This document shows positions 1 to 64,000 of a DNA stretch of 64,000 bases, piece after piece. The notes under the pieces were generated by a model. It worked only from the letters and a program-made list of their open reading frames with translations, made no database searches and was not told where the DNA came from. Made by a program: the position numbers and the translations under genes. The stretch's first letter is position 1, and each line of letters begins with the position of its first letter. The DNA is from Aerolutibacter ruishenii. GTDB lineage: Bacteria > Pseudomonadota > Gammaproteobacteria > Xanthomonadales > Xanthomonadaceae. Location of the stretch: positions 1 to 64,000 of the forward strand of contig NZ_VLKP01000012.1 of assembly GCF_007830115.1 (NCBI RefSeq), written 5' to 3'.

Positions 1-227
1 CGCAGGCGCGGTAGCCGCAACTCAACCGGATCTCCGAACACCGGCAGATCCCGAACCCGGCGCATTGTGCGGTCGTGGATCGCTTCAACCCGGCCGCCAC
101 ACCCCATGCAGGTTCGCGCCACTCCAGGTTCTGGTGCCAGCTCCACCACCAGCCAGCGCAGCGCCCCACGCATCTCGTGACGCCACTCCCCAACCCGGTA
201 GCCCACCCAGCCACCCAGCTGGGCCAT
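1..227 (-). CDS. ISL3-family transposase, N-terminal part, cut by window edge
   Basis: The reverse strand reads without a stop from ATG at 225-227 to the left edge, about 75 codons. Residues C40 and C43 (CMGCGGRVEAIHDR) form a Cys-x2-Cys finger, followed by RDLPVFGDPVELRLPR. This is the pattern of the zinc-binding N-terminal domain of ISL3 transposases, which cut and paste the element. The start has AAGGGGA upstream. The rest of the protein, including the DDE domain, lies outside the window, so activity cannot be judged. No terminal repeat of the element was recognised. It marks the left side of the accessory island. Confidence 0.75.
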   Translation of the reverse strand, partial: MAQLGGWVGYRVGEWRHEMRGALRWLVVELAPEPGVARTCMGCGGRVEAIHDRTMRRVRDLPVFGDPVELRLPRL

Positions 228-242
228 ACAATCCCCTTCGGC

Positions 243-298
243 CACGGCCGACCCCTGTTTGTAGTCTCGACAACCACAAATTAGCCGGGTCGGCCGTG
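243..298. repeat. 12-bp perfect inverted repeat upstream of the transposase
   Basis: CACGGCCGACCC at 243-254 is exactly inverted as GGGTCGGCCGTG at 287-298, separated by 32 bases. It lies just upstream of the ISL3-type transposase start. It could be a binding site or hairpin near the element end. It is not a recognised ISL3 terminus. Confidence 0.4.
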
Positions 299-330
299 CG
301 CCTCTCCCTCAGTTGGGAGAAGAACCAACA

Positions 331-353
331 AAAAGCCGCATCGCTGCGGCTTT
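331..353 (-). terminator. Rho-independent terminator of the gene at 414-896
   Basis: On the reverse strand GCCGCA-GCGA-TGCGGC is followed by TTTTTG. The stem is nearly symmetric (AAAAGCCGCA..TGCGGCTTT), so it may act in both directions. It sits about 60 bases beyond the stop of the reverse-strand gene at 414-896. Confidence 0.7.
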
Positions 354-413
354 CTGCCTGACTCGTGCCGCGGCCGGCGCCGCGAACGGCGTCCGGCGCG
401 TGGCTGGGTGGAT

Positions 414-896
414 TTAAAGCGCCTCGGCGACCGGCATCGGTGCCGCCGGCGTGCGCGCCGCGCGGGCAAAGCGCGAGGACAACGCCTTGCGCAGCGCCTC
501 CAGCCCCTGGCTGCGGCCGGCGACCTTGAGCAGCGCGTAGCCGTCCAGCGCGAAGTCCATCACGTCGCTGCCCAGCGCCACGTCGGTGTCCTGCGCGCGC
601 TCGGCCAACTGCTGCAGGCGGTGCACGATGGGGCGCAACGTGTCGAGCGCCGCCAGGTCGGCCTGCGCCTCGGCCAGCGACATGCTGGGCGGCACGATCT
701 GCGGGTTGTTGCGCAGCACCACCAGCGTCTCGCGGCAGAACTCCTGCGACTTGCCGCCCATGCGGGCCAGGCGCTTGCGCTCGTCGACGTCGAGCGCGAC
801 CAGGCCGCTCAACTGCGCTTCCAGCGTGGTGAGGGTCTGCTCGATGGCCGCGATCTGCTCGGCGGAGTAGGAAAGGGAAATCAGGTTCTGTGACAC
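414..896 (-). CDS. Conserved hypothetical protein, 160 aa, alpha-helical
   Basis: I do not recognise a family with certainty. The 160-residue product is soluble, rich in Ala, Leu and Gln and looks helical, with segments such as IAAIEQTLTTLEAQLSG and MGGKSQEFCRETL. It has no signal peptide or membrane segment. A GTG start at 894-896 is chosen because AAAGGAAC precedes it at good spacing; upstream codons in the same frame look non-coding. It stands alone, with a terminator downstream and a 230-base divergent gap to the HEPN gene in which nothing was seen. Confidence 0.75.
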   Translation of the reverse strand: MSQNLISLSYSAEQIAAIEQTLTTLEAQLSGLVALDVDERKRLARMGGKSQEFCRETLVVLRNNPQIVPPSMSLAEAQADLAALDTLRPIVHRLQQLAERAQDTDVALGSDVMDFALDGYALLKVAGRSQGLEALRKALSSRFARAARTPAAPMPVAEAL

Positions 897-1129
897 GGCA
901 AGTTCCTTTGCATTCCTTGTGATGATCCCGGCAGACGCTGGAATGAGGTGCGCCTGCGCGGGTGTGCCCTTGTCGCCGTCCGGTGGCGCGGGTCCCGTGG
1001 CCTGTAGGGCGGTGGTGGGCGGGGCGGAGTGTTGCAGAGGGGCGGGGGTGATGCAAACGCGGGTGCGACGCCGGCATGGAGCTTCCCTCGTCGGGCACAA
1101 TGGCCCATCGGCCGGACTGGAGACCCCGA

Positions 1130-1534
1130 ATGCCCCTGGACCTGACCTCGTTCGAAAAGGTCACGGGGCTCCTGCGCGAAGGCCTTGCCCGCTACCAGCA
1201 GGACACCACCGACACCCAGATCCGTGACGGCCTGATCCAGCGCTTCGAGTTCACCTACGAGATCAGCCACAAGATGCTCAAGCGGCATCTGGAGGCCACT
1301 TCGCCTTCGCCGGAGCAGTACGACCAGATGGCGTTCCAGGATCTGATCCGTTCCGGCAACGAGCAGGGCCTGCTGCTGGGCGACTGGCCACGCTGGCGTA
1401 CCTACCGCGACATGCGCGCCCGCACCAGCCATACCTATGACGAGGACGTGGCACTGCAGGTGGTGGCTGGCTTCCCCGCCTTCCTCGATGAGGCCGCGCA
1501 CTTGTTGGCGCAGATTGCGTACCGGCAGGCATGA
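1130..1534 (+). CDS. HEPN toxin, HI0074-like nucleotidyltransferase-substrate-binding protein
   Basis: This 134-residue protein matches the HI0074/NTase-substrate-binding HEPN family, all helical (ISHKMLKRHLEA.., DEAAHLLAQIAY). R96-x4-H101-x-Y103 (RARTSHTY) is the RX4HXY motif of HEPN RNases. In HepT/MntA systems the partner MNT protein silences the toxin by adding AMP to this tyrosine (family knowledge). The motif residues are intact here. The ATG at 1130 is chosen because the protein start matches the family; upstream in-frame ATGs add an unrelated leader. The partner gene should overlap the stop, and it does, but it is truncated (next entry), leaving this toxin without an evident antitoxin. 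Confidence 0.75.
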   Translation: MPLDLTSFEKVTGLLREGLARYQQDTTDTQIRDGLIQRFEFTYEISHKMLKRHLEATSPSPEQYDQMAFQDLIRSGNEQGLLLGDWPRWRTYRDMRARTSHTYDEDVALQVVAGFPAFLDEAAHLLAQIAYRQA

Positions 1535-1626
1535 GCACCACTGATCGCTCGCGCATTGATGTGATCCCGATGCAGGGGCATCGACACCGCGAACCTGAAC
1601 GCTCAGATATCCTTTCAGTTGGCTGA
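1531..1626 (+). pseudogene. Truncated MNT nucleotidyltransferase antitoxin remnant
   Basis: An ATG at 1531 overlaps the HEPN stop by four bases (ATGA), the usual coupling of HEPN-MNT pairs. It opens with MSTTDRSRIDV, similar to the start of MNT partners, but diverges after about 14 codons and stops after 31. No GSR..G nucleotidyltransferase motif or catalytic aspartates are present in any frame before 1,790. It reads as the stub of an antitoxin gene whose body was deleted when the AbiF unit was joined. The similarity of the stub is inferred from position and a short match only. Confidence 0.5.
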
Positions 1627-1701
1627 CATCTTCAAGGAAGAGCAAATGAACCCTCAAACACCGCAGGCGCCCCAATGGCATCTGGGCGCGGTCAGGCGTG
1701 C

Positions 1702-1707
1702 TAGAAT
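1702..1707 (+). promoter_or_regulatory. Candidate -10 box for the abiF-associated RNA
   Basis: TAGAAT stands about 15 bases before the base-paired CCCGCC arm of the small RNA and would place the transcript start near 1713. The -35 region is poor (near 1679-1684), so this assignment rests on the -10 element and its spacing to the RNA. Confidence 0.45.
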
Positions 1708-1711
1708 CCCT

Positions 1712-1780
1712 GCCAACAATGCCCGCCAAGGCTATGCCCGTCCCCGGACAGGTATCCTCAAATCGGCGGGCTACTTTTTT
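1712..1780 (+). ncRNA. abiF-type structured RNA with intrinsic terminator
   Basis: Between the broken antitoxin and abiF is a compact fold. CCCGCC at 1722-1727 pairs with GGCGGG at 1765-1770, enclosing a hairpin whose arms are CCcGTC and GACaGG (near 1737-1752). CTACTTTTTT follows the closing arm, so the same stem acts as a terminator. A small RNA of this size directly upstream of AbiF genes is a described motif (the abiF RNA), thought to control the toxin. The match here is from memory of its layout. It ends 11 bases before the abiF start codon, so abiF expression needs read-through or antitermination. Confidence 0.65.
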
Positions 1781-1791
1781 GGGGCGGCGGC

Positions 1792-2694
1792 ATGAAATTC
1801 GCCAAACCGCCGATTTCCTTCGATGACATGGTCCGGCGCTGGCGGGATCGCGGCATGGTCATCGATGACCCGGCTGGCGCGGCCCAGTATCTGGCCCACA
1901 TCAACTACTACCGGTTTGCGGGTTATGTCCTTCCTTTCGAGGAGGATCACGCCACGCATGGCCTCAAGTCGGGAACACGATTTGAGGATGTGCTCAACCT
2001 GTATGTTTTCGACCGGGAATTGCGCCTGCTCATGCTCGATGCCATCGAGCGCATCGAGGTTTCCCTCCGGACGCAATGGGCGTATCACCTTGCCCATGCC
2101 ACCGGACCACACGGCTACCTCGACATACGCAATGCCGCATCGGCCAGAAACTTCGCCAGCCAGCTGGCTTTGTTGGAGCGGGAACTGGATCGCTCGAGGG
2201 AAGCTTTCATCTCGCACCATAGGAGCAAGTACACCGATCCAGACCTGCCGCCAGTCTGGGTCGCCTGCGAGGTCATGTCGTTGGGGCAACTATCGCAGTG
2301 GTATACGCTGCTGCGCCCACTGAGCCTGCGCAAGAAGATCGCGGCTACTTACGGCTTGGACCAGCAGGTGTTGCAATCCGTCCTACTGCATCTGAGCTAC
2401 GTCCGTAACCTTTGCGCGCACCACAGCCGGCTGTGGAACCGCGAAATGGTCATCACCTTTTCGGTGCCGAAACGGCCATCAGCCCTGCGAGCCTCTATTG
2501 CCGATCCGTCTTCGCGCCAGATATACAACTCGTGCTGCGTGATTGCGTGGCTGATGCAGCAGGTCAATCCGGGTAACCATTGGCGCAGCCGGTTGGCGGA
2601 CCTGTTGTGTCGCCATCATGTGGACATGGCGGCCATGGGGTTCCCAAAGGGATGGCAATCCCAACCCCTCTGGGCTCCGAGCACGCCGGTCTAA
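1792..2694 (+). CDS. abiF: AbiF/AbiD-type abortive infection protein (Abi_2, HEPN fold)
   Basis: The 300-residue product matches the Abi_2 family: an N-terminal PISFDDMVRRWRDRGMVI block, the NYYRF..Y block near residue 38-46, and the RELRLLMLDAIERIEVSLRTQ helix at 75-95. R205-x4-H210 in YVRNLCAHHSRLWNR is the HEPN RNase motif. Family members stop phage growth by shutting down the infected cell. The ATG at 1792 lies 11 bases after the U-tract of the structured RNA, so RNA and gene form one unit. No other partner protein is adjacent: the HEPN gene upstream is a separate family and the methyltransferase downstream begins after 77 bases. Confidence 0.9.
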   Translation: MKFAKPPISFDDMVRRWRDRGMVIDDPAGAAQYLAHINYYRFAGYVLPFEEDHATHGLKSGTRFEDVLNLYVFDRELRLLMLDAIERIEVSLRTQWAYHLAHATGPHGYLDIRNAASARNFASQLALLERELDRSREAFISHHRSKYTDPDLPPVWVACEVMSLGQLSQWYTLLRPLSLRKKIAATYGLDQQVLQSVLLHLSYVRNLCAHHSRLWNREMVITFSVPKRPSALRASIADPSSRQIYNSCCVIAWLMQQVNPGNHWRSRLADLLCRHHVDMAAMGFPKGWQSQPLWAPSTPV

Positions 2695-2771
2695 GCCTTT
2701 TTCCCCCAGCCCCTTCCAACGCCTGACGTATCCTCTACGTAGCACCAACGCCGCACACAGGGGAGCACCAC

Positions 2772-5700
2772 GTGGCCGACACCGGACTGGACGCAGCCGA
2801 CGCCTTCATCAGCAAGTGGCAAGGCGTCACCGCCTCCGAGCTGTCCACCTCGCAGAGCTTCCTGTCCGACCTGTGCCGCCTGCTGGGCGTGGACACCCCG
2901 CACCCCACGCCCGAACAGGACTACATGTTCGAGCGGCCCATCACCTTCCGCCACGGCGACGGCAGCAGCAGCGCCGGCCGCATTGACCTGTACCGGCGCG
3001 GCGTGTTCGTGCTGGAGTCGAAGAAGCTCAAGGCCGCCACCCACACCAAGGGCTTTGACGATGCGCTGCTGCGCGCCCGCAGCCAGGCCGAGGCCTACGC
3101 CCGCGCGCTGCCCGCCAGCGAAGGCCGCCCCCCGTTCGTGGTGGTGGTGGACGTGGGCAACCGCATCGAGCTGTACGCCGAGTTCTCCCGCTCCGGCGCC
3201 ACCTACACCCCGTTCCCCGACCCCAGCAGCCACCGCATCGCGCTGACCGACCTGCGCCGCGACGACGTGCGCGAGCGCCTGCGCAAGCTGTGGACCGACC
3301 CGCTGTCGCTGGACCCCAGCCGCGAGTCCGCGCGCGTCACCCGCGCCATCGCCGCGCAACTGGCCGAGCTGGCCAAGTCATTGGAGAAGAGCGGCCACCC
3401 CGCCGAAGCCGTCGCGCAGTTCCTGATGCGCTGCCTGTTCACCATGTTTGCCGAAGACGTGAAGCTGCTGCCGCACGACAGCTTCCGCGACCTGCTGCAA
3501 CGCCACGCCGAACAGCCCGACATCGCCATGCGCATGCTGGCCCAGCTGTGGCGCGACATGGACGCCGGCGGCTTCTCCGCCGTGCTGGCCAACGACGTAC
3601 TGCGCTTCAACGGCAAGTTGTTCAAGCAGCCCGACACCCTGCCGCTGGACGCCCCCCAACTGGCGCTGCTGATCGACGCCGCCCGCGCCGACTGGAAGCA
3701 CGTGGAGCCGGCCATCTTCGGCACCCTGCTGGAGCGCGCCCTCAGCCCCGGCGAGCGCCACAAGCTGGGCGCCTACTACACCCCGCGCGCCTACGTGGAG
3801 CGGTTGGTGCTGCCCACCGTGATCGAACCGCTGCGCGCCGAGTGGAGCAACACCCAGGCCGCCGCGCTCACCCTGGCCGCCGAGGACAAGCCCGACGAAG
3901 CCGTGGCCGAACTGCTCAAGTTCCACCACCGCCTGTGCACCGTGCGTGTGCTGGACCCGGCGTGCGGCAGCGGCAACTTCCTGTACGTGACGCTGGAGCA
4001 CCTCAAGCGCCTGGAAGGCGAAGTGCTCAACGCGCTGGACGAACTGGGCCACCGCCAGACCGGCCTGGCCCTGGGCGGCGAACGCGCCGACGCCATGGCC
4101 GGCGAAACCGTGGACCCGCACAACCTGCTGGGCATCGAACTGAACCCGCGCGCCGCTGCCATTGCCGAAGTGGTGCTGTGGATCGGCTACCTGCAATGGC
4201 ACTTCCGCACCCGCGGCGACGTGAAGCCGCCGCAACCGGTGATCCGCGACTTCCGAAACATCGAGAACCGGGATGCGGTGTTGGCGTATGACCGGGTGGA
4301 GTATGTGACCGACGAGAAGGGCGTGCCGGTTACCCGCTGGGATGGCAAGACCATGAAGCCCTCGCCGGTGACCGGCGAGGACATCCCCGACGAAACCGCG
4401 CGCGTGCCGGTGGAGCGCTACGTGAATCCACGCAAGGCGGCGTGGCCGGAGGCGGATTTTGTGGTGGGGAATCCGCCGTTTATTGGAGGCTGGCGCATGC
4501 GTGCCGCGCTGGGCGAGGGTTACGTCGATGCGATCTGGTCGACATACCCGAAGATTCCACCGAAGGCAGACTTGGTGATGTTCTGGTGGGACAAGGCTGC
4601 GGAGTTGGTTCGCTCCGGTGTATTGGAACGTTTTGGCTTCATCACGACCAACAGCATCGGCCAAGTGTTCCAGCGTCGTGTTATCGAGAATCACGTAGCG
4701 GCCAGTGAACTGCCGTTGGGGATCGTCTTCGCAGTTCCCGATCATCCTTGGGTCGATTCCGGTGACGGGGCAGCGGTCCGCATTGCGATGACGGTTGGGC
4801 AGGCTGGCGCCAAGCCCGGTCGCCTTGCGCAAGTAATTGCGGAAGAGGCGAGTGAGGAGGAAATGGTTGTTTCCGTCGCAGGCCGAGCCGGCGTCATCAA
4901 TGCAGATCTAACTATTGGCGCAGACGTCTCTTCTGCGAAGGCCCTCAGGTCCAATGAGGGGCTGTCATCGCCCGGCGTGCAGCTTTATGGCTCAGGCTTC
5001 ATCATCGATGCGGAAACTGCCAAGCAGATGATCGTCGCCGTCACGAGTGGTCGGGGTGCTCGTGTGATCAGGCCGTATGTCAACGGTCGAGACCTTATGC
5101 AGGTTCAGCGAGGAGTGTTCGTCATCGACTTCTTCGGAATGGATCGTGATGAAGCCGCATTGGTGCACCCCATGGCATACCAACGGGCTCTCGATTATGT
5201 GAAACCAGAACGCGACCAGAACCGGCGAGCTGCGATTCGGGACAAGTGGTGGCGTTTTGGCTGGGAGAGGCCAGTAATGCGAGCCGCGACAGATGGGCTG
5301 AGTCGCTATGTCGCGACGGTCGAAACGTCCAAGCACCGTGTATTTGTTTTTCTTTCGGAAGAGACGCTTCCTGACAACATGCTAACCGTCATCGCAACTG
5401 ATGACGCAAGCATTCTCGGTGTGCTGTCCAGCATCACTCATGTCACGTGGGCACTTGCTGCAGGTGGCCGGCTGGGTGTTGGTAACGATCCTAGATACAA
5501 CAAGACGCGTTGCTTTGAGCCGTTCCCGTTCCCGGCGGCAGGTGAAAACCACGAAGACCTCATCCGCATCCATGCCGAACACCTCGACACCCACCGCAAG
5601 CGCCAGCAGGCCGCCCACCCCGACCTCACCCTGACCGGCATGTACAACGTGCTGGACAAGCTGCGCAGCGGCGAGCCGCTGACCGCCAAGGAGCGCACCG

Positions 5701-6284
5701 TGCACGAGCACGGCCTGGTTTCGGTGCTGCGCCAACTGCACGACGACCTCGACGCCGCCGTGCTCGACGCCTACGGCTGGTCCGACCTCACTGCGCTGCT
5801 GCGCGTGGCACACGGCAACGACGCCCCGGCCGAGGGCCAGACCCGCGACGACGCCAAGCGCGCTTTCGACGAAGCCATCCTCGAACGCCTGGTGGCGCTC
5901 AACGCCGAGCGCGCCGCCGAGGAAGCGCGCGGCCTGGTGCGCTGGCTGCGCCCCGAGTTCCAGAACCCGCAGGCGCGCGCCGCCGACGCCCCGGCCCCGG
6001 AGCAGGGCACGCTTGACGCCGGCACCGACGACGCCAGCGACGACACCGCCGCTGCCGCGCCCATCGCCAGCAAGCCGCAGCCGTGGCCCAAGGACACCGT
6101 GGAGCAGGTGCGCGCCGTCGCCGACCTGCTCGCCGCCAGCCCCGCGCCGCTCTCGCTCGATGAGATCGCCGGTCGCTTTACTGGCCGCGGCCCGTGGAAG
6201 AAGCGCCTGCCGCAGTTGCTGGAGATGTTGGTGGCGTTGGGTAGGGCGCAAGTGCAGCATGGAATGTATCTAACGGCCGGCTAA
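2772..6284 (+). CDS. Type IIG/IIL-like restriction-methyltransferase fusion
   Basis: This single 1170-residue chain appears to carry nuclease, DNA adenine methyltransferase and target-recognition functions. Near the N-terminus D72, E82 and K84 in GRIDLYRRGVFVLESKK fit a PD-(D/E)xK nuclease. SAM motif I is DPACGSGNFLY near residue 395 and the catalytic motif IV is NPPF near 567. The block around residues 570-920 should be the target-recognition domain, and the C-terminal 60 residues look like a winged helix. The GTG start has AGGGGAG upstream. The overall plan resembles MmeI-type enzymes (about 920 residues) with extra C-terminal sequence. No separate specificity or restriction subunit is adjacent, consistent with a one-protein system. 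Base use drops in GC within 4440-5520 only. Confidence 0.8.
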   Translation: MADTGLDAADAFISKWQGVTASELSTSQSFLSDLCRLLGVDTPHPTPEQDYMFERPITFRHGDGSSSAGRIDLYRRGVFVLESKKLKAATHTKGFDDALLRARSQAEAYARALPASEGRPPFVVVVDVGNRIELYAEFSRSGATYTPFPDPSSHRIALTDLRRDDVRERLRKLWTDPLSLDPSRESARVTRAIAAQLAELAKSLEKSGHPAEAVAQFLMRCLFTMFAEDVKLLPHDSFRDLLQRHAEQPDIAMRMLAQLWRDMDAGGFSAVLANDVLRFNGKLFKQPDTLPLDAPQLALLIDAARADWKHVEPAIFGTLLERALSPGERHKLGAYYTPRAYVERLVLPTVIEPLRAEWSNTQAAALTLAAEDKPDEAVAELLKFHHRLCTVRVLDPACGSGNFLYVTLEHLKRLEGEVLNALDELGHRQTGLALGGERADAMAGETVDPHNLLGIELNPRAAAIAEVVLWIGYLQWHFRTRGDVKPPQPVIRDFRNIENRDAVLAYDRVEYVTDEKGVPVTRWDGKTMKPSPVTGEDIPDETARVPVERYVNPRKAAWPEADFVVGNPPFIGGWRMRAALGEGYVDAIWSTYPKIPPKADLVMFWWDKAAELVRSGVLERFGFITTNSIGQVFQRRVIENHVAASELPLGIVFAVPDHPWVDSGDGAAVRIAMTVGQAGAKPGRLAQVIAEEASEEEMVVSVAGRAGVINADLTIGADVSSAKALRSNEGLSSPGVQLYGSGFIIDAETAKQMIVAVTSGRGARVIRPYVNGRDLMQVQRGVFVIDFFGMDRDEAALVHPMAYQRALDYVKPERDQNRRAAIRDKWWRFGWERPVMRAATDGLSRYVATVETSKHRVFVFLSEETLPDNMLTVIATDDASILGVLSSITHVTWALAAGGRLGVGNDPRYNKTRCFEPFPFPAAGENHEDLIRIHAEHLDTHRKRQQAAHPDLTLTGMYNVLDKLRSGEPLTAKERTVHEHGLVSVLRQLHDDLDAAVLDAYGWSDLTALLRVAHGNDAPAEGQTRDDAKRAFDEAILERLVALNAERAAEEARGLVRWLRPEFQNPQARAADAPAPEQGTLDAGTDDASDDTAAAAPIASKPQPWPKDTVEQVRAVADLLAASPAPLSLDEIAGRFTGRGPWKKRLPQLLEMLVALGRAQVQHGMYLTAG
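5881..6008. repeat. Source copy of a 128-bp segment repeated at 10924-11050
   Basis: This stretch encodes the ERLVALNAERAAEEARGLV region near the methyltransferase C-terminus. It recurs in direct orientation 5,043 bases downstream with only scattered mismatches and a single-base indel near the end. The distal copy is not part of a gene. Confidence 0.85.
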
Positions 6285-6346
6285 GGCCACGATGGGGCAA
6301 TGGCCGGAATCAGGCTGGTCGATGTTCAACATGGGGAGGGGGGGTC

Positions 6347-7063
6347 ATGCAGCAAGAAACTACGGTTGCAGAGAATGCGCAGGCAAACGAAAGCGTGGAG
6401 AAGCGTGGGCTGATCTACCGGCTCTTTGCGGGCTATCGCACATGGCGTGCGTCGATTGAGGCCCACCCTGTTTGGGGGGTGTTGTTAGGTGGCATGCTCC
6501 TTCTGTTGGGCGTCGCGGGGAGTGAAGCATACGGATGGGCCCGGTCAAAGGTTGTGGGGCCAGATGAGTTTCTCGTGCAGATCGAGGAAACCCAGAAGCG
6601 TGAGTTCGATGAGATCAAGAAGAATCTGGGGCAGATCCGCAGTTCGATGAATGATGCGGGTCGTGACGCATTCGACAACGTCAAGAATGCTGTTAATGCT
6701 TTGGAGAGCACCAATAACGGTCTTTTGCAGCAGATTCAGTTGGCAAAGCAGGAGAACGAAACGCTGCGCAAGATCGTGCAGGATTCCAAGGGGATCAGCG
6801 GGGGCTATGACTTCATTCTTACCGAAGAATCGGGAATCAAGCTGGATGAGGTGACCACTGTCGGATTACAGCACGTTAGCTCTGGAACGGCCGCGGTGAA
6901 TTTGTCGTCAGCAAAGAACCAGAGCGGAAATTCATCCGCCTACTTGCATAGCGGTGAATCGTTATCGTATGTGGATGCTGCAGGGCGTAATTGCCGCCTT
7001 GTGGTCATGACAGTGAAGTCGGGGCGTCCGGGGACTGCATCTTTCTCTAGGTCCTGTGCCTGA
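6347..7063 (+). CDS. Membrane-anchored coiled-coil protein, unknown function
   Basis: Not recognised. The 238-residue protein has a cytoplasmic N-terminus, one strong membrane span at about residues 44-62 (WGVLLGGMLLLLGVAG), a long helical probable coiled coil at about 75-150 (EIKKNLGQIRSSMNDAG.., LLQQIQLAKQENETLRKI), and a C-terminal beta-rich domain ending SFSRSCA. The ATG follows a very G-rich ribosome site (GGGAGGGGGGG). Base composition is clearly lower in GC than the methyltransferase upstream, suggesting separate acquisition. The layout resembles membrane sensors or scaffolds in defence cassettes, but that is inference. Confidence 0.7.
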   Translation: MQQETTVAENAQANESVEKRGLIYRLFAGYRTWRASIEAHPVWGVLLGGMLLLLGVAGSEAYGWARSKVVGPDEFLVQIEETQKREFDEIKKNLGQIRSSMNDAGRDAFDNVKNAVNALESTNNGLLQQIQLAKQENETLRKIVQDSKGISGGYDFILTEESGIKLDEVTTVGLQHVSSGTAAVNLSSAKNQSGNSSAYLHSGESLSYVDAAGRNCRLVVMTVKSGRPGTASFSRSCA

Positions 7064-7129
7064 TGAAGGATCGCCGTGGTCATGGCATGGGGCCATGGCC
7101 ATGGTCATGCTTGGGTGCGAGTTGGACCA

Positions 7130-7282
7130 ATGGATATTCTGATCTTCATCGGTCTTGCCGCTCTGCTTCTTCTGCTGTTCTTCGGCGGTTTGGCGTTTGT
7201 CCACGGAGTTGTCTCCGCGCTTTTGACCCTGCTGTATCCCCGTCGTTATTGCCGCTGCGAGAAGTCCGATGACGGCAATTGA
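7130..7282 (+). CDS. Small single-span membrane protein, 50 aa
   Basis: MDILIFIGLAALLLLLFFGG begins a strongly hydrophobic N-terminal helix. A second moderately hydrophobic stretch and a charged Cys-containing tail (YCRCEKSDDGN) follow. The reading frame overlaps the start of the GIY-YIG gene by 14 bases, so the two are probably translationally coupled. An upstream in-frame ATG at 7076 would add a His/Gly-rich leader (WGHGHGHAW) of doubtful coding value. Function unknown. Confidence 0.55.
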   Translation: MDILIFIGLAALLLLLFFGGLAFVHGVVSALLTLLYPRRYCRCEKSDDGN

Positions 7283-8144
7283 ACTGAACGATCTTCTGGC
7301 CAAGACCGGGCTCGATCCGGCCCGCGTCATGGTCATGCGCCACCGCCCCACCGAGCCGGCGTTGCGCCGGGCATTGCCATGGCTCGCGCAAGATCGCCAC
7401 GAGGTCTACAACGCCTACCAGTCGCAGCACGGCGAGCGTGTGGAGACGTCATTGAGCCGTGCGACGCACCTGGCGTCCTTCATCGGCAACGAGGCGCGCT
7501 GCGCGCTGTTCGTCGGTGTCTATGCGGTAGAGAGCTTCCGCCGCATCAGCTCTGACCAGTTCTGGACCATTCCGGAGAACCATGCGCTCAAAGCGCTCGG
7601 GACGCGTGGCCCCAGCGACGGCCGTGACTCGCTCTGGTTCGATCTGCGCCTGACGGATGCACTGGAGGCCTACAAGGGGCGGCTGGTGGTGGAATGGAGC
7701 GGCATCGAACGCGCGTGGTGGCGCTGGGCTGCCCGCAATGTGCTGCCGGTACAAGCCATCCACGGTGAATCGCTTCTGGTGCCGCCGGTGCCCGACTGGA
7801 AAGAACTCGTACTCAGTTTGCAGGAACTGCAGACATTACCAACCAGTTGGCGACAGGCGCTGTCCCACTGGCGCGGCATCTATTACATCCACGATCGCGC
7901 CTGCGGCAAGGGCTATGTCGGCTCCGCCTATGGCGCTGACAATCTACTGGGTCGTTGGAGCGGCTATGCCGCCACAGGACACGGCGGCAATCGCTGGCTT
8001 CGCGACCGCGATCCCGCCGAGTTCGTGTTCAGCATCCTGCAGCGCACGTCGCCCGATACGGAGGCCGAAGAAGTGATTGCGCTGGAATCGTCATGGAAAG
8101 AGCGATTGCATACCCGGCACCCAGTAGGGCTCAACGACAACTGA
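7269..8144 (+). CDS. GIY-YIG nuclease domain protein
   Basis: Residues about 202-290 form a GIY-YIG nuclease. GIYYIHD gives the name motif, KGYVGSAYG the second strand, an Arg follows in GRWSGY, a catalytic-type Glu lies in EEVIALESSWKERL, and GLNDN closes the domain. The first 200 residues (with LASFIGNEARCALFVGVYAV and RLVVEWSGIERAWWRW) form a separate unidentified domain, perhaps DNA-recognising. The length of 291 residues is normal for such two-domain proteins, some annotated as restriction-related. The start is set by the overlap with the small membrane gene. It is followed after 49 bases by the PLD gene on the same strand. Confidence 0.85.
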   Translation: MTAIELNDLLAKTGLDPARVMVMRHRPTEPALRRALPWLAQDRHEVYNAYQSQHGERVETSLSRATHLASFIGNEARCALFVGVYAVESFRRISSDQFWTIPENHALKALGTRGPSDGRDSLWFDLRLTDALEAYKGRLVVEWSGIERAWWRWAARNVLPVQAIHGESLLVPPVPDWKELVLSLQELQTLPTSWRQALSHWRGIYYIHDRACGKGYVGSAYGADNLLGRWSGYAATGHGGNRWLRDRDPAEFVFSILQRTSPDTEAEEVIALESSWKERLHTRHPVGLNDN

Positions 8145-8193
8145 GCACATTGGATTTGAAGCCAAGATGGACAACCAATAGTAAGGAGACCAC

Positions 8194-8916
8194 GTGGCAA
8201 AGTTCCTCAACACCAGTGCAACCAACTACTTCCTTGAAGAGCTCATCAAGGACGCCAAGGATCGTCTGATCCTGATCAGCCCCTACCTGAAGCTCAACGA
8301 CAGGGTGAAGGAGCTGTTGGCGGACAAGAACCGCCTCAAGATCGACGTGCGCATGGTCTACGGCAAGAGCGAGCTGCAGCCGATGGAGATCAGCTGGTTG
8401 CGCGAGCAGAGCTACATCCGCACCAGCTTCTGCAAGAACCTGCACGCCAAGTGCTACCTCAATGAGGAGCTGTGCATCATCACCAGCCTGAACCTGTACG
8501 AGTTCAGCCAGGTCAACAACAACGAGATGGGCATCCTGATCCGTCGGTCCGAAGACGCCGAGCTGTACCGCGAGGCGTACGAGGAGGCCCAGCGCATCAT
8601 CCGCATCAGCGACGAAGTGCGGATTTCGCTTGAGCGTGTCGAGGCCGACGAGCCGGCCAGTGCTGCGTACGAGGCCGAGCAAGAGTCGGCAGGTGACGAG
8701 GACGCGCCCGTGGGAAAGCTCACCACCTCCAGGCTCGCCCGCAAGCTGGGCCTGAAGACCGCTGAGTTGACGGAAAGGCTGCTTGCCACCGGTTTGTTGG
8801 AATTGAAGTCAGGCAAGCCGCACCTCACCGACAAGGGCAAGGAGGTCGGCGGCGAGTTCCGCATGAGTCCCAGGTTTGGTGGTTATTTCCTATGGCCTGA
8901 CTCGCTGAGCGCATAG
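8194..8916 (+). CDS. Phospholipase D-family nuclease with C-terminal winged helix
   Basis: The 240-residue protein has one PLD catalytic half-site: H84-x-K86 (LHAKCYLNEE), then TSLN at 97-100 and N110-E111. Single-HKD proteins of this size act as dimers and are often nucleases. About residues 170-240 (LTTSRLARKLGLKTAELTERLL..) look like a winged helix that could bind nucleic acid. Acidic and Ala-rich residues 150-170 link the parts. The GTG start has TAAGGAG upstream. The Mrr gene starts eight bases after the stop, so these two are almost certainly cotranscribed. Confidence 0.8.
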   Translation: MAKFLNTSATNYFLEELIKDAKDRLILISPYLKLNDRVKELLADKNRLKIDVRMVYGKSELQPMEISWLREQSYIRTSFCKNLHAKCYLNEELCIITSLNLYEFSQVNNNEMGILIRRSEDAELYREAYEEAQRIIRISDEVRISLERVEADEPASAAYEAEQESAGDEDAPVGKLTTSRLARKLGLKTAELTERLLATGLLELKSGKPHLTDKGKEVGGEFRMSPRFGGYFLWPDSLSA

Positions 8917-8924
8917 GCACGGAC

Positions 8925-9800
8925 ATGGGGCGGACAGGGGGAAAGCGTTGGTACGGACAGAAACAGGTTAAACACCGCCGCGACGATGCGCTGGCGCGCA
9001 TGGACCCGCTGGCCTTTGAGCGCCTGATGGGCGACTACTACCGGGGGCTGGGCTACAAGGTTGATGGTTGTGGGACCGGCGGCCGCGCTAGCCAGCACGA
9101 CGGTGGTATCGACCTGAAGTTGTACAAGGATGGCGAGTACACCGTCGTCCAATGCAAGCGCGAGAACGCCAATCAGGTCACCCATAACGTGATGCACCAG
9201 CTTCTCGGCGTGATGCTGACCGAGGGTGCGCACAAGGCAGTCGTGATCACCACGGGTGAATTCACCGACGCGGCGTGGAGCAAGGCGAAGAACGATGCGC
9301 GCATGCAGTTGATCGACGGTACGAAGCTGCGCGACATGTTGGGGCCGCTGCTACCGGCGGACGCTGCTCCCTCGCCGGTCACTCCCTCTCTGGCCGCGTC
9401 GTACTGGGGGCTGTCGGCGCCTTATCGTGAGCGTGTCAAAGCCGAGAGGGAGCCAGCGGGCGGTCGTCCGTCCCGGCGGCGCAAGAAGCAGGACGACGCG
9501 AGTGGACTCGTGGTCGTTGCTGCCGTCGTGCTCGCGATGCTGGTCTGGCAGTGTTCGCGCAAGGCTCCCGCTCCAGTGAAAACGTCCAGTCGTCCCGCGC
9601 AAGTGCAGCCGGCCGTAACGGAACGTCCTGTGTCTGCCACGTCCCCGACGCAAAGGAAGGATGCCGTCGCTCCGACGCAAAGGAATGACGCCGTCGCTCC
9701 GACAACCGGTCAGTCGCATCGCGTAGCCCCACCTTCCGGTGCGTATAGGAGCGACGAGGAAGCGGTAAAGGCGTACTTGGAAGCAATACCGGAGATGTGA
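8925..9800 (+). CDS. Mrr-type restriction nuclease tethered to the membrane
   Basis: An N-terminal Mrr_cat domain occupies about residues 25-140: LAFERLMGDYYRGLGYKV, then D63 in DGGIDL and Q76-x-K78 in VVQCKRE, the PD-(D/E)xK variant of Mrr enzymes. These cut modified or foreign DNA. A basic stretch RRRKKQDD precedes a membrane span at about 193-210 (GLVVVAAVVLAMLVWQC). A 75-residue Pro/Thr/Ala-rich tail follows with the nonapeptide APTQRxDAV in two tandem copies. By the positive-inside rule the nuclease should face the cytoplasm and the tail the periplasm. It is the third nuclease fold in succession in this cassette. Confidence 0.85.
   Translation: MGRTGGKRWYGQKQVKHRRDDALARMDPLAFERLMGDYYRGLGYKVDGCGTGGRASQHDGGIDLKLYKDGEYTVVQCKRENANQVTHNVMHQLLGVMLTEGAHKAVVITTGEFTDAAWSKAKNDARMQLIDGTKLRDMLGPLLPADAAPSPVTPSLAASYWGLSAPYRERVKAEREPAGGRPSRRRKKQDDASGLVVVAAVVLAMLVWQCSRKAPAPVKTSSRPAQVQPAVTERPVSATSPTQRKDAVAPTQRNDAVAPTTGQSHRVAPPSGAYRSDEEAVKAYLEAIPEM
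9648..9701 (+). repeat. Tandem 27-bp repeat in the Mrr gene tail
   Basis: Two adjacent near-identical 27-base units starting CGACGCAAAGGAA encode the repeated TQRKDAVAP / TQRNDAVAP. They lie in the low-complexity periplasmic tail and may vary in copy number between strains. Confidence 0.6.
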
Positions 9801-9900
9801 ATTCCCCAATGAACGCCCAGCCCAAGACCATCCAGATTGCGACACCGTTGGCCACTCGAGTTTGCGCTTGTGCTAGCCCATTAACCGCAAAGGACTTGCC

Positions 9901-10779
9901 ATGAAAATTCTTCCTGCTGAGTTTGACGGTCACGCCATCCGCCGCGTCTATGACGAGGACACCGAAACCTGGTGGTTCTTCGTTGTTGACGTGGTCCAGG
10001 TTCTCACGCAGCAAGCGGATTACCAGGCGGCGCGGAACTATTGGAAGGTGCTGAAGAACCGTCTGGTGAAGGAAGGCAGTCAGTCGGTTACAGAATGTAA
10101 CCGACTGAAACTGCCGGCCGCCGACGGCAAGTCCTATCTCACCGACGTCGCCACCGCCCAGACCCTGCTCCGTCTGGTCCAGTCAGTCCCCAGCCCCAAG
10201 GCCGAGCCCATCAAGCTGTGGCTGGCCAAGGTGGGCTACGAACGCATGCAGGAGTTGGCCGACCCTTCGCTGGCCCTGGACCGCGCCCGCGAGAGCTGGC
10301 AGCAGCACGGGCGCAGCGACAAGTGGATACAGCAGCGCATGACCGGGCAGGAGACGCGCAACAAGCTGACCGACTACTGGGCCGGCCACGGGGTCACGCC
10401 GGGCGATGAGTTCGCCATCCTCACCGATCTCATCCACCAGGAGTGGTCCGGGGTCAGTGTGAAGCAGCACAAGGGCATGAAGGGGCTGAAAAGCCAGAGC
10501 CTGCGCGACCACATGAGCGAGGCCGAGCTGATCTTCACCGCGCTGGCGGAGCTGTCTACCCGCCAGATTGCCGAGAGCGAGGACGCCACCGGCATGGGTG
10601 AATACAAGAAAGCCGCCAAAGCCGGCGTTGGTTTGGCCAAGCGTGCCCGTTTGGAGCTGGAGGCGCGGACCGGGGCCAAGGTGGTGTCGTCGGAGAACTT
10701 CCTGCCGCCCGGTGCGCAGCAGAAGGAGTTGCCCGCCAAGCCGCGAAGCGGGGGGCGTAAGCAGCCAAAGCCCAAGTGA
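9901..10779 (+). CDS. Bro-N domain protein (phage antirepressor-like / DinD-like)
   Basis: The N-terminal 110 residues are a Bro-N domain (FDGHAIRRVYDEDTETWWF, VVDVVQVL, LLRLVQSVPSPKAEPIKLWL), a DNA-binding module of phage antirepressors. The remainder (WIQQRMTGQETRNKLTDYW, HMSEAELIFTALAELSTRQIAE) matches the extended DinD/Bro-N proteins of bacterial chromosomes, some DNA-damage inducible. The ATG follows AAAGGACTTGCC. A basic C-terminus (RSGGRKQPKPK) could bind DNA. The coding sequence contains a perfect inverted repeat at 10080-10108. A rearranged pseudogene of a close relative lies at 13485-13760. Confidence 0.85.
   Translation: MKILPAEFDGHAIRRVYDEDTETWWFFVVDVVQVLTQQADYQAARNYWKVLKNRLVKEGSQSVTECNRLKLPAADGKSYLTDVATAQTLLRLVQSVPSPKAEPIKLWLAKVGYERMQELADPSLALDRARESWQQHGRSDKWIQQRMTGQETRNKLTDYWAGHGVTPGDEFAILTDLIHQEWSGVSVKQHKGMKGLKSQSLRDHMSEAELIFTALAELSTRQIAESEDATGMGEYKKAAKAGVGLAKRARLELEARTGAKVVSSENFLPPGAQQKELPAKPRSGGRKQPKPK
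10080..10108. repeat. Perfect 13-bp inverted repeat inside the Bro-N gene
   Basis: TCAGTCGGTTACA at 10080-10092 is followed by GAA and its exact complement TGTAACCGACTGA at 10096-10108. It encodes the SVTECNRL stretch of the protein. As DNA it could be a binding site of the Bro-N protein itself; as RNA it is a strong triloop hairpin. The same repeat survives with one mismatch in the pseudogene at 13531-13559. Confidence 0.85.
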
Positions 10780-10863
10780 CATTGCCCTGTGAGCGCTTGT
10801 GCATGAAAACGGTCGGGCTTCATCAGCCGTTTTCCAGTTTTCGGAGATCAAAAAGTCACGCCG

Positions 10864-10923
10864 CCAAGATACGAAACTCCGTCGCCTTCGCCGCCGGTCG
10901 CACGGTGTTGTCCTCGCGGTGCA
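10864..10923 (-). pseudogene. 3' fragment of a TumA-like antitoxin gene
   Basis: Read on the reverse strand this encodes MHREDNTVRPAAKATEFRIL, matching the last residues of the TumA-like protein at 13936-14322 (MQRENNTVRPVAKATEFHIV). The rest of the gene is absent. It is joined directly to a methyltransferase fragment. Confidence 0.7.
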
Positions 10924-11050
10924 TCGAACGCCTTGTGGCGCGCAACGCCGAGCGCGCCGCCGAGGAAGCGCGCGGCCTGGTGCGCTGGCTGCGCCCCGAG
11001 TTCCAGAACCCGCAGGCGTGCCCCGCCGACGCCCCGGCCCCGGGCAGGGC
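10924..11050 (+). pseudogene. Fragment of the methyltransferase C-terminal region
   Basis: This is a direct repeat of 5881-6008, encoding ERLVARNAERAAEEARGLV and PEFQNPQA. It has no start, no methyltransferase motifs and stops within a few codons of the repeat end. It either moved from the gene upstream or is what remains of a second, related restriction-methyltransferase. Confidence 0.8.
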
Positions 11051-11124
11051 GGAAGCTTCGCCGCCGTGCATTGAACCGTGAACGCACATGTAATATTGCC
11101 GCCTACAACCCAAGGAGGGATGCG

Positions 11125-11691
11125 ATGGCAAGGATGTGGGTGGTGCTGGGTGATTCAACGTCGAGTGGCGGCAAGGTGGTCACAGGCTCTCCGTTCACTG
11201 ACATTGATGGAATGAGCGTTGCCCGGGTGTCGGACAAAGCGACATGTCTGCTTCACAAGGGCGTATTTCCTATCGTAGATGGCGATTCAACAACTATCAT
11301 CGATGGTCAGCCGGTCGCGCTTCATGGTAGTAGGCTGGCTTGTGGCTGTTCCGTCTTGGCAGTTCAGCAAGTGCGGGTATACGTGGATGGGGGTGGCGCG
11401 AGAGCCGCCAACTCAGGGCCATCGACACAAACTGAAAGCTCACCGCACGTAGTAGAAAAGCTCTTTCATGAGCAGTATCGGGCCGTGGATATAGCGTCCG
11501 GAGAGCCCGTAGCGAATATGGCCTACCGAATAGACAGGGAAGACGGCACGTTTGTCACGGGCTTGACTGGCGCCGATGGATTGACGGGGCGCGTCTCAAC
11601 AAGTCAGCCAGAACGGGTTCGGTTGACTTGGTTGTCAGTCTCATCCGACCAAGTCGGGGTGCCGGAACTGCATGCCACGGAGGGTTGCTGA
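11125..11691 (+). CDS. PAAR-domain protein, type VI secretion spike tip or cargo adaptor
   Basis: The N-terminal 90 residues are a PAAR domain (GDSTSSGGKVVTGSP, CLLHKGVFPIVDGDSTTIIDG, ALHGSRLACGCSVLA). PAAR proteins cap the VgrG spike and carry effectors into target cells. Residues 100-188 are an extension ending in a small beta-domain (ANMAYRIDREDGTFVTGLTGADG, resembling DUF2345/transthyretin-like VgrG or PAAR extensions), probably the docking surface for the effector. The ATG has a near-perfect AAGGAGGGA site. The stop abuts the next start, so the genes are coupled. No other T6SS component is in the window. Confidence 0.85.
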   Translation: MARMWVVLGDSTSSGGKVVTGSPFTDIDGMSVARVSDKATCLLHKGVFPIVDGDSTTIIDGQPVALHGSRLACGCSVLAVQQVRVYVDGGGARAANSGPSTQTESSPHVVEKLFHEQYRAVDIASGEPVANMAYRIDREDGTFVTGLTGADGLTGRVSTSQPERVRLTWLSVSSDQVGVPELHATEGC

Positions 11692-12888
11692 ATGTCGCAA
11701 GTAATTGCTGCCACGCAAACGACGCCCGGTTTGGAACCGACGAAGGTGCCGGTAACACCCTTGCGAACGGTGACCTACTTGTTCAATACAGGGACATGGG
11801 TTCCTGCCAATGTAGGGTCAAGTTCAGAGAAGTACCTCAAGATTCCGTATGAGGTTGCATTCGACGGGGTAGTTCAGCCGAAATCGCGTGGGTGGCCACA
11901 GCGGATCGTAGGTCGGACACCGTTCCGGGTTCAGGTGCCCGCTGGAACACAGGTGTCCTTGTTTTTGAATACCGACGCGCTGCCTGGCGCCCGGCACAAG
12001 CCTGTGTATGCCGTAAGGACGGGGCAGCGCGATGTCGTTGTCACGGTTTCAGAAACCAGGGGCACGGCGTTGGCGACACCGGACTCGCCCGTGTTCTCAC
12101 ATACTGCCGTAGATCCTCGGTCTGGAACGCAAACCGATTACTACAAGGCGCCGCTTCACGGAAACATCTGGGCACGGATATCCAAGGTCTACACTGCAGA
12201 CGATGCACTGGCTTTGGTTCCGGCGAGCGCAGACGCAGGCGTTCGGGAAGCCGTGCTTTCGATCTATCGCGTGCTTGGCTCAACAACCCTTGTGGTGCGC
12301 TGTGCTGCGCCAGAGGGGCATCAGCTGGCTGTTGTTTTTGCCGATTCCGAGAATCCACGGCAAAACATCAGCAATTACACGTTGTTGAGGGATGGGCTGA
12401 CAAGGGTCCACCCGCTCGGATTCTTTGCATTGATTGATGCTGCGCGTATTGCGGGCGCCACCCAGCTAAGTGTGACGTCGTGCTGGAGGCCGTCCCTTGG
12501 CTCAATCGCGCATCGGGCTGGATTAGGCTTGGATGTCAATATTATTGGAGATGCACAGGAGGACGTGCGCTTCAATCGCGCTGAGTTGATTGGACAGGGC
12601 CCTGACGTTCCGTGGGTAACGCCCGCTGAGGTGCAAAGCTATCGAGATCGTCGTGCGAATCGTGCAGCATGGGTTGAGGAGCTGGAGGGGAGTAAGCCAC
12701 GGCTTGTTGCGGATTTTCAGCGTTTGCTTCGAGCATCTCCCCACATCAAGCAGGTCTTCGATCCTTGGTATATGGATGCAAACACGAAGGACGATGTTGC
12801 GCCGGCGTGCAACGAGCAGGTTTCAGTCAATGAGAAGCTGCACAACAACCATCTCCATATCACGCTTGATGTCCCAGGTGTTCTGTGA
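11692..12888 (+). CDS. Probable T6SS effector with M15/M74-like zinc metallopeptidase domain
   Basis: The start codon directly follows the PAAR stop. The 398-residue protein has an N-terminal beta-rich half (residues 20-150) and a C-terminal half that looks like a peptidoglycan peptidase of the LAS fold. H274-x6-D281 (HRAGLGLDV) and H387-x-H389 (NNHLHITL) are the zinc-ligand pattern of M15/M74 enzymes, with SCWRPSLGS just before. Such enzymes cut peptide cross-links in the cell wall. With a PAAR gene before it and a lipoprotein gene overlapping its end, it is best read as an antibacterial wall-degrading effector. The specific bond cut is unknown. GC content is below that of the core genes. 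Confidence 0.7.
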   Translation: MSQVIAATQTTPGLEPTKVPVTPLRTVTYLFNTGTWVPANVGSSSEKYLKIPYEVAFDGVVQPKSRGWPQRIVGRTPFRVQVPAGTQVSLFLNTDALPGARHKPVYAVRTGQRDVVVTVSETRGTALATPDSPVFSHTAVDPRSGTQTDYYKAPLHGNIWARISKVYTADDALALVPASADAGVREAVLSIYRVLGSTTLVVRCAAPEGHQLAVVFADSENPRQNISNYTLLRDGLTRVHPLGFFALIDAARIAGATQLSVTSCWRPSLGSIAHRAGLGLDVNIIGDAQEDVRFNRAELIGQGPDVPWVTPAEVQSYRDRRANRAAWVEELEGSKPRLVADFQRLLRASPHIKQVFDPWYMDANTKDDVAPACNEQVSVNEKLHNNHLHITLDVPGVL

Positions 12889-13376
12889 AGTACAGCAGTC
12901 CATGCGCGGCACTTTTCCTCGTGGCTTTAGCTGGTTGCCACGACTTTTACCTGGGTCAAGTGAATGAGATGGGGAGCTGTGGGTCGGAAGAACTTCGTAG
13001 CGACTGGAAGTCCATACGTTCGAAAGTGGCGAACTCATCGTCTGCCGCGCGGTTGATTCGGGCGATTGCATGCGCGCCGGAGTCAGATAGGCCGGTCGAG
13101 CATATCGGCGCGCACCTTGATGAACAGGTGACATTTGTTGCCTCCAGTACCGGCGACGAGGTCGAGGAGGTTAGGGTGTTGCCGCGTGCCTTGGCAAAGC
13201 GCGAAGTGTTTGCCTTCCTTGGCTCACCTGAGTTCCGCTACGGATTGGGAAGGCGGGAGCCTGGAGAGCTTGAACTCATCGCGCAGAATGAAGCCTGTAT
13301 GGAAATGTTTGTGTTAGTGCATAAGGCCAATCGGCAGGATTGGGTTGTTAGTCGCTACGAAAGCGCGTGCGATTGA
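12885..13376 (+). CDS. Lipoprotein, probable immunity protein to the upstream effector
   Basis: A GTG start overlaps the effector stop (GTGA), a strong sign of a toxin-immunity pair. The signal peptide ends in the lipobox LAGC, with C18 as the lipidated residue, placing the 145-residue mature domain in the periplasm where a wall-degrading effector acts. Cysteines near residues 32, 62, 140 and 162 could form disulphides. No family recognised. The alternative, an unrelated lipoprotein, is less likely given the overlap. Confidence 0.7.
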   Translation: MKYSSPCAALFLVALAGCHDFYLGQVNEMGSCGSEELRSDWKSIRSKVANSSSAARLIRAIACAPESDRPVEHIGAHLDEQVTFVASSTGDEVEEVRVLPRALAKREVFAFLGSPEFRYGLGRREPGELELIAQNEACMEMFVLVHKANRQDWVVSRYESACD

Positions 13377-13484
13377 ACAGACTCGGGCTTGTCGAACGAG
13401 CGGCTGGTCAACGGCTGCCGCACCATCAAGTCGCCCTACGGCAAGGAAATGGGTCTGTCACAGGCGGCGCTGGCGAAGTGGGCA
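13377..13484. other. Unassigned remnant between immunity gene and Bro-N pseudogene
   Basis: One frame reads RLVNGCRTIKSPYGKEM and GLSQAALAKWAARR without a start codon and shifts into the Bro-N pseudogene. It looks like a gene fragment, but I cannot assign its origin. Confidence 0.3.
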
Positions 13485-13760
13485 GCGAGACGCCGAAACT
13501 TGGTGGTTCGCTGTTGGCCAAGGAGGGGAGTCAGTCGGTTACAAATTGTCACCGACTGAACCTCGCTGATGCTCACGAACCTCATCCACCAGGAGTGGTC
13601 CGGGGTCAGTGTGAAGCAGCGCGATGGCATGAAGGGCAACGGCCGCCAAGGCCGGCGGGCAATTCGCCAAGCGTGCGCGATTGGATCTGGAGGCGCGGAC
13701 GGGCACCAGAGTGATGTCGTCGGACAGCTTCCTGCCACCCGTTACGGCCTCCAAATCACT
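13485..13760 (+). pseudogene. Bro-N/DinD-like pseudogene with large internal deletions
   Basis: Blocks matching the gene at 9901-10779 appear in the same order: ETPKLGG (for the EDTETWW region), the SQSVTxC inverted-repeat region, TNLIHQEWSGVSVKQ, the AKRARLDLEARTG block, and MSSDSFLPP. The intervening parts, including most of the Bro-N core and the central domain, are missing and the frame shifts between blocks. Similarity to the intact gene at DNA level is high, implying a recent common source such as a second, now eroded, island copy. Confidence 0.85.
13531..13559. repeat. Second copy of the Bro-N inverted repeat
   Basis: TCAGTCGGTTACA, three bases, then TGTCACCGACTGA: the 10080-10108 element with a single arm mismatch. 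It is among the best preserved parts of the pseudogene. Confidence 0.8.
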
Positions 13761-13852
13761 GGGTGGTTGGCTAGGTACGCGGCACACTGCTTCGGCTCGC
13801 GCGGGCAGGCGGCAAGGGGAAGGAGCGTCAGGAGTGATAGCAGTGTTTTCAT
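13742..13852 (-). pseudogene. Stub of a lipoprotein gene, probably a second immunity gene
   Basis: Reverse-strand ATG at 13850-13852 opens MKTLLSLLTLLPLAACPREP, a clean lipoprotein signal with lipobox LAAC at residues 12-15. The frame runs only 36 codons before it ends where Bro-N pseudogene sequence begins, so the mature protein is lost. The start overlaps a TGA by four bases, as in the intact effector-immunity pair at 12885. Confidence 0.5.
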
Positions 13853-13933
13853 TTGTCCACCGCGGATGGGGCGAACCCCTGCACATGGATATGGATATGG
13901 TGGTGGTTCGGAAAGTGCTTGGCATGGGAAAGC
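13849..13933 (-). pseudogene. C-terminal remnant of a second metallopeptidase effector
   Basis: In the frame that ends at the TGA overlapping the lipoprotein stub, the last codons read HAKHFPNHHHIHIHVQGF. The HxH cluster followed by a short tail parallels NNHLHITLDVPG at the end of the intact effector. The upstream body is gone; the TumA-like gene ends immediately before. Only about 28 codons remain, so assignment rests on motif and arrangement. Confidence 0.45.
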
Positions 13934-13935
13934 AT

Positions 13936-14322
13936 TCATTCTGCGACGATGTGAAACTCGGTGGCTTTGGCTACTGGCCTCACGGTGTTGTTCTCGCGCT
14001 GCATTTCCACGATGCCGTAATGCGACATGGTCTTGAGCGTGCGTGACAGGTTGCCAGGCTTGCGTCCGGTGGTCTGCGCCAGCTTTGCGATGGACTCGGG
14101 CCGGGTTTCGCGGATCACGTGTAGCAGGGCGCGATTGTCATCGCTGAGTACCTCGGCGAGTGACTTCATCGAGGTGAACCAGATTTTTGGGTCGCCGGGC
14201 TTGGGCTTGAGCGTGCCCTTGGCGATCGCCAGCGCGCGCGCCCGGATGGCCTGCTGCGGCGCAATGCCGATGGTCAACGACTTGGTGGTCCGGCGGGCGG
14301 GCTTCTTGGTCGGGGTAGTCAT
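13936..14322 (-). CDS. tumA: TumA-like HTH antitoxin
   Basis: The 128-residue protein is basic at its N-terminus and carries a winged-helix region at about residues 60-115 (DDNRALLHVIRETRPESIAKL, RKPGNLSRTLKTMSHYGIV). This is the MarR-like HTH of antitoxins paired with TumE (DUF6516) toxins. It would bind the operon promoter and neutralise the toxin. The upstream toxin frame overlaps its start by four bases (ATGA), confirming the pair. The toxin frame carries a stop codon, so this antitoxin has no full-length partner. A second 3' fragment of a related gene lies at 10864-10923. Confidence 0.75.
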   Translation of the reverse strand: MTTPTKKPARRTTKSLTIGIAPQQAIRARALAIAKGTLKPKPGDPKIWFTSMKSLAEVLSDDNRALLHVIRETRPESIAKLAQTTGRKPGNLSRTLKTMSHYGIVEMQRENNTVRPVAKATEFHIVAE

Positions 14323-14684
14323 GGGGCTCTAGCCTCCCCCAGCACGCGGTCGACTTCAGCGAAGAAGTCCTGCAGCAGTTGGTGCGCGCTGGTGTAATCG
14401 TAGGGCACGCCCTTGTCGCGGGCGTGGCGGTGCTTGTGGTCGTAGGCGAGGATGCGTCCGGCGTACTTGAACTTCTTGGGTGGTTTGACGGCGTGGGCGT
14501 TGTCGAACCCGAGGATGCGGGTGCCATAGGGCTCATGCAGCGTCAGGCTGTAGGAGATGCCATGGGGAATCCCCGGGGCGGGCTTGACCCGCCAGGCCTC
14601 GATCTAGATCCAGTAGCCGCCGCCCTGGTCGAAGATGCTGCCGTGCAGGTCCAGCAGGGTTGAGACATCCGTGTCTTCGTGCAT
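14319..14684 (-). pseudogene. tumE: TumE-like toxin gene interrupted by a nonsense codon
   Basis: From ATG at 14682-14684 the frame reads LLDLHGSIFDQGGGYWI, then TAG (14604-14606), then IEAWRVKPAPGIPHGISYSL and continues open for 94 more codons to the TGA overlapping tumA. The whole 121-codon frame matches the size and order of TumE/DUF6516 toxins. A single base change (for example from AAG, giving YWIKIEAWRV) explains the stop. Apart from it the reading frame is undamaged, so inactivation looks recent. Restart downstream or read-through cannot be excluded, and a sequencing error is possible. Confidence 0.7.
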
Positions 14685-14779
14685 GGGGCAATAGTATCAC
14701 CGGATGATATGAAGGGAATCTGATCCAATTCCCCCGGGTGGGAGCTGCTATCCTCCCGCCATCAGGGGAATTCATCCGC

Positions 14780-14803
14780 ATGAACGAAGCTGAGACTCGG
14801 GCC
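14780..14803 (+). pseudogene. Possible scar of a type I restriction hsdR start
   Basis: ATG at 14780 reads MNEAETRA, the exact opening common in EcoEI-type HsdR subunits, with GGGGAA upstream. After the eighth codon the similarity stops. It may be a deletion scar where a type I system once began. An eight-codon match is weak evidence. Confidence 0.3.
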
Positions 14804-14904
14804 GGACACACAGCGCTACGGCACGCGGTTATTACCACGCAATTTGTCAGGCCCAGGACGTTTCGTACAAGTCGAGTGTTGACAGCCACTGAGGGGTTTG
14901 CGCG

Positions 14905-15663
14905 ATGAACGCAGAGCAAAAAGAACTCTTGGTCAAAGTGCCCGCGGTCACGCTGGGATTCTGGATCATAAAAATCCTGGCCACGACACTTGGCGAAACA
15001 GGCGGCGACGCTGTGTCGATGTCCATGAATCTGGGCTATCTCGTCAGCACCGGCATCTTCATGGTGATCTTCCTGGGTGCCGTTGCACTTCAAATCAAAG
15101 CGACCAGATTCCATCCATTCTTGTATTGGGCAACCATCGTTGCGTCCACTACGGTCGGCACCACGCTTGCGGACTACGCAACCCGATCCGTTGGTATCGG
15201 CTACACGGGGGGCACGGCGCTTCTTCTTGGCCTGCTGGCGGCTTCCTTGTTCATTTGGCACAAGGATCTTGGCCGGGTGGACATCAACTCGGTCAGCACG
15301 CCCAAGGCGGAGTTCTACTACTGGCTGACCATCATGTTTTCCCAGACGCTCGGCACCGCATTGGGTGACTGGACCGCGGATACCGCCGGGCTTGGCTACC
15401 TTGGTGCGGCTGCTATTTTCGCGGGCCTGCTGGCGCTGGTGGTCGCGCTTTACTATTTCACCGAGATTTCAAGGACGGCCCTGTTCTGGACGGCATTCGT
15501 CCTGACGCGGCCGCTGGGCGCCGTCGTTGGGGATTTCCTGGACAAGCCTACCGATCACGGCGGCCTGGGGTTCAGTCGCTACACGGCAACGGGTGTGCTC
15601 CTTGCCGCCATCGTTGTTCTGATCCTGGTGCTGCCGCAACGAGCAGCAAGCAAGCATCATTGA
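14905..15663 (+). CDS. COG4705-type polytopic membrane protein with four internal repeats
   Basis: The 252-residue protein has about eight membrane spans arranged as four two-helix repeats, each around a G-x-x-x-x-D/E signature: TTLGETGGD, TTVGTTLADY, TLGTALGDW and LGAVVGDF. Repeats 2-4 are each followed by a GxGY/GLGF stretch. This is the pattern of the COG4705 family of membrane-anchored proteins, possibly transporters of unknown substrate. The ATG follows GAGGGGTTTGCGCG. It begins the more core-like sequence right of the island; the next gene starts 44 bases later on the same strand. Confidence 0.75.
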   Translation: MNAEQKELLVKVPAVTLGFWIIKILATTLGETGGDAVSMSMNLGYLVSTGIFMVIFLGAVALQIKATRFHPFLYWATIVASTTVGTTLADYATRSVGIGYTGGTALLLGLLAASLFIWHKDLGRVDINSVSTPKAEFYYWLTIMFSQTLGTALGDWTADTAGLGYLGAAAIFAGLLALVVALYYFTEISRTALFWTAFVLTRPLGAVVGDFLDKPTDHGGLGFSRYTATGVLLAAIVVLILVLPQRAASKHH

Positions 15664-15706
15664 GTTGGAGCGAGCCCGCGATGGTCGACACGATTTGGAG
15701 AGCGTC

Positions 15707-16012
15707 ATGAGCGAGATCGTTGTGATGATCAGTTACACCGCGCTACCCGGCCAATCGGAGGCCGCCCGACAAGCTATCTCCGCGCTGGTTGCCACGGTGC
15801 TTTCAGCCGAGCCGGAGTGCGCAGGCATCACCATGCTCCAGGGTTCCAGCGACGAAACGCGCTTTACGCTGATCGAGCGGTGGCCAAGCCGGGATATCTT
15901 CCTTGGCCCGCATATGCAGCAGCCGCACATCCAGTCTTTCATCCAGCAGGCCGGCGCGTTCCTGGCGGGGCCTCCTGACATTTCGTTCTGGCATGCAGCA
16001 AGCGCCGCGTAG
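15707..16012 (+). CDS. Antibiotic biosynthesis monooxygenase (ABM)-like domain protein
   Basis: The 101-residue protein fits the dimeric alpha/beta-barrel ABM fold: VVMISYTALPGQSEAARQAI, then ECAGITMLQGSSDETRFTLIERWPS, then PHIQSFIQQAG. Members act in heme or quinone oxidation, or have no known role. The ATG at 15707 is preferred to one 42 bases upstream because MSEIVVMISY matches the usual first strand. It lies between two membrane proteins in a loose same-strand group. Confidence 0.7.
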   Translation: MSEIVVMISYTALPGQSEAARQAISALVATVLSAEPECAGITMLQGSSDETRFTLIERWPSRDIFLGPHMQQPHIQSFIQQAGAFLAGPPDISFWHAASAA

Positions 16013-16030
16013 GTTCCGGAGGAGAAAAGC

Positions 16031-16486
16031 ATGTTCGTACCAATGTGGCTGATCGCACTGGCCGCTATCGTCTTTGCTGCCTTTGCCGTGTGGACATACC
16101 TGCTGGCCACGGGTCGCAATCCACTCCCATTCCCGGATCGTGGGTCGCGCATCTTCTCCACGCCGAACCCTGAAGCCAAGGAGGTGATGGTGGCCCTGCT
16201 GGCCCGTCATGGCCTGAGGGAGCGGTTCCAGGCCAACAGCAGCGGGATTCTGCGCTCGATCATGTGGGACGGGACGATCATCAACCAGTCCCCGCCGGAC
16301 GTGAATGAGAAGCTGGGCCACGCCACCGCCAGCATTGGTCTGGTGGCAGACGACCCGGTGGCCAGCGCGAATGATGCGGCCGAGTTCCTGCGCTCGCGCG
16401 GCTTTGAGGCACGGGTGGTGCTGGATGCCGAACCGGCGTTGCCCATTGCATTCGTGGTACCCATGCCACGTCGGGCACCGTGCTGA
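16031..16486 (+). CDS. Hypothetical protein with N-terminal membrane anchor
   Basis: Residues 5-27 (MWLIALAAIVFAAFAVWTYLL) form a signal anchor. The 120-residue remainder looks periplasmic or cytoplasmic alpha/beta (MVALLARHGLRERFQANS, DAAEFLRSRGFEARVVLDAE). No family recognised. It follows the ABM gene by 18 bases with GGAGGAGA as a ribosome site, so the two are probably cotranscribed. Confidence 0.65.
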   Translation: MFVPMWLIALAAIVFAAFAVWTYLLATGRNPLPFPDRGSRIFSTPNPEAKEVMVALLARHGLRERFQANSSGILRSIMWDGTIINQSPPDVNEKLGHATASIGLVADDPVASANDAAEFLRSRGFEARVVLDAEPALPIAFVVPMPRRAPC

Positions 16487-16609
16487 ATTTCCGCAAGCAT
16501 GTGATTCATATGGTGCGGACGCAGGCGGTTGGGGCTGGTCGCGGGTAAGGGTGCGGTACCGGAACCGGCGCTGATGCCGGGTGCAACAGGAAGCATTGGG
16601 AGGACAGAC

Positions 16610-17092
16610 ATGAAAGCGCTGGCGCTGTTGTTCGCGGTAATCCCCATGGCCGCTTACGGTCACGAACCAAAACCGCAGGGAGATGCGCTCCCGAATCCCC
16701 AAAGTGACTACGTGGTTCGACTCGAGCAGATGACGGCCATCGAGGCCGGAAAGGGTGAAAAGATCCACCTCCTTCGAGGCAGCGAACACGGCTTCAAGGG
16801 CCTGTCCTTCATCCTCACGGAGACGGCGCCCGGTGGCGGGCCTCCGCTGCATACCCACGAGAGCGAGGAAGCGCACGTCCTGACATCTGGAACCATGTCC
16901 TACGTCATAGGCGGCCAGACGTTTGTTGTTTCCGCGCCGTACATCCTTCGGGTGCCTGCCAACACGCCGCATACCTTCATCAATGCAGGCAAGACGCCGT
17001 TGGCATTGACCGCGGTCTTTGACAGCGCCAACTACACATTCAAGCCGATTGCGGCGAATCCGCTACAGCAAAAGCCGGATGCGTCACCCTGA
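16610..17092 (+). CDS. Secreted cupin-fold protein
   Basis: A signal peptide (MKALALLFAVIPMAAYG) precedes a cupin. The metal-binding motifs are PPLHTHESEEAHVL near residue 85 and NTPHTFINAG near 125, keeping the expected histidines and glutamate. Such small cupins are metal-dependent enzymes or binding proteins; the substrate is unknown. The ATG at 16610 follows GGGAGGACAGAC. Confidence 0.75.
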   Translation: MKALALLFAVIPMAAYGHEPKPQGDALPNPQSDYVVRLEQMTAIEAGKGEKIHLLRGSEHGFKGLSFILTETAPGGGPPLHTHESEEAHVLTSGTMSYVIGGQTFVVSAPYILRVPANTPHTFINAGKTPLALTAVFDSANYTFKPIAANPLQQKPDASP

Positions 17093-17133
17093 GCGGATAT
17101 TGAACTTGCTATTGGGTTCGCAGTCGCAGGTAG

Positions 17134-17478
17134 TTATCCCTTGCGGACAATATCGACGGAGATTTCCACCGCAGGAACCGCTCCGCGGTTCTCCAGCCAG
17201 TGCGTCGTGTCCCTGTCCTCAGGCCAGCCGACGCCAGGGCCGTAGTCGGTGACGACGCCATTGCGGTGGTCGGTGATGGTCCCTTGCAGTATGTAGACCA
17301 GGCCCGGCCTGTCGACATGGTCGTGAAGCGGACCGAATACACCGCCGGACTCGATGGTGACTAGGCGCATGCGGAACTGGCGCCCGGTCATGCCCTCGAT
17401 CTCGGGGCCGAGGTCCATGGTCGAAAGCAGCTGGACCGTCACGCCTTTCGTTTCGGGCGAAGCCTGTTCTTTGCTCAC
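17134..17478 (-). CDS. Cupin-fold protein, cytoplasmic
   Basis: The 114-residue protein has a cupin core: GGVFGPLHDHVDRPGLVYIL with the metal-binding HDH, and DRDTTHWLEN with the second-motif histidine. A GTG start at 17476-17478 is selected because CGGAGG precedes it by four bases; upstream codons have no such site. No signal peptide is visible, unlike the neighbouring cupin on the other strand. Function not assignable beyond metal-dependent small-molecule chemistry. Confidence 0.75.
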   Translation of the reverse strand: MSKEQASPETKGVTVQLLSTMDLGPEIEGMTGRQFRMRLVTIESGGVFGPLHDHVDRPGLVYILQGTITDHRNGVVTDYGPGVGWPEDRDTTHWLENRGAVPAVEISVDIVRKG

Positions 17479-17556
17479 GGTGCCTCCGATACGGTTCCCG
17501 GGCAGGGCCACGTGCTGCAGTGACCCGGCGCCCACGTGCGGGGCGCCGGGCCTGGT

Positions 17557-18054
17557 TCAGAGGCAACTCACGTTCGGGTTGAAGTCGGCGAACAATCCCG
17601 ACGGGTTGTGCTTCCACACCCACGCATGCAGTGTCCACGCGTTGATGTTGGGGTTCAGGTGGAACGTCTGCCCGAACAGCTCCGGCGGCACGGGGTTCAG
17701 TTCGGTAAACACGATGTATTCCACCGCCACCAGCTGCATGCCGCCGCCAGGCTTGGGCGCATAGACCAGCACTTCGGGGCGCAGCGGGTCCACGGTGCCG
17801 TCGGCCAGTAGGGTCTCATTGGCGTAGTGGTAGCCCATGCCGCCAACGGCGGGGTCGGGGTTGGCAATGCATCCGGTGATGGGTGTGTCCCAGCCGGCGG
17901 CCGCGGCCGCTTCCAGCGGATGGAGCGGTGCGGTGGCCCGGCGCAGTTCATTGACCACTGAGTTCAAGCGGTCGCTTTCGCCGGCAATGGCGGCGCTGGC
18001 GCAGAATGCACCGGCAATGACCGTGGCTGCCAACAGCAGCGGTTGCGTTTTCAT
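17557..18054 (-). CDS. Secreted hypothetical protein, 165 aa
   Basis: A signal peptide is clear (LLLAATVIAGAFCASAAIAG, cleavage near residue 25). The mature part contains ATAPLHPLEAAAAAGWDTPI, PAVGGMGYHYANETLL and a C-terminal NAWTLHAWVWKHNPSGLF with cysteines near residue 60 and at the end. Similar secreted proteins occur in many bacteria without assigned role. Conserved His and Trp residues suggest ligand or metal binding. It is a single-gene unit with the next reverse-strand gene 119 bases upstream. Confidence 0.7.
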   Translation of the reverse strand: MKTQPLLLAATVIAGAFCASAAIAGESDRLNSVVNELRRATAPLHPLEAAAAAGWDTPITGCIANPDPAVGGMGYHYANETLLADGTVDPLRPEVLVYAPKPGGGMQLVAVEYIVFTELNPVPPELFGQTFHLNPNINAWTLHAWVWKHNPSGLFADFNPNVSCL

Positions 18055-18173
18055 CAGGAAGTCCTCGCGTGGGATAGGGGACCGGGCGTCGCCCGGCGGT
18101 AATGCCAACGGCCCCCAACCGCATCGGCGGACAACCACACGCCTGTTCATGCCCCGGCGGGCGACGAGCGGCA

Positions 18174-19097
18174 TCACGCCATCGTGCGTTCCACTGGCAT
18201 GCCTTGTGCGTGCCACGCCTCGAAACCGCCGGCCAGCGGCCGCACGCGCTTGAACCCGCGCTGCTGCAGCTCGCGTGCCAGCTTGGCTGCGGACGCCTCG
18301 TTGGGGCAGTCGCAGTACACGATCACTTCATGTTGCGGCTCCACGTCCAGTTCGCGCACGTGCGTGGCGCGCACGGCGCCGGGAATCCAGCCGGAGGCTT
18401 CGCGTTGTACGCTGGGGCGCACGTCCAGCACCAGCGGCGCAGTGCCTTCGTCGAACAGTTGCTGCAACTCCGGCACGGTGATGCGCGCCATGCGGATCAG
18501 GCGGATGAAGCGCTGGCGCTTCCACCACTTGTAGGCCACGAACAACGCGATGGCCGACAGCAGCGCCAGCACGCCCACGTGGCCGAGCGCTTCCAGTTGC
18601 GCCAGCACGTCGTTGACCGCGTCGTGGAACAGCGCGCCGGTGCCCACGGCCACCAGCGCCCACAACGCGGCGCCCAGGCCGTCGTAGAGCGCGAAGCGCA
18701 GCAGGCCGGTGCGCGTCTGCCCGGCCAGCGTGGTGGCCAGCGCGGCAAAGCCGGGGATGAACTTGGCCACCACCAGCGACGGCGCGCCCCAGCGTGCGTA
18801 GGTGTCGCGCGTGGTGGCCACGCACGAGTCGGGCGACAGCGACATCCGGCACATCAGCCGCACGAGGTGCGCGCCGAAGCGGCGGCCGCCGGCGTACCAC
18901 AGGCCATCGGCCAGCAGCGCGGCCAGTGCGGCCACCAGCACGATGGGCCACAGCGGCTGCTGCGCTTCCACGGCCATCGCGCTGGCCACGATGATGGGCG
19001 GGAACGCCGGCACCGGCAGGCCGCCCTGGTCCAGCAGGACGGCGACGAACACGACCCACAGGCCGTAGTTCTGGATCAGGTGCAGGAGGGCGTCCAT
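18174..19097 (-). CDS. DedA-family membrane protein fused to a rhodanese domain
   Basis: Residues 1-190 are a DedA/SNARE-associated membrane domain (DQGGLPVPAFPP, KFIPGFAALATTLAGQTR) with about five spans. DedA proteins take part in lipid or drug handling and membrane homeostasis. Residues 205-305 are a rhodanese domain with the active-site loop YCDCPNEASA, the catalytic Cys being in place of the usual CxxGxR loop. The fusion tethers a cysteine-based sulphur or redox site to the inner membrane. The fusion is known from Xanthomonadaceae relatives, but its reaction is not defined. Confidence 0.85.
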   Translation of the reverse strand: MDALLHLIQNYGLWVVFVAVLLDQGGLPVPAFPPIIVASAMAVEAQQPLWPIVLVAALAALLADGLWYAGGRRFGAHLVRLMCRMSLSPDSCVATTRDTYARWGAPSLVVAKFIPGFAALATTLAGQTRTGLLRFALYDGLGAALWALVAVGTGALFHDAVNDVLAQLEALGHVGVLALLSAIALFVAYKWWKRQRFIRLIRMARITVPELQQLFDEGTAPLVLDVRPSVQREASGWIPGAVRATHVRELDVEPQHEVIVYCDCPNEASAAKLARELQQRGFKRVRPLAGGFEAWHAQGMPVERTMA

Positions 19098-19191
19098 GGG
19101 CGGCGGGGCGGGGGCGAGGCGGCCAGTGTCGCCCAGTGCGCGCGACGATGGGATGCCGCGCGCGGATCGGTCCGGTGCGCGGGCGGAACGG

Positions 19192-19881
19192 TCAGGGCAG
19201 GCGCTGCATCACCGCGTCGGTCATGCGGTCGCAGCGGGCGCCCAGGAACGGGAACGCGCCGGTCACGGTGGCGGCCAGGGTGTCCTGCAGCGAGGCGCGC
19301 AACTGGCGGCGCGCGCGGTGCAGGCGGGTCTTCACCGTCTCAGGGCGCAGGCCGAGGCTGGCGGCGGTCTCTTCGACCGTGCATTCCTCGATCTCGCGCA
19401 TGACGTACACCAGCCGGAACGGTTCGGGCAGGGCGTCGATGGCGTGCTCCAGCAGGTGCCGCACCTGCGCCAGCGCGGCGGCGGTGGCGGGGTCGTCGCC
19501 GGGGCCGCGGCCGGGGAAGGGGATGACGCGGGCGTCGTCGCGGGATGTCATGTCCATCGTCTCGATGTCCACCGTGGGGCGCCGTTGGCGCAGGCGGCCA
19601 TGGGCTTCGTTGAGCACCACGCGGGTCAGCCACGTGGCCAGCGAGGCATCGCCGCGGAAGGTCGCGATCTTCTCGTAGGCGTGCACGTAGGCGGCCTGCA
19701 CCACGTCCTCGGCTTCGGCATCGTCGTGCACCACGCCGCGGGCCACGCGGAACAGGCGCTGGTTGCAGCGCCGCATGATGTGGCGGAAGGCGTCGCGGTC
19801 GCCGGCCTGCACGCAGCGGGCCAGGGCGATGTCGTCCATGGCGGCGTGGTCGCGGGCGAGCGGGGTATCGGGCGGGGGCAT
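19192..19881 (-). CDS. ECF-type RNA polymerase sigma factor
   Basis: Region 2 spans DAFRHIMRRCNQRLFRVARG and EAEDVVQAAYVHAYEK; region 4 is FRLVYVMREIEECTVEETAA with SLGLRPETVKTRLHRARRQL. The 229 residues include a Pro/Gly-rich linker (VIPFPGRGPGDDPA). The ATG at 19881 is preferred because AGGAG precedes it, while a farther upstream ATG has none. A tail FPFLGARCDRMTDAVM follows region 4. No anti-sigma factor is adjacent, so its control cannot be read from context. folE lies 51 bases upstream on the same strand. Confidence 0.9.
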   Translation of the reverse strand: MPPPDTPLARDHAAMDDIALARCVQAGDRDAFRHIMRRCNQRLFRVARGVVHDDAEAEDVVQAAYVHAYEKIATFRGDASLATWLTRVVLNEAHGRLRQRRPTVDIETMDMTSRDDARVIPFPGRGPGDDPATAAALAQVRHLLEHAIDALPEPFRLVYVMREIEECTVEETAASLGLRPETVKTRLHRARRQLRASLQDTLAATVTGAFPFLGARCDRMTDAVMQRLP

Positions 19882-19932
19882 GGCGTGGACTCCTGTGGGC
19901 ATTGGATGCACGGGTAGGGGCGCGGTTCTCGG

Positions 19933-20559
19933 TTACAACTCCAGCGCGGCCAGGATGTCGCGGCGGTACGGCTCGTGCTCGAACTGGCCTAGCAGGCGCC
20001 GGGTCACCATCGTCACCCCCTGCATGTCGACGCCGCGAGAGGCGATGCAGTCGTGGCTGGCCTTGATCACCACCGCCGCGCCGCGCGGTTGCAGCACGCG
20101 TTGCAGGGTGTCGGCGATCTCGCTGGTCAGCCGCTCCTGGATCTGCAGGCGGCGGGCGTAGGCGTCCACCAGCCGCGCCAGCTTGGAGATGCCGACCACG
20201 CGTTCGCCCGGCAGGTAGGCCACGTGGGCCACGCCGTGGATGGCGGCCATGTGGTGCTCGCACACCGAGCGCACCGGGATGTCGCGCAGCAGCACCAGGT
20301 CGTCGTAGCCGGCGGGTTCGAAGGTGCGGCCGAGAAGGGCCTCGGGGTCGAGGGCGTAGCCGCCGAACCACTCCTCGTAGGCGCGGACCACGCGGGCGGG
20401 GGTATCGAGCAGGCCTTCGCGCGCGGGGCGGTCGCCGGCCCAGCGGATCAGCGTGCGCACGGCGGCCTCGGCCTCCTGGCGGGTGGGGCGCGGGGCGTCG
20501 ATGGATGGGGTCGGCAACGTGGCGGCGGTTTCGACCGAGTGCAGGTGGGCGTCGAGCAT
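19933..20559 (-). CDS. folE: GTP cyclohydrolase I
   Basis: FolE converts GTP to dihydroneopterin triphosphate, the first step of folate and pterin synthesis. The 208-residue protein keeps the zinc site (VCEHHM and SHDC), the substrate loop GISKLARLVDAYARRLQIQE, LTSEIADTL, and the C-terminal VTMVTRRLLGQFE. The length is typical. The ATG at 20557-20559 gives the family N-terminus; upstream codons are antisense to the divergent reductase gene. The Rieske reductase starts divergently 154 bases away. The short intergenic region probably contains both promoters, though none is obvious. Confidence 0.95.
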   Translation of the reverse strand: MLDAHLHSVETAATLPTPSIDAPRPTRQEAEAAVRTLIRWAGDRPAREGLLDTPARVVRAYEEWFGGYALDPEALLGRTFEPAGYDDLVLLRDIPVRSVCEHHMAAIHGVAHVAYLPGERVVGISKLARLVDAYARRLQIQERLTSEIADTLQRVLQPRGAAVVIKASHDCIASRGVDMQGVTMVTRRLLGQFEHEPYRRDILAALEL

Positions 20560-20713
20560 GGCGGCATGACCTCTACGGCAAGGATATTCCGGTAGATGCA
20601 GCAGGGCGGTTGAGGTTCCCGCGGGCTGGCATGTCGCGCCGGGAACCTGGCCGCCGCTGGTGCATCCAATCCACAGCGGCCGTTGCGCTGGGCCGCGCCA
20701 CAGGAGTACCGCC

Positions 20714-22273
20714 ATGGCACAGACCGATTCCCCGCCCAGTGGCCCCGATTTCACGCTGGGGGTGCCGTTGGTCGACATCCCTGAGGCCGGCGTGCTGGCC
20801 GGGCATGTGGATGGCGAGCCGGTGCTGCTGGCGCGTCTGGACGACGGGCTGCACGCGGTCGGCGGTCGTTGCACCCATTACGGGGGGCCGTTGGCGGAGG
20901 GCCGCGTGAGCGACGGCGAAGTGCGCTGCCCGTGGCACCACGCGTGTTTCAGCCTGCGCACTGGTGCGGCGCTGCACGCACCGGCCTTCGCCGGCTTGCC
21001 CGTGTGGCGGGTGGAGGTGAAGGGCGAAATGGCGTACGTGCGCGGCGGGCCGGTGCAGGAGCCGCCCGTGGCTGCGCCGCTGCGCGCCGCGACGCGGGAC
21101 GATGCGCCACGCGCGCTGCCACGGCGCATTGCGATCATCGGCGGCGGTGCGGCGGGTTACGCGGCGGCGCTGCAGCTGCGCGCACGCGGCTTCGACGGTG
21201 ACGTCACCCTGTTCAGTGACGATGCCGTGGCCCCGTATGACCGGCCCAACCTGTCCAAGGACTACCTGGCCGGCACCGCGCCGGAGGAGTGGATTCCGCT
21301 GCAGGATACGGCGTTCTACGCCGACCACGGCATCGACCTGCGCGTGGGCTGCGCGGTGGGCGCCATCAACGTGATCAACCGCGAGGTGCTGACCGCCGAT
21401 GGCGCGCGCAGCGGCTACGACGCGCTGCTGCTGGCCACCGGTGCGGAGCCGCGCCGCTTGCCACTGCCGGGCTTCGATCGGCCCAACGTGTTCGTGCTGC
21501 GCTCGCTGGCCGATGCGCGCGCCATCATCGCCGCGAGTGACGGCGCGCGTTCGGTGACGCTGCTCGGCGCGGGCTTCATCGGCATGGAAGCCGCTGCCGC
21601 ATTGCGCGCACGCGGGCTGGCGGTGCACATGGTGGCACCCGAGGCGGTGCCGATGGCGCGTGCACTGGGCGATGAGGTGGGCAGCTTCGTGACCGGGCTG
21701 CACCGCGAGCAGGGCGTGGTGTTCCATTTGCAGGCCAATGCGGTGGGCTATGACGGCCACGCGTTGACGCTGGGCAATGGCGAGCAGGTGCCTGCCGATG
21801 TGCTGATCGTGGGTGCGGGCGTGGTACCGCGCGCACAATTGGCTGAAGCCGCAGGCATGGCCATACAGGGCGGCGTGCTGGTGGATGCGCGTCTGGAAAC
21901 ATCCATCGCCCACCATTACGCCGCCGGTGACGTGGCGCGTTATCCCTACCGCGGCGAGCTGATCCGCGTGGAACACTGGGTGCACGCGCAGCGGCAGGGC
22001 CAGGCGGTGGCCGCCAACCTGTTGGGCGAGTGCGCGCCCTTCAACGACGTACCATTTTTCTGGACCCACCATTACGGCGTGGAACTGCGTTACGTGGGCC
22101 ACGCGACCGAGTGGGACCAGGTGCAGGTGGACGGCACGCTGGCGGGCCGCGACTTCACGGCGCGCTACCTGCGCAACGGCGCGTTGGTCGCCGCCGCGTC
22201 GGTGGGGCGCGACCTGGAGAACCTTGCGCTGGAGGCCGAACTACGCGAGGCCATCACGCACGAGGCTGCGTGA
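20714..22273 (+). CDS. Rieske-FAD/NAD oxidoreductase (AIF/ferredoxin reductase type)
   Basis: Residues 15-115 are a Rieske [2Fe-2S] domain with C53-x-H55 and C72-x2-H75 (CTHYGGPL.. CPWHHACF). From residue 137 a pyridine nucleotide-disulphide oxidoreductase follows: RIAIIGGGAAGYAAA (FAD), LLGAGFIGMEAAAALRARG (NAD) and YAAGDVARYP. The C-terminal 80 residues are the reductase_C domain. This arrangement matches AIFM3-like proteins and ferredoxin reductases that pass electrons from NADH through FAD to an iron-sulphur centre. The 519-residue length is normal. The patatin gene follows by 25 bases. Confidence 0.9.
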   Translation: MAQTDSPPSGPDFTLGVPLVDIPEAGVLAGHVDGEPVLLARLDDGLHAVGGRCTHYGGPLAEGRVSDGEVRCPWHHACFSLRTGAALHAPAFAGLPVWRVEVKGEMAYVRGGPVQEPPVAAPLRAATRDDAPRALPRRIAIIGGGAAGYAAALQLRARGFDGDVTLFSDDAVAPYDRPNLSKDYLAGTAPEEWIPLQDTAFYADHGIDLRVGCAVGAINVINREVLTADGARSGYDALLLATGAEPRRLPLPGFDRPNVFVLRSLADARAIIAASDGARSVTLLGAGFIGMEAAAALRARGLAVHMVAPEAVPMARALGDEVGSFVTGLHREQGVVFHLQANAVGYDGHALTLGNGEQVPADVLIVGAGVVPRAQLAEAAGMAIQGGVLVDARLETSIAHHYAAGDVARYPYRGELIRVEHWVHAQRQGQAVAANLLGECAPFNDVPFFWTHHYGVELRYVGHATEWDQVQVDGTLAGRDFTARYLRNGALVAAASVGRDLENLALEAELREAITHEAA

Positions 22274-22298
22274 GGCGCGCGTGGGATGGGCGAATGAC

Positions 22299-23171
22299 AT
22301 GCACGCCGACCCGCCAGAAAGAACCGCGTTTGTGCTGACCGGTGGCGGCAGCCTCGGCGCAGTGCAGGTAGGCATGCTGAAGGCGTTGCATGCCGCGGGC
22401 ATCGCGCCCGACCTGGTGGTCGGCGCCTCGGTGGGCGCCATCAACGCCGCGTACTTTGCCGGTGCTCCTGATGCAGAGGGTCTCGCGCGACTGGAACGGC
22501 TGTGGTCGGGCGTGCGCCGCGAGCATGTTTTCCCGTTTACCTATCTGCGTACATTGGCGTGCCTGCTGGGGCGCCGCGATCACCTCGCCATGCCCGATGC
22601 GCTGCGGTCGCTGATCGAAGCCGAGCTGCCTTACCTGCAACTGGAGCAGGCGGTGTTGCCGTGCCACGTGGTCGCGACCGATGCGCTGGACGGCACCGAG
22701 GTCGTGCTGTCGACGGGCGATGCGGTGACCGCCCTGCTGGCCAGCGCGGCGGTGCCGGCCGTGTTTCCGCTGGTGACGGTCGACGGAAGGCCACTGATGG
22801 ATGGCGGCGTGGCCACCGGAACGCCAATCGCCGTTGCGGTAGGGCTGGGCGCCACCCGCGTGGTGGTGCTGCCCACCGGCACGTCATGCGCGCTGGCGGC
22901 GCCGCCGCGTGGCATGCTGGCGATGGCCCTGCACGCACTCAACCTGATGACCATGCGCCAGTTGTTGGCCGACATCGATCGCTTCGCCACGCGCTGCAGG
23001 CTGGTGGTGGCGCCGCCGCTGTGTCCCTTGGCCGTGCATGCGTATGATTTCAGCCAATGCCGCGACCTGGTCGCGCGCGCCGAAGCGGCCACGCGGCACT
23101 GGCTGCGCGATGGCCTGCCGGAGCAGGATCCGCATTGGGCATTGGCGCCGCATCGGCACGCCGCGAGGTGA
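22299..23171 (+). CDS. Patatin-like phospholipase
   Basis: The oxyanion loop GGGSLGAVQ, nucleophile S44 in VGASVGAIN and D168 in MDGGVATG form the patatin Ser-Asp dyad. Such enzymes hydrolyse acyl chains of phospholipids. The 290-residue length is usual for the RssA-like subgroup. There is no signal peptide, so it acts in the cytoplasm or at the inner membrane. It is tightly linked to the reductase upstream and the DUF1810 gene three bases downstream. Confidence 0.9.
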   Translation: MHADPPERTAFVLTGGGSLGAVQVGMLKALHAAGIAPDLVVGASVGAINAAYFAGAPDAEGLARLERLWSGVRREHVFPFTYLRTLACLLGRRDHLAMPDALRSLIEAELPYLQLEQAVLPCHVVATDALDGTEVVLSTGDAVTALLASAAVPAVFPLVTVDGRPLMDGGVATGTPIAVAVGLGATRVVVLPTGTSCALAAPPRGMLAMALHALNLMTMRQLLADIDRFATRCRLVVAPPLCPLAVHAYDFSQCRDLVARAEAATRHWLRDGLPEQDPHWALAPHRHAAR

Positions 23172-23174
23172 CCC

Positions 23175-23639
23175 ATGGAGCCGGCATCCACGCTGGAGCG
23201 TTTCGTCGATGCGCAGCGGGACACGTACGACGATGCATTGGAAGAACTGCGCGACGGCCACAAGCGCACGCACTGGATGTGGTTCGTGCTGCCGCAGCTG
23301 CGCGGGTTGGGTCGCAGCGCCATGGCCGAGCGTTATGGCCTGGCCGACGCGGACGAGGCGATCGCGTACGTGAACCATCCGGTGCTGGGGCCGCGTCTGG
23401 TGGAATGTGTGCGCGCACTGCTTGCGCATCGCACGCTCATGGCGGAGGAGATCCTGGGCGGTGTCGACGCCATGAAACTACGCTCGTGCCTGACCCTGTT
23501 CATGCACGTCGCGCCGCAAATGCCGGAGTTCGAGCAGGCGTTGCGCCGGTTCCATGGCGGCCAGCCCGATGGCCGCACGTTGCAGTTGCTCCGGCAAGGT
23601 GAATGTTGGGCTGAATCCGGCGATCACATCGTCATGTGA
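23175..23639 (+). CDS. DUF1810 family protein
   Basis: RFVDAQRDTYDDALEELRDG followed by HWMWFVLPQLRGLGRSAMA is the DUF1810 signature, here at residues 9-55 of 154. Function unknown; members are small soluble helical proteins, widespread in proteobacteria. It starts three bases after the patatin stop, suggesting cotranscription with it. Confidence 0.9.
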   Translation: MEPASTLERFVDAQRDTYDDALEELRDGHKRTHWMWFVLPQLRGLGRSAMAERYGLADADEAIAYVNHPVLGPRLVECVRALLAHRTLMAEEILGGVDAMKLRSCLTLFMHVAPQMPEFEQALRRFHGGQPDGRTLQLLRQGECWAESGDHIVM

Positions 23640-23842
23640 AGCGCGCATCGTCTTGGAGGCGTCTTCATCAAGATGAATCGAGACAATCGTTAACGAACGG
23701 TCGCGAACAGTCCCGCGTTCATATCACCGGATGTTTTCGTCGCGCTTCGTAACCTGTTCCGCGTCGCAACGTTGCGGCTGCGCTGCACCCGCAGCGGACC
23801 TGTCCGGTGATGGACCATGACGTTTGTAAGGAGTAAGACTCG

Positions 23843-24136
23843 ATGAAGCACAACACTTATACCGAGCATTTCCAGAAGACCTACAACAACACGCCGTACT
23901 ACCGTAAGGACATGGCGTGGGACGACTATGAGCCGGCCTACCGGTATGCCGAGAACAGCTACAACACGCGCGCTGGTCGCACCTTCGACCAGATCGAGAA
24001 CGATCTGGAGCGTGGTTGGGACAAGGCCCGCGCTACCTCGCGCCTGGCCTGGAACGAAGCCAAGGAAGCGGTACGCGATGGCTGGCACATGCTGGAACGT
24101 GCAATGCCGGGTGATGCCGACCGCGACGGTCGTTGA
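23843..24136 (+). CDS. Small conserved hydrophilic protein, possible stress protein
   Basis: The 97-residue protein is rich in Tyr, Asn, Asp and Arg (YRKDMAWDDYEPAYRYAENSY) with an amphipathic helix DKARATSRLAWNEAKEAVRDGW. A strong ribosome site (AAGGAGT) precedes the ATG. There is no membrane segment. The composition resembles small stress-induced proteins, but no family is assigned. It is monocistronic, closed by the hairpin at 24247-24281. Confidence 0.7.
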   Translation: MKHNTYTEHFQKTYNNTPYYRKDMAWDDYEPAYRYAENSYNTRAGRTFDQIENDLERGWDKARATSRLAWNEAKEAVRDGWHMLERAMPGDADRDGR

Positions 24137-24246
24137 TCCTGCCGCATGCGACGGATGCGCGGAGGCAGGCCCAATGCCTTGAGTCATCTCGTCGCACCCG
24201 TGGCCGCATGGGTCGCCGCAGTGGCTGCCTGGAATGGCACCGAGAA

Positions 24247-24281
24247 ACACAAACGCCCCGGAAATTCCGGGGCGTTTGTGT
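24247..24281. terminator. Bidirectional terminator between small protein gene and htpG
   Basis: ACACAAACGCCCCGGAA and TTCCGGGGCGTTTGTGT form perfect 17-base arms around a one-base centre, with A- and T-rich ends on both sides. It lies between two convergent genes and can serve both strands. Confidence 0.85.
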
Positions 24282-24335
24282 TGCAGGCACCTGCGGGGAC
24301 CGTGGTGACGGCGGCAATCGCTGTGGCGGTGTGGG

Positions 24336-26240
24336 TCACTGCACCAGCAGGCGATTCACGCGCTGGATGAACGCGGCCGGGTCTTCCAGCGCGGTGCCTT
24401 CGGCGACCTGCGCCTGTTCCAGCAACAGCAGCGCGAGGTCCTCGCGTCGCGCGCCGTCCTGCTCGCCCTCCAGCCGCTTCAGCAGCGGGTGGCCGGGGTT
24501 GATCTCCAGCACGGGCTTGGACTCGGGCACCGGCTGGCCCGCCGCGCGCAGCAGGCGTTGCAGGTGCAGCGACACGTCGTATTCCTCCAGCACCACGCAC
24601 GCGGGTGAGTCAGTGAGGCGCGCGGACACGCGCACGTCCTTCACGCGCTCGCCCAGCAGACCCTTGACCGCGTCCACCAGCGGCGCGGCGGCCTTGGCGT
24701 CGGCCTCGCGCTTTTCCTTGTCGGCGGGTGTATCCAGGTCGCCCAGGTCCAGGTCGCCCTTGCCGATGTGGCGCAGCGGCTTGCCGGCGTACTCGTGCAG
24801 GTGGCCGATGGCCCAGTCGTCGATGCGCTCATGCAGCAGCAGCACCTCGATGTCGCGGGCGCGCAGCGCTTCCAGCTGCGGGCTGTTGCGCGCGGCGTTC
24901 CAGCCGTCGGCGGTGACGTAGTAGATGGCCTTCTGCCCGGCCTTCATCCGCTCGACATAGTCGTCCAGCGCGGTCAGGTCATCGACCTTCTCGCTGCGGG
25001 TGGAGGCGAAGCGCAGCAGCTTGGCGGTGCGCTCGCGGTTGCCGTGGTCTTCGGCCAGGCCTTCCTTCAGCACGTTGCCGAACTCGTGCCAGAAGCCGAG
25101 GTACTTGTCGGCGTCGTCGCGGGCGGTCTTTTCCAGAAGGTCCAGCACGCGCTTGGTCAGCGCGGTCTTGAGCTTGTCCAGCTGGCGGTTGCCCTGCAGC
25201 AGCTCGCGCGAGACGTTGAGCGGCAGGTCGTCGGAGTCCAGCACGCCGTGCACGAAGCGCAGGTACGCCGGCAGCATCTGCTCGGCGGCGTCCATGATGA
25301 AGACGCGCTTGACGTACAGCTTCAGCCCGCGGCGTTCGTCGCGGTTGTACTGGAAGTCGAACGGCGCCTTGCTGGGCAGGTACACCAGCGACGTGAAGTT
25401 CTGGTTGCCCTCCACGCGGTTGTGCGACCACGCCAGCGCTTCGTTGAAGTCGTGGCTGATGTGCTTGTAGAACGCCTGGTAGTCGGCGTCGGTCAACTCG
25501 GCCTTGGGGCGGGTCCAGAGCGCAGAGGCCTGGTTCACGACCTCCAGCTCGGATGCGGCATCGGCCGGCTTGTCGGCGGTGTCATCAGCGTCCTCGCCCC
25601 ACTTCTCCTTGGGCATGCGGATCGGGAAGCCGATGTGGTCGGAGTAGCGGCGGACCAGCTCGCGCAGGCGCCAGCCGTCCAGGTACTCGTCCTCGCCGTC
25701 CTTCAGGTGCAGGGTGACGGTGGTGCCGCGGCTGGCGCGTTCCACCGGCTCAAGGGTGAACTCGCCTTCGCCGTCGGAAGTCCAACGCCACGCTTCATCG
25801 GTACCTGCGCGACGGCTTTCCACCGACACCTTGTCCGCCACCACGAACGCGGAATAGAAGCCCACGCCGAACTGACCGATCAGCTGCGCGTCGGCCTTCT
25901 GCTGCGCCGACAGCGCCTCGATGAACTTGCGGGTGCCGGAGCGGGCGATGGTGCCGAGGTTGCCGATCAGCTCGTCGCGGCTCATGCCGATGCCGCTGTC
26001 GGCGATGGTCAGCGTGCGCGCGTCCTTGTCCCAGGTGATGTCGATGGTGAGGTCGGGCTGGTCGCGGTACAACGTGGCGTCCTGCAGCGCCTCGAAGCGC
26101 AGCTTGTCGCATGCGTCGGCGGCGTTGGACGCCAGCTCGCGCAGGAACACGTCCTTGTTGGAGTACAGGGAGTGGGTGACCAGGTGCAGGACTTGCTGGA
26201 CCTCGGCCTGGAAACGGTGGGTTTCGGTCTGGGTGGTCAT
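24336..26240 (-). CDS. htpG: Chaperone protein HtpG (Hsp90)
   Basis: This is the cytosolic ATP-dependent Hsp90 chaperone. The GHKL ATPase domain carries SLYSNKDVFLRELASNAADA, DSGIGM and GQFGVGFYSAF; the middle and C-terminal domains are complete over 634 residues, the usual length. The ATG at 26238-26240 gives the family start (MTTQTETHRFQAEVQQVL). A sequence resembling a heat-shock -35 box lies 53-60 bases upstream. It is transcribed alone and divergently from the flavin oxidoreductase. Confidence 0.98.
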   Translation of the reverse strand: MTTQTETHRFQAEVQQVLHLVTHSLYSNKDVFLRELASNAADACDKLRFEALQDATLYRDQPDLTIDITWDKDARTLTIADSGIGMSRDELIGNLGTIARSGTRKFIEALSAQQKADAQLIGQFGVGFYSAFVVADKVSVESRRAGTDEAWRWTSDGEGEFTLEPVERASRGTTVTLHLKDGEDEYLDGWRLRELVRRYSDHIGFPIRMPKEKWGEDADDTADKPADAASELEVVNQASALWTRPKAELTDADYQAFYKHISHDFNEALAWSHNRVEGNQNFTSLVYLPSKAPFDFQYNRDERRGLKLYVKRVFIMDAAEQMLPAYLRFVHGVLDSDDLPLNVSRELLQGNRQLDKLKTALTKRVLDLLEKTARDDADKYLGFWHEFGNVLKEGLAEDHGNRERTAKLLRFASTRSEKVDDLTALDDYVERMKAGQKAIYYVTADGWNAARNSPQLEALRARDIEVLLLHERIDDWAIGHLHEYAGKPLRHIGKGDLDLGDLDTPADKEKREADAKAAAPLVDAVKGLLGERVKDVRVSARLTDSPACVVLEEYDVSLHLQRLLRAAGQPVPESKPVLEINPGHPLLKRLEGEQDGARREDLALLLLEQAQVAEGTALEDPAAFIQRVNRLLVQ

Positions 26241-26271
26241 GGCCTTGGGGGCGTGGTTGGGTTCTGGGCTT

Positions 26272-26300
26272 GAGGTGGGTTCGCCGGGTGGGTTTTCAAG
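26272..26300 (-). promoter_or_regulatory. Possible sigma-32 heat-shock promoter of htpG
   Basis: On the reverse strand CTTGAAA (26294-26300) equals the sigma-32 -35 consensus. Fourteen bases on, CCCACCTC (26272-26279) is only a partial match to the -10 consensus. Position and gene identity favour it; the weak -10 does not. Confidence 0.35.
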
Positions 26301-26392
26301 CCGCCTTGCCATCCGGGGAGTGGCGTTCGTGATCGGGGCTTCGCGCGGCGCCGTTTACGCTGCCCCTCCATCCCGGCGCCCGACCTCGACCC

Positions 26393-27604
26393 ATGGACCT
26401 CAAGAGTGGTTACCCGTACTGGGCGGTGAAGAACGGGCTGATGCACGCCTTTCCGCCGCTGCGCACCGATCTGCGCTGCGAGGTGGCGGTGCTCGGCGCC
26501 GGCATCACGGGCGCGCTGGTGGCCGATGAGTTGGCCACTCACGGGCACGATGTGGCGGTGCTGGAGCAGCGCGACGTGGCGTGGGGCAGCACCGCGGCGA
26601 GCACCGCATTGCTGCAGTACGAGATCGACACGCACATGGTCGACCTGGCCAAGCAGTATGGCGAGGACGACGCCGTGCTGGCCTACCGCGCCTGCGCCGC
26701 GGCCATCGACCTGTTGCGGGACAAGGCGCGTGACGTGCGCGATGTGGATTTCGCGGGCAACCACAGCCTGTACTTCGCCAGCCGCAAGCGCCATATGCGC
26801 GATCTGCAAGCCGAGTACGCATTGCGCCATCGCCACGGATTCGACGTGGACTGGCTGGAAGGCGATGAAGTAAGGGCGGAATACGGGTTCGATGCACCGG
26901 CGGCGATCCTCAGCCGGCAGGCCGCGCGCGTGGACCCGTACCGGATGGCCAGCCGGCTGCTGGACCGATTGCAGCGGCGTGGCGTGCCGGTGCATGACCG
27001 CACGCGCGTCGTCCGTATCCAGGCGCGTCCGCGCAGCGTGGTGCTGACCACCGACGACGGCCACACCGTGACCGCGGAGCATCTGGTGGTGGCGACGGGC
27101 TATGCCGCGCAGGACCAGCTCGGCCGGCGCGTGGCCCGCAACCGCAGCAGCTACGCGTTCATCACCGACCCCATTCCCGATGCGGAGCTGGGCAAGTTGG
27201 CCACGACGATGGTGTGGGAATCCGCACGGCCGTACCTCTACCTGCGCACCACTGGGGACGGCCGGCTGCTGGTCGGTGGCGAGGACGATGCCGTGGACAT
27301 CGCCGCGCGCCGCGACATGCGCGTGGACCGCAAGGCGCGAAAGCTCGCCAAGCGGGTAGCGGCGCTGTTCCCCAGGCTGCCGGTAACGCCGGTGTTTTCG
27401 TGGGCGGGCACGTTTGCCGAGACCAAGGACGGCCTGCCGTACTTCGGCCCGCACCCGGACCACGGCCAGCGCGTGCTGTTCGCGATGGCCTACGGCGGCA
27501 ATGGCATCACCTATTCGATGATGGGCGCGGGACTGCTGCGCGCGTTGATCGAGAAGCGGGCGCAGCCGTTGCAGCGGTTGTTCGGCTTTGACCGATCGCG
27601 GTAG
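26393..27604 (+). CDS. FAD-dependent oxidoreductase, DAO/glycine-oxidase type
   Basis: The N-terminal nucleotide-binding fold is EVAVLGAGITGALVADELA near residue 30, and the C-terminal FGPHPDHGQRVLFAMAYGGNGITYSMMG matches the DAO family FAD-contact region. These flavoproteins oxidise amines or amino acids; the substrate is unknown. At 403 residues it is typical. No signal peptide. It converges with gcvP across a shared terminator. Confidence 0.85.
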   Translation: MDLKSGYPYWAVKNGLMHAFPPLRTDLRCEVAVLGAGITGALVADELATHGHDVAVLEQRDVAWGSTAASTALLQYEIDTHMVDLAKQYGEDDAVLAYRACAAAIDLLRDKARDVRDVDFAGNHSLYFASRKRHMRDLQAEYALRHRHGFDVDWLEGDEVRAEYGFDAPAAILSRQAARVDPYRMASRLLDRLQRRGVPVHDRTRVVRIQARPRSVVLTTDDGHTVTAEHLVVATGYAAQDQLGRRVARNRSSYAFITDPIPDAELGKLATTMVWESARPYLYLRTTGDGRLLVGGEDDAVDIAARRDMRVDRKARKLAKRVAALFPRLPVTPVFSWAGTFAETKDGLPYFGPHPDHGQRVLFAMAYGGNGITYSMMGAGLLRALIEKRAQPLQRLFGFDRSR

Positions 27605-27615
27605 ATGGCCCCAAC

Positions 27616-27643
27616 GAAAAAGGCGCCCGAAGGCGCCTTTTCC
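27616..27643. terminator. Bidirectional terminator between oxidoreductase and gcvP
   Basis: GAAAAAGGCGCC-CGAA-GGCGCCTTTTCC forms a GC stem with A and T tracts on either side, placed between two convergent genes. Confidence 0.9.
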
Positions 27644-27662
27644 GTGAACCGTGCAGTGGGGC

Positions 27663-30548
<2,886 letters not shown>

Positions 30549-30589
30549 GGAAGGGCGTCCGAAGGCATACGTGCGGTGCCGCACGCGAG

Positions 30590-30786
30590 GCGCCCCTCTG
30601 TCCTTTTGCCTGAGAGTTTGCAGCACCCGGGGGAGGGTGGAGACGCTGCTTGCACCTTCGGCGCCGGATTTGACCGGTCTCTCCAGAGTTGCTCGCACGG
30701 AGTGGTACGGGGGCCTGAGCGATTACGGGCGTTACGCCTTCGGCAGCGGCGCGCCTGGCCAGGCCAGGGACCGCTTCTCCCACCGC
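30590..30786 (-). promoter_or_regulatory. Tandem glycine riboswitch of gcvP
   Basis: The reverse strand shows two glycine aptamers in series. The first has GGGAGAAGC, CCGAAGGCGTAACGCCCGTA and CGCTCAGGC (about 30711-30786). The second has CTGGAGAGA, CGCCGAAGGTGCAAGC and AAACTCTCAGGCAAAAGGAC (about 30590-30705), ending 41 bases before the gcvP start. Such riboswitches sense glycine and usually turn on glycine cleavage when glycine is in excess. No clear U-tract follows the second aptamer, so control may be at translation. Confidence 0.93.
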
Positions 30787-30803
30787 GTGCATGGAGCCCG
30801 GCG

Positions 30804-30809
30804 ATTATA
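30804..30809 (-). promoter_or_regulatory. -10 box of the gcvP promoter
   Basis: TATAAT on the reverse strand lies about 18 bases before the first aptamer, correct for a transcript that begins just upstream of the riboswitch. The -35 region (near 30827-30832) does not match the consensus. Confidence 0.6.
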
Positions 30810-30928
30810 CCCCCGACCGGGGAGGGATGCCCGCCCGGTCGGGGGCGCAGTCCGTCGCGGTTGTGGCTGGTCAGGCGGGCCTTGCCGTCGGCAGGCACGG
30901 CGGCGTACTCGTCACCGTCGCGACCGGG

Positions 30929-32083
30929 TCAGGCGTGCGACAGCCGGCGAACCGCTACCGTCGTCACATCGTCAAACGACTCGGTGGTGCCGACATGGGC
31001 CTCCAGGGCGTCCGTCACCGTGTCCAGCAGGGCGGCGGCGCTGGCCGATGGCGCGGCGAGCAAGGCGAGCAGGCGCGCTTCGCCGAACGGCTCGCCTTCG
31101 CCCATGGCGTCCACCACGCCATCGGTATAGGCGAACAGCGTGTCACCGGGTGCCAGGCGCATGGTCTGGACGTGCATGCCCGCCCCGTTGGAGAGTCCAA
31201 GCGCGGGTGCGGTGGGGCCGAGCCGGGCACGGACCCCGCCGTCGCCCAGCACCATCGGCGGGTCGTGGCCGGCGTTGACGTAGGTGAGTTGGCCGTCCCC
31301 CGGGTCGAGGATGCCGAAGAACACCGTGGCGAACATGTTGGCGCGTTCGTGCACGGTGGCGATGTAATCGTTGGTCTGCGACATCGCGCCCAGCACCGTG
31401 GAGGCCGGATCGACACTGGCCGAAGGGCCCCGGATCGCACCGGAACGCAGCAGGCTGCGGAACAGCGCCATGTACAAGGCAGCGCCCACGCCCTTGTCGC
31501 ACACGTCGGCGATGACCACGCCCAGGCCGGCGCCCGGCACGGGGAACAGGTCGTAGAAGTCGCCCGCCACCTGGCGTGCCGGGCGGAAGCGGGCGGCGAC
31601 CTGCCAGCCTTCGACATGCGGCAATTCGGCCGGGAGGAAGCCCAGCTGTATCTGGCGCCCGATTTCCAGCTCACGCTCCAGGCTGCGGGCGTGTTGCTGC
31701 TCCATGTCGCGCAACCGCTTGCGGGCCAGCGCCGAGTCCACGCGCGCGCGCAGGATGTGCGGGTTGAAGGGTTTGGTGAGGTAGTCCTCGGCACCGGACG
31801 ACAGGCATCGCACCACCGTGTCGGTGTCCTCCAGCGCCGAGATCATCATCACCGGAACCTGCGCCAGCCGATCGTGGTCCTTGAACGCCGACAGCACCTG
31901 GTGGCCGTCCATGCCCGGCATCATGATGTCCAGCAGCACCAGGTCGTAAGCGGTGTCCTGCGCGGCCTGCAGCGCTTGCGCGCCGCCTTCGGCGACATCC
32001 ACGCCGTGACCGTGGTGCTGCAGGCGCCGGGACAGGACGTCACGGTTGAACGGATCGTCGTCGACGACAAGGATGCGGGCCAT
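30929..32083 (-). CDS. Response regulator with PP2C (RsbU-type) phosphatase output
   Basis: A receiver domain (MARILVVDDD, phospho-acceptor D52 in LLDIMMPGMDG, YLTKPF) is followed by a short coiled coil and a SpoIIE/PP2C phosphatase from about residue 150 (GDFYDLF, VCDKGVGAALYM, VNAGHDPP, FAYTDGVVDA). The phosphatase is expected to dephosphorylate the STAS protein encoded upstream. ATG at 32083 begins the receiver normally; a GTG at 32104 overlapping the patatin stop is an alternative giving seven more residues. It is the last gene of the signalling operon. Confidence 0.92.
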   Translation of the reverse strand: MARILVVDDDPFNRDVLSRRLQHHGHGVDVAEGGAQALQAAQDTAYDLVLLDIMMPGMDGHQVLSAFKDHDRLAQVPVMMISALEDTDTVVRCLSSGAEDYLTKPFNPHILRARVDSALARKRLRDMEQQHARSLERELEIGRQIQLGFLPAELPHVEGWQVAARFRPARQVAGDFYDLFPVPGAGLGVVIADVCDKGVGAALYMALFRSLLRSGAIRGPSASVDPASTVLGAMSQTNDYIATVHERANMFATVFFGILDPGDGQLTYVNAGHDPPMVLGDGGVRARLGPTAPALGLSNGAGMHVQTMRLAPGDTLFAYTDGVVDAMGEGEPFGEARLLALLAAPSASAAALLDTVTDALEAHVGTTESFDDVTTVAVRRLSHA

Positions 32084-32100
32084 GGCCGGGGCCGCCACGC

Positions 32101-32979
32101 TCACCGGAACGCTTCCACGGCAGCGGGGCGACCGCTGCCGAGCAGTTCCAGCAGGTAGGGCAACTGCTCCATGGCCGCGGCCTCGCCCGCTTCGATGATG
32201 TAGGGAATCTTGTCGGTGTCGAACAGGCGGATCCGCTGCTCGAAACGCGGCGTGACCAGGATCACTTCGCCGTGGTGCGCCAGGCTGTGGAAGGCGAAGT
32301 TGGACTTGAACAGGTTGTTGGACATGATCGCGCTGAGCTGGAACGCGAAGCGGCTCGCTGACGGCGTCGATTCCTGGTACGGGCTTTCGAAGCCCGCGGC
32401 GAGGATGATGTCGGCACCTTGCCGCACCGCGACGCCCACCGGCATCGGGTCGGACAGGTAACCGTCCACCAGCAGCCGGTCACCCAGCCGCCACGGCGAG
32501 TAGGCGAAGGGCAGGGCCACGCTGGCCCGCACCGCATCCACCAGCGAGCCGGACGACAGCACCACCTGCTCGCCGTTGGCGAAGTCGGTGGCGGTGATGT
32601 GCAACGGCGTGGCCATGTCCTCGATGCGCGTTTCGCCGAAGGCCTCGCGCAGGCGCGCCATCATGACCGTGTCGTCACGCAGGCCGAAGCGGTCGGCGCG
32701 GAACCCGAACAGCCGCGGCGCGATCATGGCCAACATCGAATGGCGGCTGCGACCCTTGGCGACCTCGCTGGTCCACAGGCGGCGCGTGTAGTCGGCGGTC
32801 TCTTCGGAACTACGCCCCAGCGCCATGGTGGCCGCGTAGATCGCCCCGGCGCTGCAACCCACCAGCATGTCGATCTTGACCCCCGCGCGGGCGAGCGCGT
32901 TCTGCATGCCGATGGCCGCGGCGCACTTCACGCTGCCCGCGCCAATCACCAGGGCGATGCGCTTGCGCGGTGCGCTCAT
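32101..32979 (-). CDS. Patatin-like phospholipase within the signalling operon
   Basis: The 292-residue protein has the glycine-rich GAGSVKCAAAIG loop, S43 in VGCSAGAI and D172 in VDGYLSDP, the patatin catalytic pair. Its start overlaps the STAS stop by four bases, and its end meets the start region of the RsbU-like gene. It is therefore cotranscribed and likely coupled with a partner-switching system. No signal peptide is present. A lipase in such a module suggests that lipid cleavage is an output or is controlled together with the module; this is inference. Confidence 0.88.
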   Translation of the reverse strand: MSAPRKRIALVIGAGSVKCAAAIGMQNALARAGVKIDMLVGCSAGAIYAATMALGRSSEETADYTRRLWTSEVAKGRSRHSMLAMIAPRLFGFRADRFGLRDDTVMMARLREAFGETRIEDMATPLHITATDFANGEQVVLSSGSLVDAVRASVALPFAYSPWRLGDRLLVDGYLSDPMPVGVAVRQGADIILAAGFESPYQESTPSASRFAFQLSAIMSNNLFKSNFAFHSLAHHGEVILVTPRFEQRIRLFDTDKIPYIIEAGEAAAMEQLPYLLELLGSGRPAAVEAFR

Positions 32980-33320
32980 GGCGCTTCAACCGTGAAGCTG
33001 GCGATGGCGGCATCCACGTCGCCGTAGAGCTTGAGGATGCTGGTGAAGCCCGACAGTTCCAGCACGTGCAGCACGGTGGGCTGCACCGCGGCCAGGCGGA
33101 AGTCGCCGCCCTGCCGACGTGCGTCCTTGAGCGTGGCGAGCAACGCGCGCAGGCCGGCGCTGCTGGTGTACACCACCTCGCGGAAGTCGGCGACGAGCTG
33201 CACGCCGCTCTCCTGCACCGTGTCGGCCAGGCTGCGCTGCAGTTCCTCGGCGGTGAGGCTGTCGATGCTGCCGCGGATGGTGGCCACCGAAACCTGGCCG
33301 CGCGTAATCAGGATTTCCAT
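32976..33320 (-). CDS. STAS-domain anti-sigma factor antagonist (RsbV-like)
   Basis: A 114-residue STAS domain: VSVATIRGSIDSLTAEEL, then REVVYTSSAGLRALL with the phosphorylatable serine at S53/S54. In partner switching the unphosphorylated form binds the RsbW-like kinase encoded just upstream. The ATG at 33320 is chosen since MEILITRGQ begins the first strand. It overlaps the downstream patatin gene by four bases. Confidence 0.9.
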   Translation of the reverse strand: MEILITRGQVSVATIRGSIDSLTAEELQRSLADTVQESGVQLVADFREVVYTSSAGLRALLATLKDARRQGGDFRLAAVQPTVLHVLELSGFTSILKLYGDVDAAIASFTVEAP

Positions 33321-33336
33321 GCATGCTCCTCCGCGC

Positions 33337-33798
33337 TCATGGCGCAAGGTCCCTGGTGAAAGTGAAACGGTTGCCCGTCGCCGGGTCGTAGCGGTGGTGG
33401 ATCGTGGTCATCAGCCGGGTCACCAGCGCCCAGCCGATGCCGCCGGGATTGCGTGATTCCCACGGTGCATCCATGTCCGGGGCAGGGACCGCCTCGGGAT
33501 CAAAACGCGGGGCATGGTCACGGATGTCGATGCGCACGCGGTCGACGTTCCAATCCAGGGTCAGCGCCACCGGACCTTGCCGCGTGGTGCCATAACCATG
33601 GGCGATGATGTTGGCCACGACCTCCTCCACGGCCAGCCGCACCGCATACGTGGCCGCGGCGTCGGCGCCGGCGGCGGCACAGGCGCGGTCGGCCAGCGCC
33701 AGCAGCGCGGGCAGTTGCGGCAGCTCGGCGGGACAGGTCAGGTGCAATCGCTGCGGGGCGGACAGATCAGTGGCATCGGCGACATCGGCGGCGCTCAT
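33337..33798 (-). CDS. ATP-binding anti-sigma/serine kinase (RsbW-like)
   Basis: The 153-residue GHKL domain has VRLAVEEVVANIIAHGY (N box), RIDIRDHAPRFDP (G1) and NPGGIGWALVTRLM (G2). It would phosphorylate the STAS protein and hold a sigma factor or other target. It overlaps the upstream regulator gene by four bases. No sigma factor is in this operon, so the final target may be another protein. Confidence 0.9.
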   Translation of the reverse strand: MSAADVADATDLSAPQRLHLTCPAELPQLPALLALADRACAAAGADAAATYAVRLAVEEVVANIIAHGYGTTRQGPVALTLDWNVDRVRIDIRDHAPRFDPEAVPAPDMDAPWESRNPGGIGWALVTRLMTTIHHRYDPATGNRFTFTRDLAP

Positions 33799-34158
33799 TC
33801 CGATGCCTCCAGTGCCAAGGCGATCTTCCCCAGCAGGCGTGGCAGATCAACAGGCTTGGTGTCGAAATCGTCGCAGCCGGCCTGCAGGGCGCTTTCGCGG
33901 TCGCCGGTCATGGCATGGGCCGACAGCGCTATCACCGGGATGCCGCGGGTGGCGGCATCGGCCTTGATGCGGCGCGTGGCATCCCAGCCATCCAGCACGG
34001 GCAGGCTGAGGTCCATCAGGATCACATCGGGCTGTTCGGCGCGTGCCTGCTCGACTGCCTGCTGTCCGTCGATGGCCATTGACACGTCGTGGCCGGCGCG
34101 GAGCAGCCGCCGCGACAGCATGTCGCGGTTGAGCTCGTTGTCCTCCACGAGCAGGATC

Positions 34159-34166
<8 letters not shown>
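33795..34166 (-). CDS. Single-domain (CheY-like) response regulator
   Basis: [10 protein letters not shown] starts a receiver of 123 residues with D52 in [11 protein letters not shown] and the lysine in DTKPVDLP. It has no output domain. Its start overlaps the histidine kinase stop by eight bases, so the kinase is its probable phosphodonor. It likely relays the signal to the downstream partner-switching proteins. Confidence 0.92.
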
Positions 34167-35613
<1,447 letters not shown>

Positions 35614-35715
35614 CCTGTGCGAAATGCGGACGGTACCCGGCTCAACGCAGCCGGGTGGCGGGGCAGGCCATCCGGGCGGAAGGCGTCAAGTGGCGGGGTG
35701 CGAGCCCCGGAAATG

Positions 35716-35745
35716 CGGACGGCCGGCGCAGGGCCGGCCGTCCGG
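35716..35745. terminator. GC-rich hairpin between M2 peptidase and kinase operon
   Basis: CGGACGGCCGGC and GCCGGCCGTCCG form a long GC stem 15 bases beyond the M2 peptidase stop. No T-tract follows on either strand, so its role as a terminator is only likely. Confidence 0.45.
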
Positions 35746-35760
35746 TACAGCGTGGGGCCC

Positions 35761-37752
35761 TCAGCCCTGCTTGGCGGGCGTAGCGGGCTTGGCCGGTGCG
35801 ACAGCCGTCGCCGAAGCCTGCCAACCGCAGGTGCGGCCTTCGTTCTGCTGCTTCAGCCAGTCCTGCAGCGGCGCGAAGTATTCCAGCACCGCCGAGGCGT
35901 CCATCTTCTCGCCGCCGGTCAGCTCCTTCAGCGTCTTCTGCCAAGGCTGGCTGGCGCCCTTGCTCAGCATGGCCTGGAAGCGCTTGCCGGCTTCTGCGTT
36001 GCCGTAGAACGAGCACTCGTGCAGCGGGCCCTTGTAGCCCGACGCATCGCACAGCGCCTTGTAGAACTGGAACTGCAGCACGTGCGCCAGGAAGTAGCGC
36101 GTGTACGGGGTGTTGCCCGGCACGTGGTACTTGGCGCCCGGATCGAAGAAGTCCTCGCCGCGCGCGCTGGCGGGCGCCACGCCCTGGTACCTGGCCTTCA
36201 GCTCCCACCACGCCTTGTTGTAGTCGCCGGGCTTGATCGAGCCGTCGAACACGCCCCAGCGCCAACGGTCGATCATCAGGCCGAACGGCAGGAACGAGAC
36301 CTTCGCCAAGGCCATGCGCATCTGTGCGTTGACCAGCGCTTCGTTGCTCTGCTGCTGCTCGCCCACCAGGCCGATGGACTGCAGGTACCTGGGCGTCATC
36401 GACAGCACGATGGTGTCGCCGATGGCCTCGTGGAAGCCGTCGTGCGCGCCCTGCTGGAATAGCGGCGGCAGGTTGTTGTAGGCCAGGTAGTAATACACGT
36501 GGCCCAGCTCGTGGTAAATGGTGGTGAAGTCTTCCTCGTTGGGCTTGATGCACATCTTGGTGCGCACGTCGCCCTTCATGTTCATGTCCCACGCGCTGGC
36601 GTGGCACACCACGTCGCGGTCACGCGGCTTGATGAACTGGGTCTTGGTCCAGTAGCTCTCCGGCAGCTTGGCCATGCCCAGCGAGGTGTAGAAGTCCTGC
36701 GCGCGCTCGGTCATGGTGCGCGCGATGTCAGCCTGCGCGGCATGCTCGATCTCGGCCAGGTCGGTCGGCGAGCGCTGGCCGGCGTTCCTGGCCAGCTCGG
36801 CGTCGTAGGCGGTGCGGTACTGCGCGGCCAACGTGCTGGTGATGTCCAGACTGCCGGCGTTGGGGTACGGCGCAAGGACGTCCCACAGGTTGCCCCAGTC
36901 CTGCTGCCACATGTTGCCCATCAGGTGCGCGGGCAGCATGCCGCCGGCCACGTGGCCCTTGTCGGCGCCGTATTTGGCGTCCAGGCGCGTGCCGGCGTAG
37001 CAGTGCAGCTGCTCGTACAGCGGCTTGACCTGGCCCCACAGCCGGTCGGTTTCCGCCGCGATCTCGGTCGGGGTCATGTCGTAGCCCGAGCGCCACATCT
37101 CGCCGGCGTCGGCAAAACCCATTTCCCTGGCGCCTTCGTTCACCAGCTCGACGAAGCGGGTGTAGTCCTTGCGCATCGGCTGGGCGATGGTGTGCCAGCC
37201 TTGCCACGCATCCAACTGCGCGGTGTAGTCGCGGCTGTTGCGCAGCACGTCTTCAAGCTCGCCCAGCTGCCGGCACTTCCTGGCCTCGCCTTCGCCGGTG
37301 CAGTAGCTGCCGGCGCCGTACATGCCCTCCATCCTGGTGGCGATCTGGGTGAGCTCGGCCAGCTTGGCCGGGTCCTTCGGGGCGGGCATCGCGGTGGCCA
37401 GCTTCAGCAGGTGGATGGCGCGCGCGGTCTCCGGCGACATCTGCTTGCCTTCGAACTTGCGCGCCTGCTCGATCCAGCTGTTGAGCTGGGTCAGGTAGCG
37501 CTCGTTGGCCTTGGCCGACAGCAGCTGGCTGTCGTCATTGATGTAGGTGGAGGACAGCCACTGTGCGGCGGTCAGCTCCGGGTACATGGCCAGGTACTCG
37601 GCGTTGACCCGGGCGATGAACTGGTCGGCGGTTTCGCCGGCCGGCGCGGTGGATGCGGCGCCGGTGGCGGGCGTGGGCTCCTTCTTGCAGCCGGCCAGGC
37701 CCAGCACGGCAGCGGTGACGCCCAGTGCGAGCAGCGTGCGGATCGGGGTCAT
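35761..37752 (-). CDS. M2-family dipeptidyl carboxypeptidase (ACE-like) lipoprotein
   Basis: The zinc motif H414-E-L-G-H418 with third ligand E442 (GFHEAIGDT) identifies peptidase family M2, relatives of angiotensin-converting enzyme that remove dipeptides from peptide C-termini. The N-terminus is a lipoprotein signal ending LAGC near residue 22, with a K-K-E after the Cys, so the enzyme is membrane-anchored in the periplasm or outer membrane. The 663-residue size fits bacterial single-domain members, which are typical of Xanthomonadaceae. It is transcribed alone. Confidence 0.95.
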   Translation of the reverse strand: MTPIRTLLALGVTAAVLGLAGCKKEPTPATGAASTAPAGETADQFIARVNAEYLAMYPELTAAQWLSSTYINDDSQLLSAKANERYLTQLNSWIEQARKFEGKQMSPETARAIHLLKLATAMPAPKDPAKLAELTQIATRMEGMYGAGSYCTGEGEARKCRQLGELEDVLRNSRDYTAQLDAWQGWHTIAQPMRKDYTRFVELVNEGAREMGFADAGEMWRSGYDMTPTEIAAETDRLWGQVKPLYEQLHCYAGTRLDAKYGADKGHVAGGMLPAHLMGNMWQQDWGNLWDVLAPYPNAGSLDITSTLAAQYRTAYDAELARNAGQRSPTDLAEIEHAAQADIARTMTERAQDFYTSLGMAKLPESYWTKTQFIKPRDRDVVCHASAWDMNMKGDVRTKMCIKPNEEDFTTIYHELGHVYYYLAYNNLPPLFQQGAHDGFHEAIGDTIVLSMTPRYLQSIGLVGEQQQSNEALVNAQMRMALAKVSFLPFGLMIDRWRWGVFDGSIKPGDYNKAWWELKARYQGVAPASARGEDFFDPGAKYHVPGNTPYTRYFLAHVLQFQFYKALCDASGYKGPLHECSFYGNAEAGKRFQAMLSKGASQPWQKTLKELTGGEKMDASAVLEYFAPLQDWLKQQNEGRTCGWQASATAVAPAKPATPAKQG

Positions 37753-37889
37753 GCGCGGGTTCCTCAGGGTGCGGGCGCGCCGGGCGCCGGTCCGCGAAGG
37801 CTAGTGGGCGCCGGGAGGCGAAGCAAGTCGCGGTGCGCCGCCGGTGCTTGTCGTGGCGTGTTGTGACGCACGCGACGTGCGCGCCGCCC

Positions 37890-38369
37890 TCAACCGGGTA
37901 GCACGACCCGTCGGGTATCGCGGTCGGCAAGGCCGCGCTCATGCAGCCAGTCCCACGCCAGTGCGGCGTCATCGTGGAAGTAGGCCGAGGCCGAGCCCAG
38001 CCGGAAGGTGTAGCCCCAGCCGTCCATGTCGGCGAGCACGCGCTCGCGGCCGACGCCGGGCAACGCGTCGCCCAGCAGCGCCTGCAGCACGCACACCGCA
38101 TCCTCTTCCTCGATGGAGTCGGTGGCGTCGGTGTGCACCTGCGCCCGCCGCTCAGGGGGCAGCACGATCAGGTGGCAGGCCTCGTGCAGCAGCGAGTGCA
38201 CCGGGGTGTCGTCGCGCGCGTACACCTGCGTGCCGATGATGCCCGCCTCGCACTCGCCCCAGTAACTGCCGGGGATGGCTTCGCCGTCCCCGACGCGATG
38301 CAGCGCCAGGCCATAGCGGGCGAGCAGGGCGGCGGGTGCCTCGAAACCGGTGTCGGCCAGGGTGAGCAT
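37890..38369 (-). CDS. Hypothetical protein with HExxH-like metal motif
   Basis: The 159-residue protein contains LLHEACHLIVLPPERR near residue 60, an HExxH zincin-like motif, and an acidic EEEDAVCVLQALLG stretch that could supply a third ligand. It has no signal peptide. Small proteins of this type with the HEACH motif are found in related bacteria without known activity. Proteolysis is unproven. Confidence 0.75.
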   Translation of the reverse strand: MLTLADTGFEAPAALLARYGLALHRVGDGEAIPGSYWGECEAGIIGTQVYARDDTPVHSLLHEACHLIVLPPERRAQVHTDATDSIEEEDAVCVLQALLGDALPGVGRERVLADMDGWGYTFRLGSASAYFHDDAALAWDWLHERGLADRDTRRVVLPG

Positions 38370-38486
38370 GGGGGGGGGATTCGAGGGCGTGCAGTGGCGT
38401 CGGAGCGGCCCGCGAAGGCCATTGGACGGGCGATGCGAGCCGCAAGGGCGGGAGCGGTGGCCGCTGGGCCACCGCCTTGGGCCATA

Positions 38487-38750
38487 TCAGGCCTGTGCCG
38501 CGTTTTCCGGCAGCGCCACGGAGATGTCGAGCACCTTGTTGTCGCCGTCGCCGATCAGGTCGACCTTGACCGCTTCGGCATCGACATTGACGTACTTGCG
38601 GATCACTTCCAGCAGTTCGCGCTGCAGCATCGGCAGGTAGTCCGGACTATTGCCGCGCCCGGAACGCTCGTGGGCGACGATGATGCGCAGCCGGTCCTTG
38701 GCGACCGACGCGGTCTGCTTCTTGGTGAGCAGGAAATCGAACAGACCCAT
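38487..38750 (-). CDS. minE: Cell division topological specificity factor MinE
   Basis: MGLFDFLL begins the membrane-targeting helix, [12 protein letters not shown] is the MinD-activating segment, and the C-terminal part forms the dimeric beta-sheet domain. MinE stimulates MinD ATPase and drives pole-to-pole oscillation. The usual start is the third of three consecutive ATG codons (38750). The first two overlap the minD stop, so translation is coupled. Confidence 0.97.
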
Positions 38751-38752
38751 CA

Positions 38753-39562
38753 TCAACCTCCGAAGATCTTGCTGAGGAAGCCCTTCTTCTCGACCGTGAC
38801 GAAGCGCATCGGGCGGTTGTCGCCCAGCAGGCGGCCCACCGCGTCGTCATACGCCTGGGCGGCGTCTGACGTGGTTTCCAGGATGACCGGCTCGCCCTTG
38901 TTGGAGGCGTTGAGCACGTCGCCGGATTCGGGGATGACGCCGATGGTCTTCAGGCCGAGGATCTCCTCGACGTCGGCGATGCTGAGCATCTCGCCGGTTT
39001 CAACGCGCTTGGGGCTGTAGCGGGTCAGCAGCAGGTGTTCCTTCACCCGGCCGCCTTCCTCGGCCTTGCGGGTCTTGGACGAAAGCAGGCCCAGGATGCG
39101 GTCGGAGTCGCGCACCGAGGACACTTCCGGATTGACCACCACCACCGCCTGGTCGGCGAAGTACATGGCCAGGAACGCGCCCTTCTCGATGCCGGCGGGC
39201 GAGTCGCACAGGATGTAGTCGAAGCCGTCGTCGGCCAGGTCCTTGAGCACCTTCTCCACGCCTTCCCTGGTCAGCGCGTCCTTGTCGCGGGTCTGCGACG
39301 CGGCCAGCACGAACAGGTTGTCGAAGCGCTTGTCCTTGATCAGCGCCTGCTTCAGCGAGGCCTCGCCGTTGACGACGTTGACGAAGTCGTACACCACGCG
39401 CCGCTCGCAGCCCATGATCAGGTCGAGGTTGCGCAGGCCCACGTCGAAATCGATGACGGCGACCTTGTGGCCGCGGCGCGCGAGGCCGCAGGCGATGCTG
39501 GCGCTGCTGGTGGTCTTGCCGACCCCGCCTTTGCCCGACGTGACTACGATGATTTCGGCCAA
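38753..39562 (-). CDS. minD: Septum site-determining ATPase MinD
   Basis: The 269-residue protein starts [18 protein letters not shown] with the deviant Walker A motif, has switch residues FDVGLRNLD and [10 protein letters not shown], and ends with the amphipathic membrane helix FLSKIFGG. It recruits MinC to the membrane and is released by MinE. TTG at 39560-39562 is the start, because GGAGGAAC precedes it by five bases and the known MinD N-terminus begins there; no ATG or GTG fits. Confidence 0.97.
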
Positions 39563-39587
39563 GTGATGTTCCTCCGATGGAGCGACG

Positions 39588-40370
39588 TCAATCCAACGCC
39601 GCGAGTTTGAGTTGCCCGTCTTCGAGCCAGACCTGCACGGGCTTGCCGTACAGGTCCTTGGGAATGTCTTCCAGCACCTTGTAATGCCCGGCCACGGCGA
39701 CGAGTTCCGCATGGAACTCGCGGCAGAAGATACGGGCCTTCTCATTGCCTTGCGCGCCGGCCAGTGCGCGACCGCGCAGCGGGCCGTAGATGTGCACCGA
39801 GCCGTCGGCGATCACTTCCGCACCGGCACCCACCGAAGACAGCACGGTCAGGTCACGGTTGTCGGCGTAGACCTGCTGGCCCGAGCGCACCGGTGCAGCA
39901 TGCATCATCCCGGGCTGGCCTGCATGGGGCGTGGCGGCCGGGCGCGCCGGTGCCGCCTCGGGCTCCGGTTCGCGCCGCGCGGGTGCGGCGGCGGGCGGTG
40001 GTGGCGTGGCGGCGTCGCCCTCGGCGCGCTCGTACTGGGCGCGGAACTTGGCCAATAGCGGCAGGCCCAGCGCTTCGGCCAGCCGTTCGGTGTCGCTGCT
40101 GCCGTAGGCGATGGCCACCGGCAGCACGCCCGCATCGCGCAGTCCGTCGATCAGGGCCTGCGCGCTCGAAGCGTTGGGGACCTGGGTCAGTCCGCCGAAA
40201 TCAAGCACCACGGCCGCGCGCTGGAACAGCTTGGGCGCGCGCTGCACGCGGCTGCGCATTTCGTCCACCAGGCGCGGCACGTCCAGCGTGCGCACGCGCA
40301 GGTTGGCGATGCCCACCTGGCCGATCTTGAGTTCGCCTGCCTGTTCGTAATCGAATGCGTTTGCACTCAT
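39588..40370 (-). CDS. minC: Septum site-determining protein MinC
   Basis: MinC blocks FtsZ ring formation away from midcell. N-terminal residues 1-110 are the FtsZ-binding domain (VVLDFGGL.., SDTERLAEALGLPLL), then a Pro/Ala-rich linker (about 125-160), then the MinD-binding beta-helix (GGE-like turns SVGAGAEVIADGSVHIYG, RGRALAGAQG). The 260-residue length is normal for the group. It overlaps the acetyltransferase gene upstream by four bases. Confidence 0.96.
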   Translation of the reverse strand: MSANAFDYEQAGELKIGQVGIANLRVRTLDVPRLVDEMRSRVQRAPKLFQRAAVVLDFGGLTQVPNASSAQALIDGLRDAGVLPVAIAYGSSDTERLAEALGLPLLAKFRAQYERAEGDAATPPPPAAAPARREPEPEAAPARPAATPHAGQPGMMHAAPVRSGQQVYADNRDLTVLSSVGAGAEVIADGSVHIYGPLRGRALAGAQGNEKARIFCREFHAELVAVAGHYKVLEDIPKDLYGKPVQVWLEDGQLKLAALD

Positions 40371-40966
40371 GGGCAGGTCCCCGTGAGCCGGCGCGCGGCG
40401 ATCGGGCCGCGTGGCTGGGTGATCCAGGGCTCAAGGGGAAGGGCATCGCCGTAGGTGTCGCGCACCCAGCGGTAGCTGCACAGGGGCTTCATCAGCATGG
40501 CGGCGCGCACGCCGGCCTCTTCCATGACGTGCTGGCCGACTTCGCGGAATCCGAAACTGCCGTGGAACAGCAGCACCGGATCGCTGGCGCCGTCGAGGAA
40601 CACCTCGCAGGCCATTTCCGGGTACCGCAGTTCGGCGTAGCTCTGGGCGTCGGCGTAGAACGCGCGACCCACGCCACCACCGCGGCGGCGGCTGGCCACC
40701 ACGATGCGATCGATGTAGAAAAACTCGGGATATCGCTCGCGGAACCAGCGGAAGTTGCTGCTGTCGTGGTTGGCGTGGCTGCCGAAGCCGATCAGGAACC
40801 CGGCGAGGGAGCCATCGCGTTCGGCCACGCGGAAGTACTCGGCGTTCTCGTAGAGGTGGCGGAGTCTTGCGGCATCCAGCGGCAGGATCGTGGGGCCGGC
40901 GGCGTTGTTCAGTGCTAGGACGGAATCCAGCTCGTGCTCGCGCACGTCGCGGACGACGATCGACAT
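40367..40966 (-). CDS. GNAT-family acetyltransferase, first gene of the min operon
   Basis: The 199-residue protein has the GNAT core: LAGFLIGFGSHANHDSS (strand 4), IDRIVVASRRRGGGVGRAFY with the acetyl-CoA loop RRGGGVGR, and FHGSFGFREVGQHVME. The target is unknown. The ATG at 40966 gives MSIVVRDVREHELD, a normal GNAT start. Its stop overlaps the minC start (ATGA), so the acetyltransferase is translationally coupled to the division-site genes. Confidence 0.9.
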   Translation of the reverse strand: MSIVVRDVREHELDSVLALNNAAGPTILPLDAARLRHLYENAEYFRVAERDGSLAGFLIGFGSHANHDSSNFRWFRERYPEFFYIDRIVVASRRRGGGVGRAFYADAQSYAELRYPEMACEVFLDGASDPVLLFHGSFGFREVGQHVMEEAGVRAAMLMKPLCSYRWVRDTYGDALPLEPWITQPRGPIAARRLTGTCP

Positions 40967-41139
40967 TCCGGGCTCCAGTGTCTCGGGGGGCGGACATGAC
41001 GCTGTCCGACCGCCGCGATTATCGCATGGTCGCCGACGCGGGGCGACCGCCGGTCGACTGGCCGGGCCGGGGATTCTTCCCCGTTCAGGCATGACTTTCG
41101 GGTGGCACGGGCGACCCGGGATGCCGCTACGATGCGGGC

Positions 41140-42345
41140 ATGCTCTCCCGCCTGAACCATTCCCGACTGCTGCGTTACGCCGGTCTTTTCACCTGGGCGG
41201 TGGTGGGGCTGCCACTGCTGTCGCTGGCCCTGTACCCGGTGGAGCACGGACTGGACGGTGTCGACGAGCCCTTGTTGGGCGCGCGGATCGACTGGCAGGT
41301 CTGGGCGGCCTACCTGACGTTCGGCCTGAGTTATGCCTGGGTGACGCGGACCCTGGGTGGGCGCCGCGCGAACCGTGCCGATTACGTGCTGCTGGTGATC
41401 CTCACCATCAGCGCCGTGGCCATCAGCTATTTCAGCGCCAGCGGCCTGGGCAGCATCCTGCTGATGTTGGTGGCGTGCGTGTTGCCGTGGCTGCTGCCGT
41501 TGCGGATGGGGATCGCCTGGCTGGTCCTGAGCCAGTTCCTGGTGGTGCCCGTGTTCGTGTACCTGCTGGGCTTCCCCTGGCCGGACGCCATCATGCAGTC
41601 GGTGCTGTATGCGGGCTTCTGCGTGTTCGTGTTCATCACCAGCCTGGTGGCCCGGCAGCAGGCCGAGGCCCGCGAGGACCAGCGCCGGCTCAACGCCGAA
41701 CTGCGCGCCACCCGCCTGCTGCTGGCGGAAAGCGCGCGGATCAACGAGCGCACCCGCATCTCGCGTGAGCTTCACGACCTGCTCGGCCACCATCTGACCG
41801 CCCTGAGCCTCAACCTGGAAGTGGCCGGACACCTGTCCGAAGGACGGGCCAAGGAACACGTGCAGCAGGCGCACACGCTGGCCCGGCTGCTGTTGACTGA
41901 CGTCCGCGAGGCCGTCAGCACCCTGCGCGAGGGTGGTGCCATCGACCTCTCGGCCGCGCTGCGGCCGCTGGCCGAGAACGTGCCGGCGCTGGACATCCAC
42001 ATGGACATCGAGTCGCCGTTGACCCTGGACGACCCCGAGCGCGCGCACGTGCTGCTGCGCTGCACCCAGGAGATCATCACCAACACCGTGCGCCATTCGG
42101 GCGCCCACCACCTGTGGATCGAGGCGCGGCGCGACGACGGCTGCGTCCAGATCAAGGCCCGCGATGACGGGCGGGGCACCGACGCGCTTGTGGCGGGAAA
42201 TGGCCTGCGCGGCATGCGCGAGCGTCTTGCGCAATACGGTGGCACGATCGAAATTGAAACCCGGCCCGGGGCAGGCTTCCGCCTTGACCTCCGGCTGCCG
42301 GCCTCGGCGACGCAGGTCGCCGCCTGTGAAGGAGCCAATGGATGA
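41140..42345 (+). CDS. NarL/DesK-type sensor histidine kinase
   Basis: Six hydrophobic segments fill residues 15-172. A helical linker leads to HisKA_3 with H212 in RISRELHDLLGHHLT, followed by HATPase_c (EIITNTVRHSGA, RDDGRGTD, GNGLRGMRERL). It resembles DesK-like kinases that sense membrane state, but the signal is not evident. The regulator gene overlaps by four bases. Confidence 0.92.
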   Translation: MLSRLNHSRLLRYAGLFTWAVVGLPLLSLALYPVEHGLDGVDEPLLGARIDWQVWAAYLTFGLSYAWVTRTLGGRRANRADYVLLVILTISAVAISYFSASGLGSILLMLVACVLPWLLPLRMGIAWLVLSQFLVVPVFVYLLGFPWPDAIMQSVLYAGFCVFVFITSLVARQQAEAREDQRRLNAELRATRLLLAESARINERTRISRELHDLLGHHLTALSLNLEVAGHLSEGRAKEHVQQAHTLARLLLTDVREAVSTLREGGAIDLSAALRPLAENVPALDIHMDIESPLTLDDPERAHVLLRCTQEIITNTVRHSGAHHLWIEARRDDGCVQIKARDDGRGTDALVAGNGLRGMRERLAQYGGTIEIETRPGAGFRLDLRLPASATQVAACEGANG

Positions 42346-42983
42346 TTCGCGTATTCCTGGTGGACGACCAGACCCTGGTGCGGCAAGGCGTGCGCTCGCT
42401 GCTGGCTCTGGACGAGGGCATCGAGGTGATCGGCGAGGCCAGCGACGGCAAGCAGGCGGTGGAACTGATTCCGCAGGCCAAGCCCGACGTGGTGCTGATG
42501 GACATGCGCATGCCCGTGATGTCGGGGCTGGAGGCGCTGCAGGCGCTGGCCCGCCTTGGGCAACTGCCACCCACGATCATCCTCACCACGTTCGATGACG
42601 ATCAGCTGGTGCTGGCCGGGCTGAAGGCCGGCGCCAAGGGCTACCTGCTCAAGGATGTGTCATTGGAGCAGCTGGTGGGCGCCATCCAGGCCGTCGCCGA
42701 CGGCGGTTCGCTGGTGCAGCCGGCCATGACCCAGCGGCTGCTGTCGGGGCTGGAGCACATGCGCAACGACTTCGTCAGCCTGGACCGGCCGGACCCGCTG
42801 ACCGAGCGCGAAACCGAGATCCTGCGGTTGATGGCCGGTGGCTTCTCCAACAAGGAGATCGCCAATTCGCTGGGCGTGGCCGAGGGCACGATCAAGAACC
42901 ATGTGTCCAACATCCTCAGCAAGCTGGGCGTACGGGACCGTACGCGGGCCGTACTGAAGGCCTTCGAACTGCAATTGGTGTAA
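42342..42983 (+). CDS. NarL/FixJ-family response regulator
   Basis: A receiver with D54 in LMDMRMPVM and the KGYLLKD lysine is joined to a LuxR-type HTH (LTERETEILRLMAGGFSNKE, AEGTIKNHVSNIL). The 213 residues and arrangement are standard. It is the cognate partner of the kinase whose stop overlaps its start (ATGA). Target genes are not evident; the next gene begins 141 bases later. Confidence 0.95.
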   Translation: MIRVFLVDDQTLVRQGVRSLLALDEGIEVIGEASDGKQAVELIPQAKPDVVLMDMRMPVMSGLEALQALARLGQLPPTIILTTFDDDQLVLAGLKAGAKGYLLKDVSLEQLVGAIQAVADGGSLVQPAMTQRLLSGLEHMRNDFVSLDRPDPLTERETEILRLMAGGFSNKEIANSLGVAEGTIKNHVSNILSKLGVRDRTRAVLKAFELQLV

Positions 42984-43124
42984 GCGGGGCGCGGAACGGG
43001 CCATGGACACGGCCGGGCCGTTAACCGGTGCCCTGAATTGGCATCTCGCCTCGCCGCCCCGTGCTTGATACGATTGCAGGTCTGTGCCCAGCCCAGCCCG
43101 GGCAACGGCCCTGGAGAACCCTGA

Positions 43125-44189
43125 ATGACCCGTCTGCTTGAGATTCTGATTTCGCTGGCGATCGTCGCCGCGCTGTTCCTGGTTGTCGGCATCGTGCTGC
43201 CGTCGAGCCGCCACCTTGAGCATTCGGTGGAAACCAACCGCAAGATGTCGATCGTGTTCGACACGCTCAACAGCCTGCGCCGCTTCAAGGACTGGAACCC
43301 GCTGGTGCTGCGCGACCCGGCGGTGAAGCTGTCGTTGTCCGGCCCGGAAGCGGGTGTCGGCGCGCGCCTTGATTACGAGTCGAAGGAACGCGGCATCCGC
43401 GACGGCAGCTGGACCCTGGTGGAGAGCGAGAAGAACAAGCGCATCGCCTATGACCTCGAGACCGTCGAGCCGGGCCGCAACAAGCGCATGGAGTTCCTGC
43501 TGCAGCCGACCGGCCGCAACAACCGCAACGTGCAGATCACCCAGACCTTCGACATCGATTACGGCTGGAACCTGCTGGGCCGTTACGCCGGCATGTACGT
43601 GAGCAGCAACGTTGGCGAAGACATCAAGATGGGCCTGGCCCGCCTGGACAACATGCTGGCGACGGTGCCCAACTACGATTACAACGAGCTGGCCAAGGCC
43701 GACCCGGCCGCCGCGCCGAAGCTGGCCGAGCGCCCCGCCGAGAACCTCCTTGTCGTGACCGCCGCCGTCGAGCGCAACAACGAGAAGGTTCAGTCCACCA
43801 TGAACAACAACATGCAGTGGATCAAGAAGGTGATGGAGGCCAATGGTCTTGAAGCCGCCGGCCCGGTGCGCATCGTGACCAACGAGTTCGGTTCGCAGAC
43901 CTATTCGTTCGACGTGGTGCAGCCGGTCCGCAAGGCCGGCGCCACCGGCAAGCTGGACATCAAGATCGAAGGCCCGGTAACCACCAATTACACCGAGCCG
44001 ACCAAGATCGCCGTGACCCGCTTCAAGGGCCACATGGCCAACCTGAACCGCATCCGCGACGCGCTGCGTGGCTGGGCCATGACCCGTGGCTACGAGACCA
44101 CCGAGCGTCCGTACGAGAACTGGATCGGTGGCCTGGACAAGGGCTTCACCGAGGAAGGCGAGTTCGAAGTGGTCTGGGCGGTCAAGTAA
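43125..44189 (+). CDS. SRPBCC-domain membrane-anchored protein
   Basis: An N-terminal span (about residues 5-25, ILISLAIVAALFLVVGIVLP) is followed by a START/polyketide-cyclase-like (SRPBCC) domain (TLNSLRRFKDWNPL, GSWTLVESEKNKRIAYDL). A second beta-rich domain near residue 210 onward resembles GyrI-like ligand-binding modules. The combination suggests binding of a hydrophobic ligand at the membrane. The 354-residue length fits similar proteins in Xanthomonadaceae. A terminator follows. Confidence 0.75.
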   Translation: MTRLLEILISLAIVAALFLVVGIVLPSSRHLEHSVETNRKMSIVFDTLNSLRRFKDWNPLVLRDPAVKLSLSGPEAGVGARLDYESKERGIRDGSWTLVESEKNKRIAYDLETVEPGRNKRMEFLLQPTGRNNRNVQITQTFDIDYGWNLLGRYAGMYVSSNVGEDIKMGLARLDNMLATVPNYDYNELAKADPAAAPKLAERPAENLLVVTAAVERNNEKVQSTMNNNMQWIKKVMEANGLEAAGPVRIVTNEFGSQTYSFDVVQPVRKAGATGKLDIKIEGPVTTNYTEPTKIAVTRFKGHMANLNRIRDALRGWAMTRGYETTERPYENWIGGLDKGFTEEGEFEVVWAVK

Positions 44190-44218
44190 GCCCGACCTTC
44201 CGACTCCCGGAAACCGAA

Positions 44219-44250
44219 CGCGCCGCGCACTCCGCGGCGCGTTTTGTTTT
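44219..44250 (+). terminator. Rho-independent terminator after the SRPBCC gene
   Basis: CGCCGCG-CACTC-CGCGGCG is followed by CGTTTTGTTTT, 30 bases after the stop codon. Confidence 0.85.
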
Positions 44251-44310
44251 GGGCGACGAAAATGCCGTGGGCCTTGGTATCGTGATGGCTGCGGTCATGG
44301 AGCAACGGTG

Positions 44311-44700
44311 ATGCAGACAGGTTCGGGGGCGGTACGCGCGCCGGTGCGCGTGGTGGCGGGGCGCTGGTTCGCCGCCGTTGGAGCGGTACTGGCCGCGCTG
44401 GCGGTCGGGCTGGCGGCGTATGCGTCGCATGGCGCCGACGGCGAGGCGCAGTCGCGGTTGCAGTCGGCAGCCCTGTTCCTGTTCGGGCATGGCGTGGCGC
44501 TTGCCGCGCTGGGGCCGCTTTCGGCGGGACGCGTCTGGCGCATCGTCGCGTTGGCGGGGCTGCTGTTCGGGACGTTGCTGTTCTCGGGCAGCCTGGTGAT
44601 GGGCGCGCTGGCGGGATGGCCCACGGCGCTGGCACCGATGGGCGGCACGCTGATGATGGCGGGTTGGCTGGTGTGGGCGATGACGGCCGTGCGGCAGTGA
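44311..44700 (+). CDS. DUF423-like small membrane protein
   Basis: The 129-residue protein has four membrane spans. GRWFAAVGAVLAALAVGLAA and YASHGADGEAQSRLQSAALF match the DUF423 pattern (conserved ASHG and a following helix). Function unknown. The ATG at 44311 is the first after a moderate ribosome site (GGAGCAACGGTG). The glycosylase gene starts eight bases downstream. Confidence 0.7.
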   Translation: MQTGSGAVRAPVRVVAGRWFAAVGAVLAALAVGLAAYASHGADGEAQSRLQSAALFLFGHGVALAALGPLSAGRVWRIVALAGLLFGTLLFSGSLVMGALAGWPTALAPMGGTLMMAGWLVWAMTAVRQ

Positions 44701-44708
44701 GCTAGCCA

Positions 44709-45383
44709 ATGGCGCGCTTTCCACGCGGGTTCGATACCGACGCGGCCTTCGAGCATCTGGCCAGGCGTGACCGGAAACTGGGCGCCTGGATGCGACGGAT
44801 GGGGCCGATCCCGGCCGATCCGCGCTGGCGGAAGTCCTTCGATCCGGTGGATGCGCTGGCCCGCGCCATCCTCTACCAGCAGCTGAGTGGCAAGGCGGCG
44901 GCCACCATCGTGTCGCGCGTGGAGGCGGCCATCGACAGCGACCGGTTCCATTGCGACACGCTGGCGCGCTGCGACGACGCCGCGATCCGGGCCTGTGGCG
45001 TGTCGGGCAACAAACTGCTGGCGTTGCGCGACCTCGCCCGCCGGGAGGCGGACGGCGAGATCCCCGACCTGCGCCGCATGGCGTCGATGGACGACGACGC
45101 CATCATCGACGCATTGGTGCCGGTGCGTGGCATTGGCCGCTGGACGGTGGAGATGATGCTGATGTTCCGGCTGGGACGGCCGGACGTCCTGCCCGTGGAT
45201 GACCTGGGCATCCGCAAGGGCGCGCAGGCGGTGGACCGTCTGGACGAGATGCTCAAGCCGAAGGCGCTGGCCGAGCGCGGGGAGAAGTGGGGGCCGTACC
45301 GGACCTATGCGAGCCTGTACCTGTGGCGCATCGCGGACGCCGCGAACGACGCCAAGGTGGCGACCAGGCGTTCGCAGGACTGA
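44709..45383 (+). CDS. alkA: DNA-3-methyladenine glycosylase II-like (HhH-GPD)
   Basis: A 224-residue HhH-GPD protein: LARAILYQQLSGKAAATIV, the hairpin VRGIGRWTVEMMLMF, and the catalytic-type Asp in LPVDDLGIRKG. It removes alkylated bases from DNA. It lacks the N-terminal domain of E. coli AlkA, so it resembles the shorter Mag1-type enzymes. It is downstream of the DUF423 gene and likely cotranscribed. Confidence 0.9.
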   Translation: MARFPRGFDTDAAFEHLARRDRKLGAWMRRMGPIPADPRWRKSFDPVDALARAILYQQLSGKAAATIVSRVEAAIDSDRFHCDTLARCDDAAIRACGVSGNKLLALRDLARREADGEIPDLRRMASMDDDAIIDALVPVRGIGRWTVEMMLMFRLGRPDVLPVDDLGIRKGAQAVDRLDEMLKPKALAERGEKWGPYRTYASLYLWRIADAANDAKVATRRSQD

Positions 45384-45428
45384 GGGCAGGCAGCGCCCGG
45401 TGGTGGCGCCTGCGCTGTGGAGGGCGCG

Positions 45429-46235
45429 CTACCCGTGGCCGCGCCAGGCCCAATGCCACGGCTCATAGACGATGCCGTGTGGGTTGTCGCGCGGATAACT
45501 CAAGTGGAAACCGTAGGCCCTGGCGTTGGTGCGCAACCAGGCGAATGCGGGCGTGTGCTCGAAGGACTCCTCGGCCGGTGGTTCGCCCGGCGTGGCGATG
45601 TCCAGCGCGAGGCCGGAGTGGTGTTCGCTGAAGCCCGGGGCGGCGTTGACGTTGAGGATCTCGTCCACCGACAGGCCGCGCGCCAGCTTCCGCTCGAAGA
45701 TGCCAAGCTGGTAATCGTGGCTGCGGTAGCCGGAAATGGCCTCGAGCACCACGCCATCGCGCATCGCGCCATCGCGCATGTGCGACCAGGCGCGTGCCGC
45801 ATCGTTGTGAAGCCAGAGCGGCCGTTGGTAGCGGTCGAAGCCGGCGAGGGCCAGCCAGTCCGGTTCGGCGACCAGCGTCAGTCTGGTGCGTTCGGCATAG
45901 CTCTCCTCGGCCAACCCCAGTTGGTCAAGCCGTTCATGCAGGCGGTCCAGCGGCAGCGCACGGACGTGCTCGAGGCCGGGCCGGCGGTGCATGACGTCCG
46001 ATTCCATGGCGTCGAGGGCGGCGCCCAGGCCCGGTTCCAGACGCAGCTGCCAGACCAGCGGTTGCAGGCCCTCGGGCAGGTCGGCGGCCAGGTAGCGCCC
46101 ATCGCGCTTGCGGCGCAGGACGTGGCGTGCCCGCGCGATGGCGCGCGCGTCATGGTTGCCGCGGGCCTTGAGCAGGCCGGCGGGCCAGATCTCGATGTCC
46201 GGCGTGTTGATCAGGCGTTGGGGCAGGCCGCGCAT
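45429..46235 (-). CDS. VanY-type D-alanyl-D-alanine carboxypeptidase (M15B)
   Basis: The M15 zinc signature is complete: SGYRSHDYQLGIF, SEHHSGLALDI (H-x6-D) and VYEPWHWAW with the third ligand. The enzyme trims peptidoglycan stems or recycles wall peptides. The N-terminal 120 residues form a separate substrate or anchoring region. No obvious signal peptide is seen with ATG at 46235, so export is uncertain. The catalytic region is typical of small M15B enzymes. Confidence 0.88.
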   Translation of the reverse strand: MRGLPQRLINTPDIEIWPAGLLKARGNHDARAIARARHVLRRKRDGRYLAADLPEGLQPLVWQLRLEPGLGAALDAMESDVMHRRPGLEHVRALPLDRLHERLDQLGLAEESYAERTRLTLVAEPDWLALAGFDRYQRPLWLHNDAARAWSHMRDGAMRDGVVLEAISGYRSHDYQLGIFERKLARGLSVDEILNVNAAPGFSEHHSGLALDIATPGEPPAEESFEHTPAFAWLRTNARAYGFHLSYPRDNPHGIVYEPWHWAWRGHG

Positions 46236-46266
46236 GCAGGCAGGGTAGTGCCGGGGTGGCTGCAAG

Positions 46267-46821
46267 TCACGCCCGCGGGCCGATGGGGGCGTTGATCCGG
46301 TGCAGGGCGTCCAGCAGCGCTTCGGGCCGTTCCAGCGACAGCAGCAGCGATTTTCCCGAGCGCGTGGGCAGCCACAGCACGCGGCGGCGCGAAGTGAGCA
46401 GGCAGAAGCCGCCACTGCGGTCACGCAGCATGAACCAGCCGGCATGGAAGCCGGGCAACGACATGCCGAACGTCTTCAGCACCGGCTTCAGTTCGGTGCG
46501 CTCGTCCAGGTCGACAATGCGCGCCCTGGCCACGTCCAGGTCGGCCGCACCCACCCGATGGCTGAACATGGCGGCCTTCACCTGCAATCCGCGCTCGTCC
46601 AACAGGACTTGCCGGCGGCCCAGGCCCCAGAAGGTGAATGCCGCCACGGCGCCCACGATCACCACGGCGAACGCGAATGCGGGCATGGCGGCGCCGCGGT
46701 CGGCGGCGGACGGGCCCAGGTGCATGGACACGGCGATGGCGATCAGCGGGATGGCCAGCAGCCCACCCAGCAGCCAGGCGGCGTGCGATGGCGGTGGAAC
46801 GACAGGGAAAGCGCGGGTCAT
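46267..46821 (-). CDS. Membrane protein with PH-like domain
   Basis: Two membrane spans (about residues 14-33 and 47-68, AAWLLGGLLAIPLIAIAVS and FAFAVVIVGAVAAFTFWGLG) are followed by a bacterial PH-like beta domain (VLLDERGLQVKAAMF, FCLLTSRRRVLWLPTRSG). Function unknown; related PH-domain proteins act at the membrane. It lies 23 bases after the alpha/beta hydrolase stop and is probably cotranscribed with it. Confidence 0.75.
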   Translation of the reverse strand: MTRAFPVVPPPSHAAWLLGGLLAIPLIAIAVSMHLGPSAADRGAAMPAFAFAVVIVGAVAAFTFWGLGRRQVLLDERGLQVKAAMFSHRVGAADLDVARARIVDLDERTELKPVLKTFGMSLPGFHAGWFMLRDRSGGFCLLTSRRRVLWLPTRSGKSLLLSLERPEALLDALHRINAPIGPRA

Positions 46822-46843
46822 GCCTGGGCTCCGGTTGGCCGGG

Positions 46844-48208
46844 TCAACGTTGACGGATCCAGCCGGCGATGTCGTCGATGAGTTGGGCGTCCACATGGCC
46901 TGCGGTGAGGTATTCCTCGACCGTTCCGGGACCCTTGCCGGCGATGCCCAGGTGGTTGAGTGCGGGGTAATGGCGCAGGCGTACATTGCGCAGTTCCGAC
47001 AACTGGTCGCGCCAGCGTTGCCAGTCCGCATCCACTACCTGGATGTCACGGCCGCCGTGCACGACCAGGGTGGGCCGCCTGAGCGCCAGGGCGTCGGCCA
47101 CGGGGTCGATGCTTTCGAGGCTGCGCCAGTAGCTCACCGGGAGACCCATCGGCGAGTCCGCAGCCGCGACCTCGCCCGCGCCGCGCACGCGTTTTACGCG
47201 CGCACCCAGGTCGTCAAGGGCCTGCTGTTCCGTCTCGCTGACCGTTCCGTCGCCCGCCGCCAGCCGGTGGCTCTGTTCCAGCATCAGGTCGAGCACTGGG
47301 CGAGCCGGCGCCGCCATCAGCACCACGCCTGCCACCTGGCCGGACTGGCTCGCGATGCGCGGTGCCAGCATGCCGCCCAGGCTGTGGCCCAGGACGAAGA
47401 CCCGGCCGCGGTCGACGCCTTCGACCGCGCGCACCGAGGCAATCGCGGCAACGGCATCGCGGGTCACTTCGTCGTCCACGTTGAAGTCGATGCCTGCAAG
47501 GTCCTGCGGCCGCACCCGCGTGCGCTTCTCGTAGCGCAACACGGCGATGCCGCGTGCGGCAAGGCCGTGGGCAATGTCCAGGAACGGCCGGTTGGGACCC
47601 ATCGTTTCGTCCCTGTCTTGCGGGCCAGAGCCGTGCACCAGCACCACTGCGGGAACCGGGGCCGCAGCGGAGGCGGCGGTGGGCAGGGTGAGCGTGGCCG
47701 GCAGGGCGCGCTCACCGGAGCCGACGCTTATTTCGCGTTCGACATGGGACGTGGAGGGCACCGGTGCGGCGACCGGAGGCGGTCCGGGTTGGATCAGGAA
47801 ACCGGCGATCCGGCCGCTGGCGTCGGACGTGATGCGCGCCGCCAGGTTTGCCTTTGCATAGGGCAGTGGCACGGACACGACCGTCATGTCGCCATGGGCG
47901 ATGGTGGTCGGCACGCCACGCGGACCAGGCGCGCCCATGTTCTGCGAAAGCGAAACCCACACCTGCTGCAGCTTGTCTGCGGGGACGGCGGCGCGCATCT
48001 CGGGAGAGAACAGGGATTCGGCCTCGGCGAACCGGCCAGCATCGAGATGGTCGAGCAGCTTGATGGCCAGCGCGACGGCGCCTTGGTCCGGGGCGGCGGC
48101 CACTGGCGCGGCCGCCGCCGGGGAAGGACCGGCGAGGCCGGGTTGTGGCGCGCCCGCGCCCAGCAATGCAAGCAGCGCGGGAAGCAGCAGCGATGAAGTT
48201 CGGGACAT
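46844..48208 (-). CDS. Secreted alpha/beta hydrolase with DUF3887-like N-terminus
   Basis: A signal peptide ([21 protein letters not shown]) precedes a DUF3887-like cystatin/NTF2 domain (about residues 45-130, FAEAESLFSPEMRAAV). From residue 160 an alpha/beta hydrolase follows with VVLVHGSGPQDRDET, the nucleophile elbow GHSLGGM, a late Asp (GGRDIQVVD) and His (NHLG). Substrates are probably esters or peptides. The 454-residue length and two-domain order match secreted hydrolases of related genera. Confidence 0.88.
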   Translation of the reverse strand: MSRTSSLLLPALLALLGAGAPQPGLAGPSPAAAAPVAAAPDQGAVALAIKLLDHLDAGRFAEAESLFSPEMRAAVPADKLQQVWVSLSQNMGAPGPRGVPTTIAHGDMTVVSVPLPYAKANLAARITSDASGRIAGFLIQPGPPPVAAPVPSTSHVEREISVGSGERALPATLTLPTAASAAAPVPAVVLVHGSGPQDRDETMGPNRPFLDIAHGLAARGIAVLRYEKRTRVRPQDLAGIDFNVDDEVTRDAVAAIASVRAVEGVDRGRVFVLGHSLGGMLAPRIASQSGQVAGVVLMAAPARPVLDLMLEQSHRLAAGDGTVSETEQQALDDLGARVKRVRGAGEVAAADSPMGLPVSYWRSLESIDPVADALALRRPTLVVHGGRDIQVVDADWQRWRDQLSELRNVRLRHYPALNHLGIAGKGPGTVEEYLTAGHVDAQLIDDIAGWIRQR

Positions 48209-48246
48209 AACGTTTCCTTGTCGTGGGCCGGTGCTGCCGTCCGCAG

Positions 48247-48426
48247 TCAGGCCGGTTGCTTGAAGAACAGCCGTGCGTAGTCGGTCAGGGTGGGCACCTG
48301 CACCACGCTGACCAGTTCCCAGCCCTCCGCGCCCAGCCGGTCGAGTTCGGCCTGCAGCCGCTCGGGCATGGTTTCGAACATGCGCGGCGGCAAGTCGACC
48401 ACGTGGTATTGCCAGCGTTGGTTCAT
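48247..48426 (-). CDS. DUF4177-family small protein
   Basis: 59 codons encode [14 protein letters not shown], a helix, then LNRLG-type [18 protein letters not shown], the DUF4177 signature. Function unknown; often found as a small partner in operons. The ATG overlaps the Arc-family stop by four bases (ATGA), so the two are coupled. Confidence 0.8.
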
Positions 48427-48614
48427 GGGGTGTCCTCCTCCTGCTCGGGTGTCGGGTGGGTGGGGCCGGGCAGTCGCCCGGCCTTGCGCAGCGCGTCGCG
48501 AAGCACGTACTCGATCTGTGCGTTGAGGCTGCGCAGTTCGTCATCGGCCCAGCGCTGCGCCGCCGCGAGGATGTCGGCGTTGATGCGCAGCGGGTAGGCT
48601 TTCTTCTCGGCCAT
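48423..48614 (-). CDS. Arc-family ribbon-helix-helix DNA-binding protein
   Basis: The 63-residue protein has [20 protein letters not shown], the DNA-binding strand and first helix, then [20 protein letters not shown], as in Arc/MetJ repressors. The ATG at 48614 gives the usual [11 protein letters not shown] start. It sits between the SPFH gene and DUF4177 and may autoregulate this small operon. Confidence 0.85.
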
Positions 48615-48615
48615 G

Positions 48616-48687
48616 TCAGTCCCGGCGACGGCGTGCCACGCCCACGCCAATGGTGGCGGTCAGTACGACCATCGGCGTGGCGATCAT
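48616..48687 (-). CDS. Possible 23-aa membrane peptide
   Basis: ATG at 48685-48687 encodes [20 protein letters not shown] and ends two bases before the Arc start. It fills the gap between SPFH and Arc genes and has a hydrophobic stretch with a basic end. It may merely be a chance frame. Confidence 0.25.
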
Positions 48688-48697
48688 GGTGCGGGCC

Positions 48698-49561
48698 TCA
48701 ATACAGCGTGCCGGCGTTGACGATGGGCTGGGTGGCGCGCTCGCCGCACAGCACCACCAGCAGGTTGCTGACCATCGCGGCCTTGCGCTCTTCGTCCAGC
48801 TGCACGGTGTTGTTTTTCTGCAGTTCGGCCAGCGCCATTTCCACCATGCCCACCGCACCGGCGACGATGCGCGTGCGCGCGGCAATGATCGCGTTGGCCT
48901 GTTGGCGCTGCAGCATGGCCTGGGCGATTTCCGGCGCGTAGGCCAGGTGGCTGATGCGTGCGTCGATGACCTGCACGCCGGCGTCGGCCAGGCGCTCGGC
49001 CAGTTCGTTGCGCAGATGGGCGCTGATCTCGGTGGCGTGGCTGCGCAGGGCCAGCTGACCTTCCTCGTGCTGGTCGTAGGGGTAGCTGGTGGCCATCGCG
49101 CGCAGCGCCGACTCGGACTGGATGTGCACGAAGCTTTCGTAGTCGTCGACGTTGTAGACGGCCTCGGCGCTGTCCACCACCTGCCACACGATGACGGCGG
49201 CGATCTCGATGGGACTGCCGTCGAGCTCGTTGACCTTGAGCTTGCCGCTCTCGAAGTTGCGCACGCGCAGGCTGACCTTGCGCTTGGAGAAGAACGGGTT
49301 GTTCCAGCGCAGGCCGTTGTCCTTGACCGTGCCCACGTACTTGCCGAACAGGCTCAGCACCGCGGCCTGGTTGGGCTCGACCATGTACAGGCCGGCCAGG
49401 CAGAAGCCGGCCAGCGTGGCCAGCCCGACGCCGATGACGAGGTGGGAGAGGCTGGTCGCCTGGGCGCCGTCGATGGCGATCCAGACACCCGCCAGCAACA
49501 CGGCCAGCAGCGCCAGCAGCATGGGAATGCCGGGCAGGGAACGGATGGGATTCTCTTTCAT
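48698..49561 (-). CDS. SPFH/band-7 (slipin-like) membrane protein
   Basis: Two N-terminal membrane spans (about residues 11-30 and 41-60) are followed by the SPFH domain ([20 protein letters not shown], FEIxx-like [40 protein letters not shown]). SPFH proteins assemble into membrane scaffolds. The ATG at 49561 follows GAGGAGCACGGCC. The Arc and DUF4177 genes downstream complete a conserved small operon type. Confidence 0.9.
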
Positions 49562-49652
49562 GGCCGTGCTCCTCGAGGTTCCTCGATAGAGTGATATCAA
49601 ATTGATATCAAGTCAAGTGCAGGTGGGATGGGCGAACCAGCGCCCGGGATGA

Positions 49653-50558
49653 CTAGCGTCTGATCCGGTACAGCGGCGCCGGCACGAATTCCCCGGTGGC
49701 GTACACGCTGCGGCCGTCCTCGGCCCAGCCCATGGCTTCGGCCTGCGGCAGCCACGGAAGGAGGCGGGCCTCCGGCGTGCGCGCCACGGCGCGCCCCCAG
49801 CCCTGCCCACGCAGCGCCGGGTAGAACAGCAGGTGGCGATAGGTCATGACCGCCAGGGTGCGGCCATCGGGCGATACGTCGGCCGCCGTCACGTGGGCGT
49901 CGTAGCGGGCGCGCTGTGGGCGTTTGCGCAGGTCCTGGGGGGTGGGCTGCGGTACCCCGGCCAGATGGCCCAGCGGCCGGGCCGTCTGTATGCCCTTGTC
50001 GCGCGGGCGCAGCGGCAGCGCGAACAGTTCGGCCGGTTGGCGCTTCTTCGACACCAGCAATACCTGGCCGCGCCTGGCGTCCACCGCCACGGCTTCGCAG
50101 TCGCGGGGGCCGTCGGGCCAGCGGAAGGCGATCGACCAGGCCGGACGCAGGCGGTCGTTCTCCAACGCACGGGGCTCTTCGACCACGTGCAGTTGCAGGG
50201 TGCGGCGCAGCCCGCCGTTGTCGCCGGTGTCGGCGATGAGCAGGTAGTCGCGGCCGTCCAGGCGGAACGCGGCGATGTCCTCCCAGTCGGTCTTGCTCAC
50301 GCCTTCCACGCGGTACGTCGCGCGTCGCAACCCGCGCGTGCTGACCGCGAACAGGCGCGCGGGATTGCCGCCATCGTCCAGCAGCCAAAGCGTGCCGGGG
50401 TGGCGACGCGAGGCCGCCAGGCCGCTGATTTCATCCAGTTGCGGATCCAGCAGGAAGCCGGATACGGCGGTGCGCGCGGGCGTATCCGCGGAGCGCGTGC
50501 AGGCGGCAAGGACAAGCGCGAGCAGCGCGGGCAGCAACGTCCGCCACGCCTTGCGCAT
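49653..50558 (-). CDS. Lipoprotein with beta-propeller-like repeats
   Basis: The start at 50558 gives a clean lipoprotein signal, [20 protein letters not shown], with lipobox LAAC; a start 81 bases upstream would hide it. The mature 280 residues show repeating four-strand blocks ([76 protein letters not shown]) typical of beta-propellers. Ligand unknown; probably envelope-located. Confidence 0.75.
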
Positions 50559-50730
50559 GCGCGGTCGCACCGGCGATGCGGCGTACGTGGCGCCCGCCAG
50601 GGCGCGCAACCCTGCAGTCGGGACGCGGATGAATCGCATGGGCACAGCATCGCCGGGCACATGGGGCCACCGCAACCGTCGTTCCGGGAGGGGGCGGTAC
50701 AATGCCGTTCCCGTCCACCGCCCTGATGCC

Positions 50731-51930
50731 ATGACCACGATCGGTACGCCGCTGTCTTCGTCCGCCTTCCGCGTGCTGCTGTTGGGCTCCGGCGAGCTGG
50801 GCAAGGAAGTGGCGATCGAATTGCAGCGCTTTGGCGTGGAGGTCATCGCCGCCGACCGTTACGCCGACGCGCCGGCGATGCAGGTCGCGCACCGCAGCCA
50901 CGTGCTGGACATGCTGGATGGCGCCGCGATCCGCGAACTGATCGCCAGGGAGCGTCCGCACCTGATCGTGCCGGAGATCGAGGCGATCCACACCGAGACG
51001 CTGGTGCAGCTGGAGCAGGAGTTCATTGGACGCGGCAGCCATTGCCGGGTGATCCCGACGGCGCGGGCGGCGCGGTTGACGATGGACCGCGAGGGCATCC
51101 GCCGGCTGGCGGCCGAGACGCTGGGCGTGCCGACCTCGCCCTACCGCTTCGTCGACACCCGGGAAGAGTACCTGGCCGCGATTGAAACCGTGGGCCTGCC
51201 GTGCGTGGTCAAGCCGGTGATGTCCTCGTCGGGCAAGGGCCAGAGCCTGGTGCGCAGCGTCGACGAGATCGATGCGGCGTGGGATTACGCGCAGACCGGG
51301 GGCCGCGCCGGTGCGGGCCGGGCCATCGTCGAGGGCTTCGTCGATTTCGATTACGAGATCACCCTGCTGACCGTGCGCCATGCCGGCGGCACCACGTTCT
51401 GTGACCCGATCGGCCACCTGCAGCGCGATGGCGACTACCGTGAAAGCTGGCAGCCGCAGCCGATGTCGGCGCTGGCGCTGCAGCGCGCGCAGGACATTTC
51501 GCGCAGGGTCACCGATGACCTGGGCGGTTGGGGCGTGTTTGGCGTGGAATTGTTCATCAAGGGCGACGAAGTGTGGTTCAGCGAGGTGTCGCCGCGCCCG
51601 CACGATACCGGGCTGGTGACGCTGGCCTCGCAGGAACTGAGCGAGTTCGCGCTGCATGCGCGCGCGATCCTGGGCTTGCCGATCCCGGTGATCCGGCACA
51701 AGGGCCCGGCCGCGTCGTGCGCGGTGCTGGCCGAAGGCTATGGCGTGCCGGTGTTCGCGGGCGTGGACCAGGCGCTGGCGCTCCCCGATACGCAACTGCG
51801 CCTGTTCGGCAAGCCCCGGGTGGAAGGTGCGCGCCGGGTGGCGGTGACGCTGGCCCTGGGCGAGGACGTGGAGCAGGCGCGTGCCATTGCGCGCGATGCC
51901 GCTGCGGCCCTGCACATCGATCTGCGCTGA
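50731..51930 (+). CDS. purT: Formate-dependent phosphoribosylglycinamide formyltransferase 2
   Basis: PurT makes formyl-GAR from GAR, formate and ATP in purine synthesis, independent of folate. The ATP-grasp protein has [20 protein letters not shown], the GAR-binding region around [24 protein letters not shown] and [16 protein letters not shown]. The 399-residue length is usual. ATG at 50731 begins [19 protein letters not shown], as in homologues. Confidence 0.97.
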
Positions 51931-51941
51931 GCGGAGGCGAC

Positions 51942-52373
51942 ATGGCTGAGGTAACCGGTTTTGCGGTGTTCTTCTTCCCCCAGGCGCTTGAGGCGCTGGG
52001 CGATGCCATCAAGCCTTACCTGCAGGATGGCCCGGCCGGGCCGCACATCCTGTGCAACGAGATCGACACCGGTGGCGCGCTGATCGAGATGACCATCGAG
52101 GCGCGCGACCGCGAAGGCAAGACGGTCGAGCTGCAGCTGATGGTGCCCACCAGCATGGTGCGGATGATCGTGTCCGCGCGTGGCGAAGCGGCTTTCGGCT
52201 TTGGCCCGCGCGCCGAAGCGCCGGTGCCCGCGCTGCCGCCGGTGGGACCGACGGCCGAACCGGCCGAGGCGCCACCGCAGGCGGTGCCGTCCCCGGCTAC
52301 GCCGCAGGCGCCTTCGAACCCGCCGCCGTCGGGGCCGCCGGAAACGCTGGGCGACGCACCCAAGCCGGAGTGA
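51942..52373 (+). CDS. Hypothetical protein with proline-rich C-terminus
   Basis: Residues 1-85 (MAEVTGFAVFFFPQALEALG, HILCNEIDTGGALIEMTIEA, VELQLMVPTSMVRMIVSARG) form a compact alpha/beta domain. Residues 90-143 are Pro/Ala-rich and probably unstructured. It follows purT by 11 bases with GCGGAGGCG as a ribosome site. No family recognised. Confidence 0.65.
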   Translation: MAEVTGFAVFFFPQALEALGDAIKPYLQDGPAGPHILCNEIDTGGALIEMTIEARDREGKTVELQLMVPTSMVRMIVSARGEAAFGFGPRAEAPVPALPPVGPTAEPAEAPPQAVPSPATPQAPSNPPPSGPPETLGDAPKPE

Positions 52374-52394
52374 GTCGCTCCGTGGGGCCGACCT

Positions 52395-53657
52395 TCAGTC
52401 GGGTATCCGGTTGAAGTCGACCCAGACCAGGTGGTGGTCGCTGGCAGCGGCGATGGCGGCATCGGGGTCGCTGCTGGCCGGCCAGAACACGCCTTCGCCC
52501 ACAACGTCCAGCCCGCGCGAGGGCAACACGTAATCCAGCCGCAGCGTGCCTGCCTTGGGGCCGAAATCACCGGTATGGGTGGCGGTGTCGCCGTTGCGGG
52601 GCAAGCGGCGCTCGGCGGCCCGTTCCACGGCGCCGGCACTGCGCGGAATGCGTGTCGCCTGTACCCGGGGATGGTCGAGCAACTGGCCGATGGCGCCCGG
52701 CATGCCATCGCCATCGACCGGGTCGGCGTTGTAATCGCCCACGATCACGAACTGTGCGCTCGCCGGCAGCCCGCCACAGCGGCCGTTGTCGTCGCACAGC
52801 CAGGGCTGCGCATCACCGGATACGTACTCCCTCCACAAGCGGATCTCGTCGAAGTTGCGCGCGCCGTTGCGGTTCTCCGGGCCGTCGAACACCGGAGGGG
52901 TGGGGTGGGCGGCCAGCAGGTGCACGACGCCACCCGGCGTGCGGATCGGCACGTCCCAATGCGATTTGGACGACAGGCGCAGCTTCGACCACGTGGCGGG
53001 CGGGTACCAGGCCTGGCCGCTTCGCGGATCACGGGGTTGCAGCGCGCCGGGCATCGCGCTCCAGCGCAGGTGCTGGAAGGTGCGGACAGCGTCGCTGTCG
53101 ATGGGATGACGCGACAGCACGAGCATGCCGTACTGGCCGGGGTGCAGGCCGTAGCCCCAGGCGTCGTTGCCACGTCCCCGGCCACTGCCGCCGACGGTGC
53201 CGTTGTTGTCCAGGTCCAGGCCGCTGGGCACGCCGGTGTTGACCGGGGCCAGGTAGCGGTAGGCGTAGCGCAGCGGCTCGCCGCCGGCCTGTGCCACTTC
53301 CAGGTAGCGGCGCTGGAACAACTCGGCGGCACGGTGCGCGGCGTCGTAGTCGAACTCGTTGAGCAGCACGATGTCGGGGCGCACGCGTTGCAGCACCGCC
53401 GCGATGTTGCGCGCGTTGGCGTCGCCCGCTTCCAGACGGCGGACCAGGCCGCCTTCCTCCTCGTCGTACAGCGATGTGTTGTAGGTGGCCACCCGCACGG
53501 GGACCGCCGCGCCCATCGGTTCCGTCATGCTGTTGGCCCATGCCTCCGGATTGCCTTGGATATTGACCCGTACGCATCCCGGCACCAAGGTGAGTGTTGC
53601 CAGCGCCAGCAGCCATGACAGGCCACGGCGGTCGATGCGCGATGTTGCTTGGGTCAT
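52395..53657 (-). CDS. Endonuclease/exonuclease/phosphatase-family lipoprotein
   Basis: The EEP fold appears as [56 protein letters not shown] and [12 protein letters not shown], holding the catalytic Asn, Glu, His and Asp residues. The N-terminus has a lipoprotein signal ([12 protein letters not shown], Cys 28), so it acts in the envelope. Related proteins are secreted nucleases or phosphatases. It overlaps the bpt gene upstream by four bases. Confidence 0.88.
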
Positions 53658-54391
53658 GCCCAGTCTCCGAAATCCAGGTCGCGCCACCTGCGACCGTCGA
53701 AACCTTCGAGCGGCTGGAAGCGGCGTTTGTAGTCCATCTTGGGGTGTGTGGCGATCCAGTAGCCCAGGTACAGGTGGGTGCGGTGCTCGCGGCGCGCCCA
53801 CTCCAGTTGCCTGAGGATGGCCAGCGTGCCCAGGCCGCGTTCGCGCAGGTCCGGGTCGTAGAACGTATACACCGCCGACAGTGCGGTTTCGATGACATCG
53901 GTGACGGCCACGCCCAGCAGCCGGCCGTCCTCGCGCAGTTCGATGAAGCGCCCCTCGTTCCAGCTGCCCACCAGGAACTGGTCGAACTCGAGTGCCCCGT
54001 GGGTATCCATCCCGCCGTCGGGGTGGCGTGCGCTCAGGTAACGGCGGTACAGCGCGAACTGCTCGTCCGTGCGCTCGGCGGGGCACACGCGCGACTCGAC
54101 TCGCGCGTTGCGCGCCAGGCAGCGGCGCTGGCTGCGGTCGGGTGCGAAGCGGGCCACCGGGATGCGCACCGCCACGCAGGCTCGGCAGCCAGGGCAGTGC
54201 GGCCGGTAGACGATGTCGCCGGAGCGGCGGAAGCCCCAGCCCAGCGCGAAGGGGTAATGCGCCGCCATGCGCGGGTCGCGCGGATCGAAGACCAGGTCGC
54301 GGGCCACGCGGTCGGGCCAGTAGCCGCACGGATGCTCGCCGGTGTGGAACAGGCGGAGGTCGTCCGGTGGCGGCACGGGGTTGTCGCGCAT
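53654..54391 (-). CDS. bpt: Aspartate/glutamate leucyltransferase-type arginyltransferase (Bpt)
   Basis: The 245-residue protein contains [38 protein letters not shown] and [20 protein letters not shown], diagnostic for bacterial aminoacyl-tRNA-protein transferases. Bpt adds leucine to proteins with N-terminal Asp or Glu, marking them for ClpAP. The ATG at 54391 begins [15 protein letters not shown]. Its stop overlaps the EEP gene, so they are cotranscribed. Confidence 0.94.
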
Positions 54392-54578
54392 GGGATGAGC
54401 ATAGCGCCGTGGGCAAGTGGCGGTGTTGCCTCCTGCCGCCATGGTCCCTGATCGACCCCGCGGCTAGGCGAGCCATCGGCAATTTGCAACCCTTCGGGGG
54501 AATGGACTGTGCCAAAGGACCGCAGGACGCTGTGGCCATGGCCTGCCTTCCTCGTCCCCTTTTAGTTCACCTTTTGGT

Positions 54579-55223
54579 TCAAGCGCCCTCGGCCTGGAAC
54601 CCCACCTTGCGATGGCTGCCGTCGCAATAGGGCTTGTTGGCCGATTGCCCGCAGCGACAGAAGAAGGTCTCGGTGACGCGGTTGACGGTGCGGCCGGTGC
54701 CGCTGACGACTTCCAGGTTGCCGACCACTTTCAGCGGGCCGTCCTTCTGCGGTTCGATTGAAAGCGTGCCGTTGCGTACGGCCAGCGCTTCGGACGGTTT
54801 CTCGGCGGGCTCGCCGGTGGCGGTGAAGCCGACTTCCTTGTGGCGGGTGTCGCAGAACGGCTTGTGCCGCGACTGCCCGCAGCGGCACAGGGTGACGCGG
54901 TAGGGCTGCCGCGGCTGGCCGGCGATCGTGCAGTCGGCGTGGAAGGCGAGCGGGCCGTTTTCGCGCACGTGCACGGTGTTCACTTCCGGTGCGTGTTCGT
55001 CGGCCACGTCGTCGATGCGCTCGAAGGTCAGCGCCCCGGATGGGCAGCTGCGTACGATGGCTTCGACCTCGGCGGCACTGGCCGCATCCGGGTGCAGCCA
55101 TTCGCCCTCGACGTTGGGCACGAACACCTTCGGGTTGCCGAGCACGCAGTTGCGTGAATGCACGCAGCGCCGTGCGTCGAAGTGGATGGTGATGCGCTGC
55201 CCGCGTGCGGTTTCGATGGGCAT
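54579..55223 (-). CDS. Iron-sulphur protein: Fer4_19 domain plus two CDGSH domains
   Basis: Residues 10-70 form the mono-cluster domain (RRCVHSRNCVLGNPKVF, EAIVRSCPSGALTFE) found in related proteins. Two CDGSH-type domains follow: CRCGQSRHKPFCDTRH near residue 115 and CRCGQSANKPYCDGSH near 190, both keeping Cys3-His ligands. It probably holds three clusters and acts in electron transfer or Fe-S handling. The ATG at 55223 precedes MPIETARGQRITIHFD. Confidence 0.9.
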   Translation of the reverse strand: MPIETARGQRITIHFDARRCVHSRNCVLGNPKVFVPNVEGEWLHPDAASAAEVEAIVRSCPSGALTFERIDDVADEHAPEVNTVHVRENGPLAFHADCTIAGQPRQPYRVTLCRCGQSRHKPFCDTRHKEVGFTATGEPAEKPSEALAVRNGTLSIEPQKDGPLKVVGNLEVVSGTGRTVNRVTETFFCRCGQSANKPYCDGSHRKVGFQAEGA

Positions 55224-55446
55224 GGCGGTGGCCTCGTGGGGACTGGCCGCAGTCTACGCCCGCAAAAAGGCGGTGCGTGTCAGGGACAATTTCCGATGTG
55301 CTTTTGGGAAAAGGGGGGCAGGTGGAAATGCGCACGGGGCGCTTTGTGACGGCCCGCCCGCCGGGACGGCCGCCGCAACGCTCAAATTGTTCCTGATACC
55401 ATTTCAGGCCTAGTATTTCCGGATACTTTCCCCGAGCCGTCCGAAC

Positions 55447-55932
55447 ATGCATCCATATTTCCTCGTGCTGGCATTGGCGGTGGCCCTGGGCGGCTGTGGC
55501 GGCGAACGCAAGGAGGCCACCGATGTCGCAGGCGCGGCACCGGACGCCGCAGTCGCGGGTGCTGCGATCCCCGTCGGTGCCGCGGATGTGGTCGCTGCCG
55601 CGCCCGCGGCTGTCCCCGCCGCCCTTCCCGAATGGTTCCCCGCGGACGTCTACCTGCCCGCGGAGCATGTGGTCGCCGAGGTCAACGAAGACGACGGTGC
55701 GCACGCGGTCGAACTGCGGACCCCCGGCCAGGTGTTCGCCCTTGCCGGGCAGGCGCAGGCCGCGATGCTGGCCGCAGGCTGGACCGAGAGCCACTATTCG
55801 CCGAACGACACGCGCGGCGGCGCGAGCATGTACTACCGCAAGGGCGACCGCAGCGCGACCTTGGCAATGGCCTGGGGCGGCGCCGGCCAAGTCCGGGTGA
55901 TGTACAACTTCGCCACTGTAATGACCCAGTGA
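55447..55932 (+). CDS. Hypothetical lipoprotein, 161 aa
   Basis: A lipoprotein signal (LVLALAVALGGCGGE, Cys 17) precedes an Ala/Pro-rich linker (about residues 30-60) and a C-terminal domain (LPEWFPADVYLPAEHVVAEV, MYYRKGDRSATLAMAWGG). No family recognised. It lies between convergent and divergent genes and is monocistronic, with a 223-base upstream region in which no clear promoter was seen. Confidence 0.7.
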   Translation: MHPYFLVLALAVALGGCGGERKEATDVAGAAPDAAVAGAAIPVGAADVVAAAPAAVPAALPEWFPADVYLPAEHVVAEVNEDDGAHAVELRTPGQVFALAGQAQAAMLAAGWTESHYSPNDTRGGASMYYRKGDRSATLAMAWGGAGQVRVMYNFATVMTQ

Positions 55933-55940
55933 TTTCCTGC

Positions 55941-56771
55941 TCAAGTGGAGACGTGCCGCAGCGTCTTCACCACCTTCCACTGGCCATCGACGTGGCGCAC
56001 CTCGAAGGTCTTGTACCGGGCCCACATGCGGTGGTGGTAGGCGCTGAATTCCACCGTGCCTGCATCGGGCGCGCTGGGTCGGAAGGCGGTGACGTCCAGG
56101 ATCTCCGCGTCCTGTCCCGAGGTGCCGTGGATGCTGCCCTTGTCCACGTCGGCGTTGCGCACGCAGTGGTTGGCGGGCACGATCAGGTGGTCCCGGCTGC
56201 CGATGCCGCGCATCACGTCCGGCAACGGGTTGCGGCCATCCACTGACACGCACACCACCGGCATCACCGTGTTCGGAATCTCCGCGTTGAGAACGGCCAT
56301 GGCGATGCCGTCCAACGTGGGCGCGACCCTGCCATCGAACGGGGGCGAGGCGAGCTCCGGCGCGGGCGTGGCAACCTGCCTGAGCGAATGCACCATCGCC
56401 AGCCCAAGGATCACCGCGATGCCAAGCATCAGGCCGGCCTTGATCCGCCAGGCGCGCTTTTGCGCCGATGGCTTGCCGTAGCGTTCTTCCTCGCTGCGGA
56501 AGTTGGGGGCGAGGTAGCTTGATTCGCCGGGGCGCGTGGAGTCCAGCAGGCCGGCCTTGCGCAGCAGGTCGCGCGCGCGGATCTGGTCCTCGGATTGCAC
56601 CACCCAGACGGCGGGGCGCCGGGTGTTGTCGTCGCTGTAGCTGAACGTGCCGCGGCGGCTGCCCTTGTAGGAGCGGCCGTCGCTGATGCGCACCTCGATG
56701 CCTTCGTCACGCAGCAGCTGCGCGACGGCTTCGACGTTCTCGATGCGGGCGCTGCTGAAGACCTGGCGCAC
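55941..56771 (-). CDS. Membrane protein with N-terminal signal-like (DUF2007-type) domain
   Basis: Residues 1-75 (RQVFSSARIENVEAVAQLLRD, EGIEVRISDGRSYKG) resemble a DUF2007-like signal-transducing domain. One span follows at about 115-135 (AGLMLGIAVILGLAMVHSL), then a 140-residue periplasmic domain (MPVVCVSVDGRNPL, WARYKTFEVRHVDGQWKVVK). Similar proteins are called pathogenicity-like in Xanthomonads, role unknown. It starts GTG three bases after tesB ends. Confidence 0.7.
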   Translation of the reverse strand: MRQVFSSARIENVEAVAQLLRDEGIEVRISDGRSYKGSRRGTFSYSDDNTRRPAVWVVQSEDQIRARDLLRKAGLLDSTRPGESSYLAPNFRSEEERYGKPSAQKRAWRIKAGLMLGIAVILGLAMVHSLRQVATPAPELASPPFDGRVAPTLDGIAMAVLNAEIPNTVMPVVCVSVDGRNPLPDVMRGIGSRDHLIVPANHCVRNADVDKGSIHGTSGQDAEILDVTAFRPSAPDAGTVEFSAYHHRMWARYKTFEVRHVDGQWKVVKTLRHVST

Positions 56772-56774
56772 GGA

Positions 56775-57662
56775 TCAACCCTGGGTGCCGGTGGCGTCGG
56801 CTTTGTGCACCACGCGGATCAGGCCTTCCTGCGCGGTGCTGGCCACCAGGCGGCCGTCGCGGTCGTAGATCTGGCCACGGGCCAGGCCGCGGCTGCCCTG
56901 CGCGCTCGGGCTGTCGATGGAGTACAGCAGCCACTCGTCGGCACGGAACGGGCGGTGGAACCACAGGGTGTGGTCCAGCGACGCCATCTGCACGTTGGGC
57001 TGGTAGTAACTGATGCCATGCGGGAAGGTCGCGGTGCCCAGCAGGTGGAAGTCCGAGGCATAGGCGAGCAGGGCGCGGTGCAGTTCCGGCGCGTCACCGA
57101 CCGGCTCGCTCAGCCGGAACCAGACCTGCTGGTAGGGCGGGCGCTTGGGCGGGTTCAACTCATCGCGCGGGTACACGTGGCGGAACTCGAACGGGCCTTG
57201 GCGCGTGAGCCAACGCTGCACCTTGATCGGCAGGGTGGCCATCACCTCCGGCGGCACGGCCGGCGCCGGCTCGATGTCCTCGGGCTTGGGCACTTCGGAC
57301 ATCGACAGCTGATGCTCGACGCCCCCCTCCTCCTTCTGGAACGACGCGGCGAGGAAGAAGATCGGCTGCCCGTGCTGGATGGCGGTGACCCGGCGCACCG
57401 AAAAGCTGCCGCCGTCACGGGTGCGGTCCACCTGGTAGACGATGGGCGCGTCGATGTCGCCGGCCTTGAGGAAATAGGCGTGCAGCGAATGCGCCGCGCG
57501 CGGATCGAGCAGGGTGGCCTGCGCGGCCGACAGCGCCTGCCCCAGCACCTGGCCGCCGAACACGTACTTGGTGCCGATGTCGCGGCTCTGGCCGCGAAAC
57601 AGGTTGTCTTCGAGGCGCTCGAGCGACAGCAGTTCGATCAGCTCGGAGACGTGGGATGTCAT
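56775..57662 (-). CDS. tesB: Acyl-CoA thioesterase II
   Basis: A 295-residue double hot-dog protein: FRGQSRDIGTKYVFGGQVLG, SLHAYFLKAGD, GGSFSVRRVTAIQHG and the C-terminal MASLDHTLWFHR, where the catalytic Asp lies, then GLARGQIYDRDGRLVASTAQ. TesB releases free fatty acids from acyl-CoA. ATG at 57662 yields MTSHVSELIELLSLER, a normal start. The next gene begins three bases downstream. Confidence 0.96.
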   Translation of the reverse strand: MTSHVSELIELLSLERLEDNLFRGQSRDIGTKYVFGGQVLGQALSAAQATLLDPRAAHSLHAYFLKAGDIDAPIVYQVDRTRDGGSFSVRRVTAIQHGQPIFFLAASFQKEEGGVEHQLSMSEVPKPEDIEPAPAVPPEVMATLPIKVQRWLTRQGPFEFRHVYPRDELNPPKRPPYQQVWFRLSEPVGDAPELHRALLAYASDFHLLGTATFPHGISYYQPNVQMASLDHTLWFHRPFRADEWLLYSIDSPSAQGSRGLARGQIYDRDGRLVASTAQEGLIRVVHKADATGTQG

Positions 57663-57830
57663 GGACGCAGGGGTGGTGGCAGCAGGCCAGCCAGTATACC
57701 TGTCCACTGCAGGCGACCCGGGCGGCGCCGGGAATCGGGGGGGGCGGCGAACGGGACCGGCGCCACCCACGCGCGCACCTGGAAATCGGCCGTGGGCCGT
57801 TAGCCGTGGCCCATGGGCTTGGACCGTAGC

Positions 57831-58421
57831 TCAGGGCAGCGACGTTTCAGGTTGCAGCCGCTTCAGCGGCACGGCCTGCAGCACCTCGTCCCATGGAAAC
57901 CGTGGGCCCGGGTCGCGCTTGCGCCGCACCTTGAGCGAGGGGTCGTCGCTGGCCTCCACCTCGGTGGTGTCCAGGTCCTCGTGGCCCGCGATCAACTGCA
58001 GGCTGGGGTTCTCGGTGCGCAGTCGTTGCAGCAGCGCGATGAGGGCCAGGATCTGCGCTGCGGGGTAGGCCTCGTCCATGGTCTGGTGTCCGGCCGCCAG
58101 CCAGTCCGGGTAGCGGCCGCGGTTGACCAGCTCGATGCCGATGGAGCGTGGGTTGTAGCCACGCGTGTGGTGGGCCACGCGCTCCACTGACACGTACTGG
58201 TGCACGCTGCCGTCGCGGTCGACGTAGTAATGCCCGCTGTTGCCGGTGCCCGACGCCTGATACAGCACCTCCTCGCCAAAGCGCCGCGCCATGGCCAGGT
58301 CCGGCAGCTCGGTGCAATGCATCACCACCAGGTCCACCTGCTCGCGCGGCCGCGCGTCCAGGCGTGCTTCGTAAGGCAGTGGGTCGATGTGGATGGGCAA
58401 CAGCGGCAGGTCGGGCAACAT
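57831..58421 (-). CDS. N-acetylmuramoyl-L-alanine amidase (amidase_2)
   Basis: The amidase_2 fold shows DLVVMHCTELPDLAMARRFG with the first zinc His, GNSGHYYVDRDGSVHQYV, AHHTRGYNPRSIGIELVNRG, AGHEDLDTTEV and KRDPGPRFPW. It cleaves the muramyl-alanine bond, probably in wall recycling since no signal peptide is visible (196 residues). It diverges from the hydrolase at 58530. Confidence 0.9.
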   Translation of the reverse strand: MLPDLPLLPIHIDPLPYEARLDARPREQVDLVVMHCTELPDLAMARRFGEEVLYQASGTGNSGHYYVDRDGSVHQYVSVERVAHHTRGYNPRSIGIELVNRGRYPDWLAAGHQTMDEAYPAAQILALIALLQRLRTENPSLQLIAGHEDLDTTEVEASDDPSLKVRRKRDPGPRFPWDEVLQAVPLKRLQPETSLP

Positions 58422-58529
58422 GGGCCGGATGCTACCATTCGCCCCTGCACCGGGGCCTGCCGCGACGCAGCGCCATCGAGACCGCTGCCCGCGCCGCAGG
58501 CCTGTCATCGCCTCCCCCTCGGACTCTCC

Positions 58530-59053
58530 ATGCGCGGACACTGCATCCTTTCCCACGGCTTCGAAAGCGGCCCCGACGCCACCAAGGTCGCCGCCCTGGC
58601 CGAGGCGGCCGAGCGCGTTGGCTGGACCCACGAGCGCCCGGATTACACCGACCTGGACGCCAGGCGCGAGGTCAGCGAACTGGGCGACGTGCCGGCGCGC
58701 CTGCAGCGCCTGCTGGGCCTGGCGCAGGCCGCCGCCGTGCGCGGCCCCGTGGTGCTGGCGGGTTCCAGCCTGGGCGCCTACATTTCCGGACTGGTGTCGC
58801 TGCAGGTACAGGTGAAGGGGTTGTTCCTGATGGCACCGCCGATCCGCATGGGGCAGGCGCAGCCACTCGCCGCCGCCGCGGTGCCCACCGGCATCATCCA
58901 CGGCTGGCATGATGAGTTGATCCCCGCCGCCCACGTGGTGGAATGGTCCGCGCCGCGTTCGGACCGGTTGTTGCTGGTCGACGATGGCCATCGCCTGGCC
59001 AACCACGTGTATGCGAGCGCCGCCGAATTCGCCGCCCTGCTGGATGGCCTGCA

Positions 59054-59057
<4 letters not shown>
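58530..59057 (+). CDS. Small alpha/beta hydrolase
   Basis: The 175-residue protein has [20 protein letters not shown], the nucleophile [27 protein letters not shown] with an acid and a C-terminal DDGHRLAN His, making a complete Ser-Asp-His triad. Such short hydrolases of the YqiA/YcfP-like size have unknown esters as substrates. ATG at 58530 follows GGACTCTCC. Its stop overlaps the start of rlmKL by four bases. Confidence 0.85.
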
Positions 59058-61371
<2,314 letters not shown>

Positions 61372-61375
<4 letters not shown>

Positions 61376-61962
61376 CCCGCAAGCGGCCGCGGTTGCACAG
61401 GGCGCACTGGTGGACCTTCTTCCGCCAGTGGCTGCGCAACCCGCGCCGCATGGCGGCCGTGGCACCCTCGAGCGCGGGGCTTGCCGCGGCCATGCTGCGC
61501 GAGTTGCCGGAAGGCACGCGTCGCGTGATCGAGCTGGGCGGCGGCACAGGAGCGGTCACGGCCGCGTTGCTCGATGCAGGCATTGAAGGCGAAAACCTGC
61601 TGGTGGTGGAGTTGGACGAGAAACTGCATGCCCACCTGAGCGTGCGTTTCCCGCAGGTGCGCATCGTCAAAGGCGATGCGGGCGACCTGCCGCGCATTGC
61701 CGCACACTACCTCGCCGATGGCCCCGCCGATGCCGTGGTGTCAGGCCTGGGGTTGCTGTCGATGCCGCGCGAGGCCCAGCGCGACGTGATGGCCGCGGCA
61801 TTTGCTTGCCTGCGGCCAGAGGGGCGCTATGTCCAGTTCACCTACGGTCCGGCCGCCCCGGTGGCCGAGGACGTCGTGGCCGAGCTGGGCCTGCAGGTGC
61901 GGCGTGGGGCGTTCGTGTTGCGCAACGTGCCGCCCGCGACGGTGTACGTGTACAGCCGTTGA
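61372..61962 (+). CDS. PmtA-like SAM-dependent methyltransferase
   Basis: The 196-residue protein carries [21 protein letters not shown] and [20 protein letters not shown], the start and SAM motif of phospholipid N-methyltransferase (PmtA) or rRNA adenine dimethyltransferase-like enzymes, then [10 protein letters not shown] and [10 protein letters not shown]. The PSS/GxL pattern favours PmtA. Substrate unproven. Its ATG overlaps the rlmKL stop by four bases. Confidence 0.85.
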
Positions 61963-62059
61963 GCGATGGCGGCCTGCATGAACGGTCGTCGCCACATTCA
62001 GCGAGCAGGCCACGCCACGAAGGCCACGCCTCGGGACATGGCCTGGTCGGGCCCGGCGA

Positions 62060-62500
62060 TCAGTTGCTGCTCAGGCGCGCGGTCTGGAAGCGCATGCCAC
62101 GCGCCGTGCCGATTTCTTCCTGGAGCCGTTCCGGCGAGCTGGCCTGCAGCCAGATGTGCGCCACGCGGCCGTCCGGCAGTTGTACCAGCGTTTCGCGCGT
62201 TTCAATGTTGGGACGTCCGGCCACTTCGCTGCGGTACCAGTAGATCGCCTGGCCGTCGATGGTGTCCTCCTCCACGCGGTTGCCGCGCTTGGGCTCGAAC
62301 GGGGCCTTGCGTGCGATATACACACCGAAGGCCTCCGAGCCGTCCGGCCGCAGTGCGCGGCAGAAGTCGGTACCGGCATTGGCGCGGTGCTCCCACGCCA
62401 GGACCGCGTCATCGGGCAGTTTCGGACAGCCGGTAGCCTCCTGCGCCTGGGCTGCCCCCGCCGCAACCATCAAAGACAGACAAAGGATTGGCTTGATCAT
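62060..62500 (-). CDS. Secreted hypothetical protein, 146 aa
   Basis: A signal peptide is evident (ILCLSLMVAAGAAQAQ). The mature part includes two cysteines (TGCPKLPDDAVLAWEH, TDFCRALRPDGSEAFGVYIA) that could form a disulphide, and a beta-rich body (YWYRSEVAGRPNIETRETLV, HIWLQASSPERLQEEIG). No family recognised. ATG at 62500 begins MIKPILCLSL. Confidence 0.7.
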   Translation of the reverse strand: MIKPILCLSLMVAAGAAQAQEATGCPKLPDDAVLAWEHRANAGTDFCRALRPDGSEAFGVYIARKAPFEPKRGNRVEEDTIDGQAIYWYRSEVAGRPNIETRETLVQLPDGRVAHIWLQASSPERLQEEIGTARGMRFQTARLSSN

Positions 62501-62632
62501 TGGTCGTTCCCCCTGGGCACAGCCGCAATAGGGCCGTGATTCCGACCATAAAACACAATTGGGTCATTGACAAATGATTAACAATAAGTTTCGCCGGTAA
62601 CCGCCGAGCGGGTGTGCGCCCGGTGCCGGCGG

Positions 62633-63493
62633 TCAGCGTTCAGGCAAGGGGATGAACTCGTCATCGCCAGGGACGGTGCCAAAACGCCCTTCCACCCAAT
62701 CCTGCTTGGCCTGTTCAATCCTCTCACGCGAAGATGAGACGAAGTTCCACCACAGGTGGCGCGGGCCATCCAATGGCTCGCCACCCAGCAGCATGGCCTT
62801 GACCGGGGCGCGGGCGCGTAGTCGATGGCGGACACCGGGGTCGAGCACCACCAGGTGCCGCTCGGGGATGTCGACGCCATCGAGCTGGGCGTCGCCTTCC
62901 AGCACGTACAGGGCGCGCTCGGCGTGGCCGGCGTCGAGTTCGGTCTCGGCATCCACGTCCAGGTCGATGGCCACGTACAGGGTGTCGTTGAACACCTGTA
63001 CCGGCGACTCCTCGCCATAGGCGCGGCCTGCGACCACCCGCAGCCATGCGCCATCGCGACGCTGGTGGGGCAGGGTTTCCGCGGAATGGTGGAAGAAGGC
63101 CGGGGCAATTTCCTCGTGTGACTTCGGCAGCGCCACCCAGGTCTGCATACCATGCAGCGGATGCTCGCCATGCCGCAGGGCCAGGGGCGTGCGCTCGGAA
63201 TGGGCGATGCCGCGGCCGGCGGTCATCCAGTTCACGTCGCCGGGGCTGATGTCCTGCAGGCTGCCCAGCGTGTCGCGGTGGGTGATGGTGCCCGACCAGA
63301 GGAAGGTGACCGTGGCCAGGCCGATGTGCGGGTGCGGGCGCACGTCGATACCGCGGCCGGGCTCGAACACGGTCGGGCCCATGTGGTCCACGAACACGAA
63401 CGGTCCGACCGAACGCGCCTGCAGGCTGGGTACGGCGCGACGCACCTGGAAGCCGCCGAGGTCATGTACGCGGGGGACAACAATCGTGGTCAT
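62633..63493 (-). CDS. Pirin-family protein (bicupin)
   Basis: The 286-residue protein has pirin motifs: VGPFVFVDHMGPTVF, DVRPHPHIGLATVTFLWSG with the metal-binding HPHIG, GRGIAHSERTP and a second-cupin GGEPLDGPRHLWWNFV. Pirins are nuclear regulators in eukaryotes and quercetinase-like or regulatory proteins in bacteria. ATG at 63493 gives MTTIVVPRVHDLGGF. Confidence 0.93.
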   Translation of the reverse strand: MTTIVVPRVHDLGGFQVRRAVPSLQARSVGPFVFVDHMGPTVFEPGRGIDVRPHPHIGLATVTFLWSGTITHRDTLGSLQDISPGDVNWMTAGRGIAHSERTPLALRHGEHPLHGMQTWVALPKSHEEIAPAFFHHSAETLPHQRRDGAWLRVVAGRAYGEESPVQVFNDTLYVAIDLDVDAETELDAGHAERALYVLEGDAQLDGVDIPERHLVVLDPGVRHRLRARAPVKAMLLGGEPLDGPRHLWWNFVSSSRERIEQAKQDWVEGRFGTVPGDDEFIPLPER

Positions 63494-63586
63494 GGTGCGA
63501 CTCCATGGGGCAGAAAGACAGCATGCCACCGTGGGCCGTCAGGCGCCTCTGCGTCCGTGGAACGGCCTATTGCGGTTGCGCCGGCC

Positions 63587-63618
63587 GGGGTCGGGGCAGG
63601 GGCGGGGTAGGGGCGGGG
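63587..63618 (+). repeat. Run of six G-tetrads, predicted G-quadruplex
   Basis: Six runs of four G, separated by one or two bases (GGGGTCGGGGCAGGGG, then CGGGGTAGGGG and CGGGG), lie in the gap upstream of pirin and beyond the acetyltransferase stop. Loops this short make a quadruplex very likely by sequence. It is on the + strand, so it appears in DNA rather than in the reverse-strand transcripts. Confidence 0.7.
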
Positions 63619-63655
63619 TAGCGATCGCATTGCACCCTGATAGGTGCCCCTGGGC

Positions 63656-64000
63656 CTACGCCGGACTCCAGCCGAACAGTTTCACCTCGTCGTCGCGGGA
63701 CAGCGAGAGCATCCGCTCGAAGCGGAAGCCGAGGCTTTCCAGCAGGCGCGCGGAACTGCCATTGCCCGGCGAAGTGATGGCCACGATGCGCTGCAGGCCG
63801 ATGTCGCGAACGCCGTGCTCCAGCGTCGCGGCGGCCGCTTCGCGGGCATAGCCCTGGCCCCAATACTGCGGCAACAGTGCGTAGCCGATGTCCACATCGT
63901 CCAGCGTGTCGCGCTTGATCAGGCCGCACAGGCCCATGGCGGCGCCATCGGCGGCCCGCTCGATGCAGTACAGGCCGAAGCCATGTCGCGCGTACATGGC
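63656..64000 (-). CDS. RimJ/RimL-type GNAT acetyltransferase, 5' end outside window
   Basis: The visible 114 residues are the C-terminal part of a GNAT domain: GLCGLIKRDTLDDVDIGYAL, the acetyl-CoA loop PQYWGQGYAREAAAATLEHG, IVAITSPGNGSSARLLESLG and FRFERMLSLSRDDEVKLFGW. It fits the RimJ/RimL-like group acting on N-termini or antibiotics. The start is not in the window. Confidence 0.85.
   Translation of the reverse strand, partial: AMYARHGFGLYCIERAADGAAMGLCGLIKRDTLDDVDIGYALLPQYWGQGYAREAAAATLEHGVRDIGLQRIVAITSPGNGSSARLLESLGFRFERMLSLSRDDEVKLFGWSPA

Follow-up and report, generated by a model that had tools for sequence, protein, structure and literature searches.

A probable composite defence island in Aerolutibacter ruishenii that contains a recurrent PLD-Mrr gene pair

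Five open reading frames (ORFs) lying in a row in Aerolutibacter ruishenii, three of them with nuclease folds, are probably part of a composite defence island made up of separately acquired genes and not one system. In the window, i.e. the whole 64,000-nucleotide stretch of DNA that was analysed, an MmeI enzyme, a coiled-coil protein followed by a very small membrane protein, UzuA, a PLD-Mrr pair and a BRO-N candidate follow each other head to tail; at the level of sequence comparison, relatives carry these pieces separately. The tempting five-gene nuclease cassette is thus better described as a mosaic. Recognising this helps to avoid the naming of a spurious system and singles out a unit open to testing, namely a conserved PLD nuclease whose restriction-like partners are exchangeable and for the most part anchored in the membrane.

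Layout of the island

The features considered are the following.

414..908, minus strand: 'MSQN'-type small protein, 164 aa as searched, no known family
1792..2694, plus strand: AbiD/Abi_2 abortive-infection protein (Pfam Abi_2 9.9e-59; PADLOC AbiD 2.7e-72)
2772..6284, plus strand: MmeI-like type IIG restriction-methylation enzyme (PADLOC REase_MTase_IIG, E 0, full-length)
6347..7063, plus strand: coiled-coil protein, 238 aa
7076..7282, plus strand: small membrane protein, 68 aa if translation starts at the GTG, 50 aa if it starts at the internal ATG (7130)
7269..8144, plus strand: UzuA GIY-YIG protein, 291 aa
8194..8916, plus strand: PLD-fold nuclease, 240 aa
8925..9800, plus strand: Mrr nuclease, 291 aa
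9901..10779, plus strand: BRO-N protein, PADLOC candidate PDC-S13 (1.6e-116), a neighbour
10924..11043, plus strand: 120-bp repeat, a 97% copy of 5881-6000, which is close to the 3' end of MmeI

The original prediction had taken the five ORFs from 6347 to 9800 for one new defence cassette. The ORF coordinates confirm that they are collinear on the plus strand, with a 14-bp overlap (7269-7282) followed by gaps of 49 bp and 8 bp. The row is more than a product of chance, since three of the ORFs match known families and six other genomes contain homologues of the coiled-coil protein. Third-position GC of the ORFs, in order, is 0.63, 0.59, 0.76, 0.86 and 0.74. A scan of the stretch for promoters and terminators found no promoter-like sites and about as many terminators as the shuffled mean. 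The copies of the MmeI-derived 120-bp repeat flank all five ORFs and thus bracket the whole block, which may therefore have moved as a whole on at least one occasion.

The predicted defence context of the stretch is supported. The AbiD/Abi_2 gene is a neighbour outside the cassette. The 'MSQN'-type protein, which has no Pfam match, is a multi-copy protein found in 61 of 198 genomes of the family, in three other loci (L004, L008/L151, L154) near MmeI, PLD or Mrr genes.

The five genes seldom occur together

In the same 198 family genomes, the coiled-coil protein was found in 7, UzuA in 7, the PLD protein in 10 and the 50-aa protein in one; only the window's own genome has the complete set. On these co-occurrence counts one five-gene system was rejected. 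Comparison with models of known defence systems pointed the same way, as the GIY-YIG member turned out to be a named system, UzuA, matched over its full length. Of the predicted nuclease row, the PLD-Mrr pair does recur as a unit, but the coiled-coil protein, the 50-aa protein and UzuA are not part of the recurring set.

The coiled-coil protein is an orphan family. It matched no PADLOC family, its Pfam matches were weak and below the cut-off, and Foldseek matched nothing at E <= 0.001 to its structure model (pLDDT 65.7), which has a C-terminal beta domain. Its relatives sit among unrelated-looking genes (six stretches, with neighbour ORFs predicted by a simple procedure and partly spurious), and tblastn found none of the other cassette genes there. 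In such contexts the idea that it is a defence gene found no support and was dropped. By 19-residue hydropathy, the measure used for all membrane helices, its helix is only borderline (1.78). The 50-aa protein has a clear helix (2.88); since no match to it was found in the 197 other family genomes searched, the case for its being a real protein is one of position and hydropathy. Of the two or three membrane proteins claimed initially, the 50-aa protein and Mrr are clear and the coiled-coil protein is borderline.

UzuA was identified by PADLOC model PDLC03973 (E 1e-78, residues 4-291 of 291, profile positions 3-278 of 278). Together with a GIY...YVG motif from residue 203, this match bears out the predicted GIY-YIG fold; the Pfam GIY-YIG match of the same protein is weak (E 0.0033) and below the cut-off. 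Uzume is a single-gene system. In keeping with this, tblastn found no other cassette gene in the six stretches around UzuA relatives, two of which are themselves partial or distant matches to UzuA. No tested sequence feature separates the window's copy from Uzume, although it lies between unrelated genes, and UzuA would act separately here. No viral contig gave a confirmed match when scanned directly with UzuA or the window's Mrr, and searching solved structures by sequence, with PLD, Mrr and UzuA as queries, yielded nothing useful.

The PLD nuclease and its spread

The predicted PLD nuclease was verified by a Pfam PLDc_2 match (E 4.7e-09) and the residues H84-K86-N100-E111; the protein also matches phrog_9329 (7.7e-108). 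Because these catalytic residues are invariant in 20 aligned sequences, the protein itself seems to be selected. No membrane helix was predicted. An extra C-terminal domain is modelled as helices and short strands, which would fit the winged helix proposed earlier. Foldseek matches of the model, which is of moderate confidence (pTM 0.51), were TrmBL2, NucT, Zucchini, Nuc and SauUSI.

The 10 family genomes with a PLD match include three with partial matches (G014, G059, G132). In the class, 4 of 369 genomes have the gene at E <= 1e-40, and a DNA-level search of complete E. coli genomes found none. Further counts refer to the best 80 of 259 relatives in genome contigs and cover near relatives only; in this set PLD identity is 65-85% across phyla. 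Viral contigs and conjugative plasmids carry the gene as well, next to cargo that changes and mostly without a restriction-like partner. In 57 viral contigs PLD is the constant element, with the nearest upstream ORFs falling into 34 clusters and the downstream ORFs (51 loci) into 28. The largest clusters (13 upstream, 17 downstream) look as if they belong to the phages themselves, and a part of the ORFs is spurious; among the neighbours tested, four were OLD- or AAA-type ATPases. Only one viral contig (L229) has a partner, an Mrr, directly beside PLD, and a single plasmid case with NERD was seen. Vibrio phages label the PLD protein 'DNA repair protein', and one Vibrio phage record drmC.

Pairing of PLD with Mrr and related proteins

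The Mrr protein has an Mrr_cat match (Pfam, E 7.6e-26), a D..QxK motif, one clear predicted membrane helix at about residues 189-207 (hydropathy 2.24) and a C-terminal tail, in agreement with the predicted membrane-tethered Mrr nuclease. Sequence comparison marks PLD-Mrr as a recurrent two-gene unit: the genes are adjacent in 4 of the 7 full-length family PLD genes and in 7 genome-contig loci with the same Mrr-helix-tail order; three of these loci (L005, L006, L008) duplicate family genomes already counted here. Elsewhere, comparison shows PLD with other restriction-endonuclease-like neighbours (NERD, DUF2726), mostly with a membrane helix. In total, an Mrr-, NERD- or DUF2726-type ORF directly adjoins PLD, on either side, in 18 of the 80 loci, 16 of them with a predicted helix. 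This count includes L039, an 88-aa fragment lacking a helix, and L080, where the helix lies in a separate small ORF before the NERD ORF; in L007 two Mrr ORFs adjoin PLD. Pfam confirmed all 11 partners run out of the 18 (L002, L004-L008 and L039 were outside this run), and in one Pfam-examined set 6 of 9 partners have a topoisomerase zinc ribbon.

The partner profiles behind the count of 18 were built partly from the partners themselves, and the independent control covers Mrr only. In this control, a profile made from PLD-free Mrr genes only, 12 of the 14 matches in the 80 loci (1.32 Mb) were directly beside PLD on the same strand, in 11 loci. The 62 loci outside the 18, like nearly all viral contigs, have no detected adjacent partner; hence PLD can occur without one.

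The PLD tree shows 12 changes of partner state, 5 of them forced by starred branches. In the Mrr tree, 7 of the 8 paired proteins fall into a single starred group that contains none of the 26 unpaired proteins; this tree omits matches weaker than E 1e-30 and two for which no locus was obtained (the second match of G193, and G171), and the grouping could be inflated because the paired rows are long branches. Between paired loci the median identity is about 80% for PLD and about 39% for the Mrr partner. The same kind of Mrr (E <= 1e-30) occurs in 27 family genomes with no PLD match, and in 10 such stretches the neighbours were, by eye, mostly ordinary-looking. Thus the Mrr protein need not be a defence gene. 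Upstream of PLD-Mrr elsewhere we found SIR2 plus HerA, NACHT, Abi_C, Mrr_N plus Mrr_cat, and AAA plus UvrD, the last of which we read as Gabija-like; here too, as around the PLD-free Mrr genes and the MmeI genes, ORF prediction followed a simple procedure with some spurious calls, and names given by eye come from inspection. No description of a PLD-Mrr or PLD-NERD pair was found in the titles and abstract openings of the literature searched, a coverage that leaves out most subscription papers.

Possible roles and alternative interpretations

For this unnamed two-gene module we infer an anti-phage role. Judging from the basic residues before its helix, the Mrr domain would face the cytoplasm at the inner membrane, and membrane Mrr and soluble PLD could then cut DNA at or soon after entry. 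We propose this entry-cutting role tentatively, as somewhat short of probable; if the pair does act there, it would provide a well-defined example of incoming DNA being cut at the membrane. More doubtful, though conceivable, is the wider proposal of an unnamed two-component system that would destroy foreign DNA at the inner membrane, with the phrog_9329 PLD as one component and an exchangeable membrane-anchored, restriction-endonuclease-like protein (of Mrr, NERD or DUF2726 type, encoded on either side of PLD) as the other. In this scheme PLD, which hardly varies, would be the cutter common to all pairs, and its rapidly evolving membrane partner would recognise or position the target. Carriers of the pair are chromosomes, apart from the single viral and plasmid cases. 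The type IIG enzyme would restrict and protect on its own; that this neighbouring methylase shields self DNA from PLD-Mrr is only a possibility. The alternatives below are not all exclusive and are partly compatible with the composite reading.

PLD and the membrane Mrr or NERD proteins could be DNA-repair or processing enzymes whose presence in islands is incidental. The high identity of PLD across phyla, its label in Vibrio phages, the zinc ribbons of the partners and the ordinary-looking contexts of PLD-free Mrr genes are in line with this, as are many PLD copies standing alone amid apparent housekeeping genes, for example upstream of what by eye is a KsgA-like gene. However, PLD is patchy in both family and class, it is carried by viral contigs and conjugative plasmids whose cargo next to it changes, and its Mrr partner diverges fast, so that we regard this alternative as rather unlikely.

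Another interpretation treats the PLD gene as a hitchhiker or as the marker of a hotspot: its conserved DNA would serve as a recombination anchor for cargo exchange, and its partners would be random cargo. This would explain the constancy of PLD among the diverse viral neighbours and the variable slot before PLD in the family. Yet a restriction-endonuclease-like partner in 18 of 80 loci is hardly random, the paired Mrr proteins group together, the invariant catalytic residues suggest that the protein itself is under selection, the largest viral clusters look like phage genes, and some of the viral neighbour ORFs are spurious. We consider this reading unlikely.

The methyltransferase upstream had been suggested to mark self DNA, a suggestion that is borne out in part. 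It is a type IIG enzyme with the Pfam domains MmeI_N, MmeI_hel, MmeI_Mtase and MmeI_TRD, and its gene type occurs in 15 of 198 family genomes. MmeI-like genes do precede PLD, with differing genes in between, in four other loci (L004, L007, L008/L151, L154), three of which also have Mrr; in the remaining one PLD is truncated and Mrr was not found. The slot contains Abi_C and others, Mrr_N plus Mrr_cat, a 139-aa helix protein, or RelA/SpoT. One could therefore imagine a modular restriction system in which MmeI marks self, the slot gene senses and PLD-Mrr destroy. But a shared insertion hotspot accounts for the layout equally well, and the enzyme is self-sufficient, having its own nuclease (D..E-x-K) and methylase (NPPF) motifs. 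Furthermore, no PLD was found in the fetched stretches of 12 other MmeI-bearing family genomes, several of which end at or near MmeI, and no MmeI match in the available stretches of the PLD-Mrr loci L002, L005, L006 and L017. Such a system is thus quite improbable.

Finally, one five-gene anti-phage system, in which two membrane proteins bring three nucleases to the entry site, has in its favour the shared strand, the overlap and short gaps, the enclosure between two MmeI-repeat copies and the three nuclease folds, but it is largely refuted by the occurrence of the set in one genome only, and with UzuA already named, no other cassette gene in the 12 stretches around UzuA and coiled-coil relatives, and unlike base composition between the ORFs, we regard it as highly improbable.

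Comparison with known systems

A composite island remains the preferred reading, and its pieces were compared with known systems. DISARM was rejected: the window PLD shares the nuclease fold of DrmC with weak similarity (NCBIfam 33.1 bits, curated cut-off 133), and there is no DrmA or DrmB among the families listed for nine window proteins (for the MmeI protein, the best 25 of 39). BREX was rejected as well: the best PglX match has 38 bits (cut-off 900), and the lists for the nine proteins show no other BREX gene. Zorya consists of the ZorA/ZorB membrane pair with ZorC/ZorD. Neither the coiled-coil protein nor the small membrane protein matches a PADLOC model, and the match of Mrr to ZorD (24.1 bits) is confined to the nuclease end of the latter; Zorya was rejected too.

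The window PLD shares its fold and H-K-N-E residues with Nuc and NucT (Foldseek matches 6ehi, 1byr) and differs from them by its C-terminal domain as modelled. Mrr has Mrr_cat with D..QxK in common with type IV Mrr enzymes, whereas it has a membrane helix and tail instead of an Mrr_N match. In the Dpd-like and BRIGADE systems, PLD or PD-(D/E)xK nucleases are reported to alternate in one kind of neighbourhood and accompany YprA-family helicases (PMC12458937). The same two nuclease kinds occur in the window, but PLD and its restriction-like partner stand side by side there, with no YprA-family helicase seen among the nine proteins scanned. As in MmeI-like type IIG enzymes, all four MmeI domains and the fused nuclease, methylase and target-recognition domains are present in the window enzyme, and in some members of the family a gene of this type again precedes PLD(-Mrr).

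The five ORFs and their co-occurrence

The original prediction read five ORFs as one candidate new defence cassette. Their arrangement on one strand between 6347 and 9800, with the overlap and gaps claimed, was confirmed by ORF reading of the window.

Features of the window
414-908 (-), small protein without a known family; present in 61 of the 198 family genomes, often multi-copy
1792-2694 (+), AbiD
2772-6284 (+), MmeI-like type IIG enzyme
6347-7063 (+), coiled-coil protein
7076-7282 (+), 50-aa protein, one start option within a 68-aa frame
7269-8144 (+), UzuA
8194-8916 (+), PLD-type protein
8925-9800 (+), Mrr-type protein
9901-10779 (+), BRO-N protein
10924-11043, 120-bp copy (97%) of a stretch close to the MmeI 3' end

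The first cassette protein has a borderline membrane helix by hydropathy, and its low-confidence structure model shows a long helical stretch. The third, which carries a GIY...YVG motif, is identified as UzuA by a PADLOC match over its full length. The fourth has the PLD site H84-K86-N100-E111, and the fifth a D..QxK motif together with a membrane helix near residue 189.

All co-occurrence counts were taken from one set of 198 Xanthomonadaceae genomes. The coiled-coil protein was found in 7 of them, UzuA in 7, the 50-aa protein in 1, MmeI in 15, PLD in 10 (seven full length) and Mrr-type genes in 63. Coiled coil, UzuA and PLD occurred together only in the window's genome. Partial UzuA and PLD matches lay on separate contigs in genome G059, as did coiled coil and MmeI in G083; in G062 the coiled coil and an Mrr-type gene were about 28 kb apart. 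No further cassette gene turned up in twelve stretches holding relatives, six for the coiled coil and six for UzuA, and the neighbours there resembled, by eye, metabolic, other chromosomal or insertion-sequence genes. Because the three genome sets share only the window's genome and the relatives' stretches lack other cassette genes, the five genes are not a conserved system, and the idea of a single five-gene system was not borne out. The cassette is instead composite, made up of some known parts and some orphan ones.

PLD and its restriction-like partner

The conserved part of the cassette is PLD together with a restriction-like partner. A relative of PLD is encoded in 259 stretches of genome_contigs; the locus analyses use the best 80 (65-85% identical), which come mainly from Pseudomonadota, but also from Cyanobacteriota, Planctomycetota and other groups, and many of which are metagenome-assembled. 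Among these 80, a protein built in the order Mrr, helix, tail follows PLD in seven loci (L002, L004-L008, L017), at distances from a slight overlap up to 68 bp. An ORF matching the Mrr or NERD profiles lies adjacent (<250 bp, same strand, either side) in 18, and 16 of the 18 partners have a predicted helix. For 11 of the 18 a Pfam scan was run, which gave Mrr_cat (four), NERD (six) and DUF2726 (one), with Zn_ribbon_Top1 additionally in seven. A control Mrr profile, built from ten PLD-free genes only to limit circularity, gave 14 hits in the 1.32 Mb of the 80 loci; 12 of them, spread over 11 loci, directly neighbour PLD on the same strand.

On the PLD tree (89 rows) partner presence changes 12 times by parsimony, 5 of them forced by starred branches, and NERD alone is unclustered (7 changes for 7 rows). 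One of the sister loci L051 and L060 has NERD upstream, the other a helix-Mrr downstream. The PLD-Mrr pair is an unnamed candidate within the cassette and merits a bench test.

Foldseek ranks TrmBL2, an archaeal chromatin protein, first among the matches of the PLD model (moderate confidence, pTM 0.51); NucT, Nuc, Zucchini and SauUSI are also among them. From domains, residues and gene order, PLD would most likely be a soluble nuclease and Mrr a nuclease facing the cytoplasm and anchored at the inner membrane, and the pair would cut incoming DNA. The main rival reading is that PLD and Mrr act in DNA repair.

The partner diverges faster than PLD: in 28 comparisons between eight paired loci, PLD has a median identity of 80%, Mrr one of 39% and the Mrr catalytic domain one of 53%. 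Seven of the eight paired Mrr proteins fall in one starred group that excludes the 26 unpaired family members, and the eighth (L006) groups with an unpaired one, which looks like a second pairing; as the rows are long branches, the grouping is provisional until a larger tree is made. Mrr proteins built in the same way (matches at E <= 1e-30) also occur unpaired, in 27 family genomes that have no PLD match.

A cysteine follows the membrane helix in several paired Mrr proteins (WQCS, WRCS, VQCV and similar), among them those of the window (8925-9800), L004, L006, L007, L008 and L017; a lipid anchor or disulphide is possible. On a Klebsiella variicola plasmid (L168, 5398-6822) another nuclease adjoins the PLD family: an SNase-type gene precedes a distant relative (42.6% identical).

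The slot upstream of PLD and the flanking genes

MmeI lies upstream of PLD in the window, L004, L007, L008/L151 and L154, with differing genes between: coiled coil, 50-aa protein and UzuA in the window and, in the other four in order, Abi_C with an unknown protein and more genes, spanning 6 kb; an Mrr_N+Mrr_cat enzyme; a 139-aa helix protein; and a RelA/SpoT protein. In L154 a truncated PLD adjoins apparent insertion-sequence genes, and a search there for Mrr gave no match. Upstream of PLD-Mrr are SIR2 and HerA genes in L006, a NACHT gene in L005 and, on the other strand, a Schlafen-type helicase in L017. PLD was near MmeI in three of the 15 MmeI-bearing family genomes and was not found in the MmeI stretches taken from the other 12, several of which are cut by contig ends; MmeI is not tied to PLD.

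The upstream neighbours of the cassette are AbiD and MmeI. The predicted methyltransferase gene is present, although as a full-length MmeI-like type IIG enzyme rather than a bare methyltransferase. The downstream BRO-N protein matches the PADLOC candidate PDC-S13. The MmeI repeat pair brackets the whole block from the coiled-coil gene through the BRO-N gene; the copy may be the trace of an earlier recombination event or the remains of a second, decayed MmeI gene.

Parts of the BRO-N gene (10064-10716) recur 3 kb downstream at 13515-13746 with 80-90% identity and are a decayed second copy. At about 11125-13376 we noted by eye a PAAR-like protein and, after it, a 398-aa protein whose His/Asp motifs are M15-peptidase-like and a lipoprotein-like ORF; a Pfam scan of the latter two gave no match. 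The three may constitute an effector-immunity set of type VI secretion. In another family genome a distant AbiD relative (28% identical; L280, 1216-2103) adjoins MmeI on the opposite strand. The family of the 414-908 protein has 11 matches in G100. L004, L008/L151 and L154 carry a member close to MmeI, PLD or Mrr; in L287 one lies 230 bp from MmeI, and in G005, G151 and G168 the distance to an Mrr-type gene is under 1 kb. The protein may thus be the marker of an insertion hotspot.

PLD in viruses and plasmids

PLD was found in 57 viral contigs and in seven phage records, all Vibrio phages, of which the two examined are filamentous. Beside PLD in the viral contigs, the nearest ORFs differ and fall into 34 clusters upstream (57 loci) and 28 downstream (51 loci), and the largest (13 and 17, respectively) look like the phages' own genes. 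In viral contig L229 a helix-Mrr ORF ends 28 bp before PLD; downstream of PLD, L184 has an Mrr-type ORF at about 1.5 kb and L192 a NERD-type ORF at about 0.6 kb. PLD relatives occur in 617 plasmid records (E <= 1e-15), 601 of them with less than 60% identity and 575 predicted conjugative. Among nine plasmid stretches, eight judged by annotation and selected proteins, the ninth comes from a Cupriavidus plasmid, where a NERD gene follows PLD.
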